64,000 nt of DNA from assembly GCA_004299485.1 (NCBI GenBank), contig SCQP01000001.1:62001-126000 (forward strand). The letters run 5' to 3'. A program made the position numbers and the translations under genes. This document shows, in pieces, positions 1 to 64,000 of the stretch. Position 1 is the first letter of the stretch; the number at the start of each line of letters is the position of its first letter. This DNA comes from Acidobacteriota bacterium. Its GTDB lineage: Bacteria > Acidobacteriota > Terriglobia > Terriglobales > SCQP01. Below the pieces are notes generated by a model. That model was not told where the DNA came from and searched no databases. It was given only the letters and a program-made list of their open reading frames with translations.

Positions 1-2
1 GC

Positions 3-230
3 GCCATTTTCTGCGAAGGCGCCAAGATCCGCTTCGATCCGTCCATCGACGTCAACACCCTGAGCGCCTCCACCGCCGTCAAGGCCATCATGCGCGCGCT
101 GCAACTCTATGGCGGCGCCATCACCGACCAGACCGGCTCGAGCAACGTCCTCATCTATACCGATCTGCCGAGCCAGCCCGACACCACCGGCATTGGCCTC
201 ATTGGCCAACACCTCTGGCTTTATTACTAA
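3..230 (+). CDS. C-terminal part of a lipoprotein-like protein (cut by window edge)
   Basis: An open frame enters from the left edge and stops at TAA 228-230, giving 76 residues. They align almost residue for residue with the end of the next gene (378-1313): both share the EGAK-RFDPSIDV, STAVKA, RALQLYG, AITDQTG and IGQHL blocks and a terminal Y-Y. It is therefore the 3' end of a tandem paralogue of that gene. Function is unknown. The stop codon lies at the start of a CCACTAG/CCACTAA repeat. Confidence 0.75.
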   Translation, partial: AIFCEGAKIRFDPSIDVNTLSASTAVKAIMRALQLYGGAITDQTGSSNVLIYTDLPSQPDTTGIGLIGQHLWLYY

Positions 231-249
231 CCACTAGCCACTAACCACT
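228..249. repeat. CCACTAG/CCACTAA heptamer repeat, short copy
   Basis: Three imperfect heptamers (CCACTAG CCACTAA CCACT) follow the stop of the first gene. The same motif recurs at 1311-1340 after the paralogue, so the gene and its repeat tail were duplicated together or the repeat seeds at stop codons. Confidence 0.7.
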
Positions 250-377
250 TGCTTCTTGCTTCCTGAGGCAATTTTGCTCCCCAACTAGGAGATCTCCCGC
301 AGAGGCGCAGAGAGCAGCGTTCAGTACGCTGAACCTACTTCGTCGTATCACCCTGCGCTTCTTCGGGAAAGGTTCGC

Positions 378-1313
378 TTGCGGTATCTCCTGTCTTCTCT
401 CCTCCTCCTCACCCTCTTTGTCTCGGTTTCCGGCTGCGGCGGTATGCCTCCCTCGGCCCTGACTCCGTCCAATCCGCCCGGTAGCGGCTCCGGCAATCCC
501 AGCGCCGCGCCGCACGCACGGCTCTTCCCCTCCGCCGGCTGGCTGCATAGCCCACCCTCCGGCAGCGCCCTCAATATCAGCAGCATCACGCGCGGCCTGC
601 ACTTCGTGCTCAACACCCACGACTACGGCTTCGATTACCCCGTCGTCTACACCGACGGCAGCCACGGCTGCACCACCTTCACCGACACCCTGCAGTACAA
701 CTACAAGGACCGCATCTGCGTGCCCAACCCCGCCGGCGGCTTCTATCCCTCCACCGGCCGCTACGGCGCCAACGACGGTCACCTGGTGGTCATCGATACC
801 GCTGCGAGCAAGTACTACGACTTCTGGAAGCTGTACGTCAACGCCTCCGGAAATCCCAAGAGCACCAACGTGGGCAAGATCGTGGAAGGCTCGCTGGACG
901 GCGACGGCACCCCCGGCACCACCGCCGCTGCAATTACCGGCCTCGCCGGTGACATCCTGCCCGGCGAGCTGGATTGCGACACCTGCCTCAACCATGCCCT
1001 CAACGTGGTGGTGCCCGGCTCGATGAACAGCAGCCGCATCGGCAAGCAGGCCCCCGCCAAAGCCACCGACGGCACCGTCTCCGGCGGCATTTTCGGCGAA
1101 GGCGCCAAGCTGCGCTTCGATCCCTCGATCGATGTCAGCAAACTCAACGCCTCCACCGCGGTAAAAGCGGTCCTGCGCGCTCTGCAGCTCTACGGCGCCG
1201 CCATCACCGACCAGACCGGCGGCAACCAGATCGCCTTCTACACCGCTCTCGCCTCCCGGCCCGATCTCACCGGCATCAACCAGATCGGTCAGCACCTGTT
1301 CATCTACTACTAG
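378..1313 (+). CDS. Putative lipoprotein of unknown function, tandem paralogue
   Basis: 311 residues from a TTG start preceded by GGAAAGG at 6 nt spacing. The N-terminus is a lipoprotein signal: basic MR, hydrophobic stretch, then lipobox V-S-G-C with Cys about residue 20, followed by a Pro/Ser/Gly linker. The mature part is rich in Gly, Asp, Thr and aromatic residues and has four Cys (SHGCTTF, RICVP, ELDCDTC), suggesting an exported, disulphide-containing domain. The C-terminal 75 residues match the partial gene at the left edge. I do not recognise the family. It probably sits anchored on the periplasmic side of a membrane. The TAG stop lies inside a CCACTAG repeat shared with the convergent DUF58 gene. 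Confidence 0.7.
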   Translation: MRYLLSSLLLLTLFVSVSGCGGMPPSALTPSNPPGSGSGNPSAAPHARLFPSAGWLHSPPSGSALNISSITRGLHFVLNTHDYGFDYPVVYTDGSHGCTTFTDTLQYNYKDRICVPNPAGGFYPSTGRYGANDGHLVVIDTAASKYYDFWKLYVNASGNPKSTNVGKIVEGSLDGDGTPGTTAAAITGLAGDILPGELDCDTCLNHALNVVVPGSMNSSRIGKQAPAKATDGTVSGGIFGEGAKLRFDPSIDVSKLNASTAVKAVLRALQLYGAAITDQTGGNQIAFYTALASRPDLTGINQIGQHLFIYY

Positions 1314-1340
1314 CCACTAGCCACTAACCACTAGCCACTG
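1311..1340. repeat. CCACTAG/CCACTAA heptamer repeat between convergent genes
   Basis: Four imperfect 7-bp units. Because CTAG is its own reverse complement, the unit offers TAG on both strands; the lipoprotein gene stops at 1311-1313 and the opposing DUF58 gene stops at 1331-1333, both within the array. Confidence 0.75.
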
Positions 1341-2548
1341 TTGACGAGAATCTCGTGCAGTCCGTCCGTCCCGCCCACCGGGGCGGCCAGCGGCCGCCCC
1401 AGCTCCACCTGCGCCAGGTAGTCGAGCACGGCCTGCCGGTGATGTGGCGCCGGCGCCAGCGGCAGATACAGCCCGCGCCCCGTCGCCGTCCGGTTTTCCC
1501 CGATGAACTCCAGCCACAGGTCGGCGCGGTCGAGCGCCAGCATCCAGCCTGCGCACAGCGACAGCGCCGCTTCCCCCTGCGTCTCTTCCATTCCCGGCGC
1601 CACGCATAACCGCAGCCGCAGCCGCAGCCCGTTTTCATCCGCTGATTCCCGCACGTAGAGCGTGCCCGTATGCGCGCTCGCTTTCCATGACACCTGCCGC
1701 GCGCTGTCGCCCGGCTGATGCGGCCGCAGCCGGTACAATTCCTGCCCCTCCCCGCGCCGCGCCTGCGCCTCCCGTGATCCCGCCCGCACCTCCTCCAACA
1801 GCGCCTCCAGCCCGCTGACCGGCGCCGGATAGACCAGCATCTCCGGCTCCCGCGCGCTCGATTGAAACCGCCGCCGCTTGTGCATCAGCCCGAACGGAAA
1901 TCCCGTCGACAGCACAAACCCCGCGCTGCCGTATCGCCCCCGCCGCGGAAACGTCAACTCGCTGCCCGCCGCCGCGCTCCCCCGCCGCGCCAGATACCCA
2001 AAATAGATCGGCCGGAACCCAGCCTCACCTAGCGCGGACAGTGTCACCGAATACGCCGGCCACAGACTCTTGGCATTGGTCAGCTCGAAGTGTACCGGCG
2101 CCGGTTGGCCTGCAAACACCTCCTCCGGCATTCGGAAGCTGAGGTCCATCCCGCTCAGGTTCAGCGACGAGCTCAGCCCGGAAACAATCAGCGCCGCGAT
2201 CAGCCCGCTGACAATCAGATAGAGCAAATTATTCCCGCTGGTAATCGCCGCCACCAGCAGCACCACCAGCGCGGTAAAAAACGGCATCGCCGCCCCGGCA
2301 AAGTGCTCCTCCAGCTCCCGCCGCCAGGCGCTGCCCCAGCCCCTTTGCTCCGACAGCGTCAGCATGAGCCCCGTGCCCACCGCCGCCAGCAGCCCCGCGG
2401 CGATGTAGAGCAGCAGCCGCGGATACAAATGCGGCGTCCAGTGCGCCAGCCACCCGCACCCCAGCGCCAGCCCCAGCAGCAGCCCCGCCCCCAGCGACTG
2501 CCTCCACCCCACCCGCCCCCCAGGTAAAGTCTCCGCCGCTACTTCCAT
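1331..2548 (-). CDS. DUF58 domain-containing membrane protein
   Basis: 405 residues. Residues 1-130 hold two pairs of hydrophobic helices separated by a basic/acidic loop. The rest is soluble and carries the DUF58 hallmark YRLRPHQPGDSARQVSWK, ending in a TLYVRE segment, at about residues 275-305. DUF58 proteins commonly sit near MoxR ATPases and von Willebrand-type proteins and are thought to be membrane-bound assembly or envelope factors; no MoxR is visible here. It is last in a minus-strand run after BshC, separated from it by a long TTCCCTC array. The final residues and TAG stop lie in the CCACTAG repeat. Confidence 0.85.
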   Translation of the reverse strand: MEVAAETLPGGRVGWRQSLGAGLLLGLALGCGWLAHWTPHLYPRLLLYIAAGLLAAVGTGLMLTLSEQRGWGSAWRRELEEHFAGAAMPFFTALVVLLVAAITSGNNLLYLIVSGLIAALIVSGLSSSLNLSGMDLSFRMPEEVFAGQPAPVHFELTNAKSLWPAYSVTLSALGEAGFRPIYFGYLARRGSAAAGSELTFPRRGRYGSAGFVLSTGFPFGLMHKRRRFQSSAREPEMLVYPAPVSGLEALLEEVRAGSREAQARRGEGQELYRLRPHQPGDSARQVSWKASAHTGTLYVRESADENGLRLRLRLCVAPGMEETQGEAALSLCAGWMLALDRADLWLEFIGENRTATGRGLYLPLAPAPHHRQAVLDYLAQVELGRPLAAPVGGTDGLHEILVNSG

Positions 2549-2565
2549 GCCCCTATCCTACCGCC

Positions 2566-2767
2566 CCTCTTCCCTCTTCCCTTTTCCCTCTTCCCTCTTC
2601 CCTCTTCCCTCTTCCCCTTTTCCCTCTCCCCTCTTCCCTTTTCCCTCTTCCCTCTTCCCTCTTCCCTCTTCCCCTTTTCCCTCTCCCCTCTTCCCTCTTC
2701 CCTCTTCCCTCTTCCCCTCTTCCCTCTTCCCCTTTTCCCTCTTCCCTCTTCCCTTTTCCCTCTTCAT
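2566..2767. repeat. TTCCCTC heptamer array, longest copy
   Basis: About 200 bp made almost only of TTCCCTC units with TTCCCCTTTTCCCTC variants, roughly 28 units, filling the gap between bshC and the DUF58 gene. On the minus strand the unit reads GAGGGAA, which resembles a ribosome-binding site. The bshC stop (2764-2766) is at its edge. Confidence 0.95.
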
Positions 2768-4323
2768 CCCCCAATGATCTGCGGCCGCGGTTCCGCGGCA
2801 TCCAGCGCGTCATGCACCCGCTCCAGAGTCCGCGGCTCCCGCGCGAGCCACCCCGCCCCCGCCAGCACCCGCTCCTGCGGCTCCCGGTTCGGAAACAAAC
2901 TCCCGTCCAGATGCTGCGCCTGCGCCTGCAGCTCTCCGCTCCGCCGCGCCAGGCTCCGCGCCACCCGCGTTTCCATCTGCGTAAGCTGATGCTCAATCTT
3001 CTGCGCCGCGCCCTTGGCCGCATCGAGCAGCGTCGGATCCAACTGCTCCAGTTCCCTTTGAAGCTGCGCGAATCCCTCCGTCATCCCCGCCCGCATCGCC
3101 ACCACCCGCTGCTCCACCCCCTCCGGCAGTGCGCGCCGTGCCAGCAAATCAGCCGCAGGCGTCTCGCGCAAATCATCGAGGCCGAGGTCATATTTCTGCA
3201 GCAGCCGCTGCGCCTTGGCATCGAGCAGCGTAACCCGCGCCCGCGGCCACGCCACCGGCTGCGTCACTCCCAGCGCCTGGTACAAAACCGCCGACTGCGC
3301 CAGGTAGGCGGTCTCCGCCGGCCCGACCACGTGCGCCACCGTCGGGAAGGCTACATCCTGCAACACCGGCCGCAGCAGCGCCGCCGGCGTTACCCGCCCG
3401 GGCGCGTCCGCAATCCGCCGCCGCAACTCCTCGCCCGCGATCTGCTCCTCTCCGAGCATCCATCTATCACCGCTCCGCCGCACTCCCAGCCGCCCCTGCG
3501 CCATCTCCAGAAACAACATACTCGCCGCCGCCGTCTGCTCCACCTGCACGTGGTATCCAGCCGCGGTCAGCGCCGCCGCCCGCTCGCCCAGCTTGGCGGC
3601 CAGCTCCGGCTGCCGGTCAAAGGCTTCGAGATAATACGGCCCCCACAGCCCCTGCGCTCCCGGCGCCTGCCGCGGATCAAACACCAGCAGCCCCCACGCC
3701 GCAAACCACCCCCGCAGCAGCTCACCGAACGCCTCGCCCAGCGTCGCCCCCGGACGATAGGCCGCGCGCACCGCGCTCCAATCCCCGGACGTACATCGCT
3801 CCGCCTCGTCGATCACGCCGCCAATCGACTCCTCCAGCCTGACCTCTCCGGTCGGCTGGCCATTCGCCTCCGCCGCAAACGTCGCGCTCAGCCGGTGCAG
3901 CCCGCTCCCGCTATCCAGCACCCACGCCTGATTGACTTCGGCCAGATCATGATCCTGCGTCGCCATCCAGAAGATGGGCACCGCGTCGGTTCCCTGCTCC
4001 CGCAGTCGCTCGGCGATCCGCACCGCCGTCATGGCTTTGTGGAGACTCAGCAGCGGTCCGCCCAGCAGCCCCACCTGCTGTCCGGTAAGGATGGCGACGG
4101 TGCCGTTCTGCGCAAATCGCGCCACCATCTCGCGCTGCTCCGGATTCTGCCGGCTCAGATCCTCCGCCACCGCCCGTCGCGTCTCGTCCGAATACCTGCG
4201 CGCCTTCGCCTGCCGTGCGAGCGCGGCAAAATCAAACGCCGCCCCCGCCGGATAGAATTTCGCGACGCGATCAAATGCAAACAGATAATCGCGGAACAGC
4301 GCGCTCAGCGCCTCCCCGCTCAC
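2764..4323 (-). CDS. bshC: Bacillithiol biosynthesis cysteine-adding enzyme BshC
   Basis: 519 residues, the usual family length. BshC is the last enzyme of bacillithiol synthesis, joining cysteine to glucosaminyl-malate. Recognisable parts are the N-terminal FDRVAKFYP segment, the nucleotide-like loop AILTGQQVGLLGGPL about residues 60-75, a WMATQDHDLAEVNQA block and a C-terminal coiled coil (about 380-450). The GTG start is chosen because the family N-terminus begins there. Upstream in-frame codons are only the TTCCCTC repeat read as low-complexity Arg/Glu/Lys/Gly. The start overlaps the stop of the DapA-like gene as GTGA, which implies translational coupling. bshA and bshB are not in the window. 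Confidence 0.88.
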   Translation of the reverse strand: MSGEALSALFRDYLFAFDRVAKFYPAGAAFDFAALARQAKARRYSDETRRAVAEDLSRQNPEQREMVARFAQNGTVAILTGQQVGLLGGPLLSLHKAMTAVRIAERLREQGTDAVPIFWMATQDHDLAEVNQAWVLDSGSGLHRLSATFAAEANGQPTGEVRLEESIGGVIDEAERCTSGDWSAVRAAYRPGATLGEAFGELLRGWFAAWGLLVFDPRQAPGAQGLWGPYYLEAFDRQPELAAKLGERAAALTAAGYHVQVEQTAAASMLFLEMAQGRLGVRRSGDRWMLGEEQIAGEELRRRIADAPGRVTPAALLRPVLQDVAFPTVAHVVGPAETAYLAQSAVLYQALGVTQPVAWPRARVTLLDAKAQRLLQKYDLGLDDLRETPAADLLARRALPEGVEQRVVAMRAGMTEGFAQLQRELEQLDPTLLDAAKGAAQKIEHQLTQMETRVARSLARRSGELQAQAQHLDGSLFPNREPQERVLAGAGWLAREPRTLERVHDALDAAEPRPQIIGG

Positions 4324-5279
4324 TCCTTTTCCCTCTTCCCTCTTCCCTTTTCCCTCTCCCCTCTTCCCTCTTCCCTTTTCCCTCTTCCCTCTTCCCTCTT
4401 CCCTCGTATCTCTTCCATCGCCTGCTGGATCGCGGCGCGCGCCGCTCCCTCCAGCGCCAGCATCGGCCGCCGCGGCGGGCCTCCATAAAAAAGCCCGGCA
4501 GCATCGACCGCTGCCTTGAGCCCGGCGATCCCGTAAGGTTCGAACGCCCGGCACGCCGGCAGCAGCGCCCGCTGCGCCGCCAGAGCCCGCGCGTGGTCAC
4601 CCGACTTAAAGGCTTCCTCCACCGCGCAGCACGCCCCCGGCGCCGCCGCCGCCAGCGCCAGGATCGCCCCCGCCGCCCCCGCGCACAGACTCGGGTAAAC
4701 GGTTGACGCCCCACCCACCAGCACCGGAAATTCCGGCATTGCGGAAGTGATGCGCACCACCTTATCCATATTTCCGCTCGATTCCTTCAACCCTACGATG
4801 CGCGGATGCGCGGCCAGCTCCAAAATCGTCTCCACCCCCAGATCGACGCCGGTCAGCGGCGGAATGTTATAGAGCACGATAGGCAGCGCCGCCTCCTCCG
4901 CCAGCTCGCGGTAAAACTGCGCCAGCACCGCCTGCGTCATATTCTTCTTGTAATAGTGCGGTGTCCGCACGACAGCGGCCGCGTACCCATAATCCGCCGC
5001 CGCCGCGGTCATGGCGAGGGTTCCGCGCAGCGACTCTTCCCCGGTCCCGGCGAGCAGCAATTTCCCGGACCCACGCGCCGCGCTCGCCGCCCTTCTCAGC
5101 ACCTCGCGCTTCTCGCCGCTGTCGAGGTAAATCGCCTCCCCACTCGACCCCAGCACCAGGTACCCAGCGAGCCCCGTCCCGTTATACGCCCCAAGGTTCG
5201 CGTCCAACCGCTCCGGCAGCAGATTCCCGCCGCCATCAAACGGCGTAGTCACCGCCGCAATAATCCCCCGAAGCTCCAT
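4320..5279 (-). CDS. DapA-family lyase (dihydrodipicolinate synthase/N-acetylneuraminate lyase superfamily)
   Basis: 319 residues. A class I aldolase-type TIM barrel. The GSSGE motif (about 44-48) corresponds to GTTGE of DapA, YNIPPLTG (about 137) carries the catalytic Tyr, and GLKESSG (about 163) the Schiff-base Lys. Substrate is unclear: DapA of lysine synthesis or a related 2-keto acid lyase are both possible. The natural end is near QQAMEEIR. The last 25 or so residues (GKREEGRG-type repeats) are the TTCCCTC array read as protein, a tail not typical of the family. The TGA overlaps the bshC GTG. A further TTCCCTC array lies just upstream of the start. Confidence 0.85.
   Translation of the reverse strand: MELRGIIAAVTTPFDGGGNLLPERLDANLGAYNGTGLAGYLVLGSSGEAIYLDSGEKREVLRRAASAARGSGKLLLAGTGEESLRGTLAMTAAAADYGYAAAVVRTPHYYKKNMTQAVLAQFYRELAEEAALPIVLYNIPPLTGVDLGVETILELAAHPRIVGLKESSGNMDKVVRITSAMPEFPVLVGGASTVYPSLCAGAAGAILALAAAAPGACCAVEEAFKSGDHARALAAQRALLPACRAFEPYGIAGLKAAVDAAGLFYGGPPRRPMLALEGAARAAIQQAMEEIRGKREEGRGKREEGRGEREKGRGKREKE
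4327..4405. repeat. TTCCCTC heptamer array inside the DapA-like coding end
   Basis: About 11 units of the same heptamer as at 2566-2767, here translated as the C-terminal tail of the DapA-like protein and lying immediately upstream of the bshC start. Seven is not a multiple of three, so the array reads as a seven-residue peptide repeat in each frame. Confidence 0.92.
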
Positions 5280-5286
5280 CCCCCTG

Positions 5287-5336
5287 CTTCCCTCTTCCCT
5301 TTTCCCTCTTCCCTCTTCCCTTTTCCCTCTTCCCCC
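5287..5336. repeat. TTCCCTC heptamer array between the DyP-like and DapA-like genes
   Basis: About seven units fill nearly the whole 58-bp gap between these minus-strand genes. Read on the coding strand it gives GAGGGAA repeats a few bases before the DapA-like ATG. Confidence 0.9.
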
Positions 5337-5337
5337 C

Positions 5338-6702
5338 TCAGACTTCCGCCAGCGGAAAGCTCCGCCGCGCCCGCGACGGCTCCAGGTAATTCTGCCGATG
5401 CGTCGTCACCAGAAACTTGGTAAACCCGGTATTCTCCTCCGGCAGGTTGTACTTCTTCTGCAGGTCCATGCCGTCCATCTCTTTCCGGATCTTCTCGAAC
5501 AACTGCCCCGACGGCGCAAAGCCGATAAAGTGAACGCCGGCCTTAGGCGTGGCGCTCACCGCCCCCGCGGCATTGAACTTGAACGGGTTCTCGACCGTGT
5601 CAAAGTCCTGCCGCAAAAAGATCACGGTGCCCTTCGGCAGCTTGTCGCCGTACACGGTAGTCGTGTCCTTGGTCACCCGCGACAGAAACTGCATCTGCGC
5701 GTTATGTCCAATCAAATGATGGGTTTTAGCGTCATCCTCAAGCTGCTCCTTGAAGGTCGAGGTCCCCGGCGCCTGCGAAGGCGAAAGGTTTTCCGGCGCT
5801 TCCGCCCGCCTCGGGTCAAACATCCGGTGCAGCCGTCCCTGCGCATTGAGGTTGTACCACCCCTCGAGGTCAATGGCGATATGCGACAGATGCATCATGG
5901 TCCCGTGCGCAAAGTAGGTATCCGGTGTCTGGTCGGTATACCCGGGGATGGTCTCAAAGCTCGGCAGCGGTCCAGCCGCCAGGCCATGCACATGGCTGGA
6001 GGTAAAGCCCATAAACAGCATGGCGCCCTCAGGAATTTTCTCCGCGCCCGGAATCCGCAGCCGTGTTGCCATGGCGCGCGGCATCCCGTGTCCGGCGAAC
6101 CCGCGCCGGATGGAGGTTACATTGAACAGGTCCCCGAGGTAGAAGCTCTCGGCGGGAATGCCATTCAGCGTCTGCGCCCCCGGCTGAAACAGCGCCCGCA
6201 TCACATCATTCAAGTGCTGCTTGAAGTCCGACTTGAAATGAAAACAAATATCGTTCTCTTCCAGAATCAAATTCGCCGGATCCTTGGGAAACCGAATGGC
6301 GTCATTGACAGCCCAATCGCCCGCCTTGCCCGCCTCGTCCAGTGCCCTGGGCATGTACTTGTCGGCAACCGCCGCCGGAATATAGTTCCGGAAGTACGGC
6401 AGCCCATAGGCGACCTGAATCAGGATCCCTCCCGGATGCAGCGGATACACCGCCTCGACGGCCTCCAGCGCCGCCGTCAGCCTCTGCTGCGCCCGTTTCA
6501 GCGCCGGCTTATCGCCCCGCGGCACGGTCAACTTGGCGGTGACGACGGAGTGCCACAGCGGCACGACCGCCACCGGCACCCCCACATGATCCTCGACGGT
6601 CACACCCGGCAGCTCATACTGCGTCAACGGCGGCGTCCCGCTCACCCGTTTCGCATAATTAACCACCCCCGCCCAATCAAACCCCCCCGCCTTCGTCGCC
6701 AT
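5338..6702 (-). CDS. DyP-peroxidase-like protein
   Basis: 454 residues from the ATG at 6700-6702, chosen because GAGGGA stands about 8 nt upstream; a start 42 nt further upstream is also open but less likely. The pattern resembles the dimeric alpha/beta-barrel dye-decolourising peroxidase superfamily: LFMGF, then GTMMHLSHIAIDLEGWY (possible haem-ligand His), then GVHFIGFAPSGQLFEKIR near the end. The classical GXXDG catalytic motif is not seen, so peroxidase activity is uncertain. No Tat or Sec signal. It heads the minus-strand run DyP-like, DapA-like, bshC, DUF58, so a link to redox or thiol metabolism is possible but only inferred. Confidence 0.55.
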   Translation of the reverse strand: MATKAGGFDWAGVVNYAKRVSGTPPLTQYELPGVTVEDHVGVPVAVVPLWHSVVTAKLTVPRGDKPALKRAQQRLTAALEAVEAVYPLHPGGILIQVAYGLPYFRNYIPAAVADKYMPRALDEAGKAGDWAVNDAIRFPKDPANLILEENDICFHFKSDFKQHLNDVMRALFQPGAQTLNGIPAESFYLGDLFNVTSIRRGFAGHGMPRAMATRLRIPGAEKIPEGAMLFMGFTSSHVHGLAAGPLPSFETIPGYTDQTPDTYFAHGTMMHLSHIAIDLEGWYNLNAQGRLHRMFDPRRAEAPENLSPSQAPGTSTFKEQLEDDAKTHHLIGHNAQMQFLSRVTKDTTTVYGDKLPKGTVIFLRQDFDTVENPFKFNAAGAVSATPKAGVHFIGFAPSGQLFEKIRKEMDGMDLQKKYNLPEENTGFTKFLVTTHRQNYLEPSRARRSFPLAEV

Positions 6703-6823
6703 AATCCCTCGTCTCCCTCCCGCAAAAATTCCCACTCCGTGCACAATTTTACCACCGGCCTCCCGTTCGCCCGCCCGACCAACTCCCTCTTCCCCCTACA
6801 CTCCTCTGGCGCAGAATGGAGCT

Positions 6824-7009
6824 ATGTATTCGGTCAGGCTCAATTACCCGATGGAGTCGCTCGATGAGTGGGAGAAGCACTTCAATCTTTCCAAGGCTCA
6901 GCGGCGCCGCATCGAGGAGATCGTATTGGGCAAAAAAGCCGCGGCCCGCATCCGCGCACGCGCTCCGAAGGCTTCCCCGAGAGCGAGCCGATTTGGCCGC
7001 AAGAAATAG
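6824..7009 (+). CDS. Small basic protein, unknown
   Basis: 61 residues with GGAG two to three bases before the ATG. It starts with a plausible helical segment (SLDEWEKHFNLSKAQRRRIEEIV) broken here only for description, and ends in an Arg/Lys/Ala-rich tail likely to bind nucleic acid or be disordered. No family recognised. It is transcribed away from the DyP-like gene and lies at the left edge of the accessory island. It could be a chance frame. Confidence 0.35.
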   Translation: MYSVRLNYPMESLDEWEKHFNLSKAQRRRIEEIVLGKKAAARIRARAPKASPRASRFGRKK

Positions 7010-7392
7010 TCGGGCCGTTTTTCCCAATCTGCAACACGATCCTGGCTCTGTGCCGCCGTACTTGGCCTAAATTATCGGCCTGACCGCCCTCAAGCTAAAG
7101 CACCGTGCAGTTTTCGAGCTGCCCAGCGGCAAACAGCGCCTCAACCGCATTCTCGCTCTGCTCGACCCCTGCGATTACTCGATCCACGACGTCCCCCGAG
7201 TCCAGTTGGACCGGCATCCGCCCCGCACAGCGCGCCTCAACATGCCCCTCGAACTTGGACCGGGGGTCGCGCGCGCCGATAGCAAACTCCAGGGCCCGTT
7301 GTATTCGAGCCGCGCGATGACCGCCAAACCCGAGCCTGCCTGCGCATCGAAAACGTGGTAGCGCGCAGTGGTTAGACGACCGGCCCGCTCGC
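7010..7392. other. Gap without a convincing gene
   Basis: A plus-strand frame at 7080-7361 without a standard start codon reads like protein in its first half (FELPSGKQRLNRILALLD) and then becomes Pro/Arg-rich. It may be a gene remnant at the island border. Nothing else is recognisable, and no terminator was seen after the DruA-like gene. Confidence 0.3.
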
Positions 7393-9426
7393 TCACCCTG
7401 CTAAGTCGGGCAGCAAACCCGAGACCCCTCCCCCATCGAGATCAACCCTCGCCCCATGGCAGACCGGGTAGGAGCAAGTGTGGCGCGCGATCTCATCCAA
7501 AATGCCCGGCTTCGAAAGTCGCCTCAGTAACCACCGGCGCCGCCAGTAATCGACGAGGAGATCGGTTCTCAATTTGGCACGAGTCTGCGGAATCAGGTAC
7601 CGAGGCAAATCGGCGCCGTCAAGCAGGACCTCTCGAAAATTTGAGGCCAGAGCCACGCCGTAGACAAGCCGCTTACTACCGTGCCTCAGGAGCATGTCGG
7701 CAGGCAGCCCAAGCAGCGTGAGGGCTTCCCTGATCTTCCTCATAAGGGGGTTGACACCCTCCCCGAAAATCGAATTCACCCTGCGCGCCTCGCCCGCACG
7801 GCCGAGCAGCATCCCCATCATGCGCAGCGTCTCCTTGCTGAAATGGAACGATCCAAACCCCTCGCTCATCCCGAGGCAATCGTACTCGACCCTATTCTCC
7901 GCCCGACCGCCGAACAGTGCGGCGCTCGCCTTGATTCGACTGTATTGATTGAGAGAAGACCCGTAAAGGCTCGTCGTGCAGAGAAGCGCAAGTTGGGCGC
8001 CCCGCTTCACCCCCGCTCCCCGCATACCCGAGGCGATGAGGCTCACCTGGTTCCCGTAGCGAGCGCGATAAGCGCCCGTGATTTCCGGACTGCAGAGCAG
8101 AAGCGAGACCAGCTTGCCCCCGAGCAGCGCATTGTACGGGGCGACGGCACCGCAGACCGAAATATCCATCATGTTTATGCCGACACGCGCGGCTTTCACG
8201 TGGCGAACGATCTGACCGATCGCCCGCCGAAATCGTCCTGACTCCAGAAGGGCACGCCAGGCCTCGACAGTAATGTCGGCATCAAGCCGGACAGCCCGAA
8301 AAAGCAAACGAATCCCAAGCATCGTCGCAAGCTGCCTCGATCTCTTGCTCCTGTACAAACTCGTCTCCGCGAGCTCGACCCAGTCCATGCCCGCCAAATC
8401 TCCCGTGTAGCTTTGCCTCGCCGCCTGGGGGTAAAGCCGATGGCGCCTGATGGCGCTTGCCGAATCCTCTGCCAGCCGCTGGACAACCGGCGGCGACGGA
8501 TTCCTGATATCCGCACGCGTCAACACCCCGCCACGAAGCAGGTCTCGCACGTAAATGCCCCGAATAAACCCGTCGAGTTCGTCGACCAGCCATCTGACAC
8601 ACGACCTCGGCGATTTCGCCCCGCGAAATCGCCTAACCACAGCCTCGGCGTCCCAACCGATCCAACTGTCGCGAGTTGACTGCTGTACCACCGAACTCGC
8701 TAGGCTCGCGATGCCCATCACCGGGTGGTTTGGGGCCGCCGCATCCCTCACCAGGATCATCATTGAGCGGCCAGGAACGCTGCGGTACGACGTCACCCAC
8801 GTATGACGGAAATAGCGCCATATATCGCCTAGGCGGATGCCGGTGTGTTCGCAAATCGCGCCTGGCTCCACGACCTGAAGATAAGGACGGATGACACCCG
8901 AAAGCGCGGCGGCCCGGATGTCTTCCTCGTCTCCGCCTAAGACGTCGCGCAGCCGGCGCGTCAAATCTTTGCCGTCCCGCATGAGCGAGAAGATAGAATG
9001 CCAACCTCGCGGGGTGAGCCTCCGACGCTCCATTCCCCTCACGAATTCGACCACCGATCGCTCTTGGAGTTGAGAGTCGCGCTCGATGAGGTGCGCCCGC
9101 CGAATGCGCTGCTTCTCGCTCTCTGGCGTCGCACCGTCTGGGAACTCGAGCACAACCGACGGCTCCGTCGCCGCAATCCTCCAGCCCTGCGTCAGGAGGT
9201 CGATCACAACGCTAAGCGTCGCCAGGAAACCCAACTCCCCACTGAGGGCGGCCCCCGTGGGCCGGCAAATAGGCGCCAAGTGGGCAGCTCGCATCCTAAT
9301 CACATGCCCTGCGGACAGCCCAGCCTCGCCTAGCGCGTCCCGCTCTCCGCGAATTGCAGAACACCTCTGCCGAAACGCCGGCAAAAGCACACCAAGCTTC
9401 GGGTTCAGCGAAATCGTTAGCGGCAT
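7393..9426 (-). CDS. DruA-like protein (DUF4338), probable anti-phage component
   Basis: 677 residues, ATG with AGG 5 nt upstream. The central half matches the DruA/DUF4338 pattern as I know it: RYFRHTW (204-210), SVPGR (216-220), LVRDAAAPNHPVMGIASL (225-242), RDSWIGW (252-258), then CGAVAPYNALLGGKL (425-439) and TTSLYGSSLNQY (484-495). The roughly 200-residue N-terminal part and the C-terminal 150 residues are unassigned. DruA is known from Druantia anti-phage systems, where its biochemistry is unclear. Here no DruE helicase or other Druantia partner is present. Instead the gene follows a GHKL ATPase by 6 nt and a sigma-like gene before that, implying one operon. Longer than simple DruA proteins. 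Family call is from motif memory and needs a profile search. Confidence 0.72.
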   Translation of the reverse strand: MPLTISLNPKLGVLLPAFRQRCSAIRGERDALGEAGLSAGHVIRMRAAHLAPICRPTGAALSGELGFLATLSVVIDLLTQGWRIAATEPSVVLEFPDGATPESEKQRIRRAHLIERDSQLQERSVVEFVRGMERRRLTPRGWHSIFSLMRDGKDLTRRLRDVLGGDEEDIRAAALSGVIRPYLQVVEPGAICEHTGIRLGDIWRYFRHTWVTSYRSVPGRSMMILVRDAAAPNHPVMGIASLASSVVQQSTRDSWIGWDAEAVVRRFRGAKSPRSCVRWLVDELDGFIRGIYVRDLLRGGVLTRADIRNPSPPVVQRLAEDSASAIRRHRLYPQAARQSYTGDLAGMDWVELAETSLYRSKRSRQLATMLGIRLLFRAVRLDADITVEAWRALLESGRFRRAIGQIVRHVKAARVGINMMDISVCGAVAPYNALLGGKLVSLLLCSPEITGAYRARYGNQVSLIASGMRGAGVKRGAQLALLCTTSLYGSSLNQYSRIKASAALFGGRAENRVEYDCLGMSEGFGSFHFSKETLRMMGMLLGRAGEARRVNSIFGEGVNPLMRKIREALTLLGLPADMLLRHGSKRLVYGVALASNFREVLLDGADLPRYLIPQTRAKLRTDLLVDYWRRRWLLRRLSKPGILDEIARHTCSYPVCHGARVDLDGGGVSGLLPDLAG

Positions 9427-9432
9427 CGTAAC

Positions 9433-10917
9433 CTAGTCGAGAAACGCCGTGAGTGCGTTGCTCCATGATCTCCTCAACTTCTCCGCGATCTCCCTCTCAA
9501 CCCCCGACCTCAACGCGCACTCGGCTCGCGCCGCTGCCAGAAGCAGCAACTGCAAACGCTCAAGCACCCGTGCTGCGTCCACCGAACCAGCACCGAGAAG
9601 AGGCCCGTAAACCTTCCGATAGAAATTGTGGTCCCGGTTGAGAGCAACCTTGATTCTGTCCCGCACGATAGACGGAACGTAAAAGCTTAGCGCACCCGCG
9701 GCTGTTTCGTCGATAACGTAGCCCAGACGCGACCCCCGAAGCCGCACGTCAGGAACCGCTGCACCGCGCGTGCTGATCGGCTGCATGAGGTGATCCCGTT
9801 GCCCCGCGACCGACACACTCCGGGGCCCGTCCAATCCCTTTCGCACCGAGAGATAGCGCCTGCGCACCTCGGCATTCAGCTTGCGAGCGATCTGCTCGAC
9901 GTCTGGGACAAGAATGTCGCTGAGGTCGCCCCGCGGGTTCACCGTCTGCTTCGTGTGGGTAACACCGAACATTTCGTCGAGCTCCGGCGTGAAGGCAACC
10001 TCGCAGCGCCACCAATCGTCGTAATTCTCCTTCCGTTTCGAACCCATGAAGTACCACCCCCGGTCGATCTCGCGACCGGCACGCAGGACGGAAACCCCGG
10101 CCGCCTTCGCGATGCCAAGCCGGTTCTTCTCGCTGTTCGGCAGGCCGCACCAACGTTCAATCGGGAGCACCGAAAACCTGACCGTCACCAGTGACCGTGC
10201 GCTCTCACCCCCCGACGCAGAGACCTCGTAGGCAAGCGGCGGCCCATACGCCTCGGCGCCGGTCAGATTACTACCTTCACGCAGGAAAAGCGGGTCAAAC
10301 GGGTCGACCAGATCGCCGTTCACCCGAATCATCCCCCCATCGTAGAGCCGCTGCCGAAATATTCGCCCCAAGTCCGCGCGCAGTCTGCGAGCCTGAGGTC
10401 GCACCGTCTGGAAATCCAAGCGATCGCACCTCGTGAGGGTCACCCTGGTCCCCGACGGGCACGCCGGGAGATCCCCTGCGTGGTCAGGTAGGATGCGCAC
10501 CGGAACTGGGACGCCGCGGAGCGAGCCAGATGCTATCGCGTCGACATCGAGGTAAGTCGCCCAGACATTGTGCGGGCTGGTCCAGCTTTCGACGTCTACC
10601 CGGCGAGCTTGACTCAAGCAACTGTTGGGCAGACCCATGCCATAGCGCCCTGCGCCCAAACGAGAGCCGAAGCGCGTGCTCCCCCCGAACTGTAACGCCA
10701 ACTGCATAGTGCCGGCCGGCATCCCTGCTCCGTCATCGGCCACCGAAAGCCGCATGGCACCGCCGTCGCCCCGACTCACGGAAATATCTACGGTCTTCGC
10801 GTCAGCCTCGAAAGAGTTGTCCACCAACTCGGCTATCGCCGCCGACGTGCCCTTGTACCCTGAGTCTCGGGCCGATTCGATAAACGAGCGTATCGCAACA
10901 AGAGGGTAGCTCCCCAC
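9433..10917 (-). CDS. GHKL/MORC-like ATPase, shorter paralogue
   Basis: 494 residues, GTG start with AGGGA upstream, 6 nt after the sigma-like gene and 6 nt before the DruA-like gene. The Bergerat ATP-binding fold is intact: N box E30-LVDN34, G1 box DDGAGM (61-66), G2/lid GAGRYGMGLPNS (88-99). A transducer-like domain follows, with VLRAGREID near 275 and FTPELDEMFGVTHTKQ near 310. These two blocks are shared with the 630-residue ATPase at 11685-13577. No histidine-kinase, endonuclease (DQHA-type) or Hsp90 C-terminal features are seen. It most resembles bacterial MORC/MutL-like ATPases associated with restriction and defence loci. Likely a nucleotide-driven dimerising clamp; partner unknown. 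Confidence 0.82.
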   Translation of the reverse strand: MGSYPLVAIRSFIESARDSGYKGTSAAIAELVDNSFEADAKTVDISVSRGDGGAMRLSVADDGAGMPAGTMQLALQFGGSTRFGSRLGAGRYGMGLPNSCLSQARRVDVESWTSPHNVWATYLDVDAIASGSLRGVPVPVRILPDHAGDLPACPSGTRVTLTRCDRLDFQTVRPQARRLRADLGRIFRQRLYDGGMIRVNGDLVDPFDPLFLREGSNLTGAEAYGPPLAYEVSASGGESARSLVTVRFSVLPIERWCGLPNSEKNRLGIAKAAGVSVLRAGREIDRGWYFMGSKRKENYDDWWRCEVAFTPELDEMFGVTHTKQTVNPRGDLSDILVPDVEQIARKLNAEVRRRYLSVRKGLDGPRSVSVAGQRDHLMQPISTRGAAVPDVRLRGSRLGYVIDETAAGALSFYVPSIVRDRIKVALNRDHNFYRKVYGPLLGAGSVDAARVLERLQLLLLAAARAECALRSGVEREIAEKLRRSWSNALTAFLD

Positions 10918-10923
10918 GGTTCC

Positions 10924-11511
10924 CTACCCCAGCGCTACAAGGCCCGCACAGTGCCGCCTAACCGCCATTAATTTCCGCGCCAAGGCAAACCGACTAACCC
11001 CAAGATCCAGAGCGACGGCTGCCAGGGGCTCGTGCTCGCACCAAACCCTGCAGCAGGCAAGCACCACGCCACCTCCAAAGCCCGCAAAAATCGCCGCCAG
11101 GAGTTGGCGCGCCTGGATCGCGACGGACAGGTCGCTGAGAACCGGCGCGACGGCCGCCTCGTCAAACGCCACGAACTCACGCCCGCATCCCGGATCCGGA
11201 TAAATTCCGGTGCGGCGGAGGCCCTGCCTGACCCGCACCTTCTTCACGGCATTTGACACCCTGCCAACTAGGTACTGTCGCGCTGTGCAGTTGACGTCAC
11301 GGAGGCGCACCAGGGAGGGGTCGATCAAACCGAGGAACACCTCCTGCACGACCTCGTCGATCACGTCCACCGCGAGGCCGTAGCTACGCTTCCTCGCCAT
11401 CCGCAGCAACTCAGGGCGGACCACGGAATGAAACTCTTCAAACTGGGAGAAATCCCGACGCTGGTACGCCTCGATCAGGCGCCCCAACTCATCGTCAGTA
11501 CAGGCTTCCAC
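10924..11511 (-). CDS. Sigma-70-like (ECF-type) protein in the ATPase operon
   Basis: 195 residues from GTG 11509-11511, chosen for the AAGGAG exactly 5 nt upstream. Residues about 10-95 look like sigma region 2 (EFHSVVRPELLRMARKR, then IDEVVQEVFLGLI). Residues about 145-190 form a helix-turn-helix resembling region 4 (LAAVALDLGVSRFALARKL). The linker is short and the region 4 match weak, so it may be a sigma-derived DNA-binding or adaptor protein rather than a working sigma factor. It is the first gene of the tight sigma-ATPase-DruA-like unit. A TATAAT box lies about 115 nt upstream and a terminator separates it from the longer ATPase. Confidence 0.7.
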   Translation of the reverse strand: MEACTDDELGRLIEAYQRRDFSQFEEFHSVVRPELLRMARKRSYGLAVDVIDEVVQEVFLGLIDPSLVRLRDVNCTARQYLVGRVSNAVKKVRVRQGLRRTGIYPDPGCGREFVAFDEAAVAPVLSDLSVAIQARQLLAAIFAGFGGGVVLACCRVWCEHEPLAAVALDLGVSRFALARKLMAVRRHCAGLVALG

Positions 11512-11627
11512 AAAAACTCCTTCTGGGCCGCACGGCCTCAAAACTTCCTCAAGTCTTGAAGGTCGATGCAGCGCCAGGGAGCATGGCGGCGCGGTGGCCG
11601 CACCTGCACTGCCTTCAGGGCAAGAAC

Positions 11628-11633
11628 ATTATA
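11628..11633 (-). promoter_or_regulatory. Candidate -10 box for the sigma-ATPase-DruA-like unit
   Basis: A perfect TATAAT on the minus strand, lying just after the T-run of the preceding terminator and 116 nt before the GTG start. No consensus -35 is seen 16-18 nt upstream, where the terminator stem lies, so an activator or an alternative sigma factor could be needed. Confidence 0.4.
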
Positions 11634-11635
11634 TC

Positions 11636-11669
11636 AAAAAAATCGGTGGCCGGCTCGGCACCGGCCACC
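11636..11669 (-). terminator. Rho-independent terminator after the longer ATPase gene
   Basis: Minus-strand stem GGTGGCCGG / CCGGCCACC (9 perfect pairs, 7-nt loop) followed by a run of seven T. It begins 15 nt after the stop of the 630-residue ATPase and should end or reduce that transcript before the sigma-like gene. Confidence 0.85.
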
Positions 11670-11684
11670 AACTCGAATCAGCAA

Positions 11685-13577
11685 TCACGCCACGCTTTCG
11701 TTTCCCTCTTCAGGTTCGTCCGTCGCCTTCGTGCTTGCGTCCAGGTTCTGCAAAGCGACCGCCAGGAAGCGGCTCCAGACCTCCTCCCGTTGGTAGCGGT
11801 ACTGCGCCAGGGCCAGCTCCTCGGTGATCTCCAACTCAGCCTTGGCAAGCGTGATCAGAAGTACGTCCAGCGCTTCCTTCGCCTTGTACCCACCGGCGAG
11901 GTTCAGGATCTCGCCATAGCACAGCGCGAAGAACGGATGCTGCCGGTTGATCCAAACGACCATCTGAAAGCCAACCCACTCGGGCCGGTAGAAGGGGCCA
12001 CCGGGTTCGTCGAGATAATCAATCTTGATTTTCCGGCGCTCCTCCTCCTCCTCCCGGGCCCTCAAGATCTCCGCGATCGGCACTTCCCTCTCGCGCGCCT
12101 CCCGCTCCACCTCCTCCTGAGCGCGCCTCCGGGCATCCGACTTTGCCCTGTCCGGCATTGACAGCTTCCTACCCGTGATCGCCGGAACCGCAGCCGCCGC
12201 CTCCTCCGCCGGCGTCGGGGCGTCCGTGGCCCTGGCGTTCGCCTCCTTTCTCTTGCGCCTCTCCCTCTCCCGGGTTTTCTCCTGCCAGCCGTTCTCACGA
12301 TGCAGGAGATCGTCCACCTTTTCATGAGCGAGCAGCCGCCAGAAGTCGTCGATCGGCCGAACACGCTGCTTGTCGTTCGTGATGCCAAAAACGTCGTCTA
12401 GCTCCGGCCCGAAGCTTACCTCAATGCCCCAGTGATAAGCGTAGCTCTGGAGCAACGGCCAGTCCCCGAGGCCGTTGGCCTTGGCTCGGGCCGAACGCGG
12501 GAATGCATCGAGGGTCTCAATTTCACGGCCAGCGCGGACGAACGACATCCCGCGTCGGGATTGGCGTATCTCGAACCGCTGCCGCGATTCGGGGCTCGCG
12601 TCCTTAACTTTCCTGTCGCCGACTGCGAAACCGAAGGGCAAACGCGAGACACGAATCGCAACTGCCCCGAGCGCGACAAACCCCGGCGCGTCCACGTCGA
12701 CTGCAGCCGCCTCGGTCACCTTCTCGAGCCGCATCGCGCCCGTAACGGCGTCAGTGAAGTATCGCACCCAGATAGTCATGGGCTGACCGAGGACATCGAT
12801 TGCGCCACCGTTCGACTCCGGCTCATAAAGACGCCCCTTCGGGTTCAGGAAAAGCGGATCAACAGGCAATACCCGCGTGCCATTCACCACCAACTCGCGG
12901 CCGTCCAATAAGTACTGGTAGGTAACACCGAAGTCTTCGAGCAGGTGGCCCTCTAGGGATTTCGGCGACTTGTACGTGAGTTGGTCCGGGTCGCGCCAGA
13001 CAATGACCGTGCCGTGGCTAAAATCAAACCCGGATTTCTCCATATAGCGCGATACGAAATCGGGCAGCTCCGCTTCAACCGGCTCGGGCACCGACTGCCG
13101 GTCAAAGGACTTGTAGTCGTCGAGGTCCAGCCAGGCCTTGATAATCCGCTTGCTCTTTCCTGTGCGAGTGTAAACCTCGACCTTTTTCGCCTGGTTGATC
13201 GAAGCGTTCGGCAGGCCGAAGCCGAACTTGCCAATTAAATTTGGCTCGTCGAAATGCGTTCCACCGCCCCAACTGAGCGCGAAGCGCGCCATCTTGTCCA
13301 CCATGCCCGAGCCATCGTCGATGAAGGCAACCGACGAAACCGCTGGTCGAGTCGAGTGAACCACAGTGTCAAAAATGACATGGACTCTCGTGGCTTTCGC
13401 CTCGAATGCATTGTCGACGATCTCGCGAGCAGCCACGGCCGTGTTTCGGTAGCCATTCTGGCGCTGCGAGTCGAGCGCACGCTTTGTATTGAAGAGCGGG
13501 AAGTCGAAATCAGGGGGTAGTTCCGCAAGGTACTTCTGCTGCCGCTCCAGTTCGCTAAGAAGGACATCTTTGGTCAT
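11685..13577 (-). CDS. GHKL/MORC-like ATPase, longer paralogue with charged coiled region
   Basis: 630 residues from the ATG at 13575-13577, which has AAGGA 7 nt upstream; an ATG 9 nt earlier is possible. The N-terminal ATPase motifs are EIVDN (about 52-56), DDGSGM (about 87-92) and GKFGFGLPNA (about 116-125). The second domain carries FVRAGREIE (about 350) and FGPELDDVFGITNDKQ (about 390-405), matching the shorter paralogue. Unique to this copy is a highly charged Arg/Glu/Lys/Ala segment (about 425-515), probably a coiled coil, followed by a folded C-terminal domain with WVGFQMVVWINRQHPFF. It is the first gene of the island operon but has its own terminator. A short inverted repeat lies at its 5' end. 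Confidence 0.82.
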   Translation of the reverse strand: MTKDVLLSELERQQKYLAELPPDFDFPLFNTKRALDSQRQNGYRNTAVAAREIVDNAFEAKATRVHVIFDTVVHSTRPAVSSVAFIDDGSGMVDKMARFALSWGGGTHFDEPNLIGKFGFGLPNASINQAKKVEVYTRTGKSKRIIKAWLDLDDYKSFDRQSVPEPVEAELPDFVSRYMEKSGFDFSHGTVIVWRDPDQLTYKSPKSLEGHLLEDFGVTYQYLLDGRELVVNGTRVLPVDPLFLNPKGRLYEPESNGGAIDVLGQPMTIWVRYFTDAVTGAMRLEKVTEAAAVDVDAPGFVALGAVAIRVSRLPFGFAVGDRKVKDASPESRQRFEIRQSRRGMSFVRAGREIETLDAFPRSARAKANGLGDWPLLQSYAYHWGIEVSFGPELDDVFGITNDKQRVRPIDDFWRLLAHEKVDDLLHRENGWQEKTRERERRKRKEANARATDAPTPAEEAAAAVPAITGRKLSMPDRAKSDARRRAQEEVEREAREREVPIAEILRAREEEEERRKIKIDYLDEPGGPFYRPEWVGFQMVVWINRQHPFFALCYGEILNLAGGYKAKEALDVLLITLAKAELEITEELALAQYRYQREEVWSRFLAVALQNLDASTKATDEPEEGNESVA

Positions 13578-13910
13578 TGTTCTCATCCTTTATTTGCGGC
13601 TCATGGCCGCTGGGATTAAGGGGACTCTCGCCGCCCTCAACTCTGCTATTTCCCCGAAAGTACCCCCCCGAGCGGCCAACCACAAAATATTTCCGGCGTG
13701 GCAGCCCCCGGGACCCAAGTGTGCCCACTCCAGCGACGAGACGGGCCGACGGGGAATCAACCGGATCGGCGTCACGGCTGGTGCTGCTGCCGCCACGGAC
13801 CGTGGCCTGATCGACAGCGCGCCCTGCGCGGCAAGGGAAACTCGCCCTGAGACAAATGGACGCGACAACCCCCAGCATCAATCCGGTTATGATCGGGCGC
13901 ATAAACGGGT
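13578..13910. promoter_or_regulatory. Upstream region of the ATPase island with an inverted repeat near the start
   Basis: No gene is supported in this 333-bp gap. GCGGC-TCATG-GCCGC (13596-13610) is a perfect 5-bp inverted repeat about 20 nt before the longer ATPase start and could be a hairpin or operator affecting initiation. The rest marks the border between the island and the decayed Fic locus. Confidence 0.35.
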
Positions 13911-14258
13911 ATGAAGGACCGTGCCACCCTCCTCGCCACGCACGAACTCCTCGCCTCCTGTCCGGGCTCGATGAGTTCAAAGACGCCTGGCAGGCCTTCC
14001 GCTCGCTCCCGCCCGAGCGCCTTGCCGCCCCCGCCGCCTAGCCACCATCGAGAGCATCGGCGCCTCCGCCCGCCCCGCCGGCTGCCACCTGACCGACCGC
14101 GAAGTCGAATGGCGCCTCGCCAACTTCGACGCCGCCCGCTTCGGCACGCCCGAACGCGGGGCCGCGCCGCCGGCGCTCCGGGCCAAGTCGGCGCGGACGG
14201 CCGCGGGACTCAATGCACCGGCGGCTCGCTCCCGGCAAACAGCGCGGCGCAGACCCGG

Positions 14259-14345
14259 CCGGGCTGAGGCTCGCGGGGCCCCCAGCCCGGACGAGCATCA
14301 AGCGGGTGGTGTGGCGCAGCCACGCCAGGCCCCGCGCCAATCAAT
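14259..14345 (+). repeat. 87-bp double-hairpin (REP-like) element, copy A
   Basis: First stem CCGGGCTG / CAGCCCGG (14259-14266 with 14283-14290), second stem GTGGC-gca-GCCAC (14311-14323), ending in CCCCGCGCCAATCAAT. It aligns along its whole length with copy B and, like it, spans exactly 87 bp in the frame of the Fic pseudogene. Confidence 0.75.
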
Positions 14346-14727
14346 CGAGCAGGCCGCCGCCGGCTACGCCGCCGCCCTGGAGACGGTCCTCCGCTCCGCA
14401 TCACAAATTCCCCTCACCCAGCCCCTCCTCCGCCAACTTCATCGTGATCTTTTTCAGTACACCGACCCCGACCTACGCCCCCGCCGCAGCGCGCCCGCCA
14501 GCCCGCGCCTCGCCGAGTTGCTCTCGTGGCTCGACGAGCAGCATCAATCCCACCGCCTCCATCCCCTCCTCACCATCGCCGTCTTCCTTGCCGTCTTTCT
14601 CGATGTCCGCCCCTTCCCCGACGGCAACGCCCGCCGGAGCCGCATCCTCACTACCCATCTGCTCCTGCGAGCCGGCTACGCCTACGTCCCCTACGCCTCC
14701 CTCGACCACGAGATGATCGAGGGCGCA

Positions 14728-14814
14728 GGCAGGGCCGGGGCCGCAGGGCCCCCGGCCCTGCCGAGCAGAAGCGGGTCGCCTGGCGAAGCCAGGCGGGGCC
14801 CCGCGCCAGTCAAT
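14728..14814 (+). repeat. 87-bp double-hairpin (REP-like) element, copy B
   Basis: First stem GGCAGGGCCGGG / CCCGGCCCTGCC (12 perfect pairs), second stem CGCCTGGC-gaa-GCCAGGCG (8 perfect pairs), ending in CCCCGCGCCAGTCAAT. It is inserted between the Fic motif and the NDRQLFFESL segment, adding 29 codons without breaking the frame. Confidence 0.8.
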
Positions 14815-15216
14815 GACCGGCAACTCTTCTTCGAGAGCTTGCGCCAAACCCAAACCACCTTTGGGACCCAAACCCCCAACTGGCGCCCCTGGCTTGAGGC
14901 CTTCCTGCGCGCCCTCCTGCAGCAAAAGCGCCGCCTCTCCGTGAAGCTCGAACGTGAAAAAAACGCCCTCGCCGATCTCTCTCCGCTCGCCGTCAAAATC
15001 CTCGACTACGCCCGCGACCAGGGCCGCGTCACCAACCGCGCCATAGCACGTGAATCCGCCGCCAGCCCCAACACCCTCAAAGCCACCTTCACCGCGCTCG
15101 TCGCCAAAGGCCTCCTCACCCGCCACGCCGCCGGCCGCTCCACCTGGTACTCCCTCCCCTGACATCGTTCCGCACCACCCCCCACCCACCACCCAGGGCG
15201 CATCAAACTGGCCTGT

Positions 15217-15504
15217 ATGGGAAAAGCCAACAAAGCTCACGCCAAGCGGCGAATCACGTTAAGCCTGCCGGTCGCGGCGCTGGCGACCGCGAAACGCCTG
15301 GCGCGGAAGCGGGGCGTGACCCTGGGCACCGTCGTGAACGAAGCGGTGCGTGATGGCCTGCGCGTGCTCGCGGCGGCCCCGCCGCCACCGCCAACGCCGC
15401 CCACAGCGCTGCCCGGTCTGGCGGGCTTTCGCGCCAAAATCAAAGTGGCCGGAAAGCCGATGAGCCAAACGGTCGTCGCCCGCCGCCGCCGCGAACGCGC
15501 CTGA
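15217..15504 (+). CDS. Ribbon-helix-helix (CopG/MetJ-like) protein, possible orphan antitoxin
   Basis: 95 residues. Residues 11-50 give an RHH pattern: a basic start, strand RRITLSLP, helix ALATAKRLARKRG, then VTLGTVVNEAVRDGLRVL. The C-terminal part has a poly-Pro linker and a short basic tail, as in toxin-binding tails of antitoxins. No ribosome-binding site stands out and no toxin gene follows. The surroundings are decayed (Fic pseudogene before, antitoxin remnant after), so it may be an orphaned antitoxin or a small DNA-binding regulator. Confidence 0.55.
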   Translation: MGKANKAHAKRRITLSLPVAALATAKRLARKRGVTLGTVVNEAVRDGLRVLAAAPPPPPTPPTALPGLAGFRAKIKVAGKPMSQTVVARRRRERA

Positions 15505-15711
15505 GCAGCATCTCCGGCCAACCATTCTGCCGTTTCCTGCTTCTAATTACCCATACGCCAACTCCAGCAGACTCCGCCTCAGCGATCCCAAAGGGCAGCG
15601 CGGGCGGCTCTGCGCCGGGCAACCCGCCGCATACCGTGGGTGCGCTCCGCCGATTCCACGCCCCAACCATGTCCTCCTCCCGTCGTCCGGCTTCCGAGCC
15701 TTGGCCCACCA

Positions 15712-15842
15712 CCCGCCACCGTCCTTCTCTCATCCCGGTCCAGCCCCTCATGCACCGGCACCTTGATATACGTCTGGTAGCGCAGCCCCTTGCGCTCCGC
15801 CAGCACCCGCGCACGCTCCACGTCGCGCGCAATTCCCGTAGC
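15712..15842 (-). pseudogene. Fragment of a CopG-type antitoxin
   Basis: A minus-strand stretch reads ARDVERARVLAERKGLRYQT then YIKVPVHEGLDRDERR, the usual C-terminal half of RHH antitoxins (IPKxDLERARxLAxKKGLxYQT). The N-terminal half is missing: upstream of it the frame runs into the tandem repeat. No toxin partner is seen. Confidence 0.6.
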
Positions 15843-15898
15843 ACCGCGGAGCCCGTTCGGCCGATAGACCGACAGACGCAGAGACCGACAGCCCCAAC

Positions 15899-16496
15899 GG
15901 TGTTCCAGTCGCTCTCCCGCACTGTCCCACCCTCCGTGCGCAAAAACCCCAGCAAACACGCTACTTTGCACCGCAAAGTGGGACACTTAGCAGTTCGAAA
16001 TGGAACAGCGAATGAGGCAACCCGCCACGCCCTCAGAGCCCGTTCGACCGACAGACCGAGAGACCGACAGACCGACCGACCCATCAATGTCCCATTCGCA
16101 CTCCCGCGCTGTCCCACCCTCCGCACGCAAAAACCCCCGTAAACACGCGACTTTGCATCGCAAAGTGGGACACTTAGCAGTTCGAAATCGAACAGCGAAT
16201 GAGACAAGCCGCCCCGTCCTCCGAGCCCGCCGACCGACCGACCGAAAGACCGACCGACCAAACCACTCGAGCCCAGAGCCGCGCTGGGGCCCGCGCATTC
16301 AATGTCCCATTCGCTGTCCCGCCCTGTCCCACCCTTCGCATCCAAAAACCCCCGTAAACACTCTACTTTGCATCGCAAAGTGGGACACTTAGCAGTTCGA
16401 AATGGAACAGCGAATCAGACGCATCGCCACGTCCTCCGAGCCCGCCGACCGACAGACCGACCGAAAGACCGACAGACCGATCGACCGACCGACCTC
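15899..16496. repeat. Three tandem copies of a nested-hairpin unit joined by GACC/GACA microsatellites
   Basis: Units start near 15899, 16086 and 16301; the marker GGACACTTAGCAGTTCGAAA recurs at 15981, 16168 and 16383. Each has nested inverted arms. In unit 3: ATTCGCTGT (16309-16317) with ACAGCGAAT (16407-16415), TGTCCCAC (16325-16332) with GTGGGACA (16380-16387), ACTTTGC (16365-16371) with GCAAAGT (16375-16381). The inner arms are kept in all copies; the outer arm differs but still pairs (TGTTCCA with TGGAACA in unit 1). CGAC/AGAC-rich runs such as CCGACCGACAGACCGACC separate units. The array abuts the 3' end of the htrA gene. Confidence 0.88.
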
Positions 16497-18023
16497 CTAC
16501 GGCTGCGGCGTAATCGGCACGATGAGATTGCTTCCTTGCCGGTAAACCATCAGCAGCACGTCCCCGCCCGCCGGCGTGGCCTTAAGCTGCGCCTCAAGGG
16601 CAGCGATCGAGGTCACCGGCTTCTGGTTCACCTGCTCGATGATGTCGCCGCGCGTAAGGCGCATGGCGGCGGGGCCGTCGGGTTCAACCGACTGCACCGC
16701 AAGGCCGTTCACACCCGCAGGGAGATGAAGCTGGTCGCGGATGTCCGGCGTCAGCGGCGTGACCGTGAGGCCCAGCTTGGGCGTGGTGCCGTTGTCGCTG
16801 CTGCCGGCCGAGGCGGTCTCATCCGCCGTGGGCGCGTTGGCGAAGTTGCCCATGGTGAGGGTGAACTGCATCGGCTTGCCGTTGCGGAGAATGTTGACCG
16901 TGGCTTTCGTGCCCGGGGCGGCGCTGCCGGCAATCGAGGTGAGTTGGCCGCTGGTGGTGATCTTCGTGCCGTTGAAGTCGGTCACCACGTCGTAGGGCTT
17001 GATGCCGGCCTGGTCGGCCGGACTGCCGGCGTTGACCTGATCGACGAGCGCGCCCTGAGCGTCGGGCTCATGCAGCGAGGTGGCGACGCCAGGCTGAAGC
17101 TGGCTGACAGTGATGCCGAGATAGCCCCGGATGACCTTGCCGTGCTCGATCAGATCGGTGGCCACGGACTTGACCAGATCGCTCGGGATGGCGAGGCCGA
17201 TGCCGATCGAGCCGCCCGAATCGGTCAGCATTTCGGTGTTGATGCCGATCACCTGACCGCGAATGTTGACCAGCGGCCCGCCCGAGTTGCCATGGTTGAT
17301 GGGCGCGTCGGTCTGGATGAAGTTGCCGCGCGTGTCCTGGCTGCCGTTGCGCGGCCGGTTGAGGGCGCTGATGATGCCGCGCGTGATCGAGGAGGCTTCG
17401 CCCAGCGGCGTGCCGATGGCCAGCACGGTCTGGCCGGGTGCGAGCTGGTTGGAGTCGCCGAACTGGGCGCTGATCAGCCCGGGTGCGTCGATTTTGACCA
17501 CGGCGAGGTCGGTGTCCTTATCCGTGCCAACCACCTTGGCCGGGTAGGTGCGGCCGTTGTTGAGCATCACCTGCACCTGCGTCGCGCCATCGACAACGTG
17601 ATTGTTCGTGATGATGTAGCCATTGGGCGACACGATGACACCGCTGCCAAGCGCGTGAAAGGGCTGGGCGTGCGGCTGCTGGAACGGCCCCTGGAAAAAC
17701 TGCCGGAAGGGCGCGGGGATGTTCTGCGGCATCTCGATACTGCGCGCAGGCGCCTTGCCCGAGACTTGGATCTGCACGACGGTGGGCAGCACGCGCGCGG
17801 CGACGGCAACGGTCGCGCGGTTGAGTGCTTCGAGCGGCGCGATGGTATCCGCGCTCAGCGGCTTCATCGTCGCCACCATGGGGCTGCCGCCCGACGACAA
17901 CCGCGGCAGATGGATAAAGCCCGCCGAGGCGGTCGCCGTCACAGCGAGCACGACGATGGCCGCGCCGATCACTTTGGTGCGGTTGGAGAGGCGCGCGAGC
18001 AGAGGACGAGAGTTGGGAATCAT
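16497..18023 (-). CDS. HtrA/DegP-type periplasmic serine protease
   Basis: 508 residues. One membrane or signal segment (about 17-36), then a trypsin-like domain with His in TNNHVVD (about 140), Asp in DTDLAVVKI (about 170) and Ser in GNSGGPL (about 250), and two PDZ domains (about 285-375 and 400-500). It should degrade or refold damaged envelope proteins. The gene follows the M56/BlaI pair on the same strand with a 20-nt gap after the M56 gene, so it may be co-transcribed and controlled by BlaI. Its stop lies directly beside the tandem hairpin array. Confidence 0.92.
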   Translation of the reverse strand: MIPNSRPLLARLSNRTKVIGAAIVVLAVTATASAGFIHLPRLSSGGSPMVATMKPLSADTIAPLEALNRATVAVAARVLPTVVQIQVSGKAPARSIEMPQNIPAPFRQFFQGPFQQPHAQPFHALGSGVIVSPNGYIITNNHVVDGATQVQVMLNNGRTYPAKVVGTDKDTDLAVVKIDAPGLISAQFGDSNQLAPGQTVLAIGTPLGEASSITRGIISALNRPRNGSQDTRGNFIQTDAPINHGNSGGPLVNIRGQVIGINTEMLTDSGGSIGIGLAIPSDLVKSVATDLIEHGKVIRGYLGITVSQLQPGVATSLHEPDAQGALVDQVNAGSPADQAGIKPYDVVTDFNGTKITTSGQLTSIAGSAAPGTKATVNILRNGKPMQFTLTMGNFANAPTADETASAGSSDNGTTPKLGLTVTPLTPDIRDQLHLPAGVNGLAVQSVEPDGPAAMRLTRGDIIEQVNQKPVTSIAALEAQLKATPAGGDVLLMVYRQGSNLIVPITPQP

Positions 18024-18043
18024 CAGGAACTCCTTTTAGTTCA

Positions 18044-19324
18044 CTAAATGCTGTTGGAGAGGACGAATACCTCTACCGGCCGGATCACAGGCACACAATG
18101 CGGAATCATTTCCAGGCGCAGGACGGCGAGGCCGGAAGGCAATACTCCGGGAACCCATTCGGGCTGCGACGTGCACGCTTGCACGGTGCTGAGCGTAAAG
18201 GTGACGTAGGTAGCTTCGATCGTCGCAACGGCTCCGAACCCTGCGCCCTCCGAACGTACCGGCGCCGTCTGGCGCTGCGCGCTCCGCGGCGGCGCCATCG
18301 GTTCCTGCACCAGGGGGACCCGAGCGAGTTGCGCTGTGGGCGCGGCCGGGGCTGTCGGCAGCGCTGGCGCCGGAGGGATAGTTTGCGCGCTGGCACCCAG
18401 CAGCCAGACACCCGTCGAGGCGATCAGCAGCAGCGCCACCGCAGTGCGCAGCATCCGGGCGCGCGAAGCCGCGGGATGGCCCAGCAGCCGGGTGACGCGG
18501 TGCGAAAGCGAGCCGCCGCCGGCTGCCATCGCGGCGGAAGGCACGCGAGCAGCCGTCTGCCGCGCCGCCAGGTCGACCAGTGCGCGCGCGTACAGCGCAC
18601 GGTCGCCGCACACGGCCACCGCGGCATCATCGCAGCAATGCTCACGCTCCTCGGAGACCTGCTGCGACAGCCACCACACCGCGGGATGAAAAAAGAAGAG
18701 AACCTCGACCCCGCGCTGCACCAGGTTCACCAGATAGTCATGCCGGCGGATGTGCGCCAGCTCGTGCGCCAGCAGCGCCCGGAGCTGCTCTGCCGGCAGC
18801 GCCGTGAGCGCGCTCAGGGGCAGCAGAATCACCGGCCGCAGCCAGCCCAGCGTGCACGGGCCGCTGATGCGCGCGGAAACCTGCATGCACACGCGCCGGC
18901 GCAAATGCAGCCGCCCGGCAAGCTGCTCCATCTCGGTGCGCCAGACCGCCGGAACGGCAGCCGCGGCGCTGCGCTCAGCACGGCGCAGCCCTTGCGCCCA
19001 GGCAAACCCCGCCGCAGCGTAGCCGCCGCACACCACGATGCCCGAAAGCCAAACCATAACGATGTAAGCAGCAAACGGCTGCACCAGCGGCTCCGCGGTA
19101 ACAGCCGACGCCGCGCCCGCGCCCGCCGCGGCGTAATGCGCGACGGTCAAAGCAAACAGAATCGGAAGGGAGAACAGGGCCATGCAATCCAGAACATAGC
19201 GCGCGGCCGCCGAGCCGCGGCGCAGCAGCGGCTGCACCGCCAGCACCACCAGCGCCACCGCCGCCGCTTCCCACAGAAATTGCGTGAGTGCGGCGCCAAA
19301 TACCGGAATCCAGGGACTGGTCAT
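18044..19324 (-). CDS. BlaR1/M56-family membrane metallopeptidase
   Basis: 426 residues. Several hydrophobic helices in the N-terminal third, then the M56 zinc site HELAHIRRHD with a downstream EREHCCDDAAV segment, a further helix near residue 300 and a C-terminal periplasmic tail. There is no penicillin-binding domain, so the signal is probably not a beta-lactam. In BlaR1 systems the peptidase domain leads to cleavage of the repressor BlaI; the start here overlaps the blaI-like stop as ATGA, supporting a dedicated pair. Confidence 0.88.
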   Translation of the reverse strand: MTSPWIPVFGAALTQFLWEAAAVALVVLAVQPLLRRGSAAARYVLDCMALFSLPILFALTVAHYAAAGAGAASAVTAEPLVQPFAAYIVMVWLSGIVVCGGYAAAGFAWAQGLRRAERSAAAAVPAVWRTEMEQLAGRLHLRRRVCMQVSARISGPCTLGWLRPVILLPLSALTALPAEQLRALLAHELAHIRRHDYLVNLVQRGVEVLFFFHPAVWWLSQQVSEEREHCCDDAAVAVCGDRALYARALVDLAARQTAARVPSAAMAAGGGSLSHRVTRLLGHPAASRARMLRTAVALLLIASTGVWLLGASAQTIPPAPALPTAPAAPTAQLARVPLVQEPMAPPRSAQRQTAPVRSEGAGFGAVATIEATYVTFTLSTVQACTSQPEWVPGVLPSGLAVLRLEMIPHCVPVIRPVEVFVLSNSI

Positions 19325-19725
19325 GAGTGCTTCCCTTCCCGCGTCTCCCTGCTCTCATAATGATCGAGAAGCTGGCGCATTTCGGCAATTTCGGCGGGCG
19401 TCGCCGCCCCCGCGTCCAGAAGCTGCATCATCATCCGCTTGGCCGAGCCGCCAAACGCGCGCGTCAGCAGGTCGCCCACAAGCTGCCGCTCGGTGCGCTC
19501 GCGGTCCAGCCGGGCGCAATACACGTGCGCCCGCTGCTGCTCATCGCGCGAAACCAGTCCCTTCTCCGCCATGATCTGCAACAGCTTCAACGCCGTGGTG
19601 TAGCCGGTCGCCGGGCCCAGCTCGGTCTGCACCTCCCGCACCGTGGACGGCCCGTGCGTCCACAGCACCCGCAAAATCGCCAGCTCGCTTTCCGTCGGCC
19701 GCCGCTTCGGCGTGATCGCTTCCAT
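19321..19725 (-). CDS. BlaI/MecI-family transcriptional repressor
   Basis: 134 residues with a winged helix: LRVLWTHGPSTVREVQTEL then GYTTALKLLQIMAEKG and a wing ending RAHVYCA, followed by a dimerisation helix. It pairs with the overlapping M56 peptidase gene. Two palindromes, one inside its own promoter, suggest autorepression. The -10 box is so close that the transcript may begin at the ATG. Confidence 0.9.
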   Translation of the reverse strand: MEAITPKRRPTESELAILRVLWTHGPSTVREVQTELGPATGYTTALKLLQIMAEKGLVSRDEQQRAHVYCARLDRERTERQLVGDLLTRAFGGSAKRMMMQLLDAGAATPAEIAEMRQLLDHYESRETREGKHS

Positions 19726-19731
19726 ATCCTG

Positions 19732-19772
19732 ATAATACGAATCTGTTCGTAGATGTCAACGAAATTTTTCGT
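19732..19772 (-). promoter_or_regulatory. blaI promoter with two BlaI-like operators
   Basis: On the minus strand TTGACA (19754-19759), 16 nt, then TATTAT (19732-19737). The spacer holds the palindrome TACGAATCTGTTCGTA (19736-19751). A second palindrome ACGAAATTTTTCGT (19759-19772) lies over the -35 and faces the divergent vapB-like gene, so both transcripts could be repressed. Predicted start is at or next to the blaI ATG. Confidence 0.75.
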
Positions 19773-19816
19773 AGCCTTGCTTGATTTTTTCTACAAAGCA
19801 GAGAATGCTTGATTTT

Positions 19817-20092
19817 ATGAAGAGCGTCGTTTCCTCCCGCGGCCAGATCACCATCCCGGTGGCCATCCAGCGCAAGATGGGCATGGGCCCAGGCACCCGC
19901 GTGGTGTTTGAACTGGCAGAAGACCGCGTAGTGTTGCGGAAGGGTAAGCCGGAAGTTGATCCCGTCGACCGCTACTACGGCATTTTTAAGGGCAAGGGCC
20001 TACCACCCGTCGATGAACTGATCCGCGAGATGCGCGGTCCGGATCTGGAACCGGAACTGGACATCCGCAACCGGAAGCGCGGCAAGCGATGA
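19817..20092 (+). CDS. AbrB/MazE-like antitoxin (VapB role)
   Basis: About 92 residues. The N-terminus KSVVSSRGQITIPVAIQ is the classic swapped-hairpin AbrB DNA-binding fold, with FELAEDRVVLRKG completing it; the acidic/basic C-terminal half would bind the toxin. The ATG at 19817 fits the family best; one at 19805 is also possible and neither has a clear ribosome-binding site. Its stop overlaps the toxin ATG (ATGA), typical of toxin-antitoxin pairs, and it probably represses its own promoter. Confidence 0.82.
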   Translation: MKSVVSSRGQITIPVAIQRKMGMGPGTRVVFELAEDRVVLRKGKPEVDPVDRYYGIFKGKGLPPVDELIREMRGPDLEPELDIRNRKRGKR

Positions 20093-20499
20093 TTACGGCC
20101 ATAGACAGTTCTGTGGTTCTGGACCTGTTTGAGGCCGAAGCACCGTTTGGGCCTCACTCGCGCGAGGCGATGCGCGCGGCGCGCAAGGCGGGGGCAATCC
20201 TTGCCGTGGCCGCAGTCTGGGCCGAGGTGCGGGCGCACTTCGACAGTGACGAGCACCATGCCGTCGCCATGGAGGATTTGGGGATTGAGTTTAGCCCACC
20301 GCTGCTCGCCACGGCGGCACGGGCGGGGGCGATGTGGCGGGAATACCGGCGGGCGGGGGGACAACGCAGCCGCGTCACGACCGATTTTCTGATTGGCGCC
20401 CATGCCCTGTTGCAGGCGGACTGTCTGCTGACACGGGACCGGGGCTTTTACCGGACCTATTTTTCCTCACTCCGGCTGCTCACGCCGGAAATTGACTGA
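20089..20499 (+). CDS. PIN-domain ribonuclease toxin, VapC-like
   Basis: 136 residues. The acidic residues of a PIN active site are present: D6 (AIDSS), E46 (WAEV), D99 (TTDFLIG) and D117 (TRDRGF). PIN toxins are magnesium-dependent RNases. It overlaps the AbrB-type antitoxin by 4 nt, forming a complete type II pair that looks intact. Confidence 0.85.
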   Translation: MITAIDSSVVLDLFEAEAPFGPHSREAMRAARKAGAILAVAAVWAEVRAHFDSDEHHAVAMEDLGIEFSPPLLATAARAGAMWREYRRAGGQRSRVTTDFLIGAHALLQADCLLTRDRGFYRTYFSSLRLLTPEID

Positions 20500-20520
20500 A
20501 TCCGGTGACTGAGACATACT
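20492..20520 (+). promoter_or_regulatory. Promoter of the cold-shock gene
   Basis: TTGACT (20492-20497), 17 nt, CATACT (20515-20520), giving a leader of about 40 nt. The leader holds GGCGG...CCGCC, a possible hairpin before the GATGAGG ribosome-binding site. The -35 overlaps the end of the vapC-like gene. Confidence 0.6.
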
Positions 20521-20565
20521 AAGCGGCATCGGCGGCCTTTTCGGTCCGCCAGCAGATGAGGTTTT

Positions 20566-20766
20566 ATGGAACAAGGTACGGTGAAGTGGTTCAACGATGC
20601 CAAGGGGTTTGGCTTCATCACGCGCGAAGGCGCTCCCGATGTGTTCGTGCATTATTCGGCGTTGCCGCCGGGCGGCTTCCGCACCCTGAAGGAGGGGCAG
20701 TCGGTACAGTTCGAGGTAATTGACGGACCCAAGGGGCCGCAGGCGGCCAACGTCACCACCGCCTGA
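20566..20766 (+). CDS. Cold-shock protein, CspA family
   Basis: 66 residues, the standard length, with both RNA-binding motifs: KGFGFIT (RNP1) and VFVHYSAL (RNP2). It binds single-stranded RNA or DNA and acts as an RNA chaperone. The stop overlaps the ATG of the downstream peptidase gene (TGATG), so the two are probably translationally coupled, which is unusual for a csp gene. Confidence 0.95.
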
Positions 20767-21917
20767 TGCGGCGCGGCTGCGCGCTTCTCGCCATCATTTC
20801 CCTGCTGGCCTTGGCCCTGGCCGCTCAGGATCCAGGAAAGCCGCGCCCGCGGACGCGCGATCTGGGAATCATCACCGGCATTCTGCCGACCGGGCCGCTC
20901 GACGCCATTACGGATGTGCCCGGCGTCGAGGTAGGCCAGGTCACGCTTAACGACCATCAGAACCTTCATACCGGCGTGACCGCGATTTTGCCGCACGCCG
21001 GCAACATGTTTCAGCACAAGGTCCCAGGCGCGGTGTTCGTGGGCAATGCCTTCGGCAAGCTCATGGGCTCAACCCAGATCGTCGAACTCGGCCGCATCGA
21101 GACGCCCATTCTGCTGACCAGCACCTTAAATGTCCCGCGCGTCGGCGACGCGCTGCTGAGCTGGGTGATGCAGCAGCCCGGTAACGAGCACGTGCAGTCC
21201 ATCAACCCGGTCGTGGGCGAAACCAACGACGGCTACTTGAACGACATTCGTGGACGCCACGTCGATCAGCAGGACGTCTTCGAGGCCATCGAGAACGCGC
21301 GCGGCGGTCCGGTCGCGGAAGGCTCGGTGGGCGCGGGTGCAGGCACGGTGGCGTTCGGCTTCAAGGGCGGCATCGGCACCGCTTCCCGCAAGCTCCCGGC
21401 AAATTTGGGCGGCTGGACGGTAGGCGTGCTGGTGCAGACCAACTTTGGCGGCATCCTCAACATCGACGGCGCCCCGGTGGGAAGACTCCTGGGTCGGTAC
21501 TACCTCAAGAACCAACTGGCAGGGGTCAGGGGCCAGGGGCCAGGGGCCAGGCTGGAGTCCCCCGATGGTTCCTGCATGATCATCGTCGCCACCAACGCTC
21601 CCGTGGGATCGCGCAACTTGCGCCGCATGGCGGCGCGGACGATGTTCGGCCTGGCCCGCACCGGCTCCGCCGCCAGCAACGGCTCCGGCGATTACGCCAT
21701 CGCCTTTTCCACGGTCCCTGCAAACGCCGGCGTGGCGCGCGTGCCCAACGACAAAATGTCGCCGCTCTTCCTGGCGGTCATCGAGGCCACCCAGGAGGCC
21801 ATCTACAACTCGCTGTTCAAGGCCACAACCGTGACCGGCCGCGGCCACACCGTAGAGGCTCTACCTCTCGCTCCGACAGAGCGCATCCTGCGCGCGTACC
21901 ACGTAATCCAGCAATAG
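20766..21917 (+). CDS. DmpA-type (P1/S58) aminopeptidase, exported
   Basis: 383 residues with a signal peptide (about 1-20, ending LALA-AQD). P1 peptidases are Ntn-type hydrolases that cut themselves before a Ser or Thr nucleophile; here the site should be the G-S in SPDGSCMIIVATNAP (about residue 262). Other family blocks are ITDVPGVEVGQVTL, INPVVGETNDG and GSVGAGAGTVAFGFKGGIG. They release N-terminal residues from peptides or D-amino acid amides. Just before the processing site a CAGGGGY heptamer repeat is read in frame as LAGVRGQGPGARLE, an insertion in the linker between the two chains. Confidence 0.85.
   Translation: MRRGCALLAIISLLALALAAQDPGKPRPRTRDLGIITGILPTGPLDAITDVPGVEVGQVTLNDHQNLHTGVTAILPHAGNMFQHKVPGAVFVGNAFGKLMGSTQIVELGRIETPILLTSTLNVPRVGDALLSWVMQQPGNEHVQSINPVVGETNDGYLNDIRGRHVDQQDVFEAIENARGGPVAEGSVGAGAGTVAFGFKGGIGTASRKLPANLGGWTVGVLVQTNFGGILNIDGAPVGRLLGRYYLKNQLAGVRGQGPGARLESPDGSCMIIVATNAPVGSRNLRRMAARTMFGLARTGSAASNGSGDYAIAFSTVPANAGVARVPNDKMSPLFLAVIEATQEAIYNSLFKATTVTGRGHTVEALPLAPTERILRAYHVIQQ
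21519..21552. repeat. CAGGGGC/T heptamer repeat inside a coding region
   Basis: Four to five units of CAGGGGT or CAGGGGC. The same motif recurs at 36178-36216 and 39826-39853. Here it lies within the peptidase gene without breaking the frame. Confidence 0.85.
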
Positions 21918-22048
21918 TCGTTAGTTCTTAGTCGTCAGTTTTCAGTTCTGCTGGAACACCTGCCGGACTGGGACTCAACCGCGGGGCGAGACCTGCCCGC
22001 GGGTGAGGGGGACGAACTGATGACTGACGACTGAAAACTGAGAACGGA
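21918..22048. terminator. Convergent intergenic region with CAGTT/AACTG inverted arms
   Basis: Left arm GTCGTCAGTTTTCAGTTC (about 21934-21951) and right arm with GACGACTGAAAACTGAGAAC (about 22024-22044) are imperfect inverted copies flanking a GC-rich loop region. Both are built from CAGTT-type heptamers. Lying between two converging genes they could fold as a bidirectional terminator, though no clear T-run follows. Confidence 0.45.
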
Positions 22049-22795
22049 TTACTGCCGCAGCCGCCACGCCGGCCGCCCCTCGAGATTGTCGAGTACGACG
22101 GTGCCCGCGACTTCAAACGCGCTGAGCGCTTCATGGATGCGGGTACGCGAGAACAGCGGCGAGAAAAACGCGGCCAGGCCCACTTCGGTTTCGCACAGAG
22201 CGGTGGCGAGGTGATGACTAATCAACGCGGCCACGGCTTGAATCTGCGAGATGCGGTCGATGGCCTTGGGAACCTCCGGCAGCGCCAGCACCAGGGGGCG
22301 CCAGAGGGCGTCGCCCGAGGGCGCGCGGCCGCAGCGCACGATCTTGAGCCTACGCGCCAGTTCCTGCAGGGCGTGCTCAATCGTCAGCGCCGACGTGCGC
22401 TCGGCGCCCATGATATCGCGGAGCTGTGCGGCCGTGAGGGCCGTGGGAGAAGCCAGCAGATCCGTAAACGATTCGGCAGCCAGCCAACTGAGCTGGTTGC
22501 GTGCCGCCTGCCGCTGATAGTCCTTGAGGGGATGCCGGTCCCCGGCAGCGACGTAGACGTAGCCGAGCAGGTCGGGCCTGCAGTAGCGCAGCTCGCCCGG
22601 CCAGAGCCAGAGTTCGACGAGGCGGAAATCGGCAAGCGCCTCTTCCAGAAAAGGAGCGGCCTCGGCGCCCAGGCCGGCGAGCGTAGGAAAGCTGAGCGCG
22701 CCGACCCAGGGAATCAGGGTCTCGGTGTCGAGCGTGCGCGGACGCAGGGTTTCCTTGCGTGCAGAGCGGGAGGCGAGCAGTTCGTCGGCAGTCAT
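22049..22795 (-). CDS. Unknown protein in the mutL operon, possible winged-helix domains
   Basis: 248 residues, 9 nt after mutL. I do not recognise the family with certainty. The middle (LTAAQLRDIMGAERTSALTI then HALQELARRLKIVRCG) and the C-terminus (TRIHEALSAFEVAGTVVLD, GRPAWRLR) both look like helix-turn-helix plus wing units, somewhat like AlkZ/YcaQ-type DNA glycosylases, but the catalytic motif of that family is not evident. A short aromatic block LVELWLWPGELRYCRP lies near residue 58. Position after mutL suggests a DNA-related role; this is inference only. Confidence 0.65.
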   Translation of the reverse strand: MTADELLASRSARKETLRPRTLDTETLIPWVGALSFPTLAGLGAEAAPFLEEALADFRLVELWLWPGELRYCRPDLLGYVYVAAGDRHPLKDYQRQAARNQLSWLAAESFTDLLASPTALTAAQLRDIMGAERTSALTIEHALQELARRLKIVRCGRAPSGDALWRPLVLALPEVPKAIDRISQIQAVAALISHHLATALCETEVGLAAFFSPLFSRTRIHEALSAFEVAGTVVLDNLEGRPAWRLRQ

Positions 22796-22804
22796 GGGGG
22801 CAAG

Positions 22805-24693
22805 CTAGTTGAGGCGCTTAAAAGCGCGTTGTATTTCTTCGAGCGAATAGCGTAACAGAATTGGACGGCCATGGGGGCAGGTCATCGGGTACTGAGTTTG
22901 GGCGAGCTGGGCGAGGAGCCATTCCATCTTGGATAATTCCAGTCTCATGTTGATTTTGATAGCGGCGTGGCAGGCGATGGTGGCGGCGATGCGCGTGCGG
23001 ACGGCCTCGAGAGTAAGGCCGCGTTCGTGCGGGGCCGCGACTTCGAGGATTTCGCGCAGCAGCCGCTCGACTTGCTCGCCGGCGACGCCGGCGGGGGCGG
23101 CTTTGACGGCCACCGTATTGCGGCCGAAGGGTTCGGCCTCAAAACCGGAGGCGGTCAGCTCGGCGGCGACTTCGGCAAACGCGAGGGCACGGCCGGGTTC
23201 GAGCTCGACGACGAGGGGCATCAACAGGCGCTGGGAGTCGATTGCCCCGGAAAGGCGGGCGGCGCTGATCTGCTCGAACAGGACGCGCTCGTGGGCGACA
23301 TGCTGATCGATCAGCCAGAGGCCACTGGGGCCTTCGGCCACGATGAAGCTGTCGCGGATTTGGCCCAGCGGGCGGAGATGAAACAGCTCGTCGGAGTCCG
23401 GCGCGGCGCTGACCGCCTGCGCTTCGCGCAACCCGCAGCCCAGGCCAACCTCGGGAACCAGCGCGGCCGCAGGCAGGGGTGCAGGGCGCGCGGCAAAATT
23501 CTCCGGGCGCGGAGCGAGCGGCAGATTTTGTTCGTGCGGCGTGGGCGGAGCTTCCGTGAGGCCGAATTCGGCAGGCAAGTCGGCAATCGAGATGCCGAGC
23601 GCGGGGTCGACACCCTGAGACATGGGAACGGGTCGCGCCGTTACCCAGGCGGGGCCGGCGGACGGACGGGCGGTGCGTTCGTGCAGAAAGGACGGCACCG
23701 GGCGCGCTGCGGCGATGGCGTTGCGGATGGCGTCACGGACGGCGTCGTGGATGAAACTCGGGTGGTGAAAGCGGACTTCGGTTTTGGCGGGATGAACGTT
23801 GACGTCGACCTCGCCGAAGGGCAGGTCGAGGAAGAGCAGAGCCGCGGGAAAAACGTTCGCGGGCAGCAGATTGTAATAAGCCGCGGAAAGGGCGTGCTGC
23901 AGCAGCCGGTCGCGCACCAGACGGCGGTTGACGAAGATGTAGATGGAGTTGCGGTTGAGCTTGTGAATTTCCGGCCGGGAGGCGAAGCCGAAAATGCCTA
24001 TCGCGCGGTTCTCTTCTCCGGCTTGTTCACGGAACTCGACCGACGCGTGCACGAGTTCTTCGCCCAGCACTTGCTGGAGGCGTTCGGCGTGGCTGGCCAC
24101 CGGCGGGGCGCTGAGGAGAACCCGGTGCGGAGTTTCGAGATGGAAGCGCACCTCCGGATAGGCGAGGGCGTAGTTGGTGACGAGGGTGGTGATGTGGCCG
24201 AGCTCGGTGGTTTCGGACTTGAGGAATTTCTTCCGGGCGGGAATGTTGGCGAACAGGTTGGCAACCGTGATGGCAGTGCCCGGCGGCAGGCCGGCCGGTT
24301 CGACCGCTTTGATCTTGCCGGCGACCACGCGCACGCGCGTGCCTTCGCGCGCGCCGGCCTCGGCGGTCTCCAGGGTGAAATGCGAGACCGAGGCGATGGC
24401 GGGCAGGGCTTCGCCGCGGAAACCGAGCGTTGCGATGGCGCTCAGGGATTCCGCATCGGTGAGTTTGCTGGTGGCGTGCCGCTCGAGCGCCAGTACGGCG
24501 TCATCGCGCGACATGCCGCAGCCGTCGTCGCTGACGCGGATGCTGGCACAGCCGCCTGCCACCACGTCCAGCCGCAGCGAACGTGCGCCGGCGTCGAGCG
24601 CGTTTTCCAGAAGCTCTTTGACCACCGAAGCCGGGCGCTCGACCACCTCGCCGGCGGCGATCTTGTTGGCGATCGCATCCGGCAAGACTCGGA

Positions 24694-24697
<4 letters not shown>
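22805..24697 (-). CDS. mutL: DNA mismatch repair protein MutL
   Basis: 630 residues. GHKL ATPase motifs [16 protein letters not shown] and [10 protein letters not shown] in the first 100 residues, then the S5-like transducer (NRRLVRD). The C-terminal domain carries [12 protein letters not shown], fitting DQHA(x2)E(x4)E with Ala to Val, and CPHGRP, so the nicking endonuclease of MutH-less bacteria should be present. The ATG overlaps the aspS stop (ATGA), linking translation. No mutS in the window. Confidence 0.96.
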
Positions 24698-26439
<1,742 letters not shown>

Positions 26440-26447
26440 GGGATACA

Positions 26448-26472
26448 AGTTCACAGTTTACAGTTCACAGTT
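26448..26472. repeat. TTCACAGT/TTTACAGT short tandem repeat before aspS
   Basis: Three near-identical 8- to 9-bp copies (TTCACAGTT, TACAG, TTCACAGTT) fill the gap between the upstream membrane protein gene and aspS, another example of short tandem repeats at gene junctions here. Confidence 0.65.
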
Positions 26473-26968
26473 GGGGAGGGGGTGGGTACGATTGGCGCTC
26501 GCGGATTTCAACGCTGCCCAGATGGGCGAGCACCCAAGTCAGGATGAGTTGCGGCACCAGGTAGAAGAAATAGAACATGGACACCAGGGCAAGAATCACC
26601 CACCAGAGCCAGCGCAGCGGCGGCAGGCGCATGTCGGCGCGGTTCGAAACGAACGCCCAGCGCGGGCGGCGGATGAGAAAGCTAAAGCGCCAGTTGAGGA
26701 AAAACAGGGCGACGGCGCCGACCAGGTTGATGATTTCCAGCAGCAACTGCTGCTGGGGCGTGAGTGGGTTCAGGCTGCCGGCGCGCTTGAGAGCTTCGGA
26801 GAAGGTTTGGGCATGCGGCTGGGCAAAGACCTGCGGTTCCATGCTGGCAAATACGATCAGCATGGTGGCCAGGATGACGGCCCACACGACGAGGGTGCCG
26901 ATGATGTAGCTGCGGCGCTCGATGCGGAGGTGTTCGAGGGAGTCAGGCTCGGGCTTAGCGGGCGGCAT
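26465..26968 (-). CDS. Small membrane protein between hisS and aspS
   Basis: 167 residues with three clear hydrophobic helices (about 22-42, 72-92, 121-146) and a Pro-rich tail. Its start overlaps the end of hisS by 14 nt, so the two are translated from one message. No family recognised; a location in the inner membrane is likely. Confidence 0.75.
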   Translation of the reverse strand: MPPAKPEPDSLEHLRIERRSYIIGTLVVWAVILATMLIVFASMEPQVFAQPHAQTFSEALKRAGSLNPLTPQQQLLLEIINLVGAVALFFLNWRFSFLIRRPRWAFVSNRADMRLPPLRWLWWVILALVSMFYFFYLVPQLILTWVLAHLGSVEIRERQSYPPPPQL

Positions 26969-28244
26969 CGGCCCCTTTCAGCCGTGCCAGCAGCGCAGGC
27001 TCGTCGAGGGCAGTTTGGTCGCCGCTAGCCAGATCTTTGAGCTGCCAGCGGCCGGAGGCGACTTCGTCGGCGCCTGCAATGATGACGTAAGGCGCGCCAA
27101 GCTTGCTGGCGAGGTCGAGGGACTTGCCGAGTTTGCGTCCGGGCGTGGTGAGGTCCAGTCGTAGACCGGCGCGGCGGAGATGGTCGGCGAGGAGCAACGA
27201 GGGGGCGAGTTGTTCGGGAGCAAGCGGAATGATGAGGGCTGCCAGGGGCTGCGGACCTGCGATCGGAACCGGAGCGCCGGACGCCACCGCTTCCTGCATC
27301 GCCATCACGAAGCGGTCCTCGCCCAGGGCGAAGCCAATGGCTCCGCCGGCGCTAGCCGGCGCGCCCAGGGACTGCGCCAGGCCGTTGTAGCGCCCTCCGC
27401 CGAGGAGGGCATTCTGGGACCCGAGAGCACCGTGCAGAAATTCGAACGCCGTGGAGGTGTAGTAATCGAGACCGCGCACCAGGCGCGCGTCGAGGCGGTA
27501 GGCGATGCCGGCGGCGTCAAGCAAACGGCGCAGCTCGGTGAAGTGGCTGCGGCACTTGTCGTCGAGGAATTCCTGGATGACCGGCAGCGCGGCGATGATG
27601 GGCTGGTCGGCAGGAACTTTGCAGTCCAGCACCCGCAGCGGGTTGGTCTGGGCACGCCGCTGGCAGTCAGCACACATCTGCGGCAGTTTTTCAGCCAGCG
27701 CGGCGCGGAGGGCGGCATGATAGGCCGGACGGTCGTCGGGGCAGCCCACCGAGTTGAGCACCAGTTCGGCGCCGCGGATGCCGCAGCGCTCCAGCAGGCG
27801 GCGGAGCATGGCGATCAACTCGAAGTCGATCCAGGGTTCGTCGCCGCCGAGCACTTCCGCACCCACCTGATAGAACTGGCGGTAGCGGCCTTTCTGCGGA
27901 CGTTCGCGCCGGAACATCGGCCCCATGTAATAGAGCTTGGTCAGGCCGGGCCGCTCCCACAGACGGTGCTCGACGTAGGCGCGCACCGTCGAGGCGGTGG
28001 CTTCGGGGCGGAGCGTAAGCTGGGCGCCGTCGCGGTCCGCGAAGCTGTACATCTCCTTGCCGACGATGTCGGTCTCTTCGCCCACCGCGCGGCGGAAGAG
28101 CTCGTCGGGTTCGAGAATGGGAGTGCGGATTTCGTCGAAGTTGTAAAGCGCGAAGACTTCGCGCACCGCCGCTTCGAGCCGCTGAAACCAGACGGTCTCG
28201 GCGGGCAGCAGGTCGCGCATTCCTTTGATGGCGTGAACGGGCAT
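26955..28244 (-). CDS. hisS: Histidyl-tRNA synthetase
   Basis: 429 residues, standard length. Class II motif 2 FRRERPQKGRYRQF (about 110-125), histidine-specific motif LVRGLDYYTSTAFEF (about 260), and a C-terminal anticodon-binding domain (about 335-425). The ATG is 3 nt after the carbonic anhydrase gene stop; both are in one operon. Confidence 0.97.
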   Translation of the reverse strand: MPVHAIKGMRDLLPAETVWFQRLEAAVREVFALYNFDEIRTPILEPDELFRRAVGEETDIVGKEMYSFADRDGAQLTLRPEATASTVRAYVEHRLWERPGLTKLYYMGPMFRRERPQKGRYRQFYQVGAEVLGGDEPWIDFELIAMLRRLLERCGIRGAELVLNSVGCPDDRPAYHAALRAALAEKLPQMCADCQRRAQTNPLRVLDCKVPADQPIIAALPVIQEFLDDKCRSHFTELRRLLDAAGIAYRLDARLVRGLDYYTSTAFEFLHGALGSQNALLGGGRYNGLAQSLGAPASAGGAIGFALGEDRFVMAMQEAVASGAPVPIAGPQPLAALIIPLAPEQLAPSLLLADHLRRAGLRLDLTTPGRKLGKSLDLASKLGAPYVIIAGADEVASGRWQLKDLASGDQTALDEPALLARLKGADAAR

Positions 28245-28247
28245 GGC

Positions 28248-28760
28248 TCAGGGCAACTGCAGGTACTGGTTCTTGTACTCCACGTAATTCGCGGCGTGGG
28301 TGGCGATCATGACCCGATCGGCGTCGCTCGCGCTGCGGTGCAGGCGCGCGGGCGAGCCCATGAAGACGCTGCCCGGTGGAACCTGACTTTTCTCGGGTAC
28401 GAGCGAGCCGGCGGCGATGATCGAGCCGCGACCGATGCGGGCGCCATTCATGATGATGGCGCCGATGCCGATAAGGCAGTCATCCTCGATCACGCAGCCG
28501 TGGAGGCAGACAGCGTGCGCAACGCTGACGCGGTCGCCGATGGTGACGGAAAACTTCGCTTTGTAGCCGTGGACCACGGCGTTGTCCTGAATGTTGGAGT
28601 CTTTGCCGATGCGGATGGCGTTGACGTCGCCACGCACGACGGCATGGAACCAGATGCTGGAGTTCTCTCCCACCACGACATCGCCAATCACCTGGGCGCT
28701 ATCCTCAATAAAGGCGCTGGACGCGATTTTGGGGTGATGGCCTTGGAAACTCTTCAACAT
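28248..28760 (-). CDS. Gamma-class carbonic anhydrase-like hexapeptide protein
   Basis: 170 residues of left-handed beta-helix hexapeptide repeats. The three zinc-binding His are seen in VVHG and in SVAHAVCLHG. Substrate may be CO2/bicarbonate; family members without activity also exist. The start at 28758-28760 matches the usual N-terminus (PKIASSAFIED). An ATG at 28787 has a better ribosome-binding site (AGGGG) and would overlap the divergent queG start by two bases. Confidence 0.87.
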   Translation of the reverse strand: MLKSFQGHHPKIASSAFIEDSAQVIGDVVVGENSSIWFHAVVRGDVNAIRIGKDSNIQDNAVVHGYKAKFSVTIGDRVSVAHAVCLHGCVIEDDCLIGIGAIIMNGARIGRGSIIAAGSLVPEKSQVPPGSVFMGSPARLHRSASDADRVMIATHAANYVEYKNQYLQLP

Positions 28761-28785
28761 AAACGCGGGGAAAAATAAGGTTACC

Positions 28786-29868
28786 ATGCGCACCCCTGAG
28801 CAGTGGCGGGAGTTGGCGCTCGAGATCGGCCGAGATCTCGGCTTTGACCTGGTGGGCGTGGCAAGCGCGGAGCCATCGGCACGGCTGGCGATGTTTCCGG
28901 ATTGGGTCGATGCTGGCATGGCGGGAGAAATGGGCTATCTGGCGCGTCGCAGCGAAGACGGCCACTACGTGCGCGAGCGGATTACCGCGGTGTGGCCGTG
29001 GGCGCGATCGGTGTTGTGCGCGGCGGTGGTGTACAACGCCGAGGCGCCGCGGTCGACCGAGTTTGCCGCCAGCCGCGAGCGGGGGTGGATCTCGCGCTAT
29101 GCGTGGGGCGAGGATTATCACCTCACCCTGCGCGACAAGCTGGAGGACTGGAGGCAGCGGCTGGCGGCCGAAGCGGGCGAGGAGCAATTCCATGCCACGG
29201 TGGACACGGCGCCGATCGTGGAGCGCGAGGTCGCCTGGCGGGCGGGGCTCGGATGGCAGGGGAAGAATACCTGTTTGATTCACCCGAAAAAAGGCTCCTA
29301 TATGTTTTTGGGGACGTTGGTGACCTCGATTGCGATGGCAGCAGAGGAGGCCCCGGTGCCGGACCGGTGCGGGTCCTGCACCCGTTGCCTGGAGGCGTGC
29401 CCGACAGGCGCGCTGACCGCGTACAAGATGGATGCGAGCCGCTGCCTGGCCTATCTCAACATTGAGCTGCGAGGCGCGATTCCGGAGCATTTCCGGGAGC
29501 CAATGGGAAACAACGTGCTGGGTTGTGATATTTGCCAGGACGTTTGTCCCTGGAACCGCCGGGCGGCGACGACCACAGCGCCGGAATTTCAACCCAGGCC
29601 GGGGCTGGTCGCGCCCCGGCTGGCGGAGTTGGGAGCGATGAGCGAAGAGGATTACCGCGAGCGGTTCCGTCATTCGGCGGTAAAACGGGCGAAGTTTGCC
29701 GGCCTGCAAAGAAATATTGCCGTCGCCATGGGCAATAGTGGCAACCCGGAGTTCCTGCTGCAGCTTCAAAGTTGGGAGGCGGGGGCCGACGCGGTGCTGG
29801 CCGAGCACGCGCGTTGGGCGCTGGCAAGAATAGGTGAGGCAAGAATCGAGGCACAAACTGAAAGCTAA
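28786..29868 (+). CDS. queG: Epoxyqueuosine reductase QueG
   Basis: 360 residues. The N-terminal half binds cobalamin; the C-terminal half has two 4Fe-4S sites in CGSCTRCLEACPTGAL and CDICQDVCPWN. It performs the last step of queuosine formation, reducing epoxyqueuosine in tRNA. AAGG stands 5 nt before the ATG. It is divergent from the carbonic anhydrase gene with touching start regions. Confidence 0.96.
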   Translation: MRTPEQWRELALEIGRDLGFDLVGVASAEPSARLAMFPDWVDAGMAGEMGYLARRSEDGHYVRERITAVWPWARSVLCAAVVYNAEAPRSTEFAASRERGWISRYAWGEDYHLTLRDKLEDWRQRLAAEAGEEQFHATVDTAPIVEREVAWRAGLGWQGKNTCLIHPKKGSYMFLGTLVTSIAMAAEEAPVPDRCGSCTRCLEACPTGALTAYKMDASRCLAYLNIELRGAIPEHFREPMGNNVLGCDICQDVCPWNRRAATTTAPEFQPRPGLVAPRLAELGAMSEEDYRERFRHSAVKRAKFAGLQRNIAVAMGNSGNPEFLLQLQSWEAGADAVLAEHARWALARIGEARIEAQTES

Positions 29869-29950
29869 GATACTTCTGTACGCGGCAGCGTTGATCGTTA
29901 CAGGACTTGCGCTGGCAGCGTTCGAGACAGTGCCACACGGAGGCACGAAC

Positions 29951-30418
29951 ATGGATTTTCGGCTGACCTCATCTGCGTTTACGAGCAATCACGATATACC
30001 GGCGGAGCACAGTTGCGATGGGGCGGGAACTTCGCCGGCGCTGCGCTGGGAAGGAACGCCAAGCGGTACGCGCAGCCTGGCGCTGATTGTGCATGATCCG
30101 GATGCGCCGTCGGGAGACTTCGTGCATTGGCTGCTCTGGGATTTGCCGCCGGCGATTACTGAGCTGCCATCCGGCGAATATCAGGATGCGAAGTTTCCGC
30201 TCGGAGGCCTCGAGGGGCAGAACAGCTTCGGGAATGTGGGCTTTGGCGCGCCCTGTCCGCCGCCAGGGCCGGCACATCATTACATCTTTACCTTGTACGC
30301 GCTAAGCGTCGCGCACCTCGGGTTGGCAGCCGGATCCAACCGCGAGACACTGGAAAGGGCGATGCAGGGCAAGGTGCTGAGCCAGGCGGAGCTGGTGGGA
30401 CTGTATAAGCGGCAGTGA
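29951..30418 (+). CDS. YbhB/YbcL-family (PEBP, Raf-kinase-inhibitor-like) protein
   Basis: 155 residues from ATG 29951, which has GGAGG 7 nt upstream. Family blocks: HDPDAPSGDFVHWLLWDLP and HHYIFTLYAL form the phosphate/anion-binding pocket. The same frame is open upstream to GTG 29834 and encodes a basic stretch plus a hydrophobic segment (LLYAAALIVTGLALAAF) like a signal peptide. The protein might therefore be exported in a longer form that overlaps queG by 35 nt. The physiological role of bacterial PEBP proteins is poorly known. Confidence 0.85.
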   Translation: MDFRLTSSAFTSNHDIPAEHSCDGAGTSPALRWEGTPSGTRSLALIVHDPDAPSGDFVHWLLWDLPPAITELPSGEYQDAKFPLGGLEGQNSFGNVGFGAPCPPPGPAHHYIFTLYALSVAHLGLAAGSNRETLERAMQGKVLSQAELVGLYKRQ

Positions 30419-30444
30419 CACATCACCGTGGGCTATGATGGGGC

Positions 30445-31536
30445 GTGGCCTCTGCATTGGAAGCGCGTGCGCGATCGTTGTTGGCGGGTGCCGGAATTGA
30501 ACTGAACGGACCGGGCACCAGCGACATTACCGTGCATAACCCAGGCTTTTATGGGCGTGTACTGCGGCACGGCTCGCTCGGGCTGGGCGAGTCATATATG
30601 GACAGCTGGTGGGACTGCCCCAATCTCGACGAGCTTTTTTGCCGGATCTTTGCCGCCAAGCTCGACCGGATGTCCAGCAGGAACCTTCGCGGCATGGCGC
30701 TGCTGCTGGTTTCGGCGCTGTCCAATCAGCAGAAAACGAAAGCCAGGTCCTCTCAGGTGGCGCTGCGCCATTACGACGTCGGCAACGATCTATTTGAGGC
30801 GATGCTGGACCGTCGCATGGTGTATACCACCGGGCTCTGGGAACATGCGGCGGATTTGAACGAGGCTCAGGAAGCCAAGCTGGATTTTGTGTGCCGGAAG
30901 CTGGAGCTGGCCCCGGGGATGCGGGTGCTGGACATTGGCTGCGGCTGGGGGAGTTTTGCGAAGTTTGCGGCAGAGAAATATGGCGCGCGCGTGGATGGAG
31001 TGACGCTGTCAAAGGAGCAGGCGGCGCTGGGGCAGGCGCAGTGTGCAGGATTGCCGGTGAAACTGCAGGTCGAGGACTACCGCGAGGTTTCGGAACGCTA
31101 TGATCGGGTAGTCTCGCTGGGGATGTTCGAACACGTGGGGTACAAGAATTACCGGCGCTATTTTGCGACCGCGCAGCGCTGCCTGGCGCCGGGCGGAAAG
31201 ATGTACCTGGCGACGATTGGCTCCAACCATACCGTCCATTCGACCGATCCCTGGATCGAGCGGTATATTTTCCCCAACTCCCACCTGCCCTCGATTCAGC
31301 AGATTGGCGCGGCCATCGAAGACCGCTTCGCCCTGGTGGAATGGCAAAACTGGGCGAGCGACTACGACCGCACGCTGATGGCCTGGTACACAAATTTTGC
31401 CGCGCAATGGCAGCGCTGGGCCGAGCGCTACAGCGACCGCTTCTGCCGCATGTGGAAGTTCTACCTGCTCTCCAGCGCCGCCGCCTTCCGCTCCAAGCAC
31501 CTCCAGGTCTGGCAAATTCTGCTGGAGGCAATTTAG
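30445..31536 (+). CDS. cfa: Cyclopropane-fatty-acyl-phospholipid synthase
   Basis: 363 residues, GTG start. The SAM-binding site is VLDIGCGWGSFAKFA (about 155-170), with YDVGNDLFEAMLD and the downstream GMFEHVGYKNY block typical of Cfa. It transfers a methylene group from SAM to unsaturated acyl chains in the membrane, usually in stationary phase or acid stress. Confidence 0.93.
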   Translation: MASALEARARSLLAGAGIELNGPGTSDITVHNPGFYGRVLRHGSLGLGESYMDSWWDCPNLDELFCRIFAAKLDRMSSRNLRGMALLLVSALSNQQKTKARSSQVALRHYDVGNDLFEAMLDRRMVYTTGLWEHAADLNEAQEAKLDFVCRKLELAPGMRVLDIGCGWGSFAKFAAEKYGARVDGVTLSKEQAALGQAQCAGLPVKLQVEDYREVSERYDRVVSLGMFEHVGYKNYRRYFATAQRCLAPGGKMYLATIGSNHTVHSTDPWIERYIFPNSHLPSIQQIGAAIEDRFALVEWQNWASDYDRTLMAWYTNFAAQWQRWAERYSDRFCRMWKFYLLSSAAAFRSKHLQVWQILLEAI

Positions 31537-31567
31537 TATTCAGTTGTCAGCAATCAGTTTTCAGTTC
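31537..31567. repeat. CAGTT-type short tandem repeat after cfa
   Basis: TTCAGTTGTCAGCAATCAGTT repeats in 7-bp steps right after the cfa stop, similar to the motifs at 21918-22048 and 45352-45370. Confidence 0.6.
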
Positions 31568-31600
31568 CCATGACGCGGACGCTGAGTGGCCGTCTAAATC

Positions 31601-31984
31601 CTAATACACTTGCTGGCATAGGCCGGCAATTTTGCGCCAGGGCACGTCGGGCTCGCGGCTCGTCGACCGTTCGGAGAGCTGTTTGACCGCTTCGCCGATG
31701 ATCTCTAGCTTACGCACGACTGCGTCCTGGCGCATACGGTCTCTGAGCAGGCTGCGCTCGGTTACGACATCGACGCGCCGTCCGAGCAAGTCTTCGAGAT
31801 CCTGGCCGAGACCGACCAAGTCGAGTAGCGACCGGCCCGGTTCCATGTCTACGAGCAGGTCGAGGTCGCTGTCGCCCCGGGCCTCGCCTCGCGCCTCGGA
31901 CCCAAACACACGGACGTTGTGTGCGCCGTAGCTGGCAGCGATCCGCAGTATGGTTGGTCGATTTGCTTCCACACCGGGCGTCAT
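31601..31984 (-). pseudogene. Collapsed MNT nucleotidyltransferase-HEPN pair
   Basis: 127 residues. The first 70 are a minimal nucleotidyltransferase with [19 protein letters not shown] (GS-x9-DxD). At SLLRDRM the sequence jumps straight into the middle of a HEPN (DUF86) partner: [20 protein letters not shown] and PWRKIAGL. It then ends at CQQVY before the catalytic RxxxxH of HEPN. In intact systems these are two genes, the NTase acting as antitoxin to the HEPN RNase. A deletion appears to have fused antitoxin to a toxin lacking its active site. The frame is open and might be expressed, but toxicity is not expected. Confidence 0.78.
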
Positions 31985-32007
31985 AAGGGCAGTTTATCTC
32001 GGGCCGC

Positions 32008-32437
32008 CTACGTTCGAGCCAGGAACTGGCCGTTGGTTGCCTTCAGGTAACGCCCGTCGTTGAAGAAGATGAGTTCACCGGACCTGCTGATCTGTGTATA
32101 AACTCGATTTTGGCCGATCCAGCCGACATTTGTGGAATGAGCCGCTGTTTGCTGGATGTACGCGTTCAGGTCGGGATTGTTTGTGATCCCGAGCGCGAAC
32201 TCGCGCGCAAGATCGAAATCGTCTGAGTGCCGCTCTGTGAAGTACTGCCAAGTGCGGGATAGGGTAAGCCACTGTAGGCGCCCTCTTGAGGACCAGCGTT
32301 CCCAAAGGGCCGCTGGTGCGTTCAACTCGCTCGATGGCGTTTCGAGGGATTTCTACGTTCTGCATGCTCGACCTGCGCTCGAGGCGTACCCACGAGGGCG
32401 ATACCTCCTCAACCGCTGCCGCGACCCAACCAGCCAA
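32008..32437 (-). pseudogene. Frameshifted hypothetical gene
   Basis: The N-terminal part (MAGWVAAAVEEVSPSW to TLVLKRA) is in one frame from 32437 to about 32281. The rest (LQWLTLSRTWQYFTERHSDD through LNAYIQQTAAHSTN to the end at 32008) continues in another frame from about 32277. Each half looks like real protein only in its own frame, so a single frameshift near 32280 is likely. No family recognised. It lies beside another gene remnant. Confidence 0.55.
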
Positions 32438-32659
32438 CTACGGTGCCCGAACGACCGGCGCTTCCAACCAAGCTCGATCTGTTTGTGTTTGCTTTCCCAA
32501 ATTCCTTCAGCATTGCAATGCAGAGTTTGTTGAAGGTAAGCGAGGTCAAGCAGTTCTCCCGCGCGGCGGTAATCGAAAGGGTCCAGGCAGCCCTGGTTGT
32601 GAGCTTACCCGATTTTCGAGTCACTGGCGGCTGCGTTGGCTGCAACCTTGCGCCGGTGA
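32438..32659. other. Intergenic stretch with no supported feature
   Basis: 222 bp between the frameshifted gene and the OYE gene. Frames here are Arg/Pro-rich shadows. No hairpin with T-run or promoter stands out. Confidence 0.4.
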
Positions 32660-33733
<1,074 letters not shown>

Positions 33734-34450
33734 TTATTCTCCCGCAGCCTCGGGCAGATCCGTCATGCCGACAGGGACGTGGTAGCGCCGGGTGCGTGGT
33801 AGGATGCCGGCGAGACCGAGGGCGACGAGGATGGCGGTGACCGCGGCGAAGACCACGAGGCGGGCCCAGAGGAGCTGCGCGGGAGAGAAGCCCATGGCCG
33901 GGCCGAGACGCCACATCGCCCAGGCGGCAAGCTGCGAAACAATGGCGGTCCAGACGCCGATGTAGAACCAGGCGCGCTCGGCGCCTTCGTTGCGGACGGT
34001 GCTGCGGGCGCGGGGCAGACAGTTGAGTGCGGCGACGAGGACGATGAGCACGGCGATCAGGTCATAGGGCCAGCCGTAGAGCTGTTGGATGATCCAGCGG
34101 CCGGAGACGGAGGCGACGATGAGCCCGATGAGGTTGAGCAGCCAGGGCGCGATGATGGCGATCCAGGCGGCGGTGTAGCAGGCGATGCGATAGCCGAGGT
34201 TGGGCCAGTCGAGGCCGTAATGAGTGATGTAGGGGCGGGGTTCGGCGCCGGGCAGACGGCCCACCGCGCCGCGCCAGATGCAGACGGCAGCAACGAGGGC
34301 GAGCCAGATCCAGTGGCGGAGGCTGAAGCCGTGGGCGTAGAGCGCGGCGGTGAGCATGCCGGGCAGGGTGAAGAAGACGTAAATCCAGATGGGAACATGC
34401 AACACCCGGTAGTAGCCCTTGTTGCGCGTGCGCGCGACCGCCGCCTTCAT
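33734..34450 (-). CDS. Multi-pass membrane protein, unknown
   Basis: 238 residues with about six hydrophobic helices and aromatic residues at their ends. A conserved-looking loop PRPYITHYGLDWPNLGYR lies between helices 2 and 3. No family recognised. It is the upstream gene of a two-gene unit with the OYE enzyme, and divergent from the ECF sigma gene. Confidence 0.75.
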   Translation of the reverse strand: MKAAVARTRNKGYYRVLHVPIWIYVFFTLPGMLTAALYAHGFSLRHWIWLALVAAVCIWRGAVGRLPGAEPRPYITHYGLDWPNLGYRIACYTAAWIAIIAPWLLNLIGLIVASVSGRWIIQQLYGWPYDLIAVLIVLVAALNCLPRARSTVRNEGAERAWFYIGVWTAIVSQLAAWAMWRLGPAMGFSPAQLLWARLVVFAAVTAILVALGLAGILPRTRRYHVPVGMTDLPEAAGE

Positions 34451-34553
34451 GACTCTCTAGCATACGCGACGCCTCCGCCATTGGCCGGTGGCAGAGCGCC
34501 ATTCGCCGATTGGGGGTCGCGCGCGGGCGCGAGTGGCAACGATGCTCGGGGGC

Positions 34554-35072
34554 ATGGACGAACAAACAGTTTGGCCGGCCGGTGCTTTTGAGAATACGTT
34601 TCGGGCGCATTACCGGAACCTGGTACGGCTGGTCACGCCGGTGGCGGGCGAGACGGCGCAGGCGGAGGAAGTGGCGGCGGATGCGTTGTGGAAGCTGTAC
34701 CAGCATCCGGAGCTGCTGGCGCCGGGCAACAGCGTCGGCGGCTGGCTCTACCGGACGGCAATGCGGATGGCGATTGACCGGCGGCGGAGCCGGCAGCGGC
34801 GCGAGCGCGTGGTGCAGGGGCTGGAGAAAGAACCGGCGCGGCGCGCGGAGAATCCGCTGGCAGCGCTGGAGCGCCGGGAGCGGGTGGCGCGGGTGCGGCG
34901 GGTGCTGGGACGGTTGCGGCCGGCGCAGGCGCGGATGCTGCTACTGCGGCATGAAGGCGCGCCCTACCGGGAAGTGGCGGCGGCGGCCGGGGTGCGGCCG
35001 GCCTCGGTGGGCACGCTGCTGAGGCGGGCCGAAGCGGCCTTCTCCAAACAATTTGATTTTCAACTTATTTGA
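34554..35072 (+). CDS. ECF-type RNA polymerase sigma factor
   Basis: 172 residues from ATG 34554 (GGGGG upstream). Region 2: FRAHYRNLVRLVTPV, AEEVAADALWKLY, GGWLYRTAMRMAIDRRR. Region 4: LGRLRPAQARMLLLRHEGAPYREVAAAAGVRPASV broken here for reading, a helix-turn-helix. It directs polymerase to a small regulon, probably including the downstream efflux operon 27 nt away. No anti-sigma factor gene follows. Confidence 0.87.
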   Translation: MDEQTVWPAGAFENTFRAHYRNLVRLVTPVAGETAQAEEVAADALWKLYQHPELLAPGNSVGGWLYRTAMRMAIDRRRSRQRRERVVQGLEKEPARRAENPLAALERRERVARVRRVLGRLRPAQARMLLLRHEGAPYREVAAAAGVRPASVGTLLRRAEAAFSKQFDFQLI

Positions 35073-35099
35073 AGTACAATGGAAGGGAAAGGACGGGCC

Positions 35100-36233
35100 A
35101 TGCGCAGGAAAGCGGTCATCGGAGTTCTGCTTGCGGCGCTGGTAGCGGCGGGATTGTACTTCGTTCTGCGGCCGCGCCAGCAGGTACTGACGCTCACCGG
35201 CACGGTGGATGGCAACGAGGTGGTGGTGGGTTCGCAGATCACGGCGACCATCGTGAAGATGGACGTGCAGGACGGCGAGGCGGTGCAGGCCGGGCAATTA
35301 CTCGCCACCCTGAGCCGGAACGTGCAGACGGCGGATGTGGCCGCGGCGGCGCAGGCGATTCAGCAGGCGCAGGCCAATGCGCGACAATCGGCGGCGCAGA
35401 CCGCGATGCTGGCGGCGACGCTGCCGGCAAAGCTGGCGCAGGTGGAAGCGCAACAGCAGCAGGCGCAGGCGCAACTGGCGCAGGCCAAAGCGCAAGCGGC
35501 CTCGGCGGCGGCGGCGTGGAAGAACGCCCACGCGACCTACCAGCGCGTAGCGCCGCTGACGGCACAAGGAGTGAGCAGCCAGCAGGAGTTGGATAACGCC
35601 ACCGCGGCGCTGGACACGGCGCAGGCGGGCCGGGTTTCGGCGCAGGCGGCGGTGACGGCGGCGGCGCGGGCGGCGGCGGCGGCGCAGGCGGCGGTGGCCG
35701 ACGCGAAAGCGCAATTGCAGCAGGTAAAGGTGCAGCGGCAGCAGACGGCGGCGCTCGAAGCAAGCGCGCGGCAGGCGCAGGCGGCACGGGCGGCGGCACA
35801 GGCGCAGTTGGGCTTTACGCAAATCGTGGCGCCGGTGGATGGTGTCATCACGCTGCGGGCGGCGCGCGAGGGCGAGGTGGTGGTGCCGGGCGCACCGATT
35901 GTGACTATTTTTCAGTTGAGTGACACCTGGGTGGACGCGGATGTCGCCGAGACCTATGCGCCCGGCGTGCGGCTGGGGCAAGTGCTGACCGTGCGGCTGC
36001 CCTCGGGGCGGGAGGTGAAGGGGCCGGTAATCTACAAGGCGGTCGAGGCGGACTTCGCCACGCAACGGGATGTGAGCCGGACCAAGCGCGACATCAAGAC
36101 GGTGGCGATCCGGGTGAAGGTCGATAACCCGCAAGGCGAGCTGCCGCTGGGGATGACGGCGTGGGTGATGTTGCCGGTCCAGGGGTCAGGGGCCAGGGGT
36201 CAGGGGTCAGCGGGGGGCATCCGTGGAAACTAG
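35100..36233 (+). CDS. HlyD/EmrA-type membrane fusion (periplasmic adaptor) protein
   Basis: 377 residues from ATG 35100 with AAAGGA 6 nt upstream. One N-terminal membrane helix (about 4-22), a split biotinyl-lipoyl domain (about 33-80 and 235-275), a long Ala/Gln coiled coil between them, and a beta-barrel (about 280-360). It should bridge inner-membrane ABC transporter and outer membrane. The last residues QGSGARGQGSAGG are a CAGGGGY heptamer repeat read as protein. The end overlaps the ABC ATPase start by 11 nt. Confidence 0.9.
   Translation: MRRKAVIGVLLAALVAAGLYFVLRPRQQVLTLTGTVDGNEVVVGSQITATIVKMDVQDGEAVQAGQLLATLSRNVQTADVAAAAQAIQQAQANARQSAAQTAMLAATLPAKLAQVEAQQQQAQAQLAQAKAQAASAAAAWKNAHATYQRVAPLTAQGVSSQQELDNATAALDTAQAGRVSAQAAVTAAARAAAAAQAAVADAKAQLQQVKVQRQQTAALEASARQAQAARAAAQAQLGFTQIVAPVDGVITLRAAREGEVVVPGAPIVTIFQLSDTWVDADVAETYAPGVRLGQVLTVRLPSGREVKGPVIYKAVEADFATQRDVSRTKRDIKTVAIRVKVDNPQGELPLGMTAWVMLPVQGSGARGQGSAGGIRGN
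36178..36216. repeat. CAGGGGT/C heptamer repeat at the end of the HlyD gene
   Basis: Five units encoding the low-complexity Gly/Gln/Ser tail of the adaptor protein and ending just before the GGGGGG stretch that may serve as ribosome-binding site of the ABC ATPase gene. Confidence 0.85.
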
Positions 36234-37182
36234 CGCGGCCATTGAGGTTCAGGGGCTGACGAAGCGGTTTGGGGCACTGGAGGCGGTCAAAGGGGTTAGC
36301 TTTGACGTGCAGCAGGGCGAGATCTTTGGGCTGCTGGGGCCCAATGGCGCGGGCAAATCGACGCTGATCCGGATGCTGACGACGCTGATTCCGCCGTCGG
36401 CGGGGAGCGCGCGGGTGGCGGGACACGATGTGGCCAGCGAACCGGATGCGGTGCGGGTGCGGATTGGCGTGATTCCGCAGAACATGACCAGCGACCCGGA
36501 CCTGACCTGCGCGGAGAATCTGTCGATTCATGCGCGCCTGTATGGGCTGCCGCGGGCGCAGCGCCAGAAGGTGACGGCGGAGCTGTTGGAGGCGGTGGGT
36601 CTGGCGGACCGGGCTCAGGCGTTTGCCAAGACGCTGTCGGGCGGGATGCGGCGGCGGCTGGAGATTGCGCGCGGGCTGGTGCATGCGCCCGAGATTCTGT
36701 TTCTGGACGAGCCGACCACCGGGCTGGACCCGGTGTCCCGGTTTTCGGTGTGGGAGATGATCGCGCACCTGCGCGACTCACGCGGGTTGACGATGTTCAT
36801 GACGACGCACTATATGGATGAAGCCGATAAACTGTGTGACCGCATCGGAATTGTGGACCACGGGCAACTGGTGGCGTTGGACACGCCGGTGGCGCTGAAG
36901 ACGGCGGTGCCGGGGACGAGCCGGATTGAGACGCGCTTTGTCCCGGATTTGGCGGGTGGGAAGGCGGCGCTGGAGGCGTTACCGCTGGTGGAGCGGGTGG
37001 AGGCGGTGGGCGCGGGGATGTACCGGATCGCCAGCGATCAGGGTCCGGCGGCGGCGGAAGCGATTATGGATCTGGCGCGGCAGCAGCACGTGGAATTAAG
37101 CAGTCTGACCGTGCAATCGACGACGCTCGATGACGTGTTTGTGCATTTCACCGGCCACGGGTTACAGGAGGGGGCACATTGA
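36223..37182 (+). CDS. ABC transporter ATP-binding protein (drug/polysaccharide type)
   Basis: 319 residues, GTG start. Walker A GPNGAGKST, Q-loop VIPQNM, signature LSGGMRRRLEIARGL, Walker B ILFLDEPTTGLDP and H-loop TTHYMDEADKL are all present, followed by a DUF4162-type C-terminal domain. It powers the ABC-2 permease encoded next, with TTGA overlap at the junction. Confidence 0.95.
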   Translation: METSAAIEVQGLTKRFGALEAVKGVSFDVQQGEIFGLLGPNGAGKSTLIRMLTTLIPPSAGSARVAGHDVASEPDAVRVRIGVIPQNMTSDPDLTCAENLSIHARLYGLPRAQRQKVTAELLEAVGLADRAQAFAKTLSGGMRRRLEIARGLVHAPEILFLDEPTTGLDPVSRFSVWEMIAHLRDSRGLTMFMTTHYMDEADKLCDRIGIVDHGQLVALDTPVALKTAVPGTSRIETRFVPDLAGGKAALEALPLVERVEAVGAGMYRIASDQGPAAAEAIMDLARQQHVELSSLTVQSTTLDDVFVHFTGHGLQEGAH

Positions 37183-38297
37183 ATTTCAACCGCGCCATGG
37201 CGATCGTGGAGCGCGACTTGCGCAAGTTCCGGCGCAGCCCGATGCTGATTCTGATGGCGGTGGTGCTGCCGCTGCTGCAGTTGATCATTCTGGGGCATGC
37301 CTTTGGCGGCAACATCCGGAATGTGCCGCTGGGAGTGGTCAACCTCGATCACGGGCCGGCGGCGGTGACGGTGGAACAGAAGCTGCGGGCGGTCGCGGCG
37401 AACGAGAAGACGTTTTTGCCGCAAGGATACGCCGACCAGGGTGCGGCCGTGGAGGCGCTGCGGGACGGCAAGCTGGGGGCGGTGCTGATCATCCCGCGGC
37501 ATTACTCGCGCGATGTGCAGATCAAGCAGGACCCGCAGTTGGCGCTGATTACCGACAACACCGACCGGGCCCAGGCGGGCGGCGTGGAGGCCACCCTGTC
37601 GGAACTGGTCAGCAATCTCAACGCACCGGTAGTGGCCTCGCGCGATCCGGGCAAGGTGCAGCTCGATACGGTTGAGGTTTATCCCTACACCGATTACATG
37701 AAATACCTGCTGCCGGGGCTGGTGGTGCTGGCGATATTCGTTTCGGCGATGATCGGCGGCGGCATTATCTACATGGACGACAAATCGCGGGGCCTGCACG
37801 AAGGCTACCTGGTGACGCCGATTACCAAAGCGGAGCTGATCCTGGGCTTTAATTTGTCGGGCACGATCAAGGGGATTCTGGCGGGAATGGTGACGCTGGT
37901 AGTGGGGGCGATGCTGGCGGGCGTGCCGGATCTGTTTCTGCCCTCGCGGCTCGTGGGGCTGGCGGTGGTAACGGCGCTGACCGCGATTGCGCTGATCGCG
38001 ATGATGTTTTTCCTGATGGCGCGGATGAGCGATCCGCTGGTGCCGCGGGCGATGTTCGGAGTGCTGAACACGCTGCTGTTTTTCCCCAGCGGCGCGGTGT
38101 ACCCGATCGCCGGGTTTCCGGAGTGGCTGCGGGCGATTGCCCAGGTCGATCCGTTCTACTATGCGGTGCATGCCTATCGCAGCCTGCTGCTGAAGCAGGG
38201 TGGGCTGATGGCGATTGGGCGCGATCTGTGGGTGCTGGCGCTGATTGGGGCGCTGATGATGTTTGGGGCGACGAAGCTGTTTCAACGGACGCTGTGA
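37179..38297 (+). CDS. ABC-2 type transporter permease
   Basis: 372 residues, TTG start with GGAGGGG 5 nt upstream. One N-terminal helix (about 25-45), a large periplasmic domain (about 45-175), then five helices (about 180-370), the YhgE/YbhS-like layout of drug or lipid exporters. Together with the HlyD and ATPase genes it makes a tripartite efflux pump; an outer-membrane channel is not encoded here. Confidence 0.92.
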   Translation: MNFNRAMAIVERDLRKFRRSPMLILMAVVLPLLQLIILGHAFGGNIRNVPLGVVNLDHGPAAVTVEQKLRAVAANEKTFLPQGYADQGAAVEALRDGKLGAVLIIPRHYSRDVQIKQDPQLALITDNTDRAQAGGVEATLSELVSNLNAPVVASRDPGKVQLDTVEVYPYTDYMKYLLPGLVVLAIFVSAMIGGGIIYMDDKSRGLHEGYLVTPITKAELILGFNLSGTIKGILAGMVTLVVGAMLAGVPDLFLPSRLVGLAVVTALTAIALIAMMFFLMARMSDPLVPRAMFGVLNTLLFFPSGAVYPIAGFPEWLRAIAQVDPFYYAVHAYRSLLLKQGGLMAIGRDLWVLALIGALMMFGATKLFQRTL

Positions 38298-38704
38298 TGC
38301 AGGCGACGGCAGGACTGTTTTCGAACTGGCAGTTTTTCGGGCATTTGCGGCAGCGCCTGGTCGCGGCGCTGGCGCCGATTGGGGTGCAGCCGCGGGATTT
38401 TTTGCTGTTGTCGATTGTGCGCGAGCAGGCGAGGTCGCAGCGCGAGCTGGCCGCGGTGTGTGCGCTGGACCCGAGTTCGATGGTGCCCGTGGTGGATGCG
38501 CTCGAGCAGCGCGGCTGGATCGAGCGGCGGCGCGACCCGCACGATCGCCGGGTGCATTTGATTACGCTATCGACGGAGGGCAAGCGAGTGCATACGCGCG
38601 CGCTGCGGCTGGCGCAGAAAATGGAAGCGGCGCAAATGCAAAGACTCAGTGAAACTGAGAGGGTGCAGTTGGCGGAACTTCTGAGAAAATTGGTGAATGG
38701 GTGA
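38297..38704 (+). CDS. MarR-family regulator
   Basis: 135 residues starting at the ATG that overlaps the permease stop (TGATG). Winged helix: QRELAAVCALDPSSMVPVVD recognition part, then RDPHDRRVHLITLS wing. It closes the efflux operon and probably represses it until a ligand binds. It ends 8 nt into the start region of the DUF481 gene. Confidence 0.9.
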   Translation: MQATAGLFSNWQFFGHLRQRLVAALAPIGVQPRDFLLLSIVREQARSQRELAAVCALDPSSMVPVVDALEQRGWIERRRDPHDRRVHLITLSTEGKRVHTRALRLAQKMEAAQMQRLSETERVQLAELLRKLVNG

Positions 38705-39824
38705 GAAGAAGTGGTCAGTGGTCAGTGGTCAGTGGTCAGTTTTTTCGAGGCACAGGAGGGGGCTGGGACGATCGCTGGGGGTACTGTGTCTGATGGCGTG
38801 TCTGGGGGTGGCGCTGCGCGCCGACACGCTGATCTTTAAAAACGGCGATGAGCTGACGGGAACGCTGGTGCGGGCGGATGCGAAGGGGTGCGTGTTTGCC
38901 AGCAAGATGGCGAGTGACGTGACCGCGCCGTGGGACAACATCCGCGAGCTGCGCACAACCACCACATTTGTCGTGGTCACCAAGGGTGGCGAGGTGTATC
39001 GGGGCACGCTGCTGGTGGAAAACGACAGCCTGGTGGTGTCGAGCGCGACGGCGCCACCGGCGTTTCTGGGCGCGCCGGACGTGCTCATGGTGGTGGATCC
39101 AAAGACGTACACCAAAGAAGTGCTGGCGCATCCGCGCCTGTGGCAGAGCTGGCGAGGGCAGATTGTTGGCGGCTTCAGCCAGGTGAGCGCAACGCAATCG
39201 TCTACCAGCTACACGACGCAGCTCGATTTGCAGCGGCCGGTGCCGAAACTGAGCTGGCTGGAGCAGAGGTCGAATACGCTGCTGCACTTTAACGGCACCT
39301 ACGGCAAGTTGTCGCAGCCGCACACGCCGACCGTGCGGACCAGCATTTTCACAGCGGGGCTGGAGCAGGACCAGGACATCAGCAAGCGATTGTTTCTGTT
39401 TGCCAACACACGGTTCGACCACAATGACGCGCAGGGCCTACAGTTGCAGCAGGCCTATGGCGGCGGGATCGGCTGGAAAGTGAAGACGACGTCCGACACG
39501 CAGCTCGCGCTACGCGCCGACCTGCACTGGACGCGGCAACGCTTTTTGAGCACGGTTAACAACAATTTTCTGGCCTCCAGCGTGACCGAGACCCTGCGGC
39601 AGATGCTGCACAAGGTGATCTGGACGCAGAGCATCAGCATCACGCCCAGCATCACGCATGGGGTGGCCTACCAGATGTCGGGGATAAGCGCCTGGGCGAT
39701 GCCGGTGTATCACAGCCTGAGTCTGAACTTTACCGTCGTGGATGCTTACCTCAACAACCCACAGCCGGGATTCTTGAAGAACTCGCTGCAGTACAGCACG
39801 GGCTTGCAAATCAACCTGCACTGA
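38697..39824 (+). CDS. DUF481 family outer-membrane beta-barrel protein
   Basis: Up to 375 residues. A signal peptide (SLGVLCLMACLGVALRA) is preceded by a stretch WSVVSGQWSV that is only the AGTGGTC heptamer repeat translated. The true start could be further down (for example near 38790). The N-terminal domain (DTLIFKNGDELTGTLVRAD) is of the type often found with DUF481. The rest alternates polar and aromatic residues as in an outer-membrane barrel and ends in LQINLH. Its start overlaps marR, so it may be the outer-envelope partner of the efflux genes, though that is inference. Confidence 0.78.
   Translation: MGEKKWSVVSGQWSVFSRHRRGLGRSLGVLCLMACLGVALRADTLIFKNGDELTGTLVRADAKGCVFASKMASDVTAPWDNIRELRTTTTFVVVTKGGEVYRGTLLVENDSLVVSSATAPPAFLGAPDVLMVVDPKTYTKEVLAHPRLWQSWRGQIVGGFSQVSATQSSTSYTTQLDLQRPVPKLSWLEQRSNTLLHFNGTYGKLSQPHTPTVRTSIFTAGLEQDQDISKRLFLFANTRFDHNDAQGLQLQQAYGGGIGWKVKTTSDTQLALRADLHWTRQRFLSTVNNNFLASSVTETLRQMLHKVIWTQSISITPSITHGVAYQMSGISAWAMPVYHSLSLNFTVVDAYLNNPQPGFLKNSLQYSTGLQINLH
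38711..38740. repeat. AGTGGTC heptamer repeat at the DUF481 gene start
   Basis: Four perfect AGTGGTC units between the candidate ATG (38697) and the signal peptide. A change in unit number would move the frame. Confidence 0.9.
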
Positions 39825-39825
39825 C

Positions 39826-39853
39826 CAGGGGCCAGGGATCAGGGGCCAGGGGT
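39826..39853. repeat. CAGGGGC/T heptamer repeat before the ADOP permease gene
   Basis: Four units (CAGGGGC, CAGGGAT, CAGGGGC, CAGGGGT) right after the DUF481 stop. Confidence 0.85.
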
Positions 39854-39898
39854 CAGAGATTTTCGGAACCTTTTGGGGGCGGGGCGGTATAAGCAGGC

Positions 39899-42298
39899 AT
39901 GCGGGATTTGATCTACGCCTGGCGGGGGCTGCGGCGGGCGCCAGGGTTTGCCGCGGTGGCGATCATTACGCTGGCGCTGGGGATTGGCGTCAACACCGTC
40001 ATCTTCAGTATTGCGGCGCCGATGCTCCTGGAGGCGCTTCCCTACCCTGCGGCGCAGCGGATTGTCGAGGTCTCGCATAAGGCGCATGGGGAATTTCAGA
40101 ACGGTTTGAACGGAAGCGAGGCGCTGTATCTGGAGGCGCATCAGCGGACGCTCGCGTCGGTAGCGATTGTGGAGGAGGGCGGCGACTCGAACCTGAGCGG
40201 AGCGGGCAACGCCGTACGGGTGAATGCGATCGGGACCACGCACGGGTACTTCGACGTCTGGGGTGTGGAGCCGGTGCGGGGGAGGAATTTTCTAGCAGCG
40301 GATGATGAGCCGGGCGGGGCACGCGTCGCGATCCTGAGTTACGGGCTGTGGCAGAAGCAGTTTGGCGGCGATGCGAACGTGCTGGGGCGGACGTTCCGGT
40401 TGAACGATACCGTGTACACGGTAATTGGCGTGATGCCGGCGAGCTTTGTCACGCTGACACAGAATCAGATCAATCCCGAGCCGGCGCAGCTTTGGGTGGA
40501 TATGCAACCGACGGAAGCGTCGCTGGCACCGCAGGGGCCGAACCTGGACGTGATCGGGCGGCTGGCGGCGGGCGTGACGCTGGCACAGGCGCAGGCGAAC
40601 CTGACGGCACTGAAGCTCAGCTTCCAGCAGACACATCCGCAGGTGGCGCCGAAGATGGACTGGGGCGTGCAAAGCATGCATGACGCGGTGGCCACGGGCA
40701 ACACGCAAGCGCTGTGGTTGCTGCTGGGGGCGGTGGGGCTGGTGCTGCTGATCGCCTGTGCGAATCTGGCAAATTTGTTGCTGGCGCGGGCGACGGGGCG
40801 GACGCGAGAGATGGCGATCCGGGCGGCGATTGGAGCCAACCGCGGCAGGATTGTGCGGCAACTGCTGACCGAAAGCTGTCTGCTGGCAGGGCTGGGCGCT
40901 GTGCTGGGCTGTCTGCTGGCGTGGTGGAGCGTTCCGCCGTTGGTGCGGTTGATGCCGGCGGCTTATCTGACGCCTGCGAGCGGGCTGAATGGCACGGTGT
41001 TGCTGTTCACCGCGGGCGTCACGGTCGTGGCCGCGATTTTGTTTGGGTTGGCGCCGGCGCTGCATGCCAGCCGGACGGGACTGCAGGCCAGCCTGAAGGA
41101 TAGCGTGGCGACCTCGGGCGGAGTGGGCGCGGAGCGGGCGCGGGCGGCGCTGATTGTGGGCGAGGTGGCGCTGGCGTTTCTGTTGCTGGCGGGCGCAGGG
41201 CTGCTGATCGCGAGTCTCGGGGCGCTGGGGCGGGTAAACCCGGGGTTTAACCTGGGCAACGTGCTGACCGCACAAACCAACCTCACCGGACCGCTCGCGG
41301 CGAGCGCTGCCGCCACCACGCGGTACAGCGCAGCGGTCCTGGACAAACTGCGCCGGCTGCCCGGTGTCGCGGGGGCGGCGTCGATTACGGGCGTGCCGCT
41401 GACACGCGGTTTGAATGAGACGATTGACGTACCCGGGCATGCGAACGATCCCAGGCGTTATGACGTGGAGTGGCGCGGGATCAGTCCGGGCTATTTCCGG
41501 ACGCTGCAGATTGCCTTGTTGCGCGGCCGGGACTTCCGTGAGGCCGACACCGGATCGAGCCAGAACGTGGCGATCGTCAGCGCGAACGTGGCGCGGCACT
41601 TCTGGCCGCGGGAGACGGGCTTGGGCGAGGTGGTGGACGGAGCGCAAGTGGTCGGCATTGCGGCGGACGTGCATGAAAACGGGGTGGATCAACCCGCCCC
41701 GTATACCGTTTATTTTCCGCAGGCGCAGGTGTCGGACAACATGAACAAGCTGGTGAATCACTGGTTTGCGATGGGGTTTGTGATTCACGGGAGTGGCGCG
41801 GACCTGGGAGCGCGGGTGCGGGAGGCGTTCGCCAGCGTGAATCCGGACCAGCCGGTGTTTGCGGTGCAGAGCCTGGCGCAACTGAAAGGTACGTCACTCG
41901 GTCAGTACAGCTTCATGGGCACGCTGCTGGGAATTTTTGCGGGGCTGGCGCTGATCCTGGGCGGAGTCGGGATTTACGGAGTTTTGGCGTATGCGGTAGC
42001 GCAACAGCGGCGCGAGATCGGCATCCGGATGGCCCTGGGCGCCAACCGGGGGCGGATCCTGAGGCAATTTCTGGGCTACGGCATGAAGCTGGCGGCGATC
42101 GGGCTGGCGATTGGGGTGGTTGCCTCGCTGTGGTTACTGAAACTGCTCGGCAGCTTCTTGTTTGGCGTCTCCCCGGCCGATCCCTGGGTGCTGGCGGCGG
42201 TAGCCCTTGCGCTGCTGGTAATTGCGTGGCTGGCGAGTTTGCGTCCCGCGTGGGCGGCAACCCGGGTCGATCCGCTGCAGGCTCTGCGGCCTGAATAG
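39899..42298 (+). CDS. ADOP-type ABC permease (duplicated MacB/FtsX)
   Basis: 799 residues. N-terminal helix ITLALGIGVNTVIF, a MacB-type periplasmic domain (about 50-240), an FtsX core (about 265-390) with the GRTREMAIRAAIGANRGRIV type of loop broken by helices, a second periplasmic domain (about 430-670), and a second FtsX core (about 680-795) with QQRREIGIRMALGANRGRIL. This is the Acidobacterial duplicated orphan permease layout. No ATPase gene is adjacent. Substrate unknown. Confidence 0.92.
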   Translation: MRDLIYAWRGLRRAPGFAAVAIITLALGIGVNTVIFSIAAPMLLEALPYPAAQRIVEVSHKAHGEFQNGLNGSEALYLEAHQRTLASVAIVEEGGDSNLSGAGNAVRVNAIGTTHGYFDVWGVEPVRGRNFLAADDEPGGARVAILSYGLWQKQFGGDANVLGRTFRLNDTVYTVIGVMPASFVTLTQNQINPEPAQLWVDMQPTEASLAPQGPNLDVIGRLAAGVTLAQAQANLTALKLSFQQTHPQVAPKMDWGVQSMHDAVATGNTQALWLLLGAVGLVLLIACANLANLLLARATGRTREMAIRAAIGANRGRIVRQLLTESCLLAGLGAVLGCLLAWWSVPPLVRLMPAAYLTPASGLNGTVLLFTAGVTVVAAILFGLAPALHASRTGLQASLKDSVATSGGVGAERARAALIVGEVALAFLLLAGAGLLIASLGALGRVNPGFNLGNVLTAQTNLTGPLAASAAATTRYSAAVLDKLRRLPGVAGAASITGVPLTRGLNETIDVPGHANDPRRYDVEWRGISPGYFRTLQIALLRGRDFREADTGSSQNVAIVSANVARHFWPRETGLGEVVDGAQVVGIAADVHENGVDQPAPYTVYFPQAQVSDNMNKLVNHWFAMGFVIHGSGADLGARVREAFASVNPDQPVFAVQSLAQLKGTSLGQYSFMGTLLGIFAGLALILGGVGIYGVLAYAVAQQRREIGIRMALGANRGRILRQFLGYGMKLAAIGLAIGVVASLWLLKLLGSFLFGVSPADPWVLAAVALALLVIAWLASLRPAWAATRVDPLQALRPE

Positions 42299-42371
42299 CC
42301 GAGGTACACGCGCAGATGCCGGTTGCTCCTGATAGGCTACTGGCTACGAGCGAATAGCTTATTCTTTCCTC

Positions 42372-43637
42372 ATGATCGACCTCTCGACGGGCGAATCGGC
42401 AACGCGCATCGCGCTGGCGCTGGCCATCGGCCTGCTCGTGGGCTTCGAGCGGGAGTGGTCGAACAAGGAAGCCGGCATCCGCACGTGCGCGCTGGTGGCG
42501 CTGGCGGGGATGCTGACGGCGCTGCTGGGAACGCCGCTGGTGCTGGCGGGACTGGCGGGCGTGCTGGTGCTGATCGTCTTCATCAACCTGCACGCCATGC
42601 GGGCGGCGCAGACGGTCGAAATCACGACCTCGGCGATGCTGCTGGTGCTGTTCTTTCTGGGCGTGCTGGTGGGCAATGGCTTCTACTTTCTGCCGGTGGC
42701 GGCGGCGATTGTAGCGACGCTGCTGCTGAGCTGGAAGATGGAACTGCACCGCTTTGCAGGCCGGGTAGCGCCGAATGAGGTGCATGGCGCCATCTGGCTG
42801 GGGCTATTGGCGTTCGTCGTGTATCCGCTGCTGCCGGACCGCTATATCGATAAATGGCAGACGGTCAATCCGCACGCGCTCTGGATCGCAGTGATTGTGG
42901 TGGCGGCGGTGGGGTTCAGCAACTACATTTTCCTGCGGTTGTATAGCGCCAAGGGGTTGTATTACAGCGCGGTGCTGGGCGGGCTGGTGAGCAGCACGGC
43001 GACGCTGCTGGAGCTGGGTGCCTCGCTGCGGACCATTGGGACGGAAGAGGTAGGGGAAACCGGAACGGGGCTGATGGAGATGAGCGTGACGGTCACGCTA
43101 CTGGCGACGCTGGCCATGTTCGGGCGCAACCTGGTGCTGCTGGCGATCTTTGCACCGGCGGGGCTGCCGTGGGCGGTGCCGGCGCTGGTAGCGATGGCGG
43201 CACTGGCGGCGGTGCTGGTGTGGCGGCAGCCGCGGGCGCCCAAGCTGAGCGGCCAGCAATTGAAGCTGGATTCGCCCATCTCGCTCCGGAGGGTGGCGGA
43301 GTTTGGGCTGCTGTTTCTGGCGATTCAGGTGGCAGCGACGCTGGCGCTGCGGGCCTGGGGGCATTTTGGCGCCTACGCGGTTGCGGTGCTGGGCGGAATG
43401 GTCAACAGCGCCAGCGCGACCGCGGCGGTAGGCGAAATGGCGGCGCATCATACGCTGGGGGCGGTTGCCGCAGGGGTGGCGACGGTGCTGGCGTCGATGG
43501 CCTCGGCGGTAGTGAACGCGCCGATCATGAACCGGGTGCTGGGGCGCAAGCACCTGGGGTGGGCGAATTCGGCAGCCATGTGGGCGCTGGCGGGAGCCGG
43601 GGTGGTAGTGCTGGTATTGCAGCGGGTGACGCTCTAA
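42372..43637 (+). CDS. MgtC/SapB family membrane protein with DUF4010
   Basis: 421 residues, about twelve hydrophobic helices. The first 130 residues match MgtC (IGLLVGFEREW, GIRTCALVALAGML); the rest fits DUF4010. Such proteins are thought to act in cation homeostasis or regulation of membrane ATP synthase. It stands alone between the ADOP and phosphatase genes. Confidence 0.88.
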   Translation: MIDLSTGESATRIALALAIGLLVGFEREWSNKEAGIRTCALVALAGMLTALLGTPLVLAGLAGVLVLIVFINLHAMRAAQTVEITTSAMLLVLFFLGVLVGNGFYFLPVAAAIVATLLLSWKMELHRFAGRVAPNEVHGAIWLGLLAFVVYPLLPDRYIDKWQTVNPHALWIAVIVVAAVGFSNYIFLRLYSAKGLYYSAVLGGLVSSTATLLELGASLRTIGTEEVGETGTGLMEMSVTVTLLATLAMFGRNLVLLAIFAPAGLPWAVPALVAMAALAAVLVWRQPRAPKLSGQQLKLDSPISLRRVAEFGLLFLAIQVAATLALRAWGHFGAYAVAVLGGMVNSASATAAVGEMAAHHTLGAVAAGVATVLASMASAVVNAPIMNRVLGRKHLGWANSAAMWALAGAGVVVLVLQRVTL

Positions 43638-43672
43638 GGCTTGCGCCGCGCTACAATTTGGCTAAAAGTACA

Positions 43673-45307
43673 ATGGCGACACAAACTCCCAACCCGGTTC
43701 CGGTATTCGCGCCTGACGCACCGCAGTTGCGGGCGATAATCGGAGCGTTGGAGCGGATACTGCCATTGGCGCCGCTGCCCTTCCTGATTGGGCGGCGGGC
43801 GACGCATCCGCTGTCGATTCCGCTGCCACAGGTTTCGCGCGATCACGCGCGGATTGAGGCCACCGCGGCCGGCTACGATCTGGTCGATCTGGGCAGCACG
43901 CACGGGACGCTGCTGAATGGCACACGACTGCACGGCCGGCAACAGTTGCGGAACGGCGATGTGATTGAGTTTCCGAACTGCGCGGGCGTGAAGGTCATTT
44001 TCCAGCCGGCCGAGGAAACCGCAAGTCTGTTTCTGACGCAGATGCAGCAGTTGGACACGGCGAGTGAGAGCAACGAGTTTGACCGGCTGCGGCTGCTGCT
44101 GGACTTCAGCCAGCGGCTGCGGAGCGCGGGCGGGCTGGAGGAGATTCTGGCGGCGATGCTGGATGCGGCGCTGCGGCTGACCAAGGCGGAGCGCGGCTTT
44201 GTCTTCCTGCGTGAAGGTGGCGACGGCAACGACACCCTGCGGCTGGCGGCGGGGCGCAGCGCGCCGGGAGAAACGCTGCGCGACGACAGCAGCATTTCGC
44301 ACTCCATTGTGGCGCGGGCGGCGCGTTCGACGGAAGCCTTTCTGATGCACGACAGCCAGCAGCCGGGGCTGGAGCTGGCGCAGAGCGTGGTGGCGCATGC
44401 GCTGCGGACGGTGCTGGCGATCCCGCTGCGGGAGCAAGTGGGCGTGCTTTATCTCGACAGCCACTCGGCCAGCGCGGCGCTGGGTGAGGTGAGCCGCGAA
44501 ATGCTGGATTTGCTGGCCAACGATGCAGCGCAGGTGGTGATCAACGCCCAGCTTGCACGGCAGCAGGAGGAAGCGCGGCTGGCGGCGAAGCTGCTGGAAA
44601 AGGAGCTGCTGCTGGCGGCGGCGATTCAGCAGGGGCTGATGGGATCGTCCCTGCCCCAGGTGGAGTTCGCGCAGCTTGACGGCCTCAGCCAGGCGTGTCT
44701 GCAGATTGGTGGCGATTTTTTTGACGTGGTGACGCGGCCGGAGGCGCCGGAAGTATCGATGGTGCTGGCGGATGTGAGCGGCAAAGGGGCGGCGGCGGCA
44801 CTGTTGGCGGCGTCCTTACAAGGCATGATCCACGCACAACTGCTGGCCGGCGTGGCGCTGGAGGAGATTGCACGGCAGGCGAATCAATTTGTCTTGCAGC
44901 GGCTGGAGGGGGAAAAGTACGCGACCGTGCTGCTGCTGAAGCTGTGGCCCGACGGGGAGATGGAATATCTGAACTGCGGGCACATTCCGCCCATGGCAGT
45001 GCGCGCGGGAGCGTGCACGCTGCTCACGGACGCCAACGTGCCGGTGGGACTGCTGCCCAACGCGACCTATACAGCGGGGCGGCATCAGCTTACAGCGGGC
45101 GAGCGGGTGCTGCTGCTGACCGACGGCGTGACCGAGGCAGCGAACGACCAGAAGGAAATGTTCGGCGATCAGCGGCTGGCACAACTGCTGAGCCACGGCT
45201 GTACGGTGAAAGAACTGGCGGCGGCCGTGCGGGAGTTCTGTCAGGGCGTGCCGCTGGGGGACGATTTGACGGTGCTGGAAGTGCGGTACTTGCCCCAGGA
45301 GCGGTAA
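43673..45307 (+). CDS. FHA-GAF-PP2C (SpoIIE-type) serine phosphatase
   Basis: 544 residues from ATG 43673. FHA domain (about 38-100: IGRRATHPLSIPL, SRDHARIE, STHGTLLNG), GAF domain (about 130-285), short coiled coil, then a SpoIIE phosphatase (about 310-540) with metal-binding GGDFFD, ADVSGKG and DDLTVLEV. The FHA part would bind phosphothreonine and the GAF a small ligand, so the protein can link phospho-signals to dephosphorylation of, for example, anti-sigma antagonists. No partner gene is adjacent. Confidence 0.92.
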   Translation: MATQTPNPVPVFAPDAPQLRAIIGALERILPLAPLPFLIGRRATHPLSIPLPQVSRDHARIEATAAGYDLVDLGSTHGTLLNGTRLHGRQQLRNGDVIEFPNCAGVKVIFQPAEETASLFLTQMQQLDTASESNEFDRLRLLLDFSQRLRSAGGLEEILAAMLDAALRLTKAERGFVFLREGGDGNDTLRLAAGRSAPGETLRDDSSISHSIVARAARSTEAFLMHDSQQPGLELAQSVVAHALRTVLAIPLREQVGVLYLDSHSASAALGEVSREMLDLLANDAAQVVINAQLARQQEEARLAAKLLEKELLLAAAIQQGLMGSSLPQVEFAQLDGLSQACLQIGGDFFDVVTRPEAPEVSMVLADVSGKGAAAALLAASLQGMIHAQLLAGVALEEIARQANQFVLQRLEGEKYATVLLLKLWPDGEMEYLNCGHIPPMAVRAGACTLLTDANVPVGLLPNATYTAGRHQLTAGERVLLLTDGVTEAANDQKEMFGDQRLAQLLSHGCTVKELAAAVREFCQGVPLGDDLTVLEVRYLPQER

Positions 45308-45439
45308 TCGGCTGCGGGCGCGAGGTGGCGGGTTAGCGGATCAGCGTTTCAGTGTGTCAGCAGTCAGCGCATCTGCGGCAGAGTGGCGGCCTGAGAAGGC
45401 GCAGCCGGGCGCGGCGGGTGTACTCCACGTACTCCACGT
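45308..45439. other. Convergent gap between phosphatase and hydrolase genes
   Basis: Contains CAGT-rich short repeats (TTTCAGTGTGTCAGCAGTCAG, 45348-45368, 7-bp steps) and a doubled ACTCCACGT. No clear terminator. Confidence 0.4.
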
Positions 45440-46234
45440 CTAGCGAATGATCCGGGCAATCTGCTTCCAGGCGGCGGTGCGGGCGGCTTTGTTTGCCGGC
45501 GTGGGATCGGGCTGCTCGCCGGCACGCATGAAGCCGTGGCCAGCGCCCTTATAGATGACGGCGCGGTAGCGCTTGTGGAGCTGGGCCAGGAGGGTGCGGG
45601 TGCCGGGGACGGTGAGCGAGACGCGGGCGTCGTTGCCAGCATAAAAGCCATACACGGGAGCGGTGATCTGCTCCACCGCAGTGCGGTCGGGCGGCATGCC
45701 ATAGAACACCAGCGCGGCACGGAGATCGTGGCGATGGGTGGCGTAGCGGAAGCTCTGGGTGCCTCCCCAGCAGAAACCGATGACGTAGAGCTTGCCGTTA
45801 CTGGCAGGCTGCTGCAGGGCCCAGTCGGCGGCGGCATCGAGATCGGCGGCGATTTCGGCGGGCGGCATGGTGACCAGGGCGCGGCTAATGGCAGTTTGGT
45901 TGGGGAAGATGGCGGTGCCTCCGCCCGCGGGGCCCTTGCCGCTGAGCAGATCGGGAGCGATAGCGACGTAGCCTGCGGCGGCGAGCTCATCGGTGACTTC
46001 CTGCGCCCAGGCGCTGAGGCCGAATATTTCGTGAATGACGAGCACCACCGGGCGTGGACCGCTGGTCTCGGGATAAGCGACGAAGGCCTGAAGGGTGCGG
46101 CCCTCCGGATGCAGCAGGACGATCTGGCGATGGCGCGGGGATCGATCGAGGCGCTGCTGGGCCCATTGTTGGGCACTCAGCCCCAGGGCCAAGACCGTGC
46201 AGCATAGCAGAGCCGTAAGGCCAGTACGTTTCAT
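45440..46234 (-). CDS. Dienelactone hydrolase family protein, exported
   Basis: 264 residues with a signal peptide (about 1-22). Alpha/beta hydrolase of the DLH type: HEIFGLSAW (Glu that tunes the nucleophile), Cys nucleophile in GFCWGG, Asp in AGNDARV and His in GAGHGF. Substrate unknown; most relatives hydrolyse dienelactones or simple esters. Confidence 0.9.
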   Translation of the reverse strand: MKRTGLTALLCCTVLALGLSAQQWAQQRLDRSPRHRQIVLLHPEGRTLQAFVAYPETSGPRPVVLVIHEIFGLSAWAQEVTDELAAAGYVAIAPDLLSGKGPAGGGTAIFPNQTAISRALVTMPPAEIAADLDAAADWALQQPASNGKLYVIGFCWGGTQSFRYATHRHDLRAALVFYGMPPDRTAVEQITAPVYGFYAGNDARVSLTVPGTRTLLAQLHKRYRAVIYKGAGHGFMRAGEQPDPTPANKAARTAAWKQIARIIR

Positions 46235-46679
46235 AGGTGGCTCGCCACTTTTTGCCCTGGTCGCTCCCGCTGGTCGCTGGGAGTGCGGGCTTCGATTCCC
46301 GGCAGGGTGCGCCCGCTGGCGCTCCGGGCTCCTCCAAGGTACCGCCAGAAGTACCCTACCACGATTTTTTCCTAAAGTTCAGGTGGCAGGCTGCCGATGA
46401 GAGACGTGGGAGATCAGGGCACATTCATGAGGCGCTGCCTGAGTCAATTGTGGCCAGGTCGATGAGGTGGGAGTGAATGTTACAAAAGGTGCGATGCGCG
46501 GGAAGGGCACGGCTGGCGTCGCGTAGTGCGTGCCGGGCGGACGGGGCGCGAGGCATACGCGGCCCGCGGTTGAAAACAGGGCGTTTGGGGTTCCACTCTC
46601 CGGGTTTGGCCACCGGCATGCAGTTAGTAATATCGGCGGCACTGTCCGCTTGCTTTATCACACTCGGGAGGAACGCTCA
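46235..46679 (+). promoter_or_regulatory. Leader region of the Tad pilus operon
   Basis: 445 bp without a supported gene. A candidate promoter is TTGGCC (46606-46611), 16 nt, TAATAT (46628-46633), placing the transcript start about 40 nt before flp. The pilin has GGAGG 8 nt before its ATG. A palindromic GGTAC-N7-AGTACC with a following T-run (46337-46378) may end a transcript. A tRNA T-arm look-alike near 46285 was not accepted. Confidence 0.35.
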
Positions 46680-46850
46680 ATGACTTCATTTATGTCTCGC
46701 TTGTGGAATGACGATCGCGGTCAGGATATGGCCGAGTATGCCATCATGCTCGGCGTGATCGCCGCGGTGGTGATCGGGGTGATCGCGACGCTGGGGAGCA
46801 CGATCTCCGGCATCTTCACCAAGATCACCGGCCAGATCGCGGGCTCGTAA
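46680..46850 (+). CDS. flp: Flp/Fap-type pilin
   Basis: 56 residues. Short basic leader ending G14, then QDMAEYAIMLGVIAAVVIG: cleavage by the prepilin peptidase after Gly with Glu at +5 and Tyr at +6, the Flp hallmark. It forms the adhesive Tad pilus fibre. First gene of the Tad operon, strong ribosome-binding site. Confidence 0.95.
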   Translation: MTSFMSRLWNDDRGQDMAEYAIMLGVIAAVVIGVIATLGSTISGIFTKITGQIAGS

Positions 46851-46858
46851 GCGCAGCG

Positions 46859-47359
46859 ATGGTCTGGCGGATTTTCGTGCTGGCGGTGGCGCTGGCGGCG
46901 GCAGTGTGGGATCTGGAGTGGCGCCGGATTCCGAAGTGGCTGTCGCTGCCAGCCGCCGCCGCCGGTCTTCTCTATCACTTTATTGCCGGAGGCCTGGGCG
47001 GCGCGCTTGCCGCCCTGCTCCTGGGACTCGGGTTGGGCGTGTTGTTGCTGCAGCTGGGCGCCATTGCCGGGGGCGACGTGAAATGGCTCGGGGCGGTGGG
47101 TGCGCTGCTGGGATTGCGGTTATGGTTCTGGAGCCTCGAATTCGGATTGCTGGCGGCGGGCCTGATGGCGCTGGGACAGATGGCGCGGCGGGGGCGGCTG
47201 GCGTTTGTGTTCGACGATTTGGGCGCGGTGATTGCGGGCTGGCGCACGCATGGCCTGCGGGCGAACCCCGAGCACAGTATCGATACGCCGGGGGCGATCA
47301 CGGCGCCGTTTGCCGTCGCCATGCTGGCGGGCGTGGCCTGCGCACTGCTGGTGCTATGA
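46859..47359 (+). CDS. Prepilin peptidase TadV/CpaA (A24)
   Basis: 166 residues, several membrane helices. The two catalytic Asp are in AAVWDLEWRRIP (near 18) and GGDVKWLGAVG (near 73). It processes Flp and the TadE-type pseudopilins. Stop overlaps tadE ATG. Confidence 0.9.
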   Translation: MVWRIFVLAVALAAAVWDLEWRRIPKWLSLPAAAAGLLYHFIAGGLGGALAALLLGLGLGVLLLQLGAIAGGDVKWLGAVGALLGLRLWFWSLEFGLLAAGLMALGQMARRGRLAFVFDDLGAVIAGWRTHGLRANPEHSIDTPGAITAPFAVAMLAGVACALLVL

Positions 47360-47784
47360 AGCGGGCGGGGCGCCAGGATGGGCAGACGATCGCGGAAATG
47401 GCGCTGGTGCTACCGCTGGTGCTGTTGCTGATTTTTGGCGTGATCGGGCTGGCGCGACTGGCGAATGTGAACGAAGCGCTGCACAACGCCTGCCGGGAGG
47501 GCGCGCGCTGGTCGGCGGTGCCGGACGCCTCGACGGGGGCGCTGCCAAGCGCGAGTGACGTGACCAATCGCGTGATTCAGTACGCGGCGGATGACGGGAT
47601 CACCTTGACCTCGAGTGAGATCACGGTGAATCAGGATGTGGTGCAGACGGTGAACGGGCTGGCGACGACGTTCAGCCAGGTGCAGGTGAGCTATGGATTT
47701 CAGTTCATCCCGTCGCTGCTGGCGGCGCTGGTGCCCTCGGTGACGCTGCAGCCGCAAGCGGTGATGCGCAATGAGACGAATTAA
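47356..47784 (+). CDS. TadE-like pseudopilin
   Basis: 142 residues. Prepilin-like N-terminus GQTIAEMALVLPLVLLLIFG followed by NACREGARWSAV, typical of TadE. A minor pilin needed for pilus assembly. Overlaps tadV (ATGA) and the second TadE-like gene by 14 nt. Confidence 0.9.
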   Translation: MKRAGRQDGQTIAEMALVLPLVLLLIFGVIGLARLANVNEALHNACREGARWSAVPDASTGALPSASDVTNRVIQYAADDGITLTSSEITVNQDVVQTVNGLATTFSQVQVSYGFQFIPSLLAALVPSVTLQPQAVMRNETN

Positions 47785-48202
47785 CCGCAACCAGGGGCAG
47801 CGGGGAGCGGAGCTGGTGGAGTTTGCTATTACGCTGCCATTCATCGCGCTGTTGCTGCTGATTGTGGGGCAGGTGGCGTCGGCGGTTTCGGTGCAGCAGG
47901 TGTTGAGCAACGCGGTGCGCGAGGGTGCGCGGCTGGCGGTGGTGCCGGGCGAATACGGCCAGACCAGCGAGGTACAGAACCGCGTGGTGGCGTATGCGGC
48001 GGCCAACGGGATCACGCTGGCGGCGAGCGCGGTGACGGTGAATCAGAACGAGCTGGTGAGTCCGAGCGGGGGCGCGTGCAGCGCGACGAACCCATGCCTG
48101 AAAGCGTCGCGCGTGAGCGTGACCTACGACTACCCGCTGGCGCTGCTGCTGGGCACGAATATGCAGTTGGGCGCGGCGGTGGAAATGAGGAATTTTTACT
48201 GA
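47771..48202 (+). CDS. Second TadE-like pseudopilin
   Basis: 143 residues: RGAELVEFAITLPFIALLLL then NAVREGARLAVV, parallel to the previous gene. It has two Cys (GGACSATNPC) that may form a disulphide in a short loop. Confidence 0.9.
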   Translation: MRRINRNQGQRGAELVEFAITLPFIALLLLIVGQVASAVSVQQVLSNAVREGARLAVVPGEYGQTSEVQNRVVAYAAANGITLAASAVTVNQNELVSPSGGACSATNPCLKASRVSVTYDYPLALLLGTNMQLGAAVEMRNFY

Positions 48203-48203
48203 T

Positions 48204-49049
48204 ATGAAGCGGAAACGGCTTTTCTTGTTGGCGGTTCTGGCACTGGCCATGGCGGCACTGGTGAGCCTGGCGGTAAGCCGGCTGATGCCCGGGCACAGTG
48301 CCACGGCCGCTCCCCCCACCCAAGTCGTAGTCGCGGCGGCCAAAGCGCTGAATGTGGGCGCGCAGATGCAGGCGGAAGACCTGCGGCTGCTGCGGCTGCC
48401 GCCGGCCGCGCTGCCGGCGCATGTGTATACATCGATCAAGCAGTTGGCGGGACGGGTACTGACCTCGCCGGTCGTGCCCAACCAGGTGATTGTGGGTGAG
48501 ATGGTGGCGCAGCCGGGCACGGGCGTGGGGCTGCCGCCGCTGATTCCGCCGGGCATGCGGGCGGTGTCGGTGAAGGTCAACGACGTGGTTTCGGTGGCAG
48601 GGTTTGCGCTGCCGGGCACGCATGTGGATGTGCTGCTGACGGGCAATCCGCGCGCCAACAGCAATCCCGCGGATGTAACGACGGTGACGCTGCTGAAGAA
48701 CGTGCAGGTGCTGACCGCGGGCCAGCAGCTCGAGCAGCGGACGAACGGCAAGCCGGAGCAGGTGACGGTGATCACGCTGTTGGTTTCGCCGGAGGGAGCG
48801 GAAAAGCTGGCGATGGCGGATGGATTTGGGCACCTGCAACTGGCGCTGCGCAATCCGCTCGATCGCAAAACGGACAAGACGCTGCCGCTGCACAACGCGA
48901 GCTTGTACTACCTGCCGGAGGCGCGGCGCCGGAGCGGCAGTGGCGTGGTGCGGACGCATGCGGACCCGCCGCCGCGGGTCTGGACGGTGGAGATGATCAG
49001 CGGCAACCAGCAGCAGGCGGTGAAATTTACGGCGGCGGGGGGTAGGTAG
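48204..49049 (+). CDS. cpaB: Tad pilus assembly protein CpaB/RcpC
   Basis: 281 residues. N-terminal membrane anchor, an SAF domain (VVVAAAKALNVGAQMQAEDL, about 40-105), then RcpC-type region (MRAVSVKVNDVVSVAGFALP). Stabilises the secretin CpaC encoded next. Confidence 0.92.
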   Translation: MKRKRLFLLAVLALAMAALVSLAVSRLMPGHSATAAPPTQVVVAAAKALNVGAQMQAEDLRLLRLPPAALPAHVYTSIKQLAGRVLTSPVVPNQVIVGEMVAQPGTGVGLPPLIPPGMRAVSVKVNDVVSVAGFALPGTHVDVLLTGNPRANSNPADVTTVTLLKNVQVLTAGQQLEQRTNGKPEQVTVITLLVSPEGAEKLAMADGFGHLQLALRNPLDRKTDKTLPLHNASLYYLPEARRRSGSGVVRTHADPPPRVWTVEMISGNQQQAVKFTAAGGR

Positions 49050-49051
49050 CC

Positions 49052-50842
49052 ATGAGCCGGAGACAAATACGAATCCTGCGGGCAGTGCTGCACGGGTTGC
49101 TGGCGGCGCTGGCGATGCTGGCGCTGGGCGGGCTGCGGGTGGCGTGGGCCGAAGGGACACAGCCGAAACCGGATGCACCGCACGATAAGGTGGCCACCGC
49201 GACCGCCAACCGGCTGCATCTGGCGCCGCTGGCGCTGGGATTACAGAGCCAATTGCAGCTTGTCAATCCGCTGGCTGCGCCCCGGAAGAGCGTGCGGCAG
49301 GTGACGCTGCCGGCGCGGGCGCCGCTGGCGCTGCCGGCCGCGGCGCCGCGCTCGGCGGCTGCGACATGGCAGGCAAATGTGAATCCGGTCGCGCTGCTGC
49401 ATGCCCTCCAGGCACAGGTGGTGCGGCCGCCGACTGCCGCCGCGCCACCGGCTGCAGATCGTCCGGAGGCGCTGGCGTATTTTCGCGCTCCTTTGCTGCC
49501 ACCCCCTCCGGAAGAACCGGAAGCGAGCGCGGCGGAAGCGTTTCCGGCGCCGACAGCGATGGGCATTCCGGTCGATCTGAACCTGACGACGCATCACAGT
49601 CTGCTGGTAAACAGCCCAATCGCACTGAAGCGGGTTTCGATCACGGACACGTCGGTGGCGCAGGCGGTGGTGGTGTCGCCGCATCAGGTGCTGATTCAGG
49701 GGCGGGCGCCCGGCGAAGTGTCGCTGCTGCTGTGGGATGCGGATGCGAATGCGCGGGCGTATACCATCCGTGTGCAGCTTGATCCGCGGCCCCTGCAGGC
49801 GGAACTGCGGCGGCTATTTCCGGCGAGTCCGGTGAGCGTGAGTGCCAGCGGGGATGCGCTGGTGGTCTCCGGCACGCTGCCCAACGCAGCGACCGCGAAG
49901 CGCGTCCTCACCGTGGCGGGCGGATTCACGCCGCATGTGGTCAACGACCTGAACGTATACCAGCCCAGCGATCCTGGCCAGATCCTGCTGCAGGTGCGGT
50001 TTGCCGAGATTGACCGGAGCGCGGTATCGCAATTTGGCGCGGATCTGCTGTCGACGGGCGCGGGCAACACGGTGGGCACGATTGGCACGGGACAGTTTGG
50101 GGGCGCGACCTCCGTCACGGCGCCGGCCGGGTCCGGCTCGCAATCGCAGTCGCAATCCGGCGGCTCTTCGCTGACCGGCAAGGACGCGAAGATCGGGTTG
50201 ACCGATTTACTCAACGTGTTTCTGTTCCGCAGGGACGCCAATTTGGGAGTGACATTACAGGCGCTGGAGCAGAGGAATCTGCTGCAAATTCTGGCGGAGC
50301 CGAACCTGGTCGCCATGGATGGCAAAGAAGCGAGCTTCCTGGCGGGCGGCGAGTTTCCCTTCCCGGTGGTGCAGGGTCAGGGGGCGATCAATAACGTCAC
50401 CATTCAGTTCAAGCCGTTTGGCGTGAACCTGCATTTCAAACCCACCATCCTCCCCGATGGCACCATTGATCTGCAAGTCTCGCCCGAGGTGAGCGCGCTG
50501 GATTTTTCCAACGCGCTCACCGTTTCCGGATTTCTGATTCCAGCGCTGAGCACGCGGCGCGCGTCGACGGAACTGGAGCTGCGCGACGGCCAGAGCTTCG
50601 TGATCGCCGGGCTGATGGATAACCGGCTGACGCGCAATGTGTCGAAGATTCCGGGGCTGGGGGATATTCCGATTCTGGGGAAATTCTTCACCAGCCACAA
50701 CGATAACAAGACGCGGACCGAGCTGATGGTGGTGGTGACCGCGCATCTGGTGCATGCCAGCAACACGCCGCCCAAGCCGCTGAAGATGGTCGAGCCATTT
50801 CTAAACCCGCAGAAATATGACCGCAACGGAGGTGGGTTGTGA
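49052..50842 (+). CDS. cpaC: Tad secretin CpaC/RcpA
   Basis: 596 residues. Signal peptide (about 10-35), Ala/Pro-rich linker, pilus-formation N-domain (about 170-240), BON-like segment (about 245-305), and secretin domain (about 310-580) with GGEFPFPVVQG, QFKPFGVNL and FVIAGLMDN. Forms the outer-membrane channel. A Gly/Ser/Gln low-complexity loop lies at about 350-370. Stop overlaps tadG-like GTG. Confidence 0.93.
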   Translation: MSRRQIRILRAVLHGLLAALAMLALGGLRVAWAEGTQPKPDAPHDKVATATANRLHLAPLALGLQSQLQLVNPLAAPRKSVRQVTLPARAPLALPAAAPRSAAATWQANVNPVALLHALQAQVVRPPTAAAPPAADRPEALAYFRAPLLPPPPEEPEASAAEAFPAPTAMGIPVDLNLTTHHSLLVNSPIALKRVSITDTSVAQAVVVSPHQVLIQGRAPGEVSLLLWDADANARAYTIRVQLDPRPLQAELRRLFPASPVSVSASGDALVVSGTLPNAATAKRVLTVAGGFTPHVVNDLNVYQPSDPGQILLQVRFAEIDRSAVSQFGADLLSTGAGNTVGTIGTGQFGGATSVTAPAGSGSQSQSQSGGSSLTGKDAKIGLTDLLNVFLFRRDANLGVTLQALEQRNLLQILAEPNLVAMDGKEASFLAGGEFPFPVVQGQGAINNVTIQFKPFGVNLHFKPTILPDGTIDLQVSPEVSALDFSNALTVSGFLIPALSTRRASTELELRDGQSFVIAGLMDNRLTRNVSKIPGLGDIPILGKFFTSHNDNKTRTELMVVVTAHLVHASNTPPKPLKMVEPFLNPQKYDRNGGGL

Positions 50843-51951
50843 AACGGGCGCAGGCGCGGCGGCGGCAGGAGGGCGTCACGGTAGTGCTGATGGCGCTGGT
50901 GCTGACGGCGCTGTGCGGGATGGCGGCGCTGGCGGTGGATGTGGGGGTACTGCTGAGCGCCAAGAACGCGGCCCAGAATGCGGCGGATGCGGCGGCGCTG
51001 GCGGGAGCGTTTACCTTTCTGGATCCGGCAAGCGTGCAGCCCCTGGCGGCAACCAACGCCGCCATCGCGATTGGCGACAGCAATCCGATTCTGAGCCAGA
51101 ACGCGGTAGTGACGACCTCGGACGTGACCGTGGATACCAACACGCGCGAGGTGACGGTGAATGTGGAGCGCAGCGGGAGCAGCGCGGTGCCGACGTTTTT
51201 TGCGCGCGTGCTGGGGATCAACTCCGCCAACGTGGCCGCGACGGCGACGGCGGTAGCCTCGCCCTATGCGACCGGCTCGGCCTGCCTGCGGCCGATTTTC
51301 GTGCCAAATACGATTCTGAGTGCACTGCCGCCGGCGCAGGCGTGTACTGCGGGACAGACGATTCTGGGAACAGACGGCATGCCTACGGCCTGGATGCTGG
51401 CGCAGATCGGCTCGCTGCATGACCTGCGGCCGACCAGCCCGGGCAGCGCGCTGGCGCCGAGCCAATTCTACTCGCTCAACCTGGGCGGCTCCAATAACGG
51501 CGCCGACGCGTATAGCTGCAGCCTTTCTTCCACGACGCTGGTCGCCTGCGGAGTTTCGCCGGGGATTGCGACCTGTGGCAGCTCCTACCCGACCGAGACC
51601 GGGAACATGGATGGCCCGACCAAGCAAGGCATTGACAATCTAGTGGGACCGACGCCGGATACCTGGTTGGGCACGGGCGCGTACGAAAGCGCGAGCGGCA
51701 CGGTGAGTGACACCAGCAATCAGTTGATCGTGGCGCCGATCTGGGATGACTGCAACAACACCGTGAGTTCGGGCACGCAGTTGGTCACGATTATCGGCTA
51801 CAGCAACTGGTTCATCCAGGGGATGACCAGCAATGACGTCAGCGCCTACTTCCTGAACGCCGCGGGCTGCCCCGGCGCCGGCGGGACGGGGGGAGGAGCC
51901 GCGGCGCAGAACGCGAGCTTGGGGATTCCGGTACATCTGGTGCATCCGTAA
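50839..51951 (+). CDS. TadG-like protein (Tad domain, pilus locus)
   Basis: 370 residues, GTG start with GGAGG 6 nt before. N-terminus GVTVVLMALVLTALCGMAALAVDVG is the Tad/TadG signature, followed by NAAQNAADAAALAGA. The C-terminal half has Cys-rich Gly/Ser/Asn sequence as in exported proteins. Role in pilus assembly or cell anchoring is assumed. Confidence 0.88.
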   Translation: MKRAQARRRQEGVTVVLMALVLTALCGMAALAVDVGVLLSAKNAAQNAADAAALAGAFTFLDPASVQPLAATNAAIAIGDSNPILSQNAVVTTSDVTVDTNTREVTVNVERSGSSAVPTFFARVLGINSANVAATATAVASPYATGSACLRPIFVPNTILSALPPAQACTAGQTILGTDGMPTAWMLAQIGSLHDLRPTSPGSALAPSQFYSLNLGGSNNGADAYSCSLSSTTLVACGVSPGIATCGSSYPTETGNMDGPTKQGIDNLVGPTPDTWLGTGAYESASGTVSDTSNQLIVAPIWDDCNNTVSSGTQLVTIIGYSNWFIQGMTSNDVSAYFLNAAGCPGAGGTGGGAAAQNASLGIPVHLVHP

Positions 51952-51994
51952 CGGAGGCCGGGTCCCTGGTGAGCGGCGGGGGATTGAGTAGAGC

Positions 51995-53194
51995 ATGGCG
52001 ACGAAGTTCACAATTTTTGCGGAGGACGAGGGGCAGCGGCGGCAGATCGAGCGCGCGTTGCTGGAGGCGGCGGGCTGCGTCCTGGCGGGAACGACGCTGC
52101 CGGTGCCGCAGCCCTTTATTGGCGGGGACGCGCTGCTGCGGCTGGTGCAGAACCAGGCGGCGGAGGCGGCGCTGGTGGCGCTGCCGGAGAACGGGCCGGG
52201 CATGGACGCGGCCTGCGCACTGATTACCTGGCTGCGGAGCAACTTTGCGCAGATGGCGGTGATGGCGGTGGGGCCGCTGGAGCCGTCGGTGATGATCGTG
52301 GCGGCCATGCGGGCCGGAGCGTGCGAATACCTGGAGCGGCCGCTGCACGCCGACGCGGTGGCGGAAGCCGTAGCGCGGGCGGCAGGCCAGAAACAGGCGC
52401 TGGTGCGCTCGAACGTGCGCGGCAAACTGATTGCGGTGCTGGGGGCGCGGGGCGGCTGTGGCGCGACCACAGTGGCGGTGAACCTGGCGCTGGCGATGCA
52501 GGCGCAACGGCGACAATCCGACGCGCCGGTGCTGCTGCTGGACGCCGCGCCGCTGGGGCATGCGGCGCTGCATCTGAACCTGAAGCCGCAGTTCGGATTT
52601 GCGGATTTGCTGGGCAGCAGCGGCCGGCTGGATGCGGCACTGCTGCAGACGCTGCTGGCGCGGCACGCCAGCGGGATCGATCTGCTGGCGGGCCCGGCGG
52701 CGCCGCTGCCGGCACTCAGCGGCGAGGGCGGGCAAAGCGGCTGGCTGGAGCTGCTGCTTACGTTGCGGCCGCTGGTGGTCGCGGACCTTTCGGCGCGCCT
52801 CGACCGCTTGACGCAAACCATTCTGGCGCGGGCGGACCGGATCCTGCTGGTGGCGCAGAGCGACATGGTGACGCTGTGGAGCGCCGCCAAGGTGCAGCAA
52901 TACCTGAACCGGACCGAACACCTGCGGCTGGAAATGATTCTGAACCGCCAGGGCGCGGCGCCCGCGGTGGACGACGACGCGGTAGCGTCGCTGACCGGCG
53001 TACCGGTGCTGGGGAAGCTGCCGAACGCGCCTGCACTACTGATGCGGGCTATCGAGCGCGGGCAGCCGCCAGCGCTTAAAGCCAACCATGATTTTGGCAG
53101 CAGCTTCCGCGACCTGGCGTCGCTGCTGCTGGGCCGGCCGGCGCCGCGGCGGCGCTGGCTGCCCTTTTTGCGGCCCCACGCCGTACAGAGTTGA
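51995..53194 (+). CDS. CpaE/TadZ-like ATPase with receiver-like domain
   Basis: 399 residues. Residues about 5-125 resemble a response-regulator fold; residues 145-390 are a MinD/ParA-type domain with the deviant Walker A GARGGCGATTVAVNLA (near 149) and LLLDAAP. It positions the Tad machine in the cell. The missing Lys of a standard ParA loop agrees with CpaE proteins having weak or no ATPase activity. Confidence 0.9.
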   Translation: MATKFTIFAEDEGQRRQIERALLEAAGCVLAGTTLPVPQPFIGGDALLRLVQNQAAEAALVALPENGPGMDAACALITWLRSNFAQMAVMAVGPLEPSVMIVAAMRAGACEYLERPLHADAVAEAVARAAGQKQALVRSNVRGKLIAVLGARGGCGATTVAVNLALAMQAQRRQSDAPVLLLDAAPLGHAALHLNLKPQFGFADLLGSSGRLDAALLQTLLARHASGIDLLAGPAAPLPALSGEGGQSGWLELLLTLRPLVVADLSARLDRLTQTILARADRILLVAQSDMVTLWSAAKVQQYLNRTEHLRLEMILNRQGAAPAVDDDAVASLTGVPVLGKLPNAPALLMRAIERGQPPALKANHDFGSSFRDLASLLLGRPAPRRRWLPFLRPHAVQS

Positions 53195-53211
53195 CCTGGA
53201 GGTAAATTACG

Positions 53212-54519
53212 ATGGCCCTCGCCATGCCCATCAATGATGTTCACAACCTGCAGAGCGTGAAACGCGCCTATCACCGGAGGGTGCTCGACCGTCTGCACCT
53301 GGAGCAACTCGACCGCATGCCGCCGGAGACGGCGCGGCAGGAAGTGGTGTCGCTCATCCGGTTGATGCTGAGCGAGGAGAGCGTACCGCTATCGCTGAGC
53401 GAACGGGATGAGCTGGTGCAGGGGATACTGGACGAAATCTTCGGCTTTGGGCCACTGGAAACCTTCCTGAAAGACGCCGACATCAGTGATATTTTGGTCA
53501 ACCGCGCCGATCAGATCTACGTGGAAGTCAAGGGAAAGCTGCATAAATCTGACGTGACCTTTCAGGACGATGCGCACCTGCTGCGGATTATCGACCGGAT
53601 CGTCTCGCGGGTGGGGCGGCGGATTGACGAGAGCTCGCCCATGGTGGATGCGCGCCTGCCGGACGGCTCGCGTGTGAACGCCATTATTCCACCGCTGGCG
53701 CTGGATGGGCCGTGTCTGTCGATCCGGCGCTTCGGCAGTTCGCCGCTGACGGCGGAGAAGCTGATCGCCCATCAGGCGCTGACGCCGGCGATGCTGGAGT
53801 TTCTGCGCTGCTGCGTGGTGGCGCGGCTGAATGTGCTGATTTCGGGCGGGACGGGCGCCGGGAAGACGACGCTGCTGAACGTCTTATCGGGCTACATCCC
53901 GGAAAACGAGCGCGTGGTAACGATTGAGGACGCGGCGGAACTGCAGCTCAAGCAGGAGCACGTGGTACGGCTGGAGACACGGCCGCCGAACGTCGAGGGC
54001 AAGGGGGCGGTGCGGCAGCGGCAGCTTGTGGCCAACAGCCTGCGCATGCGGCCGGACCGGATTGTGATGGGCGAGTGCCGCGGCGAAGAGGCCATCGACA
54101 TGCTGCAGGCGATGAACACGGGCCACGACGGGTCGCTGACGACCATTCACGCCAATACCCCGCGGGATGCGCTGGGACGGCTCGAAACCATGGTGAGCAT
54201 GGCGAACCTGAACCTGCCGGAGCGCGCCATCCGGCAGCAGATTGCGAGCGCGCTGAACCTGGTGGTGCAGCTCTCACGGCTTTCCGATGGCACGCGCAAG
54301 CTGCTGAGCATAGCGGAAATCACGGGCATGGAAGGCGACGTGGTGTGCATGCAGGAGCTGTTCCGCTTTGAACGCGACGGGTTGACGGAGACCGGCATGG
54401 TACGGGGGCGGTTCCGCGGGGCCGGGATCCGGCCGCAGTGCGCTGACCGGCTGGCGGCGGTGGGACAGAAATTCAATCCGGCGTGGATGGAAGAAGTGTT
54501 TGCAGTGGGCGTCCAGTGA
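53212..54519 (+). CDS. cpaF: Tad secretion ATPase CpaF/TadA
   Basis: 435 residues. Walker [13 protein letters not shown] (near 212), Asp and His boxes, Walker B region [19 protein letters not shown] and the TTIHAN box (near 312). It powers pilin polymerisation at the inner membrane. Confidence 0.96.
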
Positions 54520-54535
54520 GCCCGAGGACGGAACG

Positions 54536-55489
54536 ATGCTTTATCTGATCATATTTGCGGTGGTGGCGATCCTGATCTTCGGTCTGGGGTTGTCGTGGGA
54601 CCGGGGCGACCGGCGGGTACAGCAATTGCGCGAGCGGCTGCTGCTGGTGGAGGAAGCCGAGCAGCGGGAATCACGCGCCAGCCTGACGCTGATCAAGGAC
54701 GATCTGCTGAGCGAGATCCCGGCGCTGAACCGCTGGCTGGGGCAGATGAACCGGGGCACGGCGCTGCAGAGCTGGCTGCGGCAAGCGGGCTCGGGCACCC
54801 GCGTAGGTAAGTTCGTGCTGGCCAGCAGCGGCAGCGGGCTGCTGACGGCGCTGCTGGCCATGCTCTGGCTGCCCTGGTACGGCGCCGGCCTGGGCCTGGC
54901 GGGGGCGCTACTGCCCTATGCCTGGATGCGGCGGCGGCGGACGAAGCGGCTGGCGGAGTTTCAGGCGCAGTTTCCGGAGGCGATTGAACTGCTGGTGCGC
55001 GCCAGCCGGGCGGGACATCCGCCGAGTGCGGCGCTGGAGCTGATCGGTGAAGAAATGCCGGAGCCGATTGCGGGCGAGTTCCGGCAGGTATTTGACCAGC
55101 AGCGCTTCGGATTACCGCTGCGCGATTGCCTGCTGAACCTGGCGCAGCGCGTGCCGCTGGTGGACGTGCAGTTTTTCGCCACGTCGATGATCATTCAGCG
55201 GGAAAGCGGCGGCAATCTGGCGGAAATTCTGGACAAGCTGTCGCATTTGATCCGCGAGCGGGTCAAGATTCAGCGCGAAGTGAAGACGCACACCGCGCAG
55301 GGACGGATGACGATGTGGGTGCTGCTGGCGATGGCGCCGCTCATGCTGGTGGTGATGCTGTTCCTGAACCGCAACCTGACGCTACCGCTGTTTCACGATC
55401 CGCTGGGGCAAGGGATGCTGATCGGCGCAGCGGTGTTGCAGCTTTTCGGCGTGGTGCTGCTGCAGCGGATTGTGAAGATTGAGGTCTGA
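54536..55489 (+). CDS. tadB: Tad inner-membrane protein TadB
   Basis: 317 residues from ATG 54536 (GAGGA 7 nt upstream). Membrane helices at the N-terminus, around residues 90-130 and at the C-terminus flank a type II secretion F domain (FPEAIELLVRASRAGHPPS). Platform protein with TadC. Confidence 0.92.
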   Translation: MLYLIIFAVVAILIFGLGLSWDRGDRRVQQLRERLLLVEEAEQRESRASLTLIKDDLLSEIPALNRWLGQMNRGTALQSWLRQAGSGTRVGKFVLASSGSGLLTALLAMLWLPWYGAGLGLAGALLPYAWMRRRRTKRLAEFQAQFPEAIELLVRASRAGHPPSAALELIGEEMPEPIAGEFRQVFDQQRFGLPLRDCLLNLAQRVPLVDVQFFATSMIIQRESGGNLAEILDKLSHLIRERVKIQREVKTHTAQGRMTMWVLLAMAPLMLVVMLFLNRNLTLPLFHDPLGQGMLIGAAVLQLFGVVLLQRIVKIEV

Positions 55490-55492
55490 GGC

Positions 55493-56404
55493 ATGGCAAC
55501 TACGACAATGACGCTGACGATCTTCGCAGGAGTGGCGCTGGTCATGTTCGGGCTGGGCGCGGCGTGGATGGCGCGCGGGAACGCCAGCGACCGGCTGCGC
55601 GAGATGCTGGGGGATGAACCGGCCGAGAAACCCAAGATGGCCGAACGCATGCGGGTGACGCTGGAAAAGGCGATGAACCCGGCGGCACGGCTGCTGCCGC
55701 CCTCGGCCAAGGAGGCCTCGAAAACCCGGCGCTGGCTGATTCAGGCAGGGTACCGCGAGCCGCGGCACGCGCGCTTTTATTTTGGACTGCGGGCGCTGTG
55801 CGTGCTGGCGGCGCTGGCGGCGGTGTTCGCGTTCGACCTGGAGAGCCGGTCGCCGCTCATGCTCGTGGCGGCGCCCCTGGCGGGCCTGATCCTGCCGCGC
55901 TTCGTCCTCAAGCGGCGGATGAAGGCGCGGGCCAAGCGCATCCGGCTGGCCCTGCCGGACGCGCTCGATCTGCTGGTAATCTGCGTGGAAGCCGGCCTGG
56001 GACTGGACCAGGCGATGGTGCGCGTCAGCTCGGAATTGAAGGGCACCCATCCCGATCTGTGCTCGGAACTGGAGCTGCTGGGACTGGAAACGCGCGCGGG
56101 CGTGCCGCGCGTAGAGGCACTGCGGCATTTGGCGGAGCGCAGCGGCGTGGACGATCTGCGGGCGCTGGCGGCGGTGCTGATCCAGACGGAACGCTTCGGC
56201 ACCAGCATCGCGCAGGCGCTGCGGGTGCATTCGGATGCGCTGCGCACGGAACGGCGGCAGCGCGCGGAAGAGGCGGCCGCCAAGCTAAGCATCAAGATGC
56301 TGCCGGTACTGGCGCTGTTTGTGTTTCCGGCGGTGATGGTGGTGATTCTGGGTCCGGCCGCCATCTCGCTGATCCGGCATTTGGGCCCCTTGCTGGCGCA
56401 TTAA
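55493..56404 (+). CDS. tadC: Tad inner-membrane protein TadC
   Basis: 303 residues with the same T2SF fold: LPDALDLLVICVEAGLGLDQ then GVPRVEALRHLAERSG, helices near both ends. Last dedicated Tad gene; 3 nt after tadB. Confidence 0.92.
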   Translation: MATTTMTLTIFAGVALVMFGLGAAWMARGNASDRLREMLGDEPAEKPKMAERMRVTLEKAMNPAARLLPPSAKEASKTRRWLIQAGYREPRHARFYFGLRALCVLAALAAVFAFDLESRSPLMLVAAPLAGLILPRFVLKRRMKARAKRIRLALPDALDLLVICVEAGLGLDQAMVRVSSELKGTHPDLCSELELLGLETRAGVPRVEALRHLAERSGVDDLRALAAVLIQTERFGTSIAQALRVHSDALRTERRQRAEEAAAKLSIKMLPVLALFVFPAVMVVILGPAAISLIRHLGPLLAH

Positions 56405-56420
56405 CTACAGGAGATTCCGT

Positions 56421-56819
56421 ATGGAACTGCCCCCACCCTCTGCCTTTGCTCCCCCGCCGCTGTATGCGATCAACCAGACGCGGCAGGTGTTTCTGGCCAC
56501 CGACGTGCGCAAAGCGGATGGCTTTTTTCGACGGCTGTGCGGTCTGCTGGCGACGCCGGCACGCGAGTTTGGCTTCGGCCACGGGCTCTGGATCCAGCCC
56601 AGCAGGGGGGTTCACATGCTGGGCATGCGGTATCCCATTGATGCGGTGTATGTGGATGAACACAACCGGGTGGTGCATATTGAACCGCAACTGCAGCCCT
56701 GGCGGCTGGGCGCCATTTGCAAGGCGGCGGTCAGCGTGCTGGAGCTGCCGGCCGGAGCGGTGGCGGCGACGGAGACGCAAGTCGGCGACGAGATTTGCTT
56801 CTGGTGCGCCGCGGGGTAG
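56421..56819 (+). CDS. DUF192 family protein
   Basis: 132 residues. The DUF192 core is FRRLCGLLATP and HMLGMRYPIDAVYVDEHNR, ending in LELPAGAVAA. No signal peptide in this copy. It follows tadC by 16 nt with an AGGAG site and is likely in the Tad operon. Function of DUF192 is unknown; some are exported and others linked to secretion genes. Confidence 0.87.
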   Translation: MELPPPSAFAPPPLYAINQTRQVFLATDVRKADGFFRRLCGLLATPAREFGFGHGLWIQPSRGVHMLGMRYPIDAVYVDEHNRVVHIEPQLQPWRLGAICKAAVSVLELPAGAVAATETQVGDEICFWCAAG

Positions 56820-56880
56820 CGGGTTGGACCACCCGGATGGGGGATGGTGGGGCGCGACGGAGGACTGCTAGCGTAGGGGG

Positions 56881-57405
56881 ATGCGCGGCACGACAGCGAG
56901 CGGATTGGTCCGGACCGTAGAACAGGAGATCCATTTGCTGCGCGGCCAGCGTGTGCTGCTGGATTCCTGTTTGGCGACGCTATATGACGTCACGACCAGC
57001 CACCTTAATTTCGCGGTAACCCGCAACCGGAAACGATTCCCACCTGATTTTATGTTCCGGCTGACGGCGGGGGAAGCCGAATTTTTGAGATCTCGTTTTG
57101 TGATCTCAAAGACGGGACGGGGCGGACGGCGCTATTTGCCGTATGCATTCACGGAAATGGGAGTCGCCATGTTGTCGTCGGTGCTGCGCAGCGAGAGAGC
57201 GATTCAGACGAATATCGCAATCATGCGGGCATTCATTCACCTCCGCCAATTGACAGCGGAAGACGCTTCGCTACGGCCCCGCATGGAACGACTGGAAGCG
57301 ACGCAACAACGTGTTGCCGGGGTGCTGGAATTTTTGATTGGCGAAATCCGCGGAAGGACAAGAGAGCGCCGAATGCGCGCGATCGGATTTGCGGCCGGAC
57401 GGTAG
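56881..57405 (+). CDS. ORF6N domain protein (phage antirepressor-like)
   Basis: 174 residues. ORF6N pattern: IHLLRGQRVLLDSCLATLYD, LNFAVTRNRKRFPPDFMFRL, GGRRYLPYAFTEMGVAMLSS, then RSERAIQTNIAIMRAF and a short coiled coil. ORF6N domains bind DNA in phage and mobile-element regulators. No phage genes surround it, so it is a domesticated or stranded copy. Confidence 0.88.
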   Translation: MRGTTASGLVRTVEQEIHLLRGQRVLLDSCLATLYDVTTSHLNFAVTRNRKRFPPDFMFRLTAGEAEFLRSRFVISKTGRGGRRYLPYAFTEMGVAMLSSVLRSERAIQTNIAIMRAFIHLRQLTAEDASLRPRMERLEATQQRVAGVLEFLIGEIRGRTRERRMRAIGFAAGR

Positions 57406-57407
57406 GG

Positions 57408-57605
57408 CTATTCTTCTCGGTAGCTGCGCGCGCCGGTGACGGGGTCTTCGTAGGCGCGCATGCGGCGGCCGGTGGTGGGGTCGAGGAAGACTTCACTCGT
57501 CGGCCGTTGGCGGCAGTTTGGACGGCCGTGGTAGCGGCGGCGGTCAAAGCTGAAGTACAACAGCACCAGGATGGCGATGGCGAGAGCGGGCCAGAGCCAG
57601 GGCAT
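57408..57605 (-). CDS. Small single-pass membrane protein
   Basis: 65 residues: one hydrophobic helix (about 3-18), then a basic patch and a VFLDPTTGRRMRAYEDPVTG segment that looks like an extracellular or cytosolic hairpin. Ends 2 nt from the convergent ORF6N gene; 2 nt after the YbjQ-like gene, so co-translated. Function unknown. Confidence 0.7.
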   Translation of the reverse strand: MPWLWPALAIAILVLLYFSFDRRRYHGRPNCRQRPTSEVFLDPTTGRRMRAYEDPVTGARSYREE

Positions 57606-57607
57606 GA

Positions 57608-57937
57608 CTACTCCGGCGGCGGCGGGTCGAGCACGACGGCGGTGCCGTAGGCCACGACTTCCGACATGGTCTGCCCCATTTCGGAGGAATCAAAGCGCAT
57701 CATGACCACGGCGTTGCCCCCCACGACGCGAGCGTTCTCCACCATGCGGTCGATGGCGTGGCGACGGGTGTCTTCGACCAAGCGGGTGTATTCGGTGATT
57801 TCTCCGCCGGCGAGGGAGCGCAGGCCAGCCGCGACGTTGCCCACGATGCTGCGGCTGCGCACGACGACGCCAAAGACCTGGCCCATGATCCGCTTGACCT
57901 GGTAGCCTTCGACACGTTCGGTGGTGGTGACGAGCAT
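57608..57937 (-). CDS. YbjQ/UPF0145 family protein
   Basis: 109 residues from ATG 57937 with GGAGGGGG 8 nt upstream. Family blocks: VEGYQVKRIMGQVFGVVVRS, EYTRLVEDTRRHAIDRM, and GGNAVVMMRFDSSE. Likely a pentameric beta-rich protein, possibly metal binding; role unknown. Divergent from the MFS gene. Confidence 0.9.
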   Translation of the reverse strand: MLVTTTERVEGYQVKRIMGQVFGVVVRSRSIVGNVAAGLRSLAGGEITEYTRLVEDTRRHAIDRMVENARVVGGNAVVMMRFDSSEMGQTMSEVVAYGTAVVLDPPPPE

Positions 57938-57994
57938 GGCCGAATCCCCCTCCGGCACATGGTCCCATAAACCCGCTCTGGTTACAATTCCCAG

Positions 57995-59236
57995 ATGCAG
58001 GAGACCACACAGCGGCAGCAGGCGCAGCGGGCGTTGATGGCACTCGCGGTGGCGGTGTTGCTGGCGATGGCGCCCTGGTTTACGACCGCGGCACTGGTCG
58101 CTCCGCTGCGGCAGGCATGGCATGTGAGCGGCAGTGGCGCTGCCTGGCTGACGATTGCCGCACAATTGGGTTTTGTTGCCGGCGCGCTGGCGGTGGCCCT
58201 GAGCAATGTTGCGGATCGGGTGGCGCCGCGCTGGCTGATTCTGAGCGGCGGGTTGGCGGCGGCGGCGGCCAACGCCGCGATAGCCTTGTGCCACAGTTTT
58301 GGAGGCGCCTGGCCATGGCGGTTTGTCACCGGGGCGTGCCTGGCGCTGGTGTATCCGCCGGCGTTGAAGTTGATGGCCACCTGGTTCCGGGCGCGGCGGG
58401 GGATGGCGCTGGGAGTGATGGTGGGCGCGCTGACGGTGGGAGCGGCACTGCCGCATCTGGCAGCAGCCCTGGGCGGAGCCGACTGGCACGCGGTGGTCTG
58501 GATTACATCGGCGCTCACGGCGGCCGGAGGGCTGTGGGGTGGCCTTGCCGGAGCAGAGGGGCCATACCCGTTCGTCCGCGCGCGGTTCGCCTGGAATGCG
58601 GTGAGGCGGCTCTGGCAGCAGCGGGGCGTGCGGCTGGCCATCGGCGGGTATCTGGGGCACATGTGGGAGTTGATTGCCATGTGGAGCTGGATCGGACTAT
58701 TTCTGGCCGATGCCTGCGCGCGCGCTGGGGTGGGGCCCGCGGCGGCGGCGGGAATTACGTTTGGAGTGATTGCGGTGGGCGGCGTGGGCTGCTGGTGGGG
58801 CGGCGTGCTAAGTGACCGGGGCGGACGGGAGCGGGCGGCGGCCACGGCAATGGCGTTTTCGGGAACGTGCGCGTTGACGCTGGGTTGGATTCGCGGAAGT
58901 AGCCCCTGGGCGCTGGCCGCGGTGATTGCCGTGGCGGGGGTGTGGGGCTTCTGGGTGGTGGCGGATTCGGCGCAATTTTCGGCACTGGTGACGGAATTGG
59001 CGGACCCGCACTACGTCGGCACGGCGCTGACACTGCAGTTGGGGCTGGGCTTTACGCTGGCTTGTATTACGATCTGGATTTTGCCGTGGCTCCAGGTGCG
59101 GCTCGGGTGGGCAGGCGCGTTTCTGGCGCTCGTGCCCGGCCCGGCGCTGGGGATCGCAGCCATGATCCGGCTGGGGCGGTGGCGGGCGCGGCGACCGCGA
59201 TCGGAGCCTGGCAGCTATGCTGCCACAATACGGTGA
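57995..59236 (+). CDS. MFS transporter
   Basis: 413 residues, about twelve helices in two halves with a central loop near residue 200. The loop after helix 2 (SNVADRVAPRW) and the second-half equivalent (LSDRGGRERA) fit the MFS motif. Stop overlaps the next gene (TGATG), so transporter and ornithine-cyclodeaminase-like enzyme may work on a related amino-acid compound. Confidence 0.9.
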   Translation: MQETTQRQQAQRALMALAVAVLLAMAPWFTTAALVAPLRQAWHVSGSGAAWLTIAAQLGFVAGALAVALSNVADRVAPRWLILSGGLAAAAANAAIALCHSFGGAWPWRFVTGACLALVYPPALKLMATWFRARRGMALGVMVGALTVGAALPHLAAALGGADWHAVVWITSALTAAGGLWGGLAGAEGPYPFVRARFAWNAVRRLWQQRGVRLAIGGYLGHMWELIAMWSWIGLFLADACARAGVGPAAAAGITFGVIAVGGVGCWWGGVLSDRGGRERAAATAMAFSGTCALTLGWIRGSSPWALAAVIAVAGVWGFWVVADSAQFSALVTELADPHYVGTALTLQLGLGFTLACITIWILPWLQVRLGWAGAFLALVPGPALGIAAMIRLGRWRARRPRSEPGSYAATIR

Positions 59237-60141
59237 TGCAGATCTGGCTGGATGCGGAGCGCGTGCGCGCGCGGCTGCGCGATAGTGACGGTTTGCGCGC
59301 GGCCATGGCGGCGGCGTTGATGGACCTGTACTGCGGCCGCGCCTCGGCGCCGGCGCGGATCGCAGCCCACGCGCCCACGGGGCTGCTGGCGGCGATGCCG
59401 GGGGCGGCGAGCGGGATGCTGGGCGCGAAATTGGTCAGTGTGTTTCCGCGTAACCCGGAGCGGGGACTGCCGGGCCATCAGGCGCTGATCGCGCTTTTTG
59501 ATGCGGATACAGGCACACCGGTGGCGATCCTGGAGGCGACGGCGCTGACGGCGGCCCGGACGGGCGCGGTGTCGGCGGTGGCGACCGATGCTCTGGCGCG
59601 GGAGGATGCGCGGGTGCTGGCCATTTTGGGAACCGGCGTGCAGGCGCAGGCGCACTGGGAGGCGGTGCGGAGGGTGCGGCCGTTTACGGAGATTCGAGTG
59701 GCGGGGCGGACGGCGGCGCACGTGCAGGCACGGGCGGCAGAATGGGAAGCGCGGCCGATGAAGAGCTTTGCAGCCGCGGTGCGGGGCGCGGATGTGGTGT
59801 GCGCCTGCACGCACGCGGATGAGCCGGTGGTGCGGCGGGAGTGGATCCAGGCGGGGGCGCATATCAATTCCGTCGGGATTGGTGGAGGCGAGATCGACCG
59901 CGCCACGGTGGAAGCAGGGCTGCTGGCGGTAGAATCACGGGGAGCATTCGCGCCGTTCCCCGCCGGTGCTTACGAGCTGCAGGGGATGGATCCGGCGAGC
60001 GGGATTGAGCTGGGAGCGATCCTGGCCGGCGAGCACGCGGGCCGAACGGATGCGGCCCAGATTACGGTATTTAAATCCGTGGGTCATGCCGTAGAGGATG
60101 TGGCGGCGGCGGCGTGGCTGGTTGAGCAGAGTGCGTGCTAG
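59236..60141 (+). CDS. Ornithine cyclodeaminase/mu-crystallin family protein
   Basis: 301 residues. Rossmann motif AILGTGVQAQAHWEAV (near 133), preceded by TAARTGAVSAVATD and followed by INSVGIGGGEID. The family uses NAD(P) for deamination of ornithine, imine reduction or similar steps; substrate here unknown. Confidence 0.9.
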   Translation: MQIWLDAERVRARLRDSDGLRAAMAAALMDLYCGRASAPARIAAHAPTGLLAAMPGAASGMLGAKLVSVFPRNPERGLPGHQALIALFDADTGTPVAILEATALTAARTGAVSAVATDALAREDARVLAILGTGVQAQAHWEAVRRVRPFTEIRVAGRTAAHVQARAAEWEARPMKSFAAAVRGADVVCACTHADEPVVRREWIQAGAHINSVGIGGGEIDRATVEAGLLAVESRGAFAPFPAGAYELQGMDPASGIELGAILAGEHAGRTDAAQITVFKSVGHAVEDVAAAAWLVEQSAC

Positions 60142-60152
60142 GATGAATCGCA

Positions 60153-60746
60153 ATGAGTAACGGGAAACCGGCCCCCGGAGAGTCCCGCCGCGACATCCTG
60201 CGCACAGCCGCACGGCTGTTTCAGGAGCGTGGCTATGACGCCACCTCGATGCAGGATATCGCCAGCGCCCTGAATTTCTCCAAGGCGGCGCTCTACCATC
60301 ACTTTGAGAGCAAGGAACAGATCCTGGTCGAGATCATGACCTACGGCATGGATGTGTTCGAGGAGAAGGTGCTGGCGGAGGTTGCCGGAATCGCCGATCC
60401 GGAGCAACGGCTGCGCGCCTGCATCGCGCGGCACGTGGGGCTGGTGCTGAGTGGTCATGACCGCGAAATCACGGTGATCCTGCACGAGAACCGGACGCTG
60501 CCGGCGGAAGCGGCGCGCCAGATCAATGCGCGCAAGAAGCATTACATGGTTTATCTCGGAGATCTGGTGGCGGCAGTGCAGAAGCAGCGCGGGCTCAAGA
60601 AGCCAGCCGTAGATGCGCATGTGGCGGCGATGGCGCTGCTGGGCATGATGAACTGGATGTACCAGTGGTATCGGGCGGAAGGCGGCGTCAGCGAGCAGGA
60701 GATTGCGCGGCAGTACACGGAGATTTTCTTCCGCGGAGCTTTATAG
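60153..60746 (+). CDS. TetR/AcrR family regulator
   Basis: 197 residues. N-terminal helix-turn-helix (TSMQDIASALNFSKAALYHHF, about 31-50) and an all-helical ligand domain. The C-terminal shape resembles fatty-acid-related TetR proteins. It follows the MFS and cyclodeaminase genes and may control them. Confidence 0.93.
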   Translation: MSNGKPAPGESRRDILRTAARLFQERGYDATSMQDIASALNFSKAALYHHFESKEQILVEIMTYGMDVFEEKVLAEVAGIADPEQRLRACIARHVGLVLSGHDREITVILHENRTLPAEAARQINARKKHYMVYLGDLVAAVQKQRGLKKPAVDAHVAAMALLGMMNWMYQWYRAEGGVSEQEIARQYTEIFFRGAL

Positions 60747-60761
60747 GCAGGTAGCGTCCGG

Positions 60762-63221
60762 CTAGTCCAGGCGCAGGGCGCGGTTGGGATCGATGTGGAC
60801 GGCGCGCCGAGCAGGCAGCCAGCAGGCAAAGAAGGCGGCGAGCAGCAGGACCGCGGGGGCGATTAGGAAGCTGGTCGCGTCGAAGCCACCGATGCCGAAG
60901 AGCAAGCTGCCCAGACCGCGGCTGAGCAGAGCGGCAACGCCGAGACCGGCGAGGAGACCGGCGGCAATCATGGCCATGCCATTGCCGAACACCAGTCCCA
61001 TCACGTCGCCGGCGCGGGCGCCGAGCGCCATGCGGATGCCGATTTCGCGGCGCCGCTGGGCCACCGAATACGACATGACGCCATAGGTGCCGACCGCGGC
61101 CAACAGCAGTGCCAGAATGCCGAAGACCGCCAGCAGCTCAGCGCCGAGGGCGGGCGCGGCGAGCAGATTGGCTAACTGTTGCGAGATCAGGCGCGTGCGC
61201 GGCGGGGGCAGGCTGGCATCCAGGCTGTGGATCACGCCGCGCAGGTCTGCGAGCGCCGCGCTGGGATCACCGTGCGTGCGTACCAGGACGGCGCCGGGAC
61301 CAGGATGCTGGCGGAAAGCGAAGTACACCTGCGCTTGCGGCGGCTCGCCGAGCGAGGCGTACTTGACCGTGGGAACTTCGCCCACGACGGTCACGTCCCA
61401 GGTCTCCTGCAGAAAGCTGAGGTGCTTGCCGACAGGGTTCTGGCCGGGCCAGAGGCGGTGCGCCAAGGCGGTGTTGACCACCGCAACCATGGGGGAAGTG
61501 GCGGTATCGTCCGGGCTGATGCCGCGACCGCGCAGGAGGGCCATGCCCATGGTGTGGAAATAACCGGGGCTGACCGCGGTGACGGGCGTGAGCTTGCCGT
61601 TGCGGGTATCGGAGGTGTCGACGCCGCCGGGAAAGGTGGTGCGCGCCAGGCCGCCAAACAGGGGCGGCGCATTGGTGACGCTGACGGCGGCCACCTGGGG
61701 AAGGGCGGCCAGCCGGGCGCGGGCGTTCTGGTAATACTGGTGGATCTGCTCGGGCGTGTAATGTGCAGCCGCCAGATCGGGGGCGAGGACGACCAGTTGA
61801 GCGGCATCGAAGCCGGTACTCACTTTTTGAGCGTTCAGCAGGCTGTGGACAAACAAGCTGGCGCCCACCAGGGCGATCAGCGAAAAAGCGACCTGCACGA
61901 CGACCAGCAGGCCGCGCAGGCTGTACCAGTGCTGACTGCCGCTGGGGGTCTCGGTGCGATCGCGGAGGGAGGCGAGCGGGGCCGTGCGCGTGGCGCGCAG
62001 CGCGGGTGTGAGGCCAAACAGAACCGTAGCGACCAGGGCGACGAGGAAGGTAAACAGCAGCACTGCGGGGCTGAGGGAGGGGTGAAGGTGGTTGCCGAAC
62101 CCGGCCGGACGCAGCGCCCAAAGCGCATTGCGCGCCAGATAGGCGAAACCGATGCCCACGGCGCCGCCGAGCAGGCCGAGCAGCAGGCATTCGGTCAGAA
62201 GCTGCCGCAACAGCCTTCCCCGCCCTGCGCCGAGCGCCAGCCGGACGGCAAACTCACGGCTGCGCTGGGTGGCGCGGACGAGCAACAGGTTGGCCACGTT
62301 GGCACAGGCGATCAGCAGCACCAGGCCGGCAATGGCAAACAGCAGTTCGCCGGCGAGCAGAAACGCGGGGCGGGCGTTGGGGTTGACGTTGCTATAGCTC
62401 ATCGGCACCAGCGTCACCGTGCGGCCGGCATCATCGGTGGGATATTGCTGGGCCAGATGCGCTGCCAACCCCGCCATGGCGGCCTGCGCCTGCTGGAGGG
62501 TGACGCCGGGCTTGAGCCGGGCGACCGCGGTGGCAAACAGCGCACGCCGCTGGTTGTACCAATTTTTCAATACGCCGGTCAACACCTGGTCGTGCATGGC
62601 CAGGGGTATCCAGACATCCGGGCTGCCGAGGACCCCGACGTTTTGAAAACCACTGGGGGCGATACCGATGACGGTGAAAGGTAGACCGTTCAGGTCCACA
62701 GAGCGGCCGATCAGGCCGGGAGCGGCGCCGAATTGGCGGACCCAGAGATTGTGGCTGAGGATAACGACGGGATGAGCACCGGGAACATCGTCTTCGTCGG
62801 CGCGGAAATTGCGGCCGGGCGCGATGGACTCACCCAGGAGCGGAAAGAAATTGGCGTTCACCAGGGCGGCATTGAGTTGCTCGGCGTGGCCTTGGGTGGT
62901 CCAGGACACGCCCGTGCGCACGTCCATGGACATGGCAGAAAAAACGGTGTTCTCGCGCTGGAGATCGCGCAGATTCACGTAGGAGTTGGGCAGGTAGCCC
63001 TGGGCGGCGTTGCGTGTGTCCTGCGTGAAGATCTCGACCGCACGCGAGGGATTCTGCACCGGTACGGGGCGCAGAAACACGGTATTGACGAGCGTAAAGA
63101 CCGTGGTGTTGACGCCGATGCCGAGTGCCAGGGACAAAATGGCGGCGATGGCAAAACCGGGGCGGTGCCAGAGCAGGCGCGCGCCGCCGCGCATATCCCG
63201 AATCCAGGAGGCGGTATCCAT
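60762..63221 (-). CDS. ADOP-type ABC permease (duplicated MacB/FtsX), second copy
   Basis: 819 residues from ATG 63219-63221. Short N-terminal stretch (WIRDMRGGARLLWHRPGF), helix SLALGIGVNTTVFT, then periplasmic domain, FtsX core, second periplasmic domain and a second FtsX core with QRRREIGIRMALGARAGDVM. Same architecture as the gene at 39899-42298 but clearly diverged. No adjacent ATPase. Confidence 0.92.
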   Translation of the reverse strand: MDTASWIRDMRGGARLLWHRPGFAIAAILSLALGIGVNTTVFTLVNTVFLRPVPVQNPSRAVEIFTQDTRNAAQGYLPNSYVNLRDLQRENTVFSAMSMDVRTGVSWTTQGHAEQLNAALVNANFFPLLGESIAPGRNFRADEDDVPGAHPVVILSHNLWVRQFGAAPGLIGRSVDLNGLPFTVIGIAPSGFQNVGVLGSPDVWIPLAMHDQVLTGVLKNWYNQRRALFATAVARLKPGVTLQQAQAAMAGLAAHLAQQYPTDDAGRTVTLVPMSYSNVNPNARPAFLLAGELLFAIAGLVLLIACANVANLLLVRATQRSREFAVRLALGAGRGRLLRQLLTECLLLGLLGGAVGIGFAYLARNALWALRPAGFGNHLHPSLSPAVLLFTFLVALVATVLFGLTPALRATRTAPLASLRDRTETPSGSQHWYSLRGLLVVVQVAFSLIALVGASLFVHSLLNAQKVSTGFDAAQLVVLAPDLAAAHYTPEQIHQYYQNARARLAALPQVAAVSVTNAPPLFGGLARTTFPGGVDTSDTRNGKLTPVTAVSPGYFHTMGMALLRGRGISPDDTATSPMVAVVNTALAHRLWPGQNPVGKHLSFLQETWDVTVVGEVPTVKYASLGEPPQAQVYFAFRQHPGPGAVLVRTHGDPSAALADLRGVIHSLDASLPPPRTRLISQQLANLLAAPALGAELLAVFGILALLLAAVGTYGVMSYSVAQRRREIGIRMALGARAGDVMGLVFGNGMAMIAAGLLAGLGVAALLSRGLGSLLFGIGGFDATSFLIAPAVLLLAAFFACWLPARRAVHIDPNRALRLD

Positions 63222-63254
63222 GGTTGTCAATCTACTATGGTTGCCGCTCGACGG

Positions 63255-63283
63255 CAAAAAACGGCCCCGGACGAACCGGGGCC
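63255..63283 (-). terminator. Rho-independent terminator after the DUF4142 gene
   Basis: Minus-strand GGCCCCGG-N5-CCGGGGCC (8 pairs) followed by six T. It ends the DUF4142 transcript before the ADOP gene. Confidence 0.88.
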
Positions 63284-63319
63284 GGCAAGCGTTGAGACTG
63301 TCACCAATCAGGGCTGGGG

Positions 63320-63940
63320 TTACCGCAAGCCGCCACCGGAGCCATTACCGCCGCCCTTCATTTCGGACTGCAGCTTGCGGGCTGCATCCAGATGCTTCTG
63401 CAGCACAGGAATGGAGCTCTGGACGACCTGCTTGAGCTGGGGATCGGTGATCTGCGGTTCCAGATGCTGCAAGCGCTTCACCGCCGATTCATGATCCCGG
63501 ATTTGAGCGGCGACATAGCTGCTGGCCGCCGGCCCGGGTTTTTCCTTGTCCCAGCGCCGATTCTCGCGTTGCTCCTGCTTTTTCATTGCCGAGCTTTCTC
63601 GGAGGCTGATCTTGGCCTGATCTGCAGCTTTCTGAAGCTGATCCTGCAGGTTCTTGTGGTCGTTGACCAGATCCTGCGCGTAGCTTTTGACGTTGGGGTT
63701 ATCGACGTGACCCTGAATCGTCTCGGCGCCGTCGATTTCTGTTTTGTTGATGGAGTTGAGCAGATCCGCGGCACGCTGATCGGCGCTCGCCATGGAACGG
63801 GAGGGGTGCGAAGCCGCCTGGCCCTGCTTGGGATGTTGCTGCGCCTGCTGGCCCGCCTGCCCCTGCGCGAGGCAGAACGGTACGGCCGCCATCAGCGCGC
63901 CGCTGAGAATGGAAGTTGCTAAGTGCTGGTGAAAGTGCAT
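63320..63940 (-). CDS. DUF4142 family exported protein
   Basis: 206 residues from ATG 63940 with GGAGG 6 nt upstream. Signal peptide (about 1-26), Gln/Gly/His-rich linker, then a four-helix ferritin-like region (about 50-190) with DQRAADLLNSINKTEIDGA and VKSYAQDLVNDHKNLQ, and a Gly-rich end. Family function unknown; periplasmic. Confidence 0.88.
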   Translation of the reverse strand: MHFHQHLATSILSGALMAAVPFCLAQGQAGQQAQQHPKQGQAASHPSRSMASADQRAADLLNSINKTEIDGAETIQGHVDNPNVKSYAQDLVNDHKNLQDQLQKAADQAKISLRESSAMKKQEQRENRRWDKEKPGPAASSYVAAQIRDHESAVKRLQHLEPQITDPQLKQVVQSSIPVLQKHLDAARKLQSEMKGGGNGSGGGLR

Positions 63941-64000
63941 GGGTAGCCTCCGGAAACTGTGCCCGGTGAGATGGCCAGCCGCGGGCTGCGGATGCATCGG

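Follow-up and report, generated by a model that had tools for sequence, protein, structure and literature searches.

The locus considered here raises the question whether four adjacent genes, described in an earlier note as a candidate undescribed defence system, belong together and, if so, what they might do. They lie in a window of 64,000 nucleotides (the whole stretch of DNA that was analysed) from the genome of an Acidobacteriota bacterium, where four minus-strand ORFs were found, all open at the claimed positions. In the direction of transcription these encode GHKL-1 (11685–13586, 633 aa), an ECF-sigma-like protein (10924–11541, 205 aa, TTG start), GHKL-2 (9433–10917, 494 aa, GTG start) and DruA-L (7393–9426, 677 aa), a long DruA-family protein; GHKL-1 and GHKL-2 are both MORC/paraMORC-type ATPases. 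The common strand and the spacing of 6 nt between each of the last three genes were as first described, and the upstream end was moved from 13577 to 13586. The sigma-like gene is the first of the sigma-GHKL-2-DruA operon. At the 3' side of GHKL-1 an intrinsic terminator is predicted (11640–11674, minus strand) that consists of a 15-pair stem and a T-run; the stem was by far the longest in the scan, the other seven having 5–6 pairs. This suggests that GHKL-1 is a separate transcription unit.

The interval that holds the set is variable and missing from genus-mates. The GC content of the set (60–63% versus 65%) is slightly lower, which is not decisive for a foreign origin. Neither a tRNA nor an Rfam match was present within the window, and no direct repeats were found at the edges of the island. 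The surrounding genes, which had been taken for decayed toxin-antitoxin-like genes, comprise no more than one broken Fic gene and some small ORFs that resemble antitoxin genes.

Both ATPases matched HATPase_c_3 above the Pfam cut-off of 25 bits (GHKL-2 with 71.8 and GHKL-1 with 51.9 bits), and the ATP-binding motifs are kept in each of them: the N motif as ELVDN and EIVDN, G1 as DDGAGM and DDGSGM, and G2 as GRYGMGLPNS and GKFGFGLPNAS. By profile, the nearest solved structure for the two in the PDB was human MORC2 (E 9e-13 for GHKL-1 and 1.3e-10 for GHKL-2), followed by MutL. This indicates that the label 'MORC-like' was right. In all homologues a (T/D)KQ motif is conserved where the S5 domain would be expected to follow the GHKL domain. 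Both proteins have long C-terminal parts, and a reading of them as small, RsbW-like anti-sigma kinases was ruled out by their GHKL subfamily and their size. GHKL-1 is 51% identical to its relatives in Roseivivax and Leisingera and 54% to that in Novosphingobium; together they form a clade with a support of 100/100 that has so far been seen only with the sigma-like gene and a long DruA. No relatives of GHKL-1 were found in viral contigs, and as a seed in the species-genome collection (two short patterns) it reached Novosphingobium alone. The relatives of GHKL-2 (45–47% identical) always adjoin a long DruA.

The assignment of the fourth protein to DUF4338/DruA was borne out by a PF14236 score of 109 bits (cut-off 27) and by the PADLOC model of long DruA, PDLC00001 (DruA1), which gave 575 bits across 594 residues. 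The PF14236 match is split into two stretches, with the junction between profile positions 122 and 130, as the N-terminally extended DruA-L carries an insertion of about 155 aa in its DruA domain. This mostly helical part (residues 249–417 in the model secondary structure, 8176–8682, minus strand) is missing in short DruA proteins. It is followed by the C-terminal part of the GNAT-like domain (residues 418–602, 7621–8175, minus strand, profile positions 130–296), in which a GGK loop (residues 436–438) is invariant in the alignments. An AlphaFold2 model of DruA-L was obtained with a pLDDT of 74 and a pTM of 0.71. In a structural comparison its top matches were mostly GNATs, the best with a Z of 6.8, which is below 8, and an rmsd of 3.4 over 145 residues; Foldseek gave no match to the model at E <= 0.001. 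DUF4338 has been placed in the GNAT fold (PMC10853773), and the structural support that the core of DruA-L resembles a GNAT acyltransferase is moderate.

The call of a sigma-70-like protein stood in part only. With TIGR02937 the window protein scored 16.9 bits, below the cut-off of 42.9, and its predicted structure, built on a two-sequence alignment, was unreadable (pLDDT 45, pTM 0.30). However, a sigma-like gene occupies the same position in Novosphingobium and in a streamlined alphaproteobacterial genome, where the protein reaches 52.1 bits with TIGR02937, and the positional counterpart in Leisingera matches the sigma family with an E of 7e-6. Since comparison of profiles revealed no significant direct similarity between the window protein and these counterparts, their homology is argued from gene position and family matches. 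For the window protein taken by itself the sequence-based call is weak, and the counterparts support it.

The combination of genes recurred elsewhere, as the earlier note had predicted for a true system. A MORC/paraMORC-type GHKL gene was found directly upstream of the long DruA in 11 of 11 independent long-DruA loci that are not of the DndFGH kind, and in the 10 intact loci the two genes are −38 to +67 nt apart; in the remaining locus, from a Pseudomonadota genome, the GHKL beside DruA-L is a truncated copy that has lost its ATPase domain. The short DruA of ordinary Druantia is accompanied by a GHKL ATPase in none of nine loci. The distances of GHKL-2 and DruA-L co-vary (Mantel r = 0.93, p < 1e-4). 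The trees of the two proteins have in common the split that separates the window and three other loci (v33, v34 and v35) from the rest. When 2.9 million viral contigs were searched with the GHKL-2 profile only three contigs were retrieved, all of which were already known to carry DruA-L; phage records contained no DruA-L. The sigma-like gene joins the pair of GHKL and DruA-L in five loci, and the full set of four is present, besides the window, on a Roseivivax plasmid, on a Leisingera plasmid and in Novosphingobium. Among 396 sampled Acidobacteriota genomes the set had no close relatives, and short DruA only was found. Some relatives lie on plasmid or viral contigs, and NERD-helicase and toxin-antitoxin genes are among the neighbours. 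Because the combination repeats in unrelated genomes it is not due to chance, and the four genes make up a mobile set that recurs in bacteria. Among the partners, the GHKL gene immediately upstream of DruA matters most; a second GHKL may be present or missing, and the idea of a fixed pair of GHKL clamps had to be abandoned.

No named system of this composition was found in the defence libraries and the literature searched, in agreement with the first description. MzaB of the MZA system was the top-scoring named defence family for both ATPases; its scores of 58.1 and 38.9 bits against a cut-off of 850 reject membership, and none of the four proteins matched another Mza protein. Outside the context of DruA-L the nearest relatives of the ATPases (28–35% identity) occur in phosphorothioate-linked helicase-GHKL-PLD cassettes, which carry genes for DUF4007, a PAPS-reductase-like protein and a cysteine desulfurase and form a separate clade in the GHKL tree. 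The same long DruA protein is found in DndFGH/SspFGH-like loci of haloarchaea, Hymenobacter and phage-like contigs, sometimes fused to an SspF/DndF-like protein, but these loci have an FtsK/HerA-type SspH-like engine instead of a GHKL ATPase. With the MORC/paraMORC ATPases of prokaryotic restriction loci, surveyed by Iyer et al. 2008, the proteins share the GHKL motifs and the KQ motif of a putative S5-like part that follows, and the loci have lateral mobility and a defence context in common; as far as the available part of that survey goes, the partners there are SFII helicases and nucleases, not DruA, whereas here no helicase is adjacent (PMC2292703). No paper that joins DUF4338/DruA with MORC or GHKL proteins was found in the openly readable literature searched.

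The closest ties are with Druantia. In five relatives DruE adjoins these genes or lies close to them, accompanied in two of the five by DruD or a DruK-like nuclease; one of these loci (L035) reads GHKL-DruA-L-996 aa-DruD-DruE and is otherwise an ordinary Druantia type I operon in its gene order. These linked genes connect the module with anti-phage defence. In type I loci of the ordinary kind (Nitrosococcus L069 and L146 of genome G1120) there is a DruA of 410–430 aa and no GHKL, whereas in the window DruA is long and comes with MORC-type ATPases and a sigma-like protein, and the genome is devoid of DruE: its whole sequence (98.8% complete) gave only a generic helicase match of 20.9 bits. Besides, the PADLOC models for DruB, DruC and DruD matched none of the four window proteins and no SFII helicase lies beside the set within the window. 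The earlier remark that DruE is missing was thus right for this genome, but the five relatives that have it show a connection with Druantia. This implies that the window holds a 'MORC–DruA' module that is related to Druantia and here lacks DruE. Anti-invader defence is the likely role of the set, and to the specific reading, a laterally moving, DruE-less defence module with GHKL and DruA-L as its core and the sigma-like protein and the second GHKL as accessories, we assign a probability of about one half.

As half of the relatives keep DruE, the form without it could be an incomplete system. It might then be what is left of a larger Druantia-like operon, inactive today or awaiting re-supply, to which DruE and a nuclease/helicase formerly belonged. 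The occurrence of DruE near five relatives and its absence from the window genome fit such a history, as does the broken Fic gene nearby, and the truncated GHKL of the Pseudomonadota locus demonstrates that decay happens. However, all four ORFs of the window are full length and have kept every motif, unlike the decayed neighbouring genes. Moreover, DruE-less loci are present in four other independent records (another whole genome, one whole plasmid and two contigs), which would not be expected if DruE had been lost repeatedly and the rest had no function. A remnant is considered unlikely.

MORC and MutL are ATP-driven dimers that close around, loop or compact DNA. By analogy, the GHKL proteins of the 'MORC–DruA' module may dimerise on ATP and then act in one of these ways on the DNA of an invader. 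DNA looping has been proposed for the GHKL and S5 ATPases of prokaryotic restriction loci (PMC2292703). The sigma-like protein might bring the complex to DNA or RNA polymerase, or govern its expression. DruA-L would ride on GHKL-2, and closure of the clamp could bring about acyl transfer to a bound target or another response trigger. Trapped DNA would face unwinding and cleavage in those relatives that have DruE and a NERD-UvrD helicase. The window set has no dedicated helicase, and in its case the invader would be silenced, or blocked by a modification. The roles given to DruA as 'effector' and to the GHKL proteins as 'sensor' or 'gripper' are putative, as is the chemistry of the two partners, and the literature searched contained no description of the function of DruA in Druantia.

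RsbW is an example of a GHKL protein that binds a sigma factor. With an ECF-sigma-like gene as conserved companion and plasmids and viral contigs as carriers, the set might instead be a regulatory or maintenance module of a mobile element, in which the sigma-like protein and GHKL form a transcription-control or partner-switching unit with DruA-L as modifier and which has no part in defence. The MORC/MutL type of the ATPases with their long C-terminal parts, as opposed to small anti-sigma kinases, and the helicases and nucleases that accompany their relatives make this quite improbable. Abortive infection, with DruA-L as an AtaT/KacT-like GNAT toxin that acetylates aminoacyl-tRNA and is held off by GHKL until infection, is very improbable: AtaT and KacT were among the top Foldseek rows and had a Z of about 5 in the structural list, but the Foldseek rows were insignificant, generic GNATs scored higher, there is no antitoxin-like partner and no toxin role is known for DruA in ordinary Druantia.

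The 'MORC–DruA' module gives DruA a dedicated, co-evolving partner in one branch of the family, a MORC-type ATPase. For the bacterial MORC relatives it provides, in a compact set of three or four genes, a specific partner that is not a helicase. The long DruA is also shown to be an exchangeable part: one group of loci combines it with GHKL clamps, another with DndFGH-like engines. More tentatively, and with a minority share of the probability, the set could be a self-contained system of defence or silencing that needs no helicase. An ECF-sigma-like adaptor to DNA or RNA polymerase would guide MORC-type ATP clamps to the DNA of invaders, and a GNAT-type DruA-L would place an acyl mark on a protein, nucleic acid or tRNA that is bound, DruE having been recruited later by the Druantia-like versions; if true, this would be a bacterial counterpart of eukaryotic MORC-based silencing. 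If the DruE-less form works, sensing and marking would be separated from DNA destruction in Druantia, and MORC silencing could be studied on a simple model in bacteria.

Four intact open reading frames were found on the minus strand, encoding the MORC/paraMORC-type ATPase GHKL-1 (11685-13586, 633 aa), an ECF-sigma-like protein (10924-11541, 205 aa), a second such ATPase, GHKL-2 (9433-10917, 494 aa), and DruA-L, a long protein of the DruA family (7393-9426, 677 aa). The last three genes are separated by gaps of 6 nt. Between GHKL-1 and the sigma-like gene a terminator was predicted (11674-11640, minus strand), the 15-pair stem of which compares with 5-6 pairs in every other candidate of the terminator scan. 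Because it stands 3' of GHKL-1, this gene probably forms a transcription unit of its own. The N, G1 and G2 motifs are complete in both ATPases, their scores against HATPase_c_3 (Pfam) were far over the cut-off, and their profiles ranked human MORC2 first among solved structures, followed by MutL. Reading frames, motifs and Pfam matches therefore bear out the description in the earlier note of four same-strand genes, two of them for ATPases with intact motifs.

The DruA-like nature claimed for the 677-aa protein was upheld by its match to PF14236 (109 bits). Against the PADLOC DruA model PDLC00001 (675 positions) it scored 575 bits, which implies that the makers of PADLOC already knew such long DruA proteins. 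PF14236 aligned to it twice (profile 62-122 with residues 200-262 and profile 130-296 with residues 418-602). Whereas the DruA of type I Druantia measures about 400-430 aa, DruA-L has an insert of about 155 residues inside the DruA domain and an extension at its N-terminus. The insert is mainly helical in an AlphaFold2 model based on an alignment of eight natural sequences (pLDDT 74, pTM 0.71). Foldseek returned no significant match to this model. A second structural alignment was topped by GNAT acetyltransferases (best Z 6.8; rmsd 3.4, 145 residues), in agreement with the published description of DUF4338 as GNAT-like (PMC10853773), although a Z under 8 suggests the fold rather than proves it. 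The GGK loop at residues 436-438 is invariant and may be a candidate acyl-CoA loop.

Searches of plasmids, viral contigs and sampled genomes seeded with DruA-L, and one search seeded with GHKL-1, revealed 11 independent loci with a GHKL gene as the immediate upstream neighbour of DruA-L: the window, Roseivivax plasmids, a Leisingera plasmid, Paracoccus pTAV4, Novosphingobium kunmingense, four IMG/VR contigs (L033-L036) and the genomes G655 and G855. The neighbourhood survey thus established that the homologues co-occur elsewhere. In the 10 intact loci, the spacing of the two genes (GHKL stop to DruA-L start) ranges from -38 to +67 nt. G855 retains only the C-terminal part of the upstream GHKL (L143:11072-12151), without the ATPase domain, ahead of a 680-aa DruA-L that is intact; this is either a natural ATPase-less version of the pair or early decay. 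Beside short DruA, the ordinary protein of Druantia type I, a GHKL of this type was seen in 0 of 9 loci. As a reciprocal test, the GHKL-2 profile returned L033, L034 and L035 only from 2.9 million viral contigs, which agrees with the association.

In the window, Novosphingobium and G655 the sigma-like gene (193-214 aa) immediately precedes GHKL-2; in Roseivivax and Leisingera it is convergent, behind DruA-L. The G655 protein, at 52.1 bits (E 5.5e-14), exceeded the cut-off for ECF sigma factors, the Leisingera and window proteins matched the profile with E 7e-6 and 0.004, respectively, and the Roseivivax protein is labelled as a sigma-70 factor by NCBI. Since direct comparison detected no sequence similarity between the window protein and its counterparts, the equivalence of these genes rests on family matches and position.

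The DruA-proximal GHKL and DruA-L diverge in step: in a comparison of ten loci their pairwise identities correlated with r = 0.93 (p < 1e-4), and with r = 0.88 once the Leisingera near-copy was left out. The window grouped with L033, L034 and L035 in both trees (support 99/99 each), and its GHKL-1 formed a clade with those of Novosphingobium, Roseivivax and Leisingera (100/100). Because the trees name different relatives, the window locus is a mosaic, with the GHKL-2/DruA-L pair from one lineage and GHKL-1 from another. GHKL-2 and DruA-L act as a fixed pair to which GHKL-1 is accessory. The pairing of the two GHKL proteins in the earlier note therefore holds for their MORC-like character, but not for a fixed GHKL pair.

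The flanks BshC–DHDPS and HtrA–M56 are conserved among genus-mates, synteny is lost at both inner edges, and the variable interval holding the four-gene set spans roughly 5.3-16.5 kb of the window. DruA-L was absent from the genus- and family-mates searched, and among 396 genomes sampled from the phylum the window genome alone carried the set. Downstream lies a gene for a 468-aa DUF7405 protein (5338-6744), which was counted within the interval because 40 relatives gave no clear match (sole match E 9e-4). A Fic/DOC gene (13911-15162) appears broken, as its Fic domain begins in one frame (14311-15162) and the coding sequence upstream is in other frames. Inside it lies a repeat of about 90-110 bp (14240-14370, with a second stretch near 14720-14820), of which the window genome has at least 40 copies of 85-94% identity and which also occurs in genus-mates. 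A GC-rich hairpin, its stem 12 pairs long, is common to the copies, which have no Rfam match; the repeat is a REP- or MITE-like dispersed element. Purine-rich, GGGAAGAGGGAAGAGG-like simple repeats, read as GKREEGRGKREEG, showed up in ORF translations at 2600-2700 and 4300-4500, close to BshC and DHDPS and at the ends of genes.

DruE, the Druantia helicase, is present in 5 of the 11 loci. It is contiguous in Paracoccus, L033 and L035; in Leisingera only the sigma gene stands in between, and in Novosphingobium the distance is about 9 kb. Three loci (Paracoccus, Leisingera, Novosphingobium) have a NERD-UvrD helicase after DruE, and L033 has a DruK-like nuclease in addition. L035 reads GHKL–DruA-L–996 aa–DruD–DruE, which is the order of ordinary type I Druantia with GHKL and DruA-L in the place of short DruA. 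No DruE was found in five loci, for which the search spanned the whole genomes of the window and G655, the entire Roseivivax plasmid, and the contigs L034 and L036, which may be fragments; G855, covered over 20 kb, is in neither tally. The statement that the usual Druantia partners are missing is thus correct for DruE in the window genome; five relatives carry this helicase. As the defining DruE was tested for and absent, the window set is a Druantia-related variant outside Druantia type I. The available portions of the PADLOC paper (PMC8565338) and of a 2025 YprA/Druantia study (PMC12458937) do not contain the GHKL–DruA combination.

Novosphingobium carries, between its DruE and the four-gene set, two genes in divergent orientation (L032:3913-9662), one for a DrmD/DpdE/BrxH-like helicase and one for a 968-aa protein with no family match; they are possibly a further defence pair. 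A cassette of SF2 helicase, GHKL and phospholipase-D-like genes recurs on plasmids of many phyla and viral contigs (L050-L055, L064, L133, L134), where its neighbours are genes for DUF4007, PAPS-reductase-like and cysteine desulfurase proteins; it probably serves phosphorothioate systems as a restriction module.

None of the other long DruA proteins (haloarchaea, Hymenobacter, L037-L039, G798, G824) has a GHKL; they adjoin or are fused to SspF/DndF-like proteins, and wherever the locus was readable it also held SspG- and SspH/FtsK-like genes. This is a second, GHKL-free partnership of DruA-L. Fusions occur at L037:9707-13303, L038:9794-13366 and L145:8401-12246, on phage-like contigs and in one Pseudomonadota genome, and are followed by the SspG- and SspH/FtsK-like genes.

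MORC and MutL ATPases dimerise in an ATP-driven manner and grip or loop DNA. The observation in the earlier note stands as a whole, and the gene content, the recurrence, the co-divergence, the intact motifs and the absence of DruE are shown. Its interpretation is supported in part: it gains from the recurrence of DruA-L with MORC-like ATPases and loses, through the five loci with DruE, the separateness from Druantia. A distinct helicase-free system is a serious possibility. Defence against invading DNA is given a probability of roughly 70% as the function of the module; the specific mechanism, proposed from the behaviour of MORC and MutL and from the DNA looping suggested in the available part of Iyer et al. 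(PMC2292703) for prokaryotic MORC relatives in restriction loci, is less probable. The GHKL proteins would close round invading DNA, the sigma-like protein would target or regulate them, and the GNAT-like DruA-L, on GHKL-2, would perform or trigger the response. Where DruE is present the trapped DNA would presumably be unwound; where it is absent the outcome may be silencing.

Follow-up and report, generated by a model that had tools for sequence, protein, structure and literature searches.

Organization of the repeat block behind htrA

The stop codon of the htrA-type serine protease gene (trypsin and PDZ domains; 16497..18023, minus strand) directly adjoins, at position 16497, a block of repeated DNA able to form hairpins, which raises the question of whether this block is an RNA kept for its fold or repeat DNA of mobile origin. 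In the window, that is, the whole stretch of 64,000 nucleotides that was analyzed, we recovered the arrangement described in an earlier note on this DNA: three units with nested inverted arms, joined by GACC/GACA microsatellites and starting right after the end of htrA. The unit, here called repeat A, is about 117 bp long and occurs three times on the minus strand (copy 1, 15899..16017; copy 2, 16087..16204; copy 3, 16302..16419), successive copies starting 187 and 215 bp apart. The copies are separated and flanked by arrays: a degenerate GACC/GACA octamer array lies at 15859..15892, a second GACC/GACA octamer array (16045..16082) separates copy 1 from copy 2, a GACC octamer array (16230..16260) separates copy 2 from copy 3, and a GACC/GACA array (16445..16494) separates copy 3 from the htrA stop codon.

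Repeat A starts near TGTYYCATTCGCTGTTCC, continues with AAGTGTCCCACTTTGC...GCAAAGT and GGGTGGGACAG, and ends near GGRACAGCGAATGGRACA; it is bounded on both sides by terminal inverted repeats of 16 to 17 bp (TGTYYCATTNGCTGTYCC). Each side carries up to three TGTNCCA-type motifs, inverted between the sides, the starts of which are spaced by about 12 and 22 bp on one side and by about 10 and 12 bp on the other; in most copies, these motifs are found near positions 0, 12, 33 and 90, 100, 112.

What the earlier note had missed is the larger composite to which A contributes just the leader and which reaches down to about position 15513. A second repeat, B (15513..15674, minus strand), which also lies downstream of A at other sites, forms its tail and is preceded by a degenerate GGTGGCGGGTGGT-type spacer (15675..15730, minus strand), as is likewise the case at C7:38, C16:223, and C1:522. 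Since about 9 bp separate the end of B from the stop codon of a small, convergently oriented open reading frame (15217..15504, plus strand), the gap from 15505 to 16496 consists mostly of A, arrays, and B, with the exception of about 15731-15848. An open stretch on the minus strand at 15726-15848 (...GIARDVERARVLAERKGLRYQTYIKVPVHEGLDRDERR) looks, by eye, like part of a BrnA/CopG-type antitoxin and may be what is left of a gene between A and B; the frame enclosing it had no Pfam match. Directly upstream of htrA, on the side away from the block, 18044-19725 contains genes for a BlaR1-type M56 peptidase and a BlaI-type repressor.

Copies elsewhere in the genome

Repeat A is not confined to the window. 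By blastn, by exact-word matching, and with a covariance model (R1), we identified ten clear A copies, distributed over seven sites and scoring 92-125 bits with R1: the three in the window and seven more at six other sites in the same genome. The latter comprise a tandem pair behind a murG-like gene (C1:283886 and C1:284162) and five single copies (C1:522709, C7:37966, C14:127276, C16:222922, and C18:176447); diverged or weaker relatives were found at C4:1148, C16:156707, and C9:30743. The window copies are about 86-92% identical to each other, whereas the copies elsewhere are 78-85% identical to window copy 3 over the aligned parts, a difference that fits local duplication after dispersal. 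Every A site examined either falls in a gap between two open reading frames or extends over a stop codon by about 12 nt. Repeat A is short, non-coding, and dispersed in several copies, as expected of a MITE. Could there be no element at all, but only chance or simple-repeat expansion, together with a single sequence behind htrA that was duplicated on the spot? The tandem part there does resemble such a duplication, but matches of high significance on other contigs, flanked by the same neighbors in the same order, refute this reading, and we give it next to no credence.

Each of the seven clear sites has, downstream of A and in the same orientation, repeat B, recognizable by GTTGGATCGGCGGTGCGCACCCACGGTATCCGGCGGGYTGCCCGG...TAGTTAGANG...GGTTGGCCGGA, or B-type sequence; at one of these (C18:176), only a remnant is left, ending TAGTTAGAAG...GGGGTTG. 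A sequence model of B (R2) placed it next to A at six sites and additionally detected a partial B inside the A pair at C1:283/284 and four B sites without A. In four copies, the distance from A to B is 166-179 bp. What separates A from B is an octamer array (GGTCTATC type), a heptamer array (AGTGGCT type), or degenerate DNA of that look; arrays with a period of 8 or 7 also precede B where A is absent. Because A, array, and B follow each other in fixed order across sites, the unit is a composite of leader A, simple-sequence array, and tail B.

Three further observations concern individual sites or parts of the composite. Between both A copies at C1:284 (L049, about 1238-1330), we found a diverged repeat of the last codons of the murG-like gene, suggesting a local duplication that included the gene end. 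At C1:483495, a partial A end lies beside a gene that, by reading, appears to encode an IS3-type transposase. Finally, GTTAGAC-like words in B (TAGTTAGAC) led us to consider an integron attC site, which was rejected: the word varies among the copies (ATTAGAA, CTTAGAT), and a paired R'' box was not apparent.

Distribution in other genomes

Searches with R1 covered 14 genomes from the family, 397 from the order, and 396 from the phylum, the latter two sets under stricter filters than the first, and this genome alone gave a match. A blastn search against 60 relatives returned no A and one 22-bp chance match, and neither a pattern scan of viral contigs nor a blastn search of plasmids and phages yielded anything real. 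A scan of GTDB contigs for the core pattern gave a single match, in a Lachnospiraceae genome in which the remaining element is absent, and this was dismissed as a lone chance match. A is therefore restricted to this genome among those searched, a species-level limit that is relative, given that the same-genus members with a clear HtrA match share only 57-59% identity with it in the HtrA protein.

Arms, helices, and fold strength

The earlier note had derived selection for folding from outer arms said to have changed on both sides (ATTCGCTGT/ACAGCGAAT versus TGTTCCA/TGGAACA). Read in register on the plus strand, however, copies 1 and 3 share the right arm GGAACAGCGAAT, which contains TGGAACA and ACAGCGAAT together; copy 2 has CGAACAGCGAAT in this place. 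Each outer arm holds two tandem TGTNCCA motifs, and the quoted arm pairs are, since one right arm holds both words, two registers of one repeated motif. The sole change is one-sided: in the left arm of copy 1, AGTCGCTCT replaces ATTCGCTGT without a matching change in the right arm, and the TGTTCCA of copy 1 forms its pairs with the inner motif, out of register. The analysis of 12 genomic copies did not rescue the claim, with 76% of the cells of the outer helix paired and with neither the count of pairs changed on both sides (164/500) nor that of pair types (153/500) rising above shuffles for the whole structure. A cell-weighted covariation score did exceed the shuffles (2/500), in a test in which related sequences may do so without any structure. 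A structured RNA with covarying outer arms is, in short, not supported.

The middle helix is better kept, with 92% of cells paired across the 12 copies. Departures from pairing on the htrA-sense strand are mostly G-T (25, versus 3 A-C), and one site has changed on both sides, with C-G and G-C in four copies each and no pair in the other four. The window copies fold more strongly than dinucleotide shuffles, more so on the minus strand, which is the htrA sense (z, -3.8 to -6.5), than on the plus strand (z, -2.9 to -4.9). In 4 of the 12 copies, on the other hand, fold energy on the htrA-sense strand is at background (z, -0.06 to -0.56), and the common fold is therefore not kept in all copies of A.

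These features bear on a rival reading: selection on its fold would maintain A as a structured RNA, for instance a terminator, an mRNA stabilizer, or a source of small RNA, that acts in the 3' untranslated regions of htrA and further genes. The stronger fold on the htrA-sense strand, the excess of G-T departures, and the C-G/G-C exchange would all agree with this, as would the location of A, which overlaps or follows by 11 to 127 nt a co-directional stop codon at htrA and at murG-like, OsmC-like, and ABC-ATPase genes (all but htrA named from reading their translations). Two congeners, moreover, have strong hairpins and T runs behind htrA; a terminator scan of the window found none there, a negative that counts for little because the scan also missed hairpins of congeners that are plain in the sequence. 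However, a third of the copies fold no better than shuffles on the relevant strand, the two-sided site is broken in as many, the outer arms lack covariation by pair-count measures, and at C1:522, C14:127, and C18:176 the end of A faces the apparent start of a divergent gene. The repeat matched no Rfam family at the gathering score and, as described above, is absent from every relative searched. On balance, we consider such an RNA unlikely. At a lax Rfam threshold, the sole match was a miRNA in the GACC array, which we discarded as implausible.

A variant of this idea starts from an alternative local hairpin, AAGUGUSCCACUUUGC/GCAAAGUGGCGUGUUU. Of nine copies, three form all 16 of its pairs and one more forms 15. 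If A were transcribed, this hairpin and the middle helix (GUGUSCCACUUU/AGGGUGGSACA) would compete as mutually exclusive folds, and copies behind genes would work as a switchable 3' element derived from a mobile repeat, a scenario that we deem very unlikely.

A probable degenerate, MITE-like repeat

Most likely, the A block is repeat DNA, dispersed and degenerate, and not an established regulatory RNA. Repeat A is probably the leader of a degenerate, non-autonomous, dispersed intergenic repeat (A, simple-sequence array, B) that was locally tripled at htrA. Copies of the composite would have spread in the past, within the species lineage, into intergenic gaps, often beside stop codons. The inverted TGTNCCA-type motifs look like the paired sites by which the ends of a miniature transposable element are recognized, and the ability of A to form hairpins would then follow from their inverted arrangement. 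At htrA, a segment made up of A, a spacer of about 28 bp, and the GACC array may have been tripled, most simply by slippage or by unequal recombination between similar GACC arrays. Past mobility, recognition of the ends of A by a transposase, and this route of amplification are what we infer.

The hairpin-based mobile element suggested earlier is thus the best-fitting class, on account of the dispersed intergenic copies and inverted ends, but its mobility is inferred. By eye, no consistent target-site duplication was present beside the A ends of four copies; no empty site was found, the nearest genomes being the distant congeners mentioned above; and, among the end-pattern matches listed for this genome (assembly 98.8% complete), there was no larger element with the ends of A, so no autonomous partner is known. 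For these reasons, we do not file A as a proven MITE. The low copy number also argues against a mobile repeat, and a middle helix that is largely paired and departs mostly by G-T is something that an element acting only as DNA would not need.

Two other readings take the motifs as their starting point. In the first, A is a multi-site binding element for a host protein (a regulator, nucleoid factor, or recombination factor), the motifs being protein sites and the hairpin incidental. The regular motif positions in most copies are consistent with this, but the accompanying B and arrays would be left unexplained, and the genes beside the A sites share no evident function; we regard this as quite unlikely. 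In the second, A is an element of the REP/REPIN type moved by a Y1 (RAYT) transposase: like REPINs and BIMEs (PMC3116915), it consists of inverted, hairpin-capable doublets in an intergenic, partly tandem, mosaic arrangement. Its end motif, however, is a direct repeat of TGTNCCA instead of a short tagged palindrome, no palindromic REP unit is present, and ten clear copies contrast with hundreds. No Y1_Tnp domain (PF01797) was found in the genome, whereas control genomes were positive, so that a RAYT gene would have to sit in the missing ~1% of the assembly, which makes this reading extremely improbable.

If the A block is repeat DNA, as we favor, it may still have had consequences for htrA. 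The GACC array after the htrA stop codon folds no better than shuffles (z, -0.66), and with a stop codon followed by a weakly folding array and then by A, the repeat may now form the 3' part of the htrA message. As a possible side effect, predicted from the sequence, a terminator might have been replaced and the gene given a putative hairpin-rich 3' untranslated region.

Comparison with known repeats

Closest in plan is BrickBuilt, a MITE of Porphyromonas gingivalis that consists of a leader, a tandem repeat array, and a tail, is intergenic, has 19 copies in the genome of one strain, and has been reported from one species only, its copies being non-identical and sometimes missing pieces (PMC4596501). 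The likeness in plan extends to the order of parts, intergenic location, limitation to a species, and unevenness of the copies. The array unit, in contrast, is 23 nt in BrickBuilt (PMC4596501) and 7 or 8 nt here. Furthermore, BrickBuilt has inverted-repeat ends on its leader and tail, whereas the inverted repeats described here bound A alone; none joining A and B were seen.

To our knowledge, an associated array and tail have not been described for the enterobacterial elements RU-1/ERIC, RU-2, and RU-3 or for Correia-type elements. Like A, these are MITE-like, intergenic, and of similar length (127 bp for RU-1/ERIC; PMC2759123), and no resemblance in sequence was noticed, short of an alignment. 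With no match in Rfam or the searched collections, the species-level repeat reported here joins a small set of composite intergenic repeats in which inverted-repeat units are joined to simple-sequence arrays, and its array provides a simple means by which tandem copies could build up in place behind a protease gene. Should mobility or an effect on htrA mRNA prove true, the locus would be a modest but usable system; at present, it counts as repeat DNA of an ordinary, dispersed kind that holds some interest.

Other repeats near A and in the window

The diverged relatives of A at C16:156 and C9:30 have a ATTGTCACAAAATC-type flanking motif in common, one of them adjoining a queA-like gene and the other a ruvC-like gene (names by reading). 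Another repeat, D, of about 130-140 bp (GTGGCTCGCCACTTTTTGCCC...GTCGCTCCCGTTGGTCGC...CTCCTCCAAGCYGCCGCCA), was observed at C1:522, C14:127, C16:223, C7:228, and C14:129. At C1:522, it lies inside A, which continues beyond it, so that D looks like an insertion there, perhaps with a 3-bp (TGG) duplication. Finally, 7-bp periods recur in the window, with heptamer arrays (CCCTCTT, CAGGGGC, AGTGGTC, and others) at 2565-2765, 4325-4416, 5282-5334, 21520-21551, 36180-36210, and 38710-38740.
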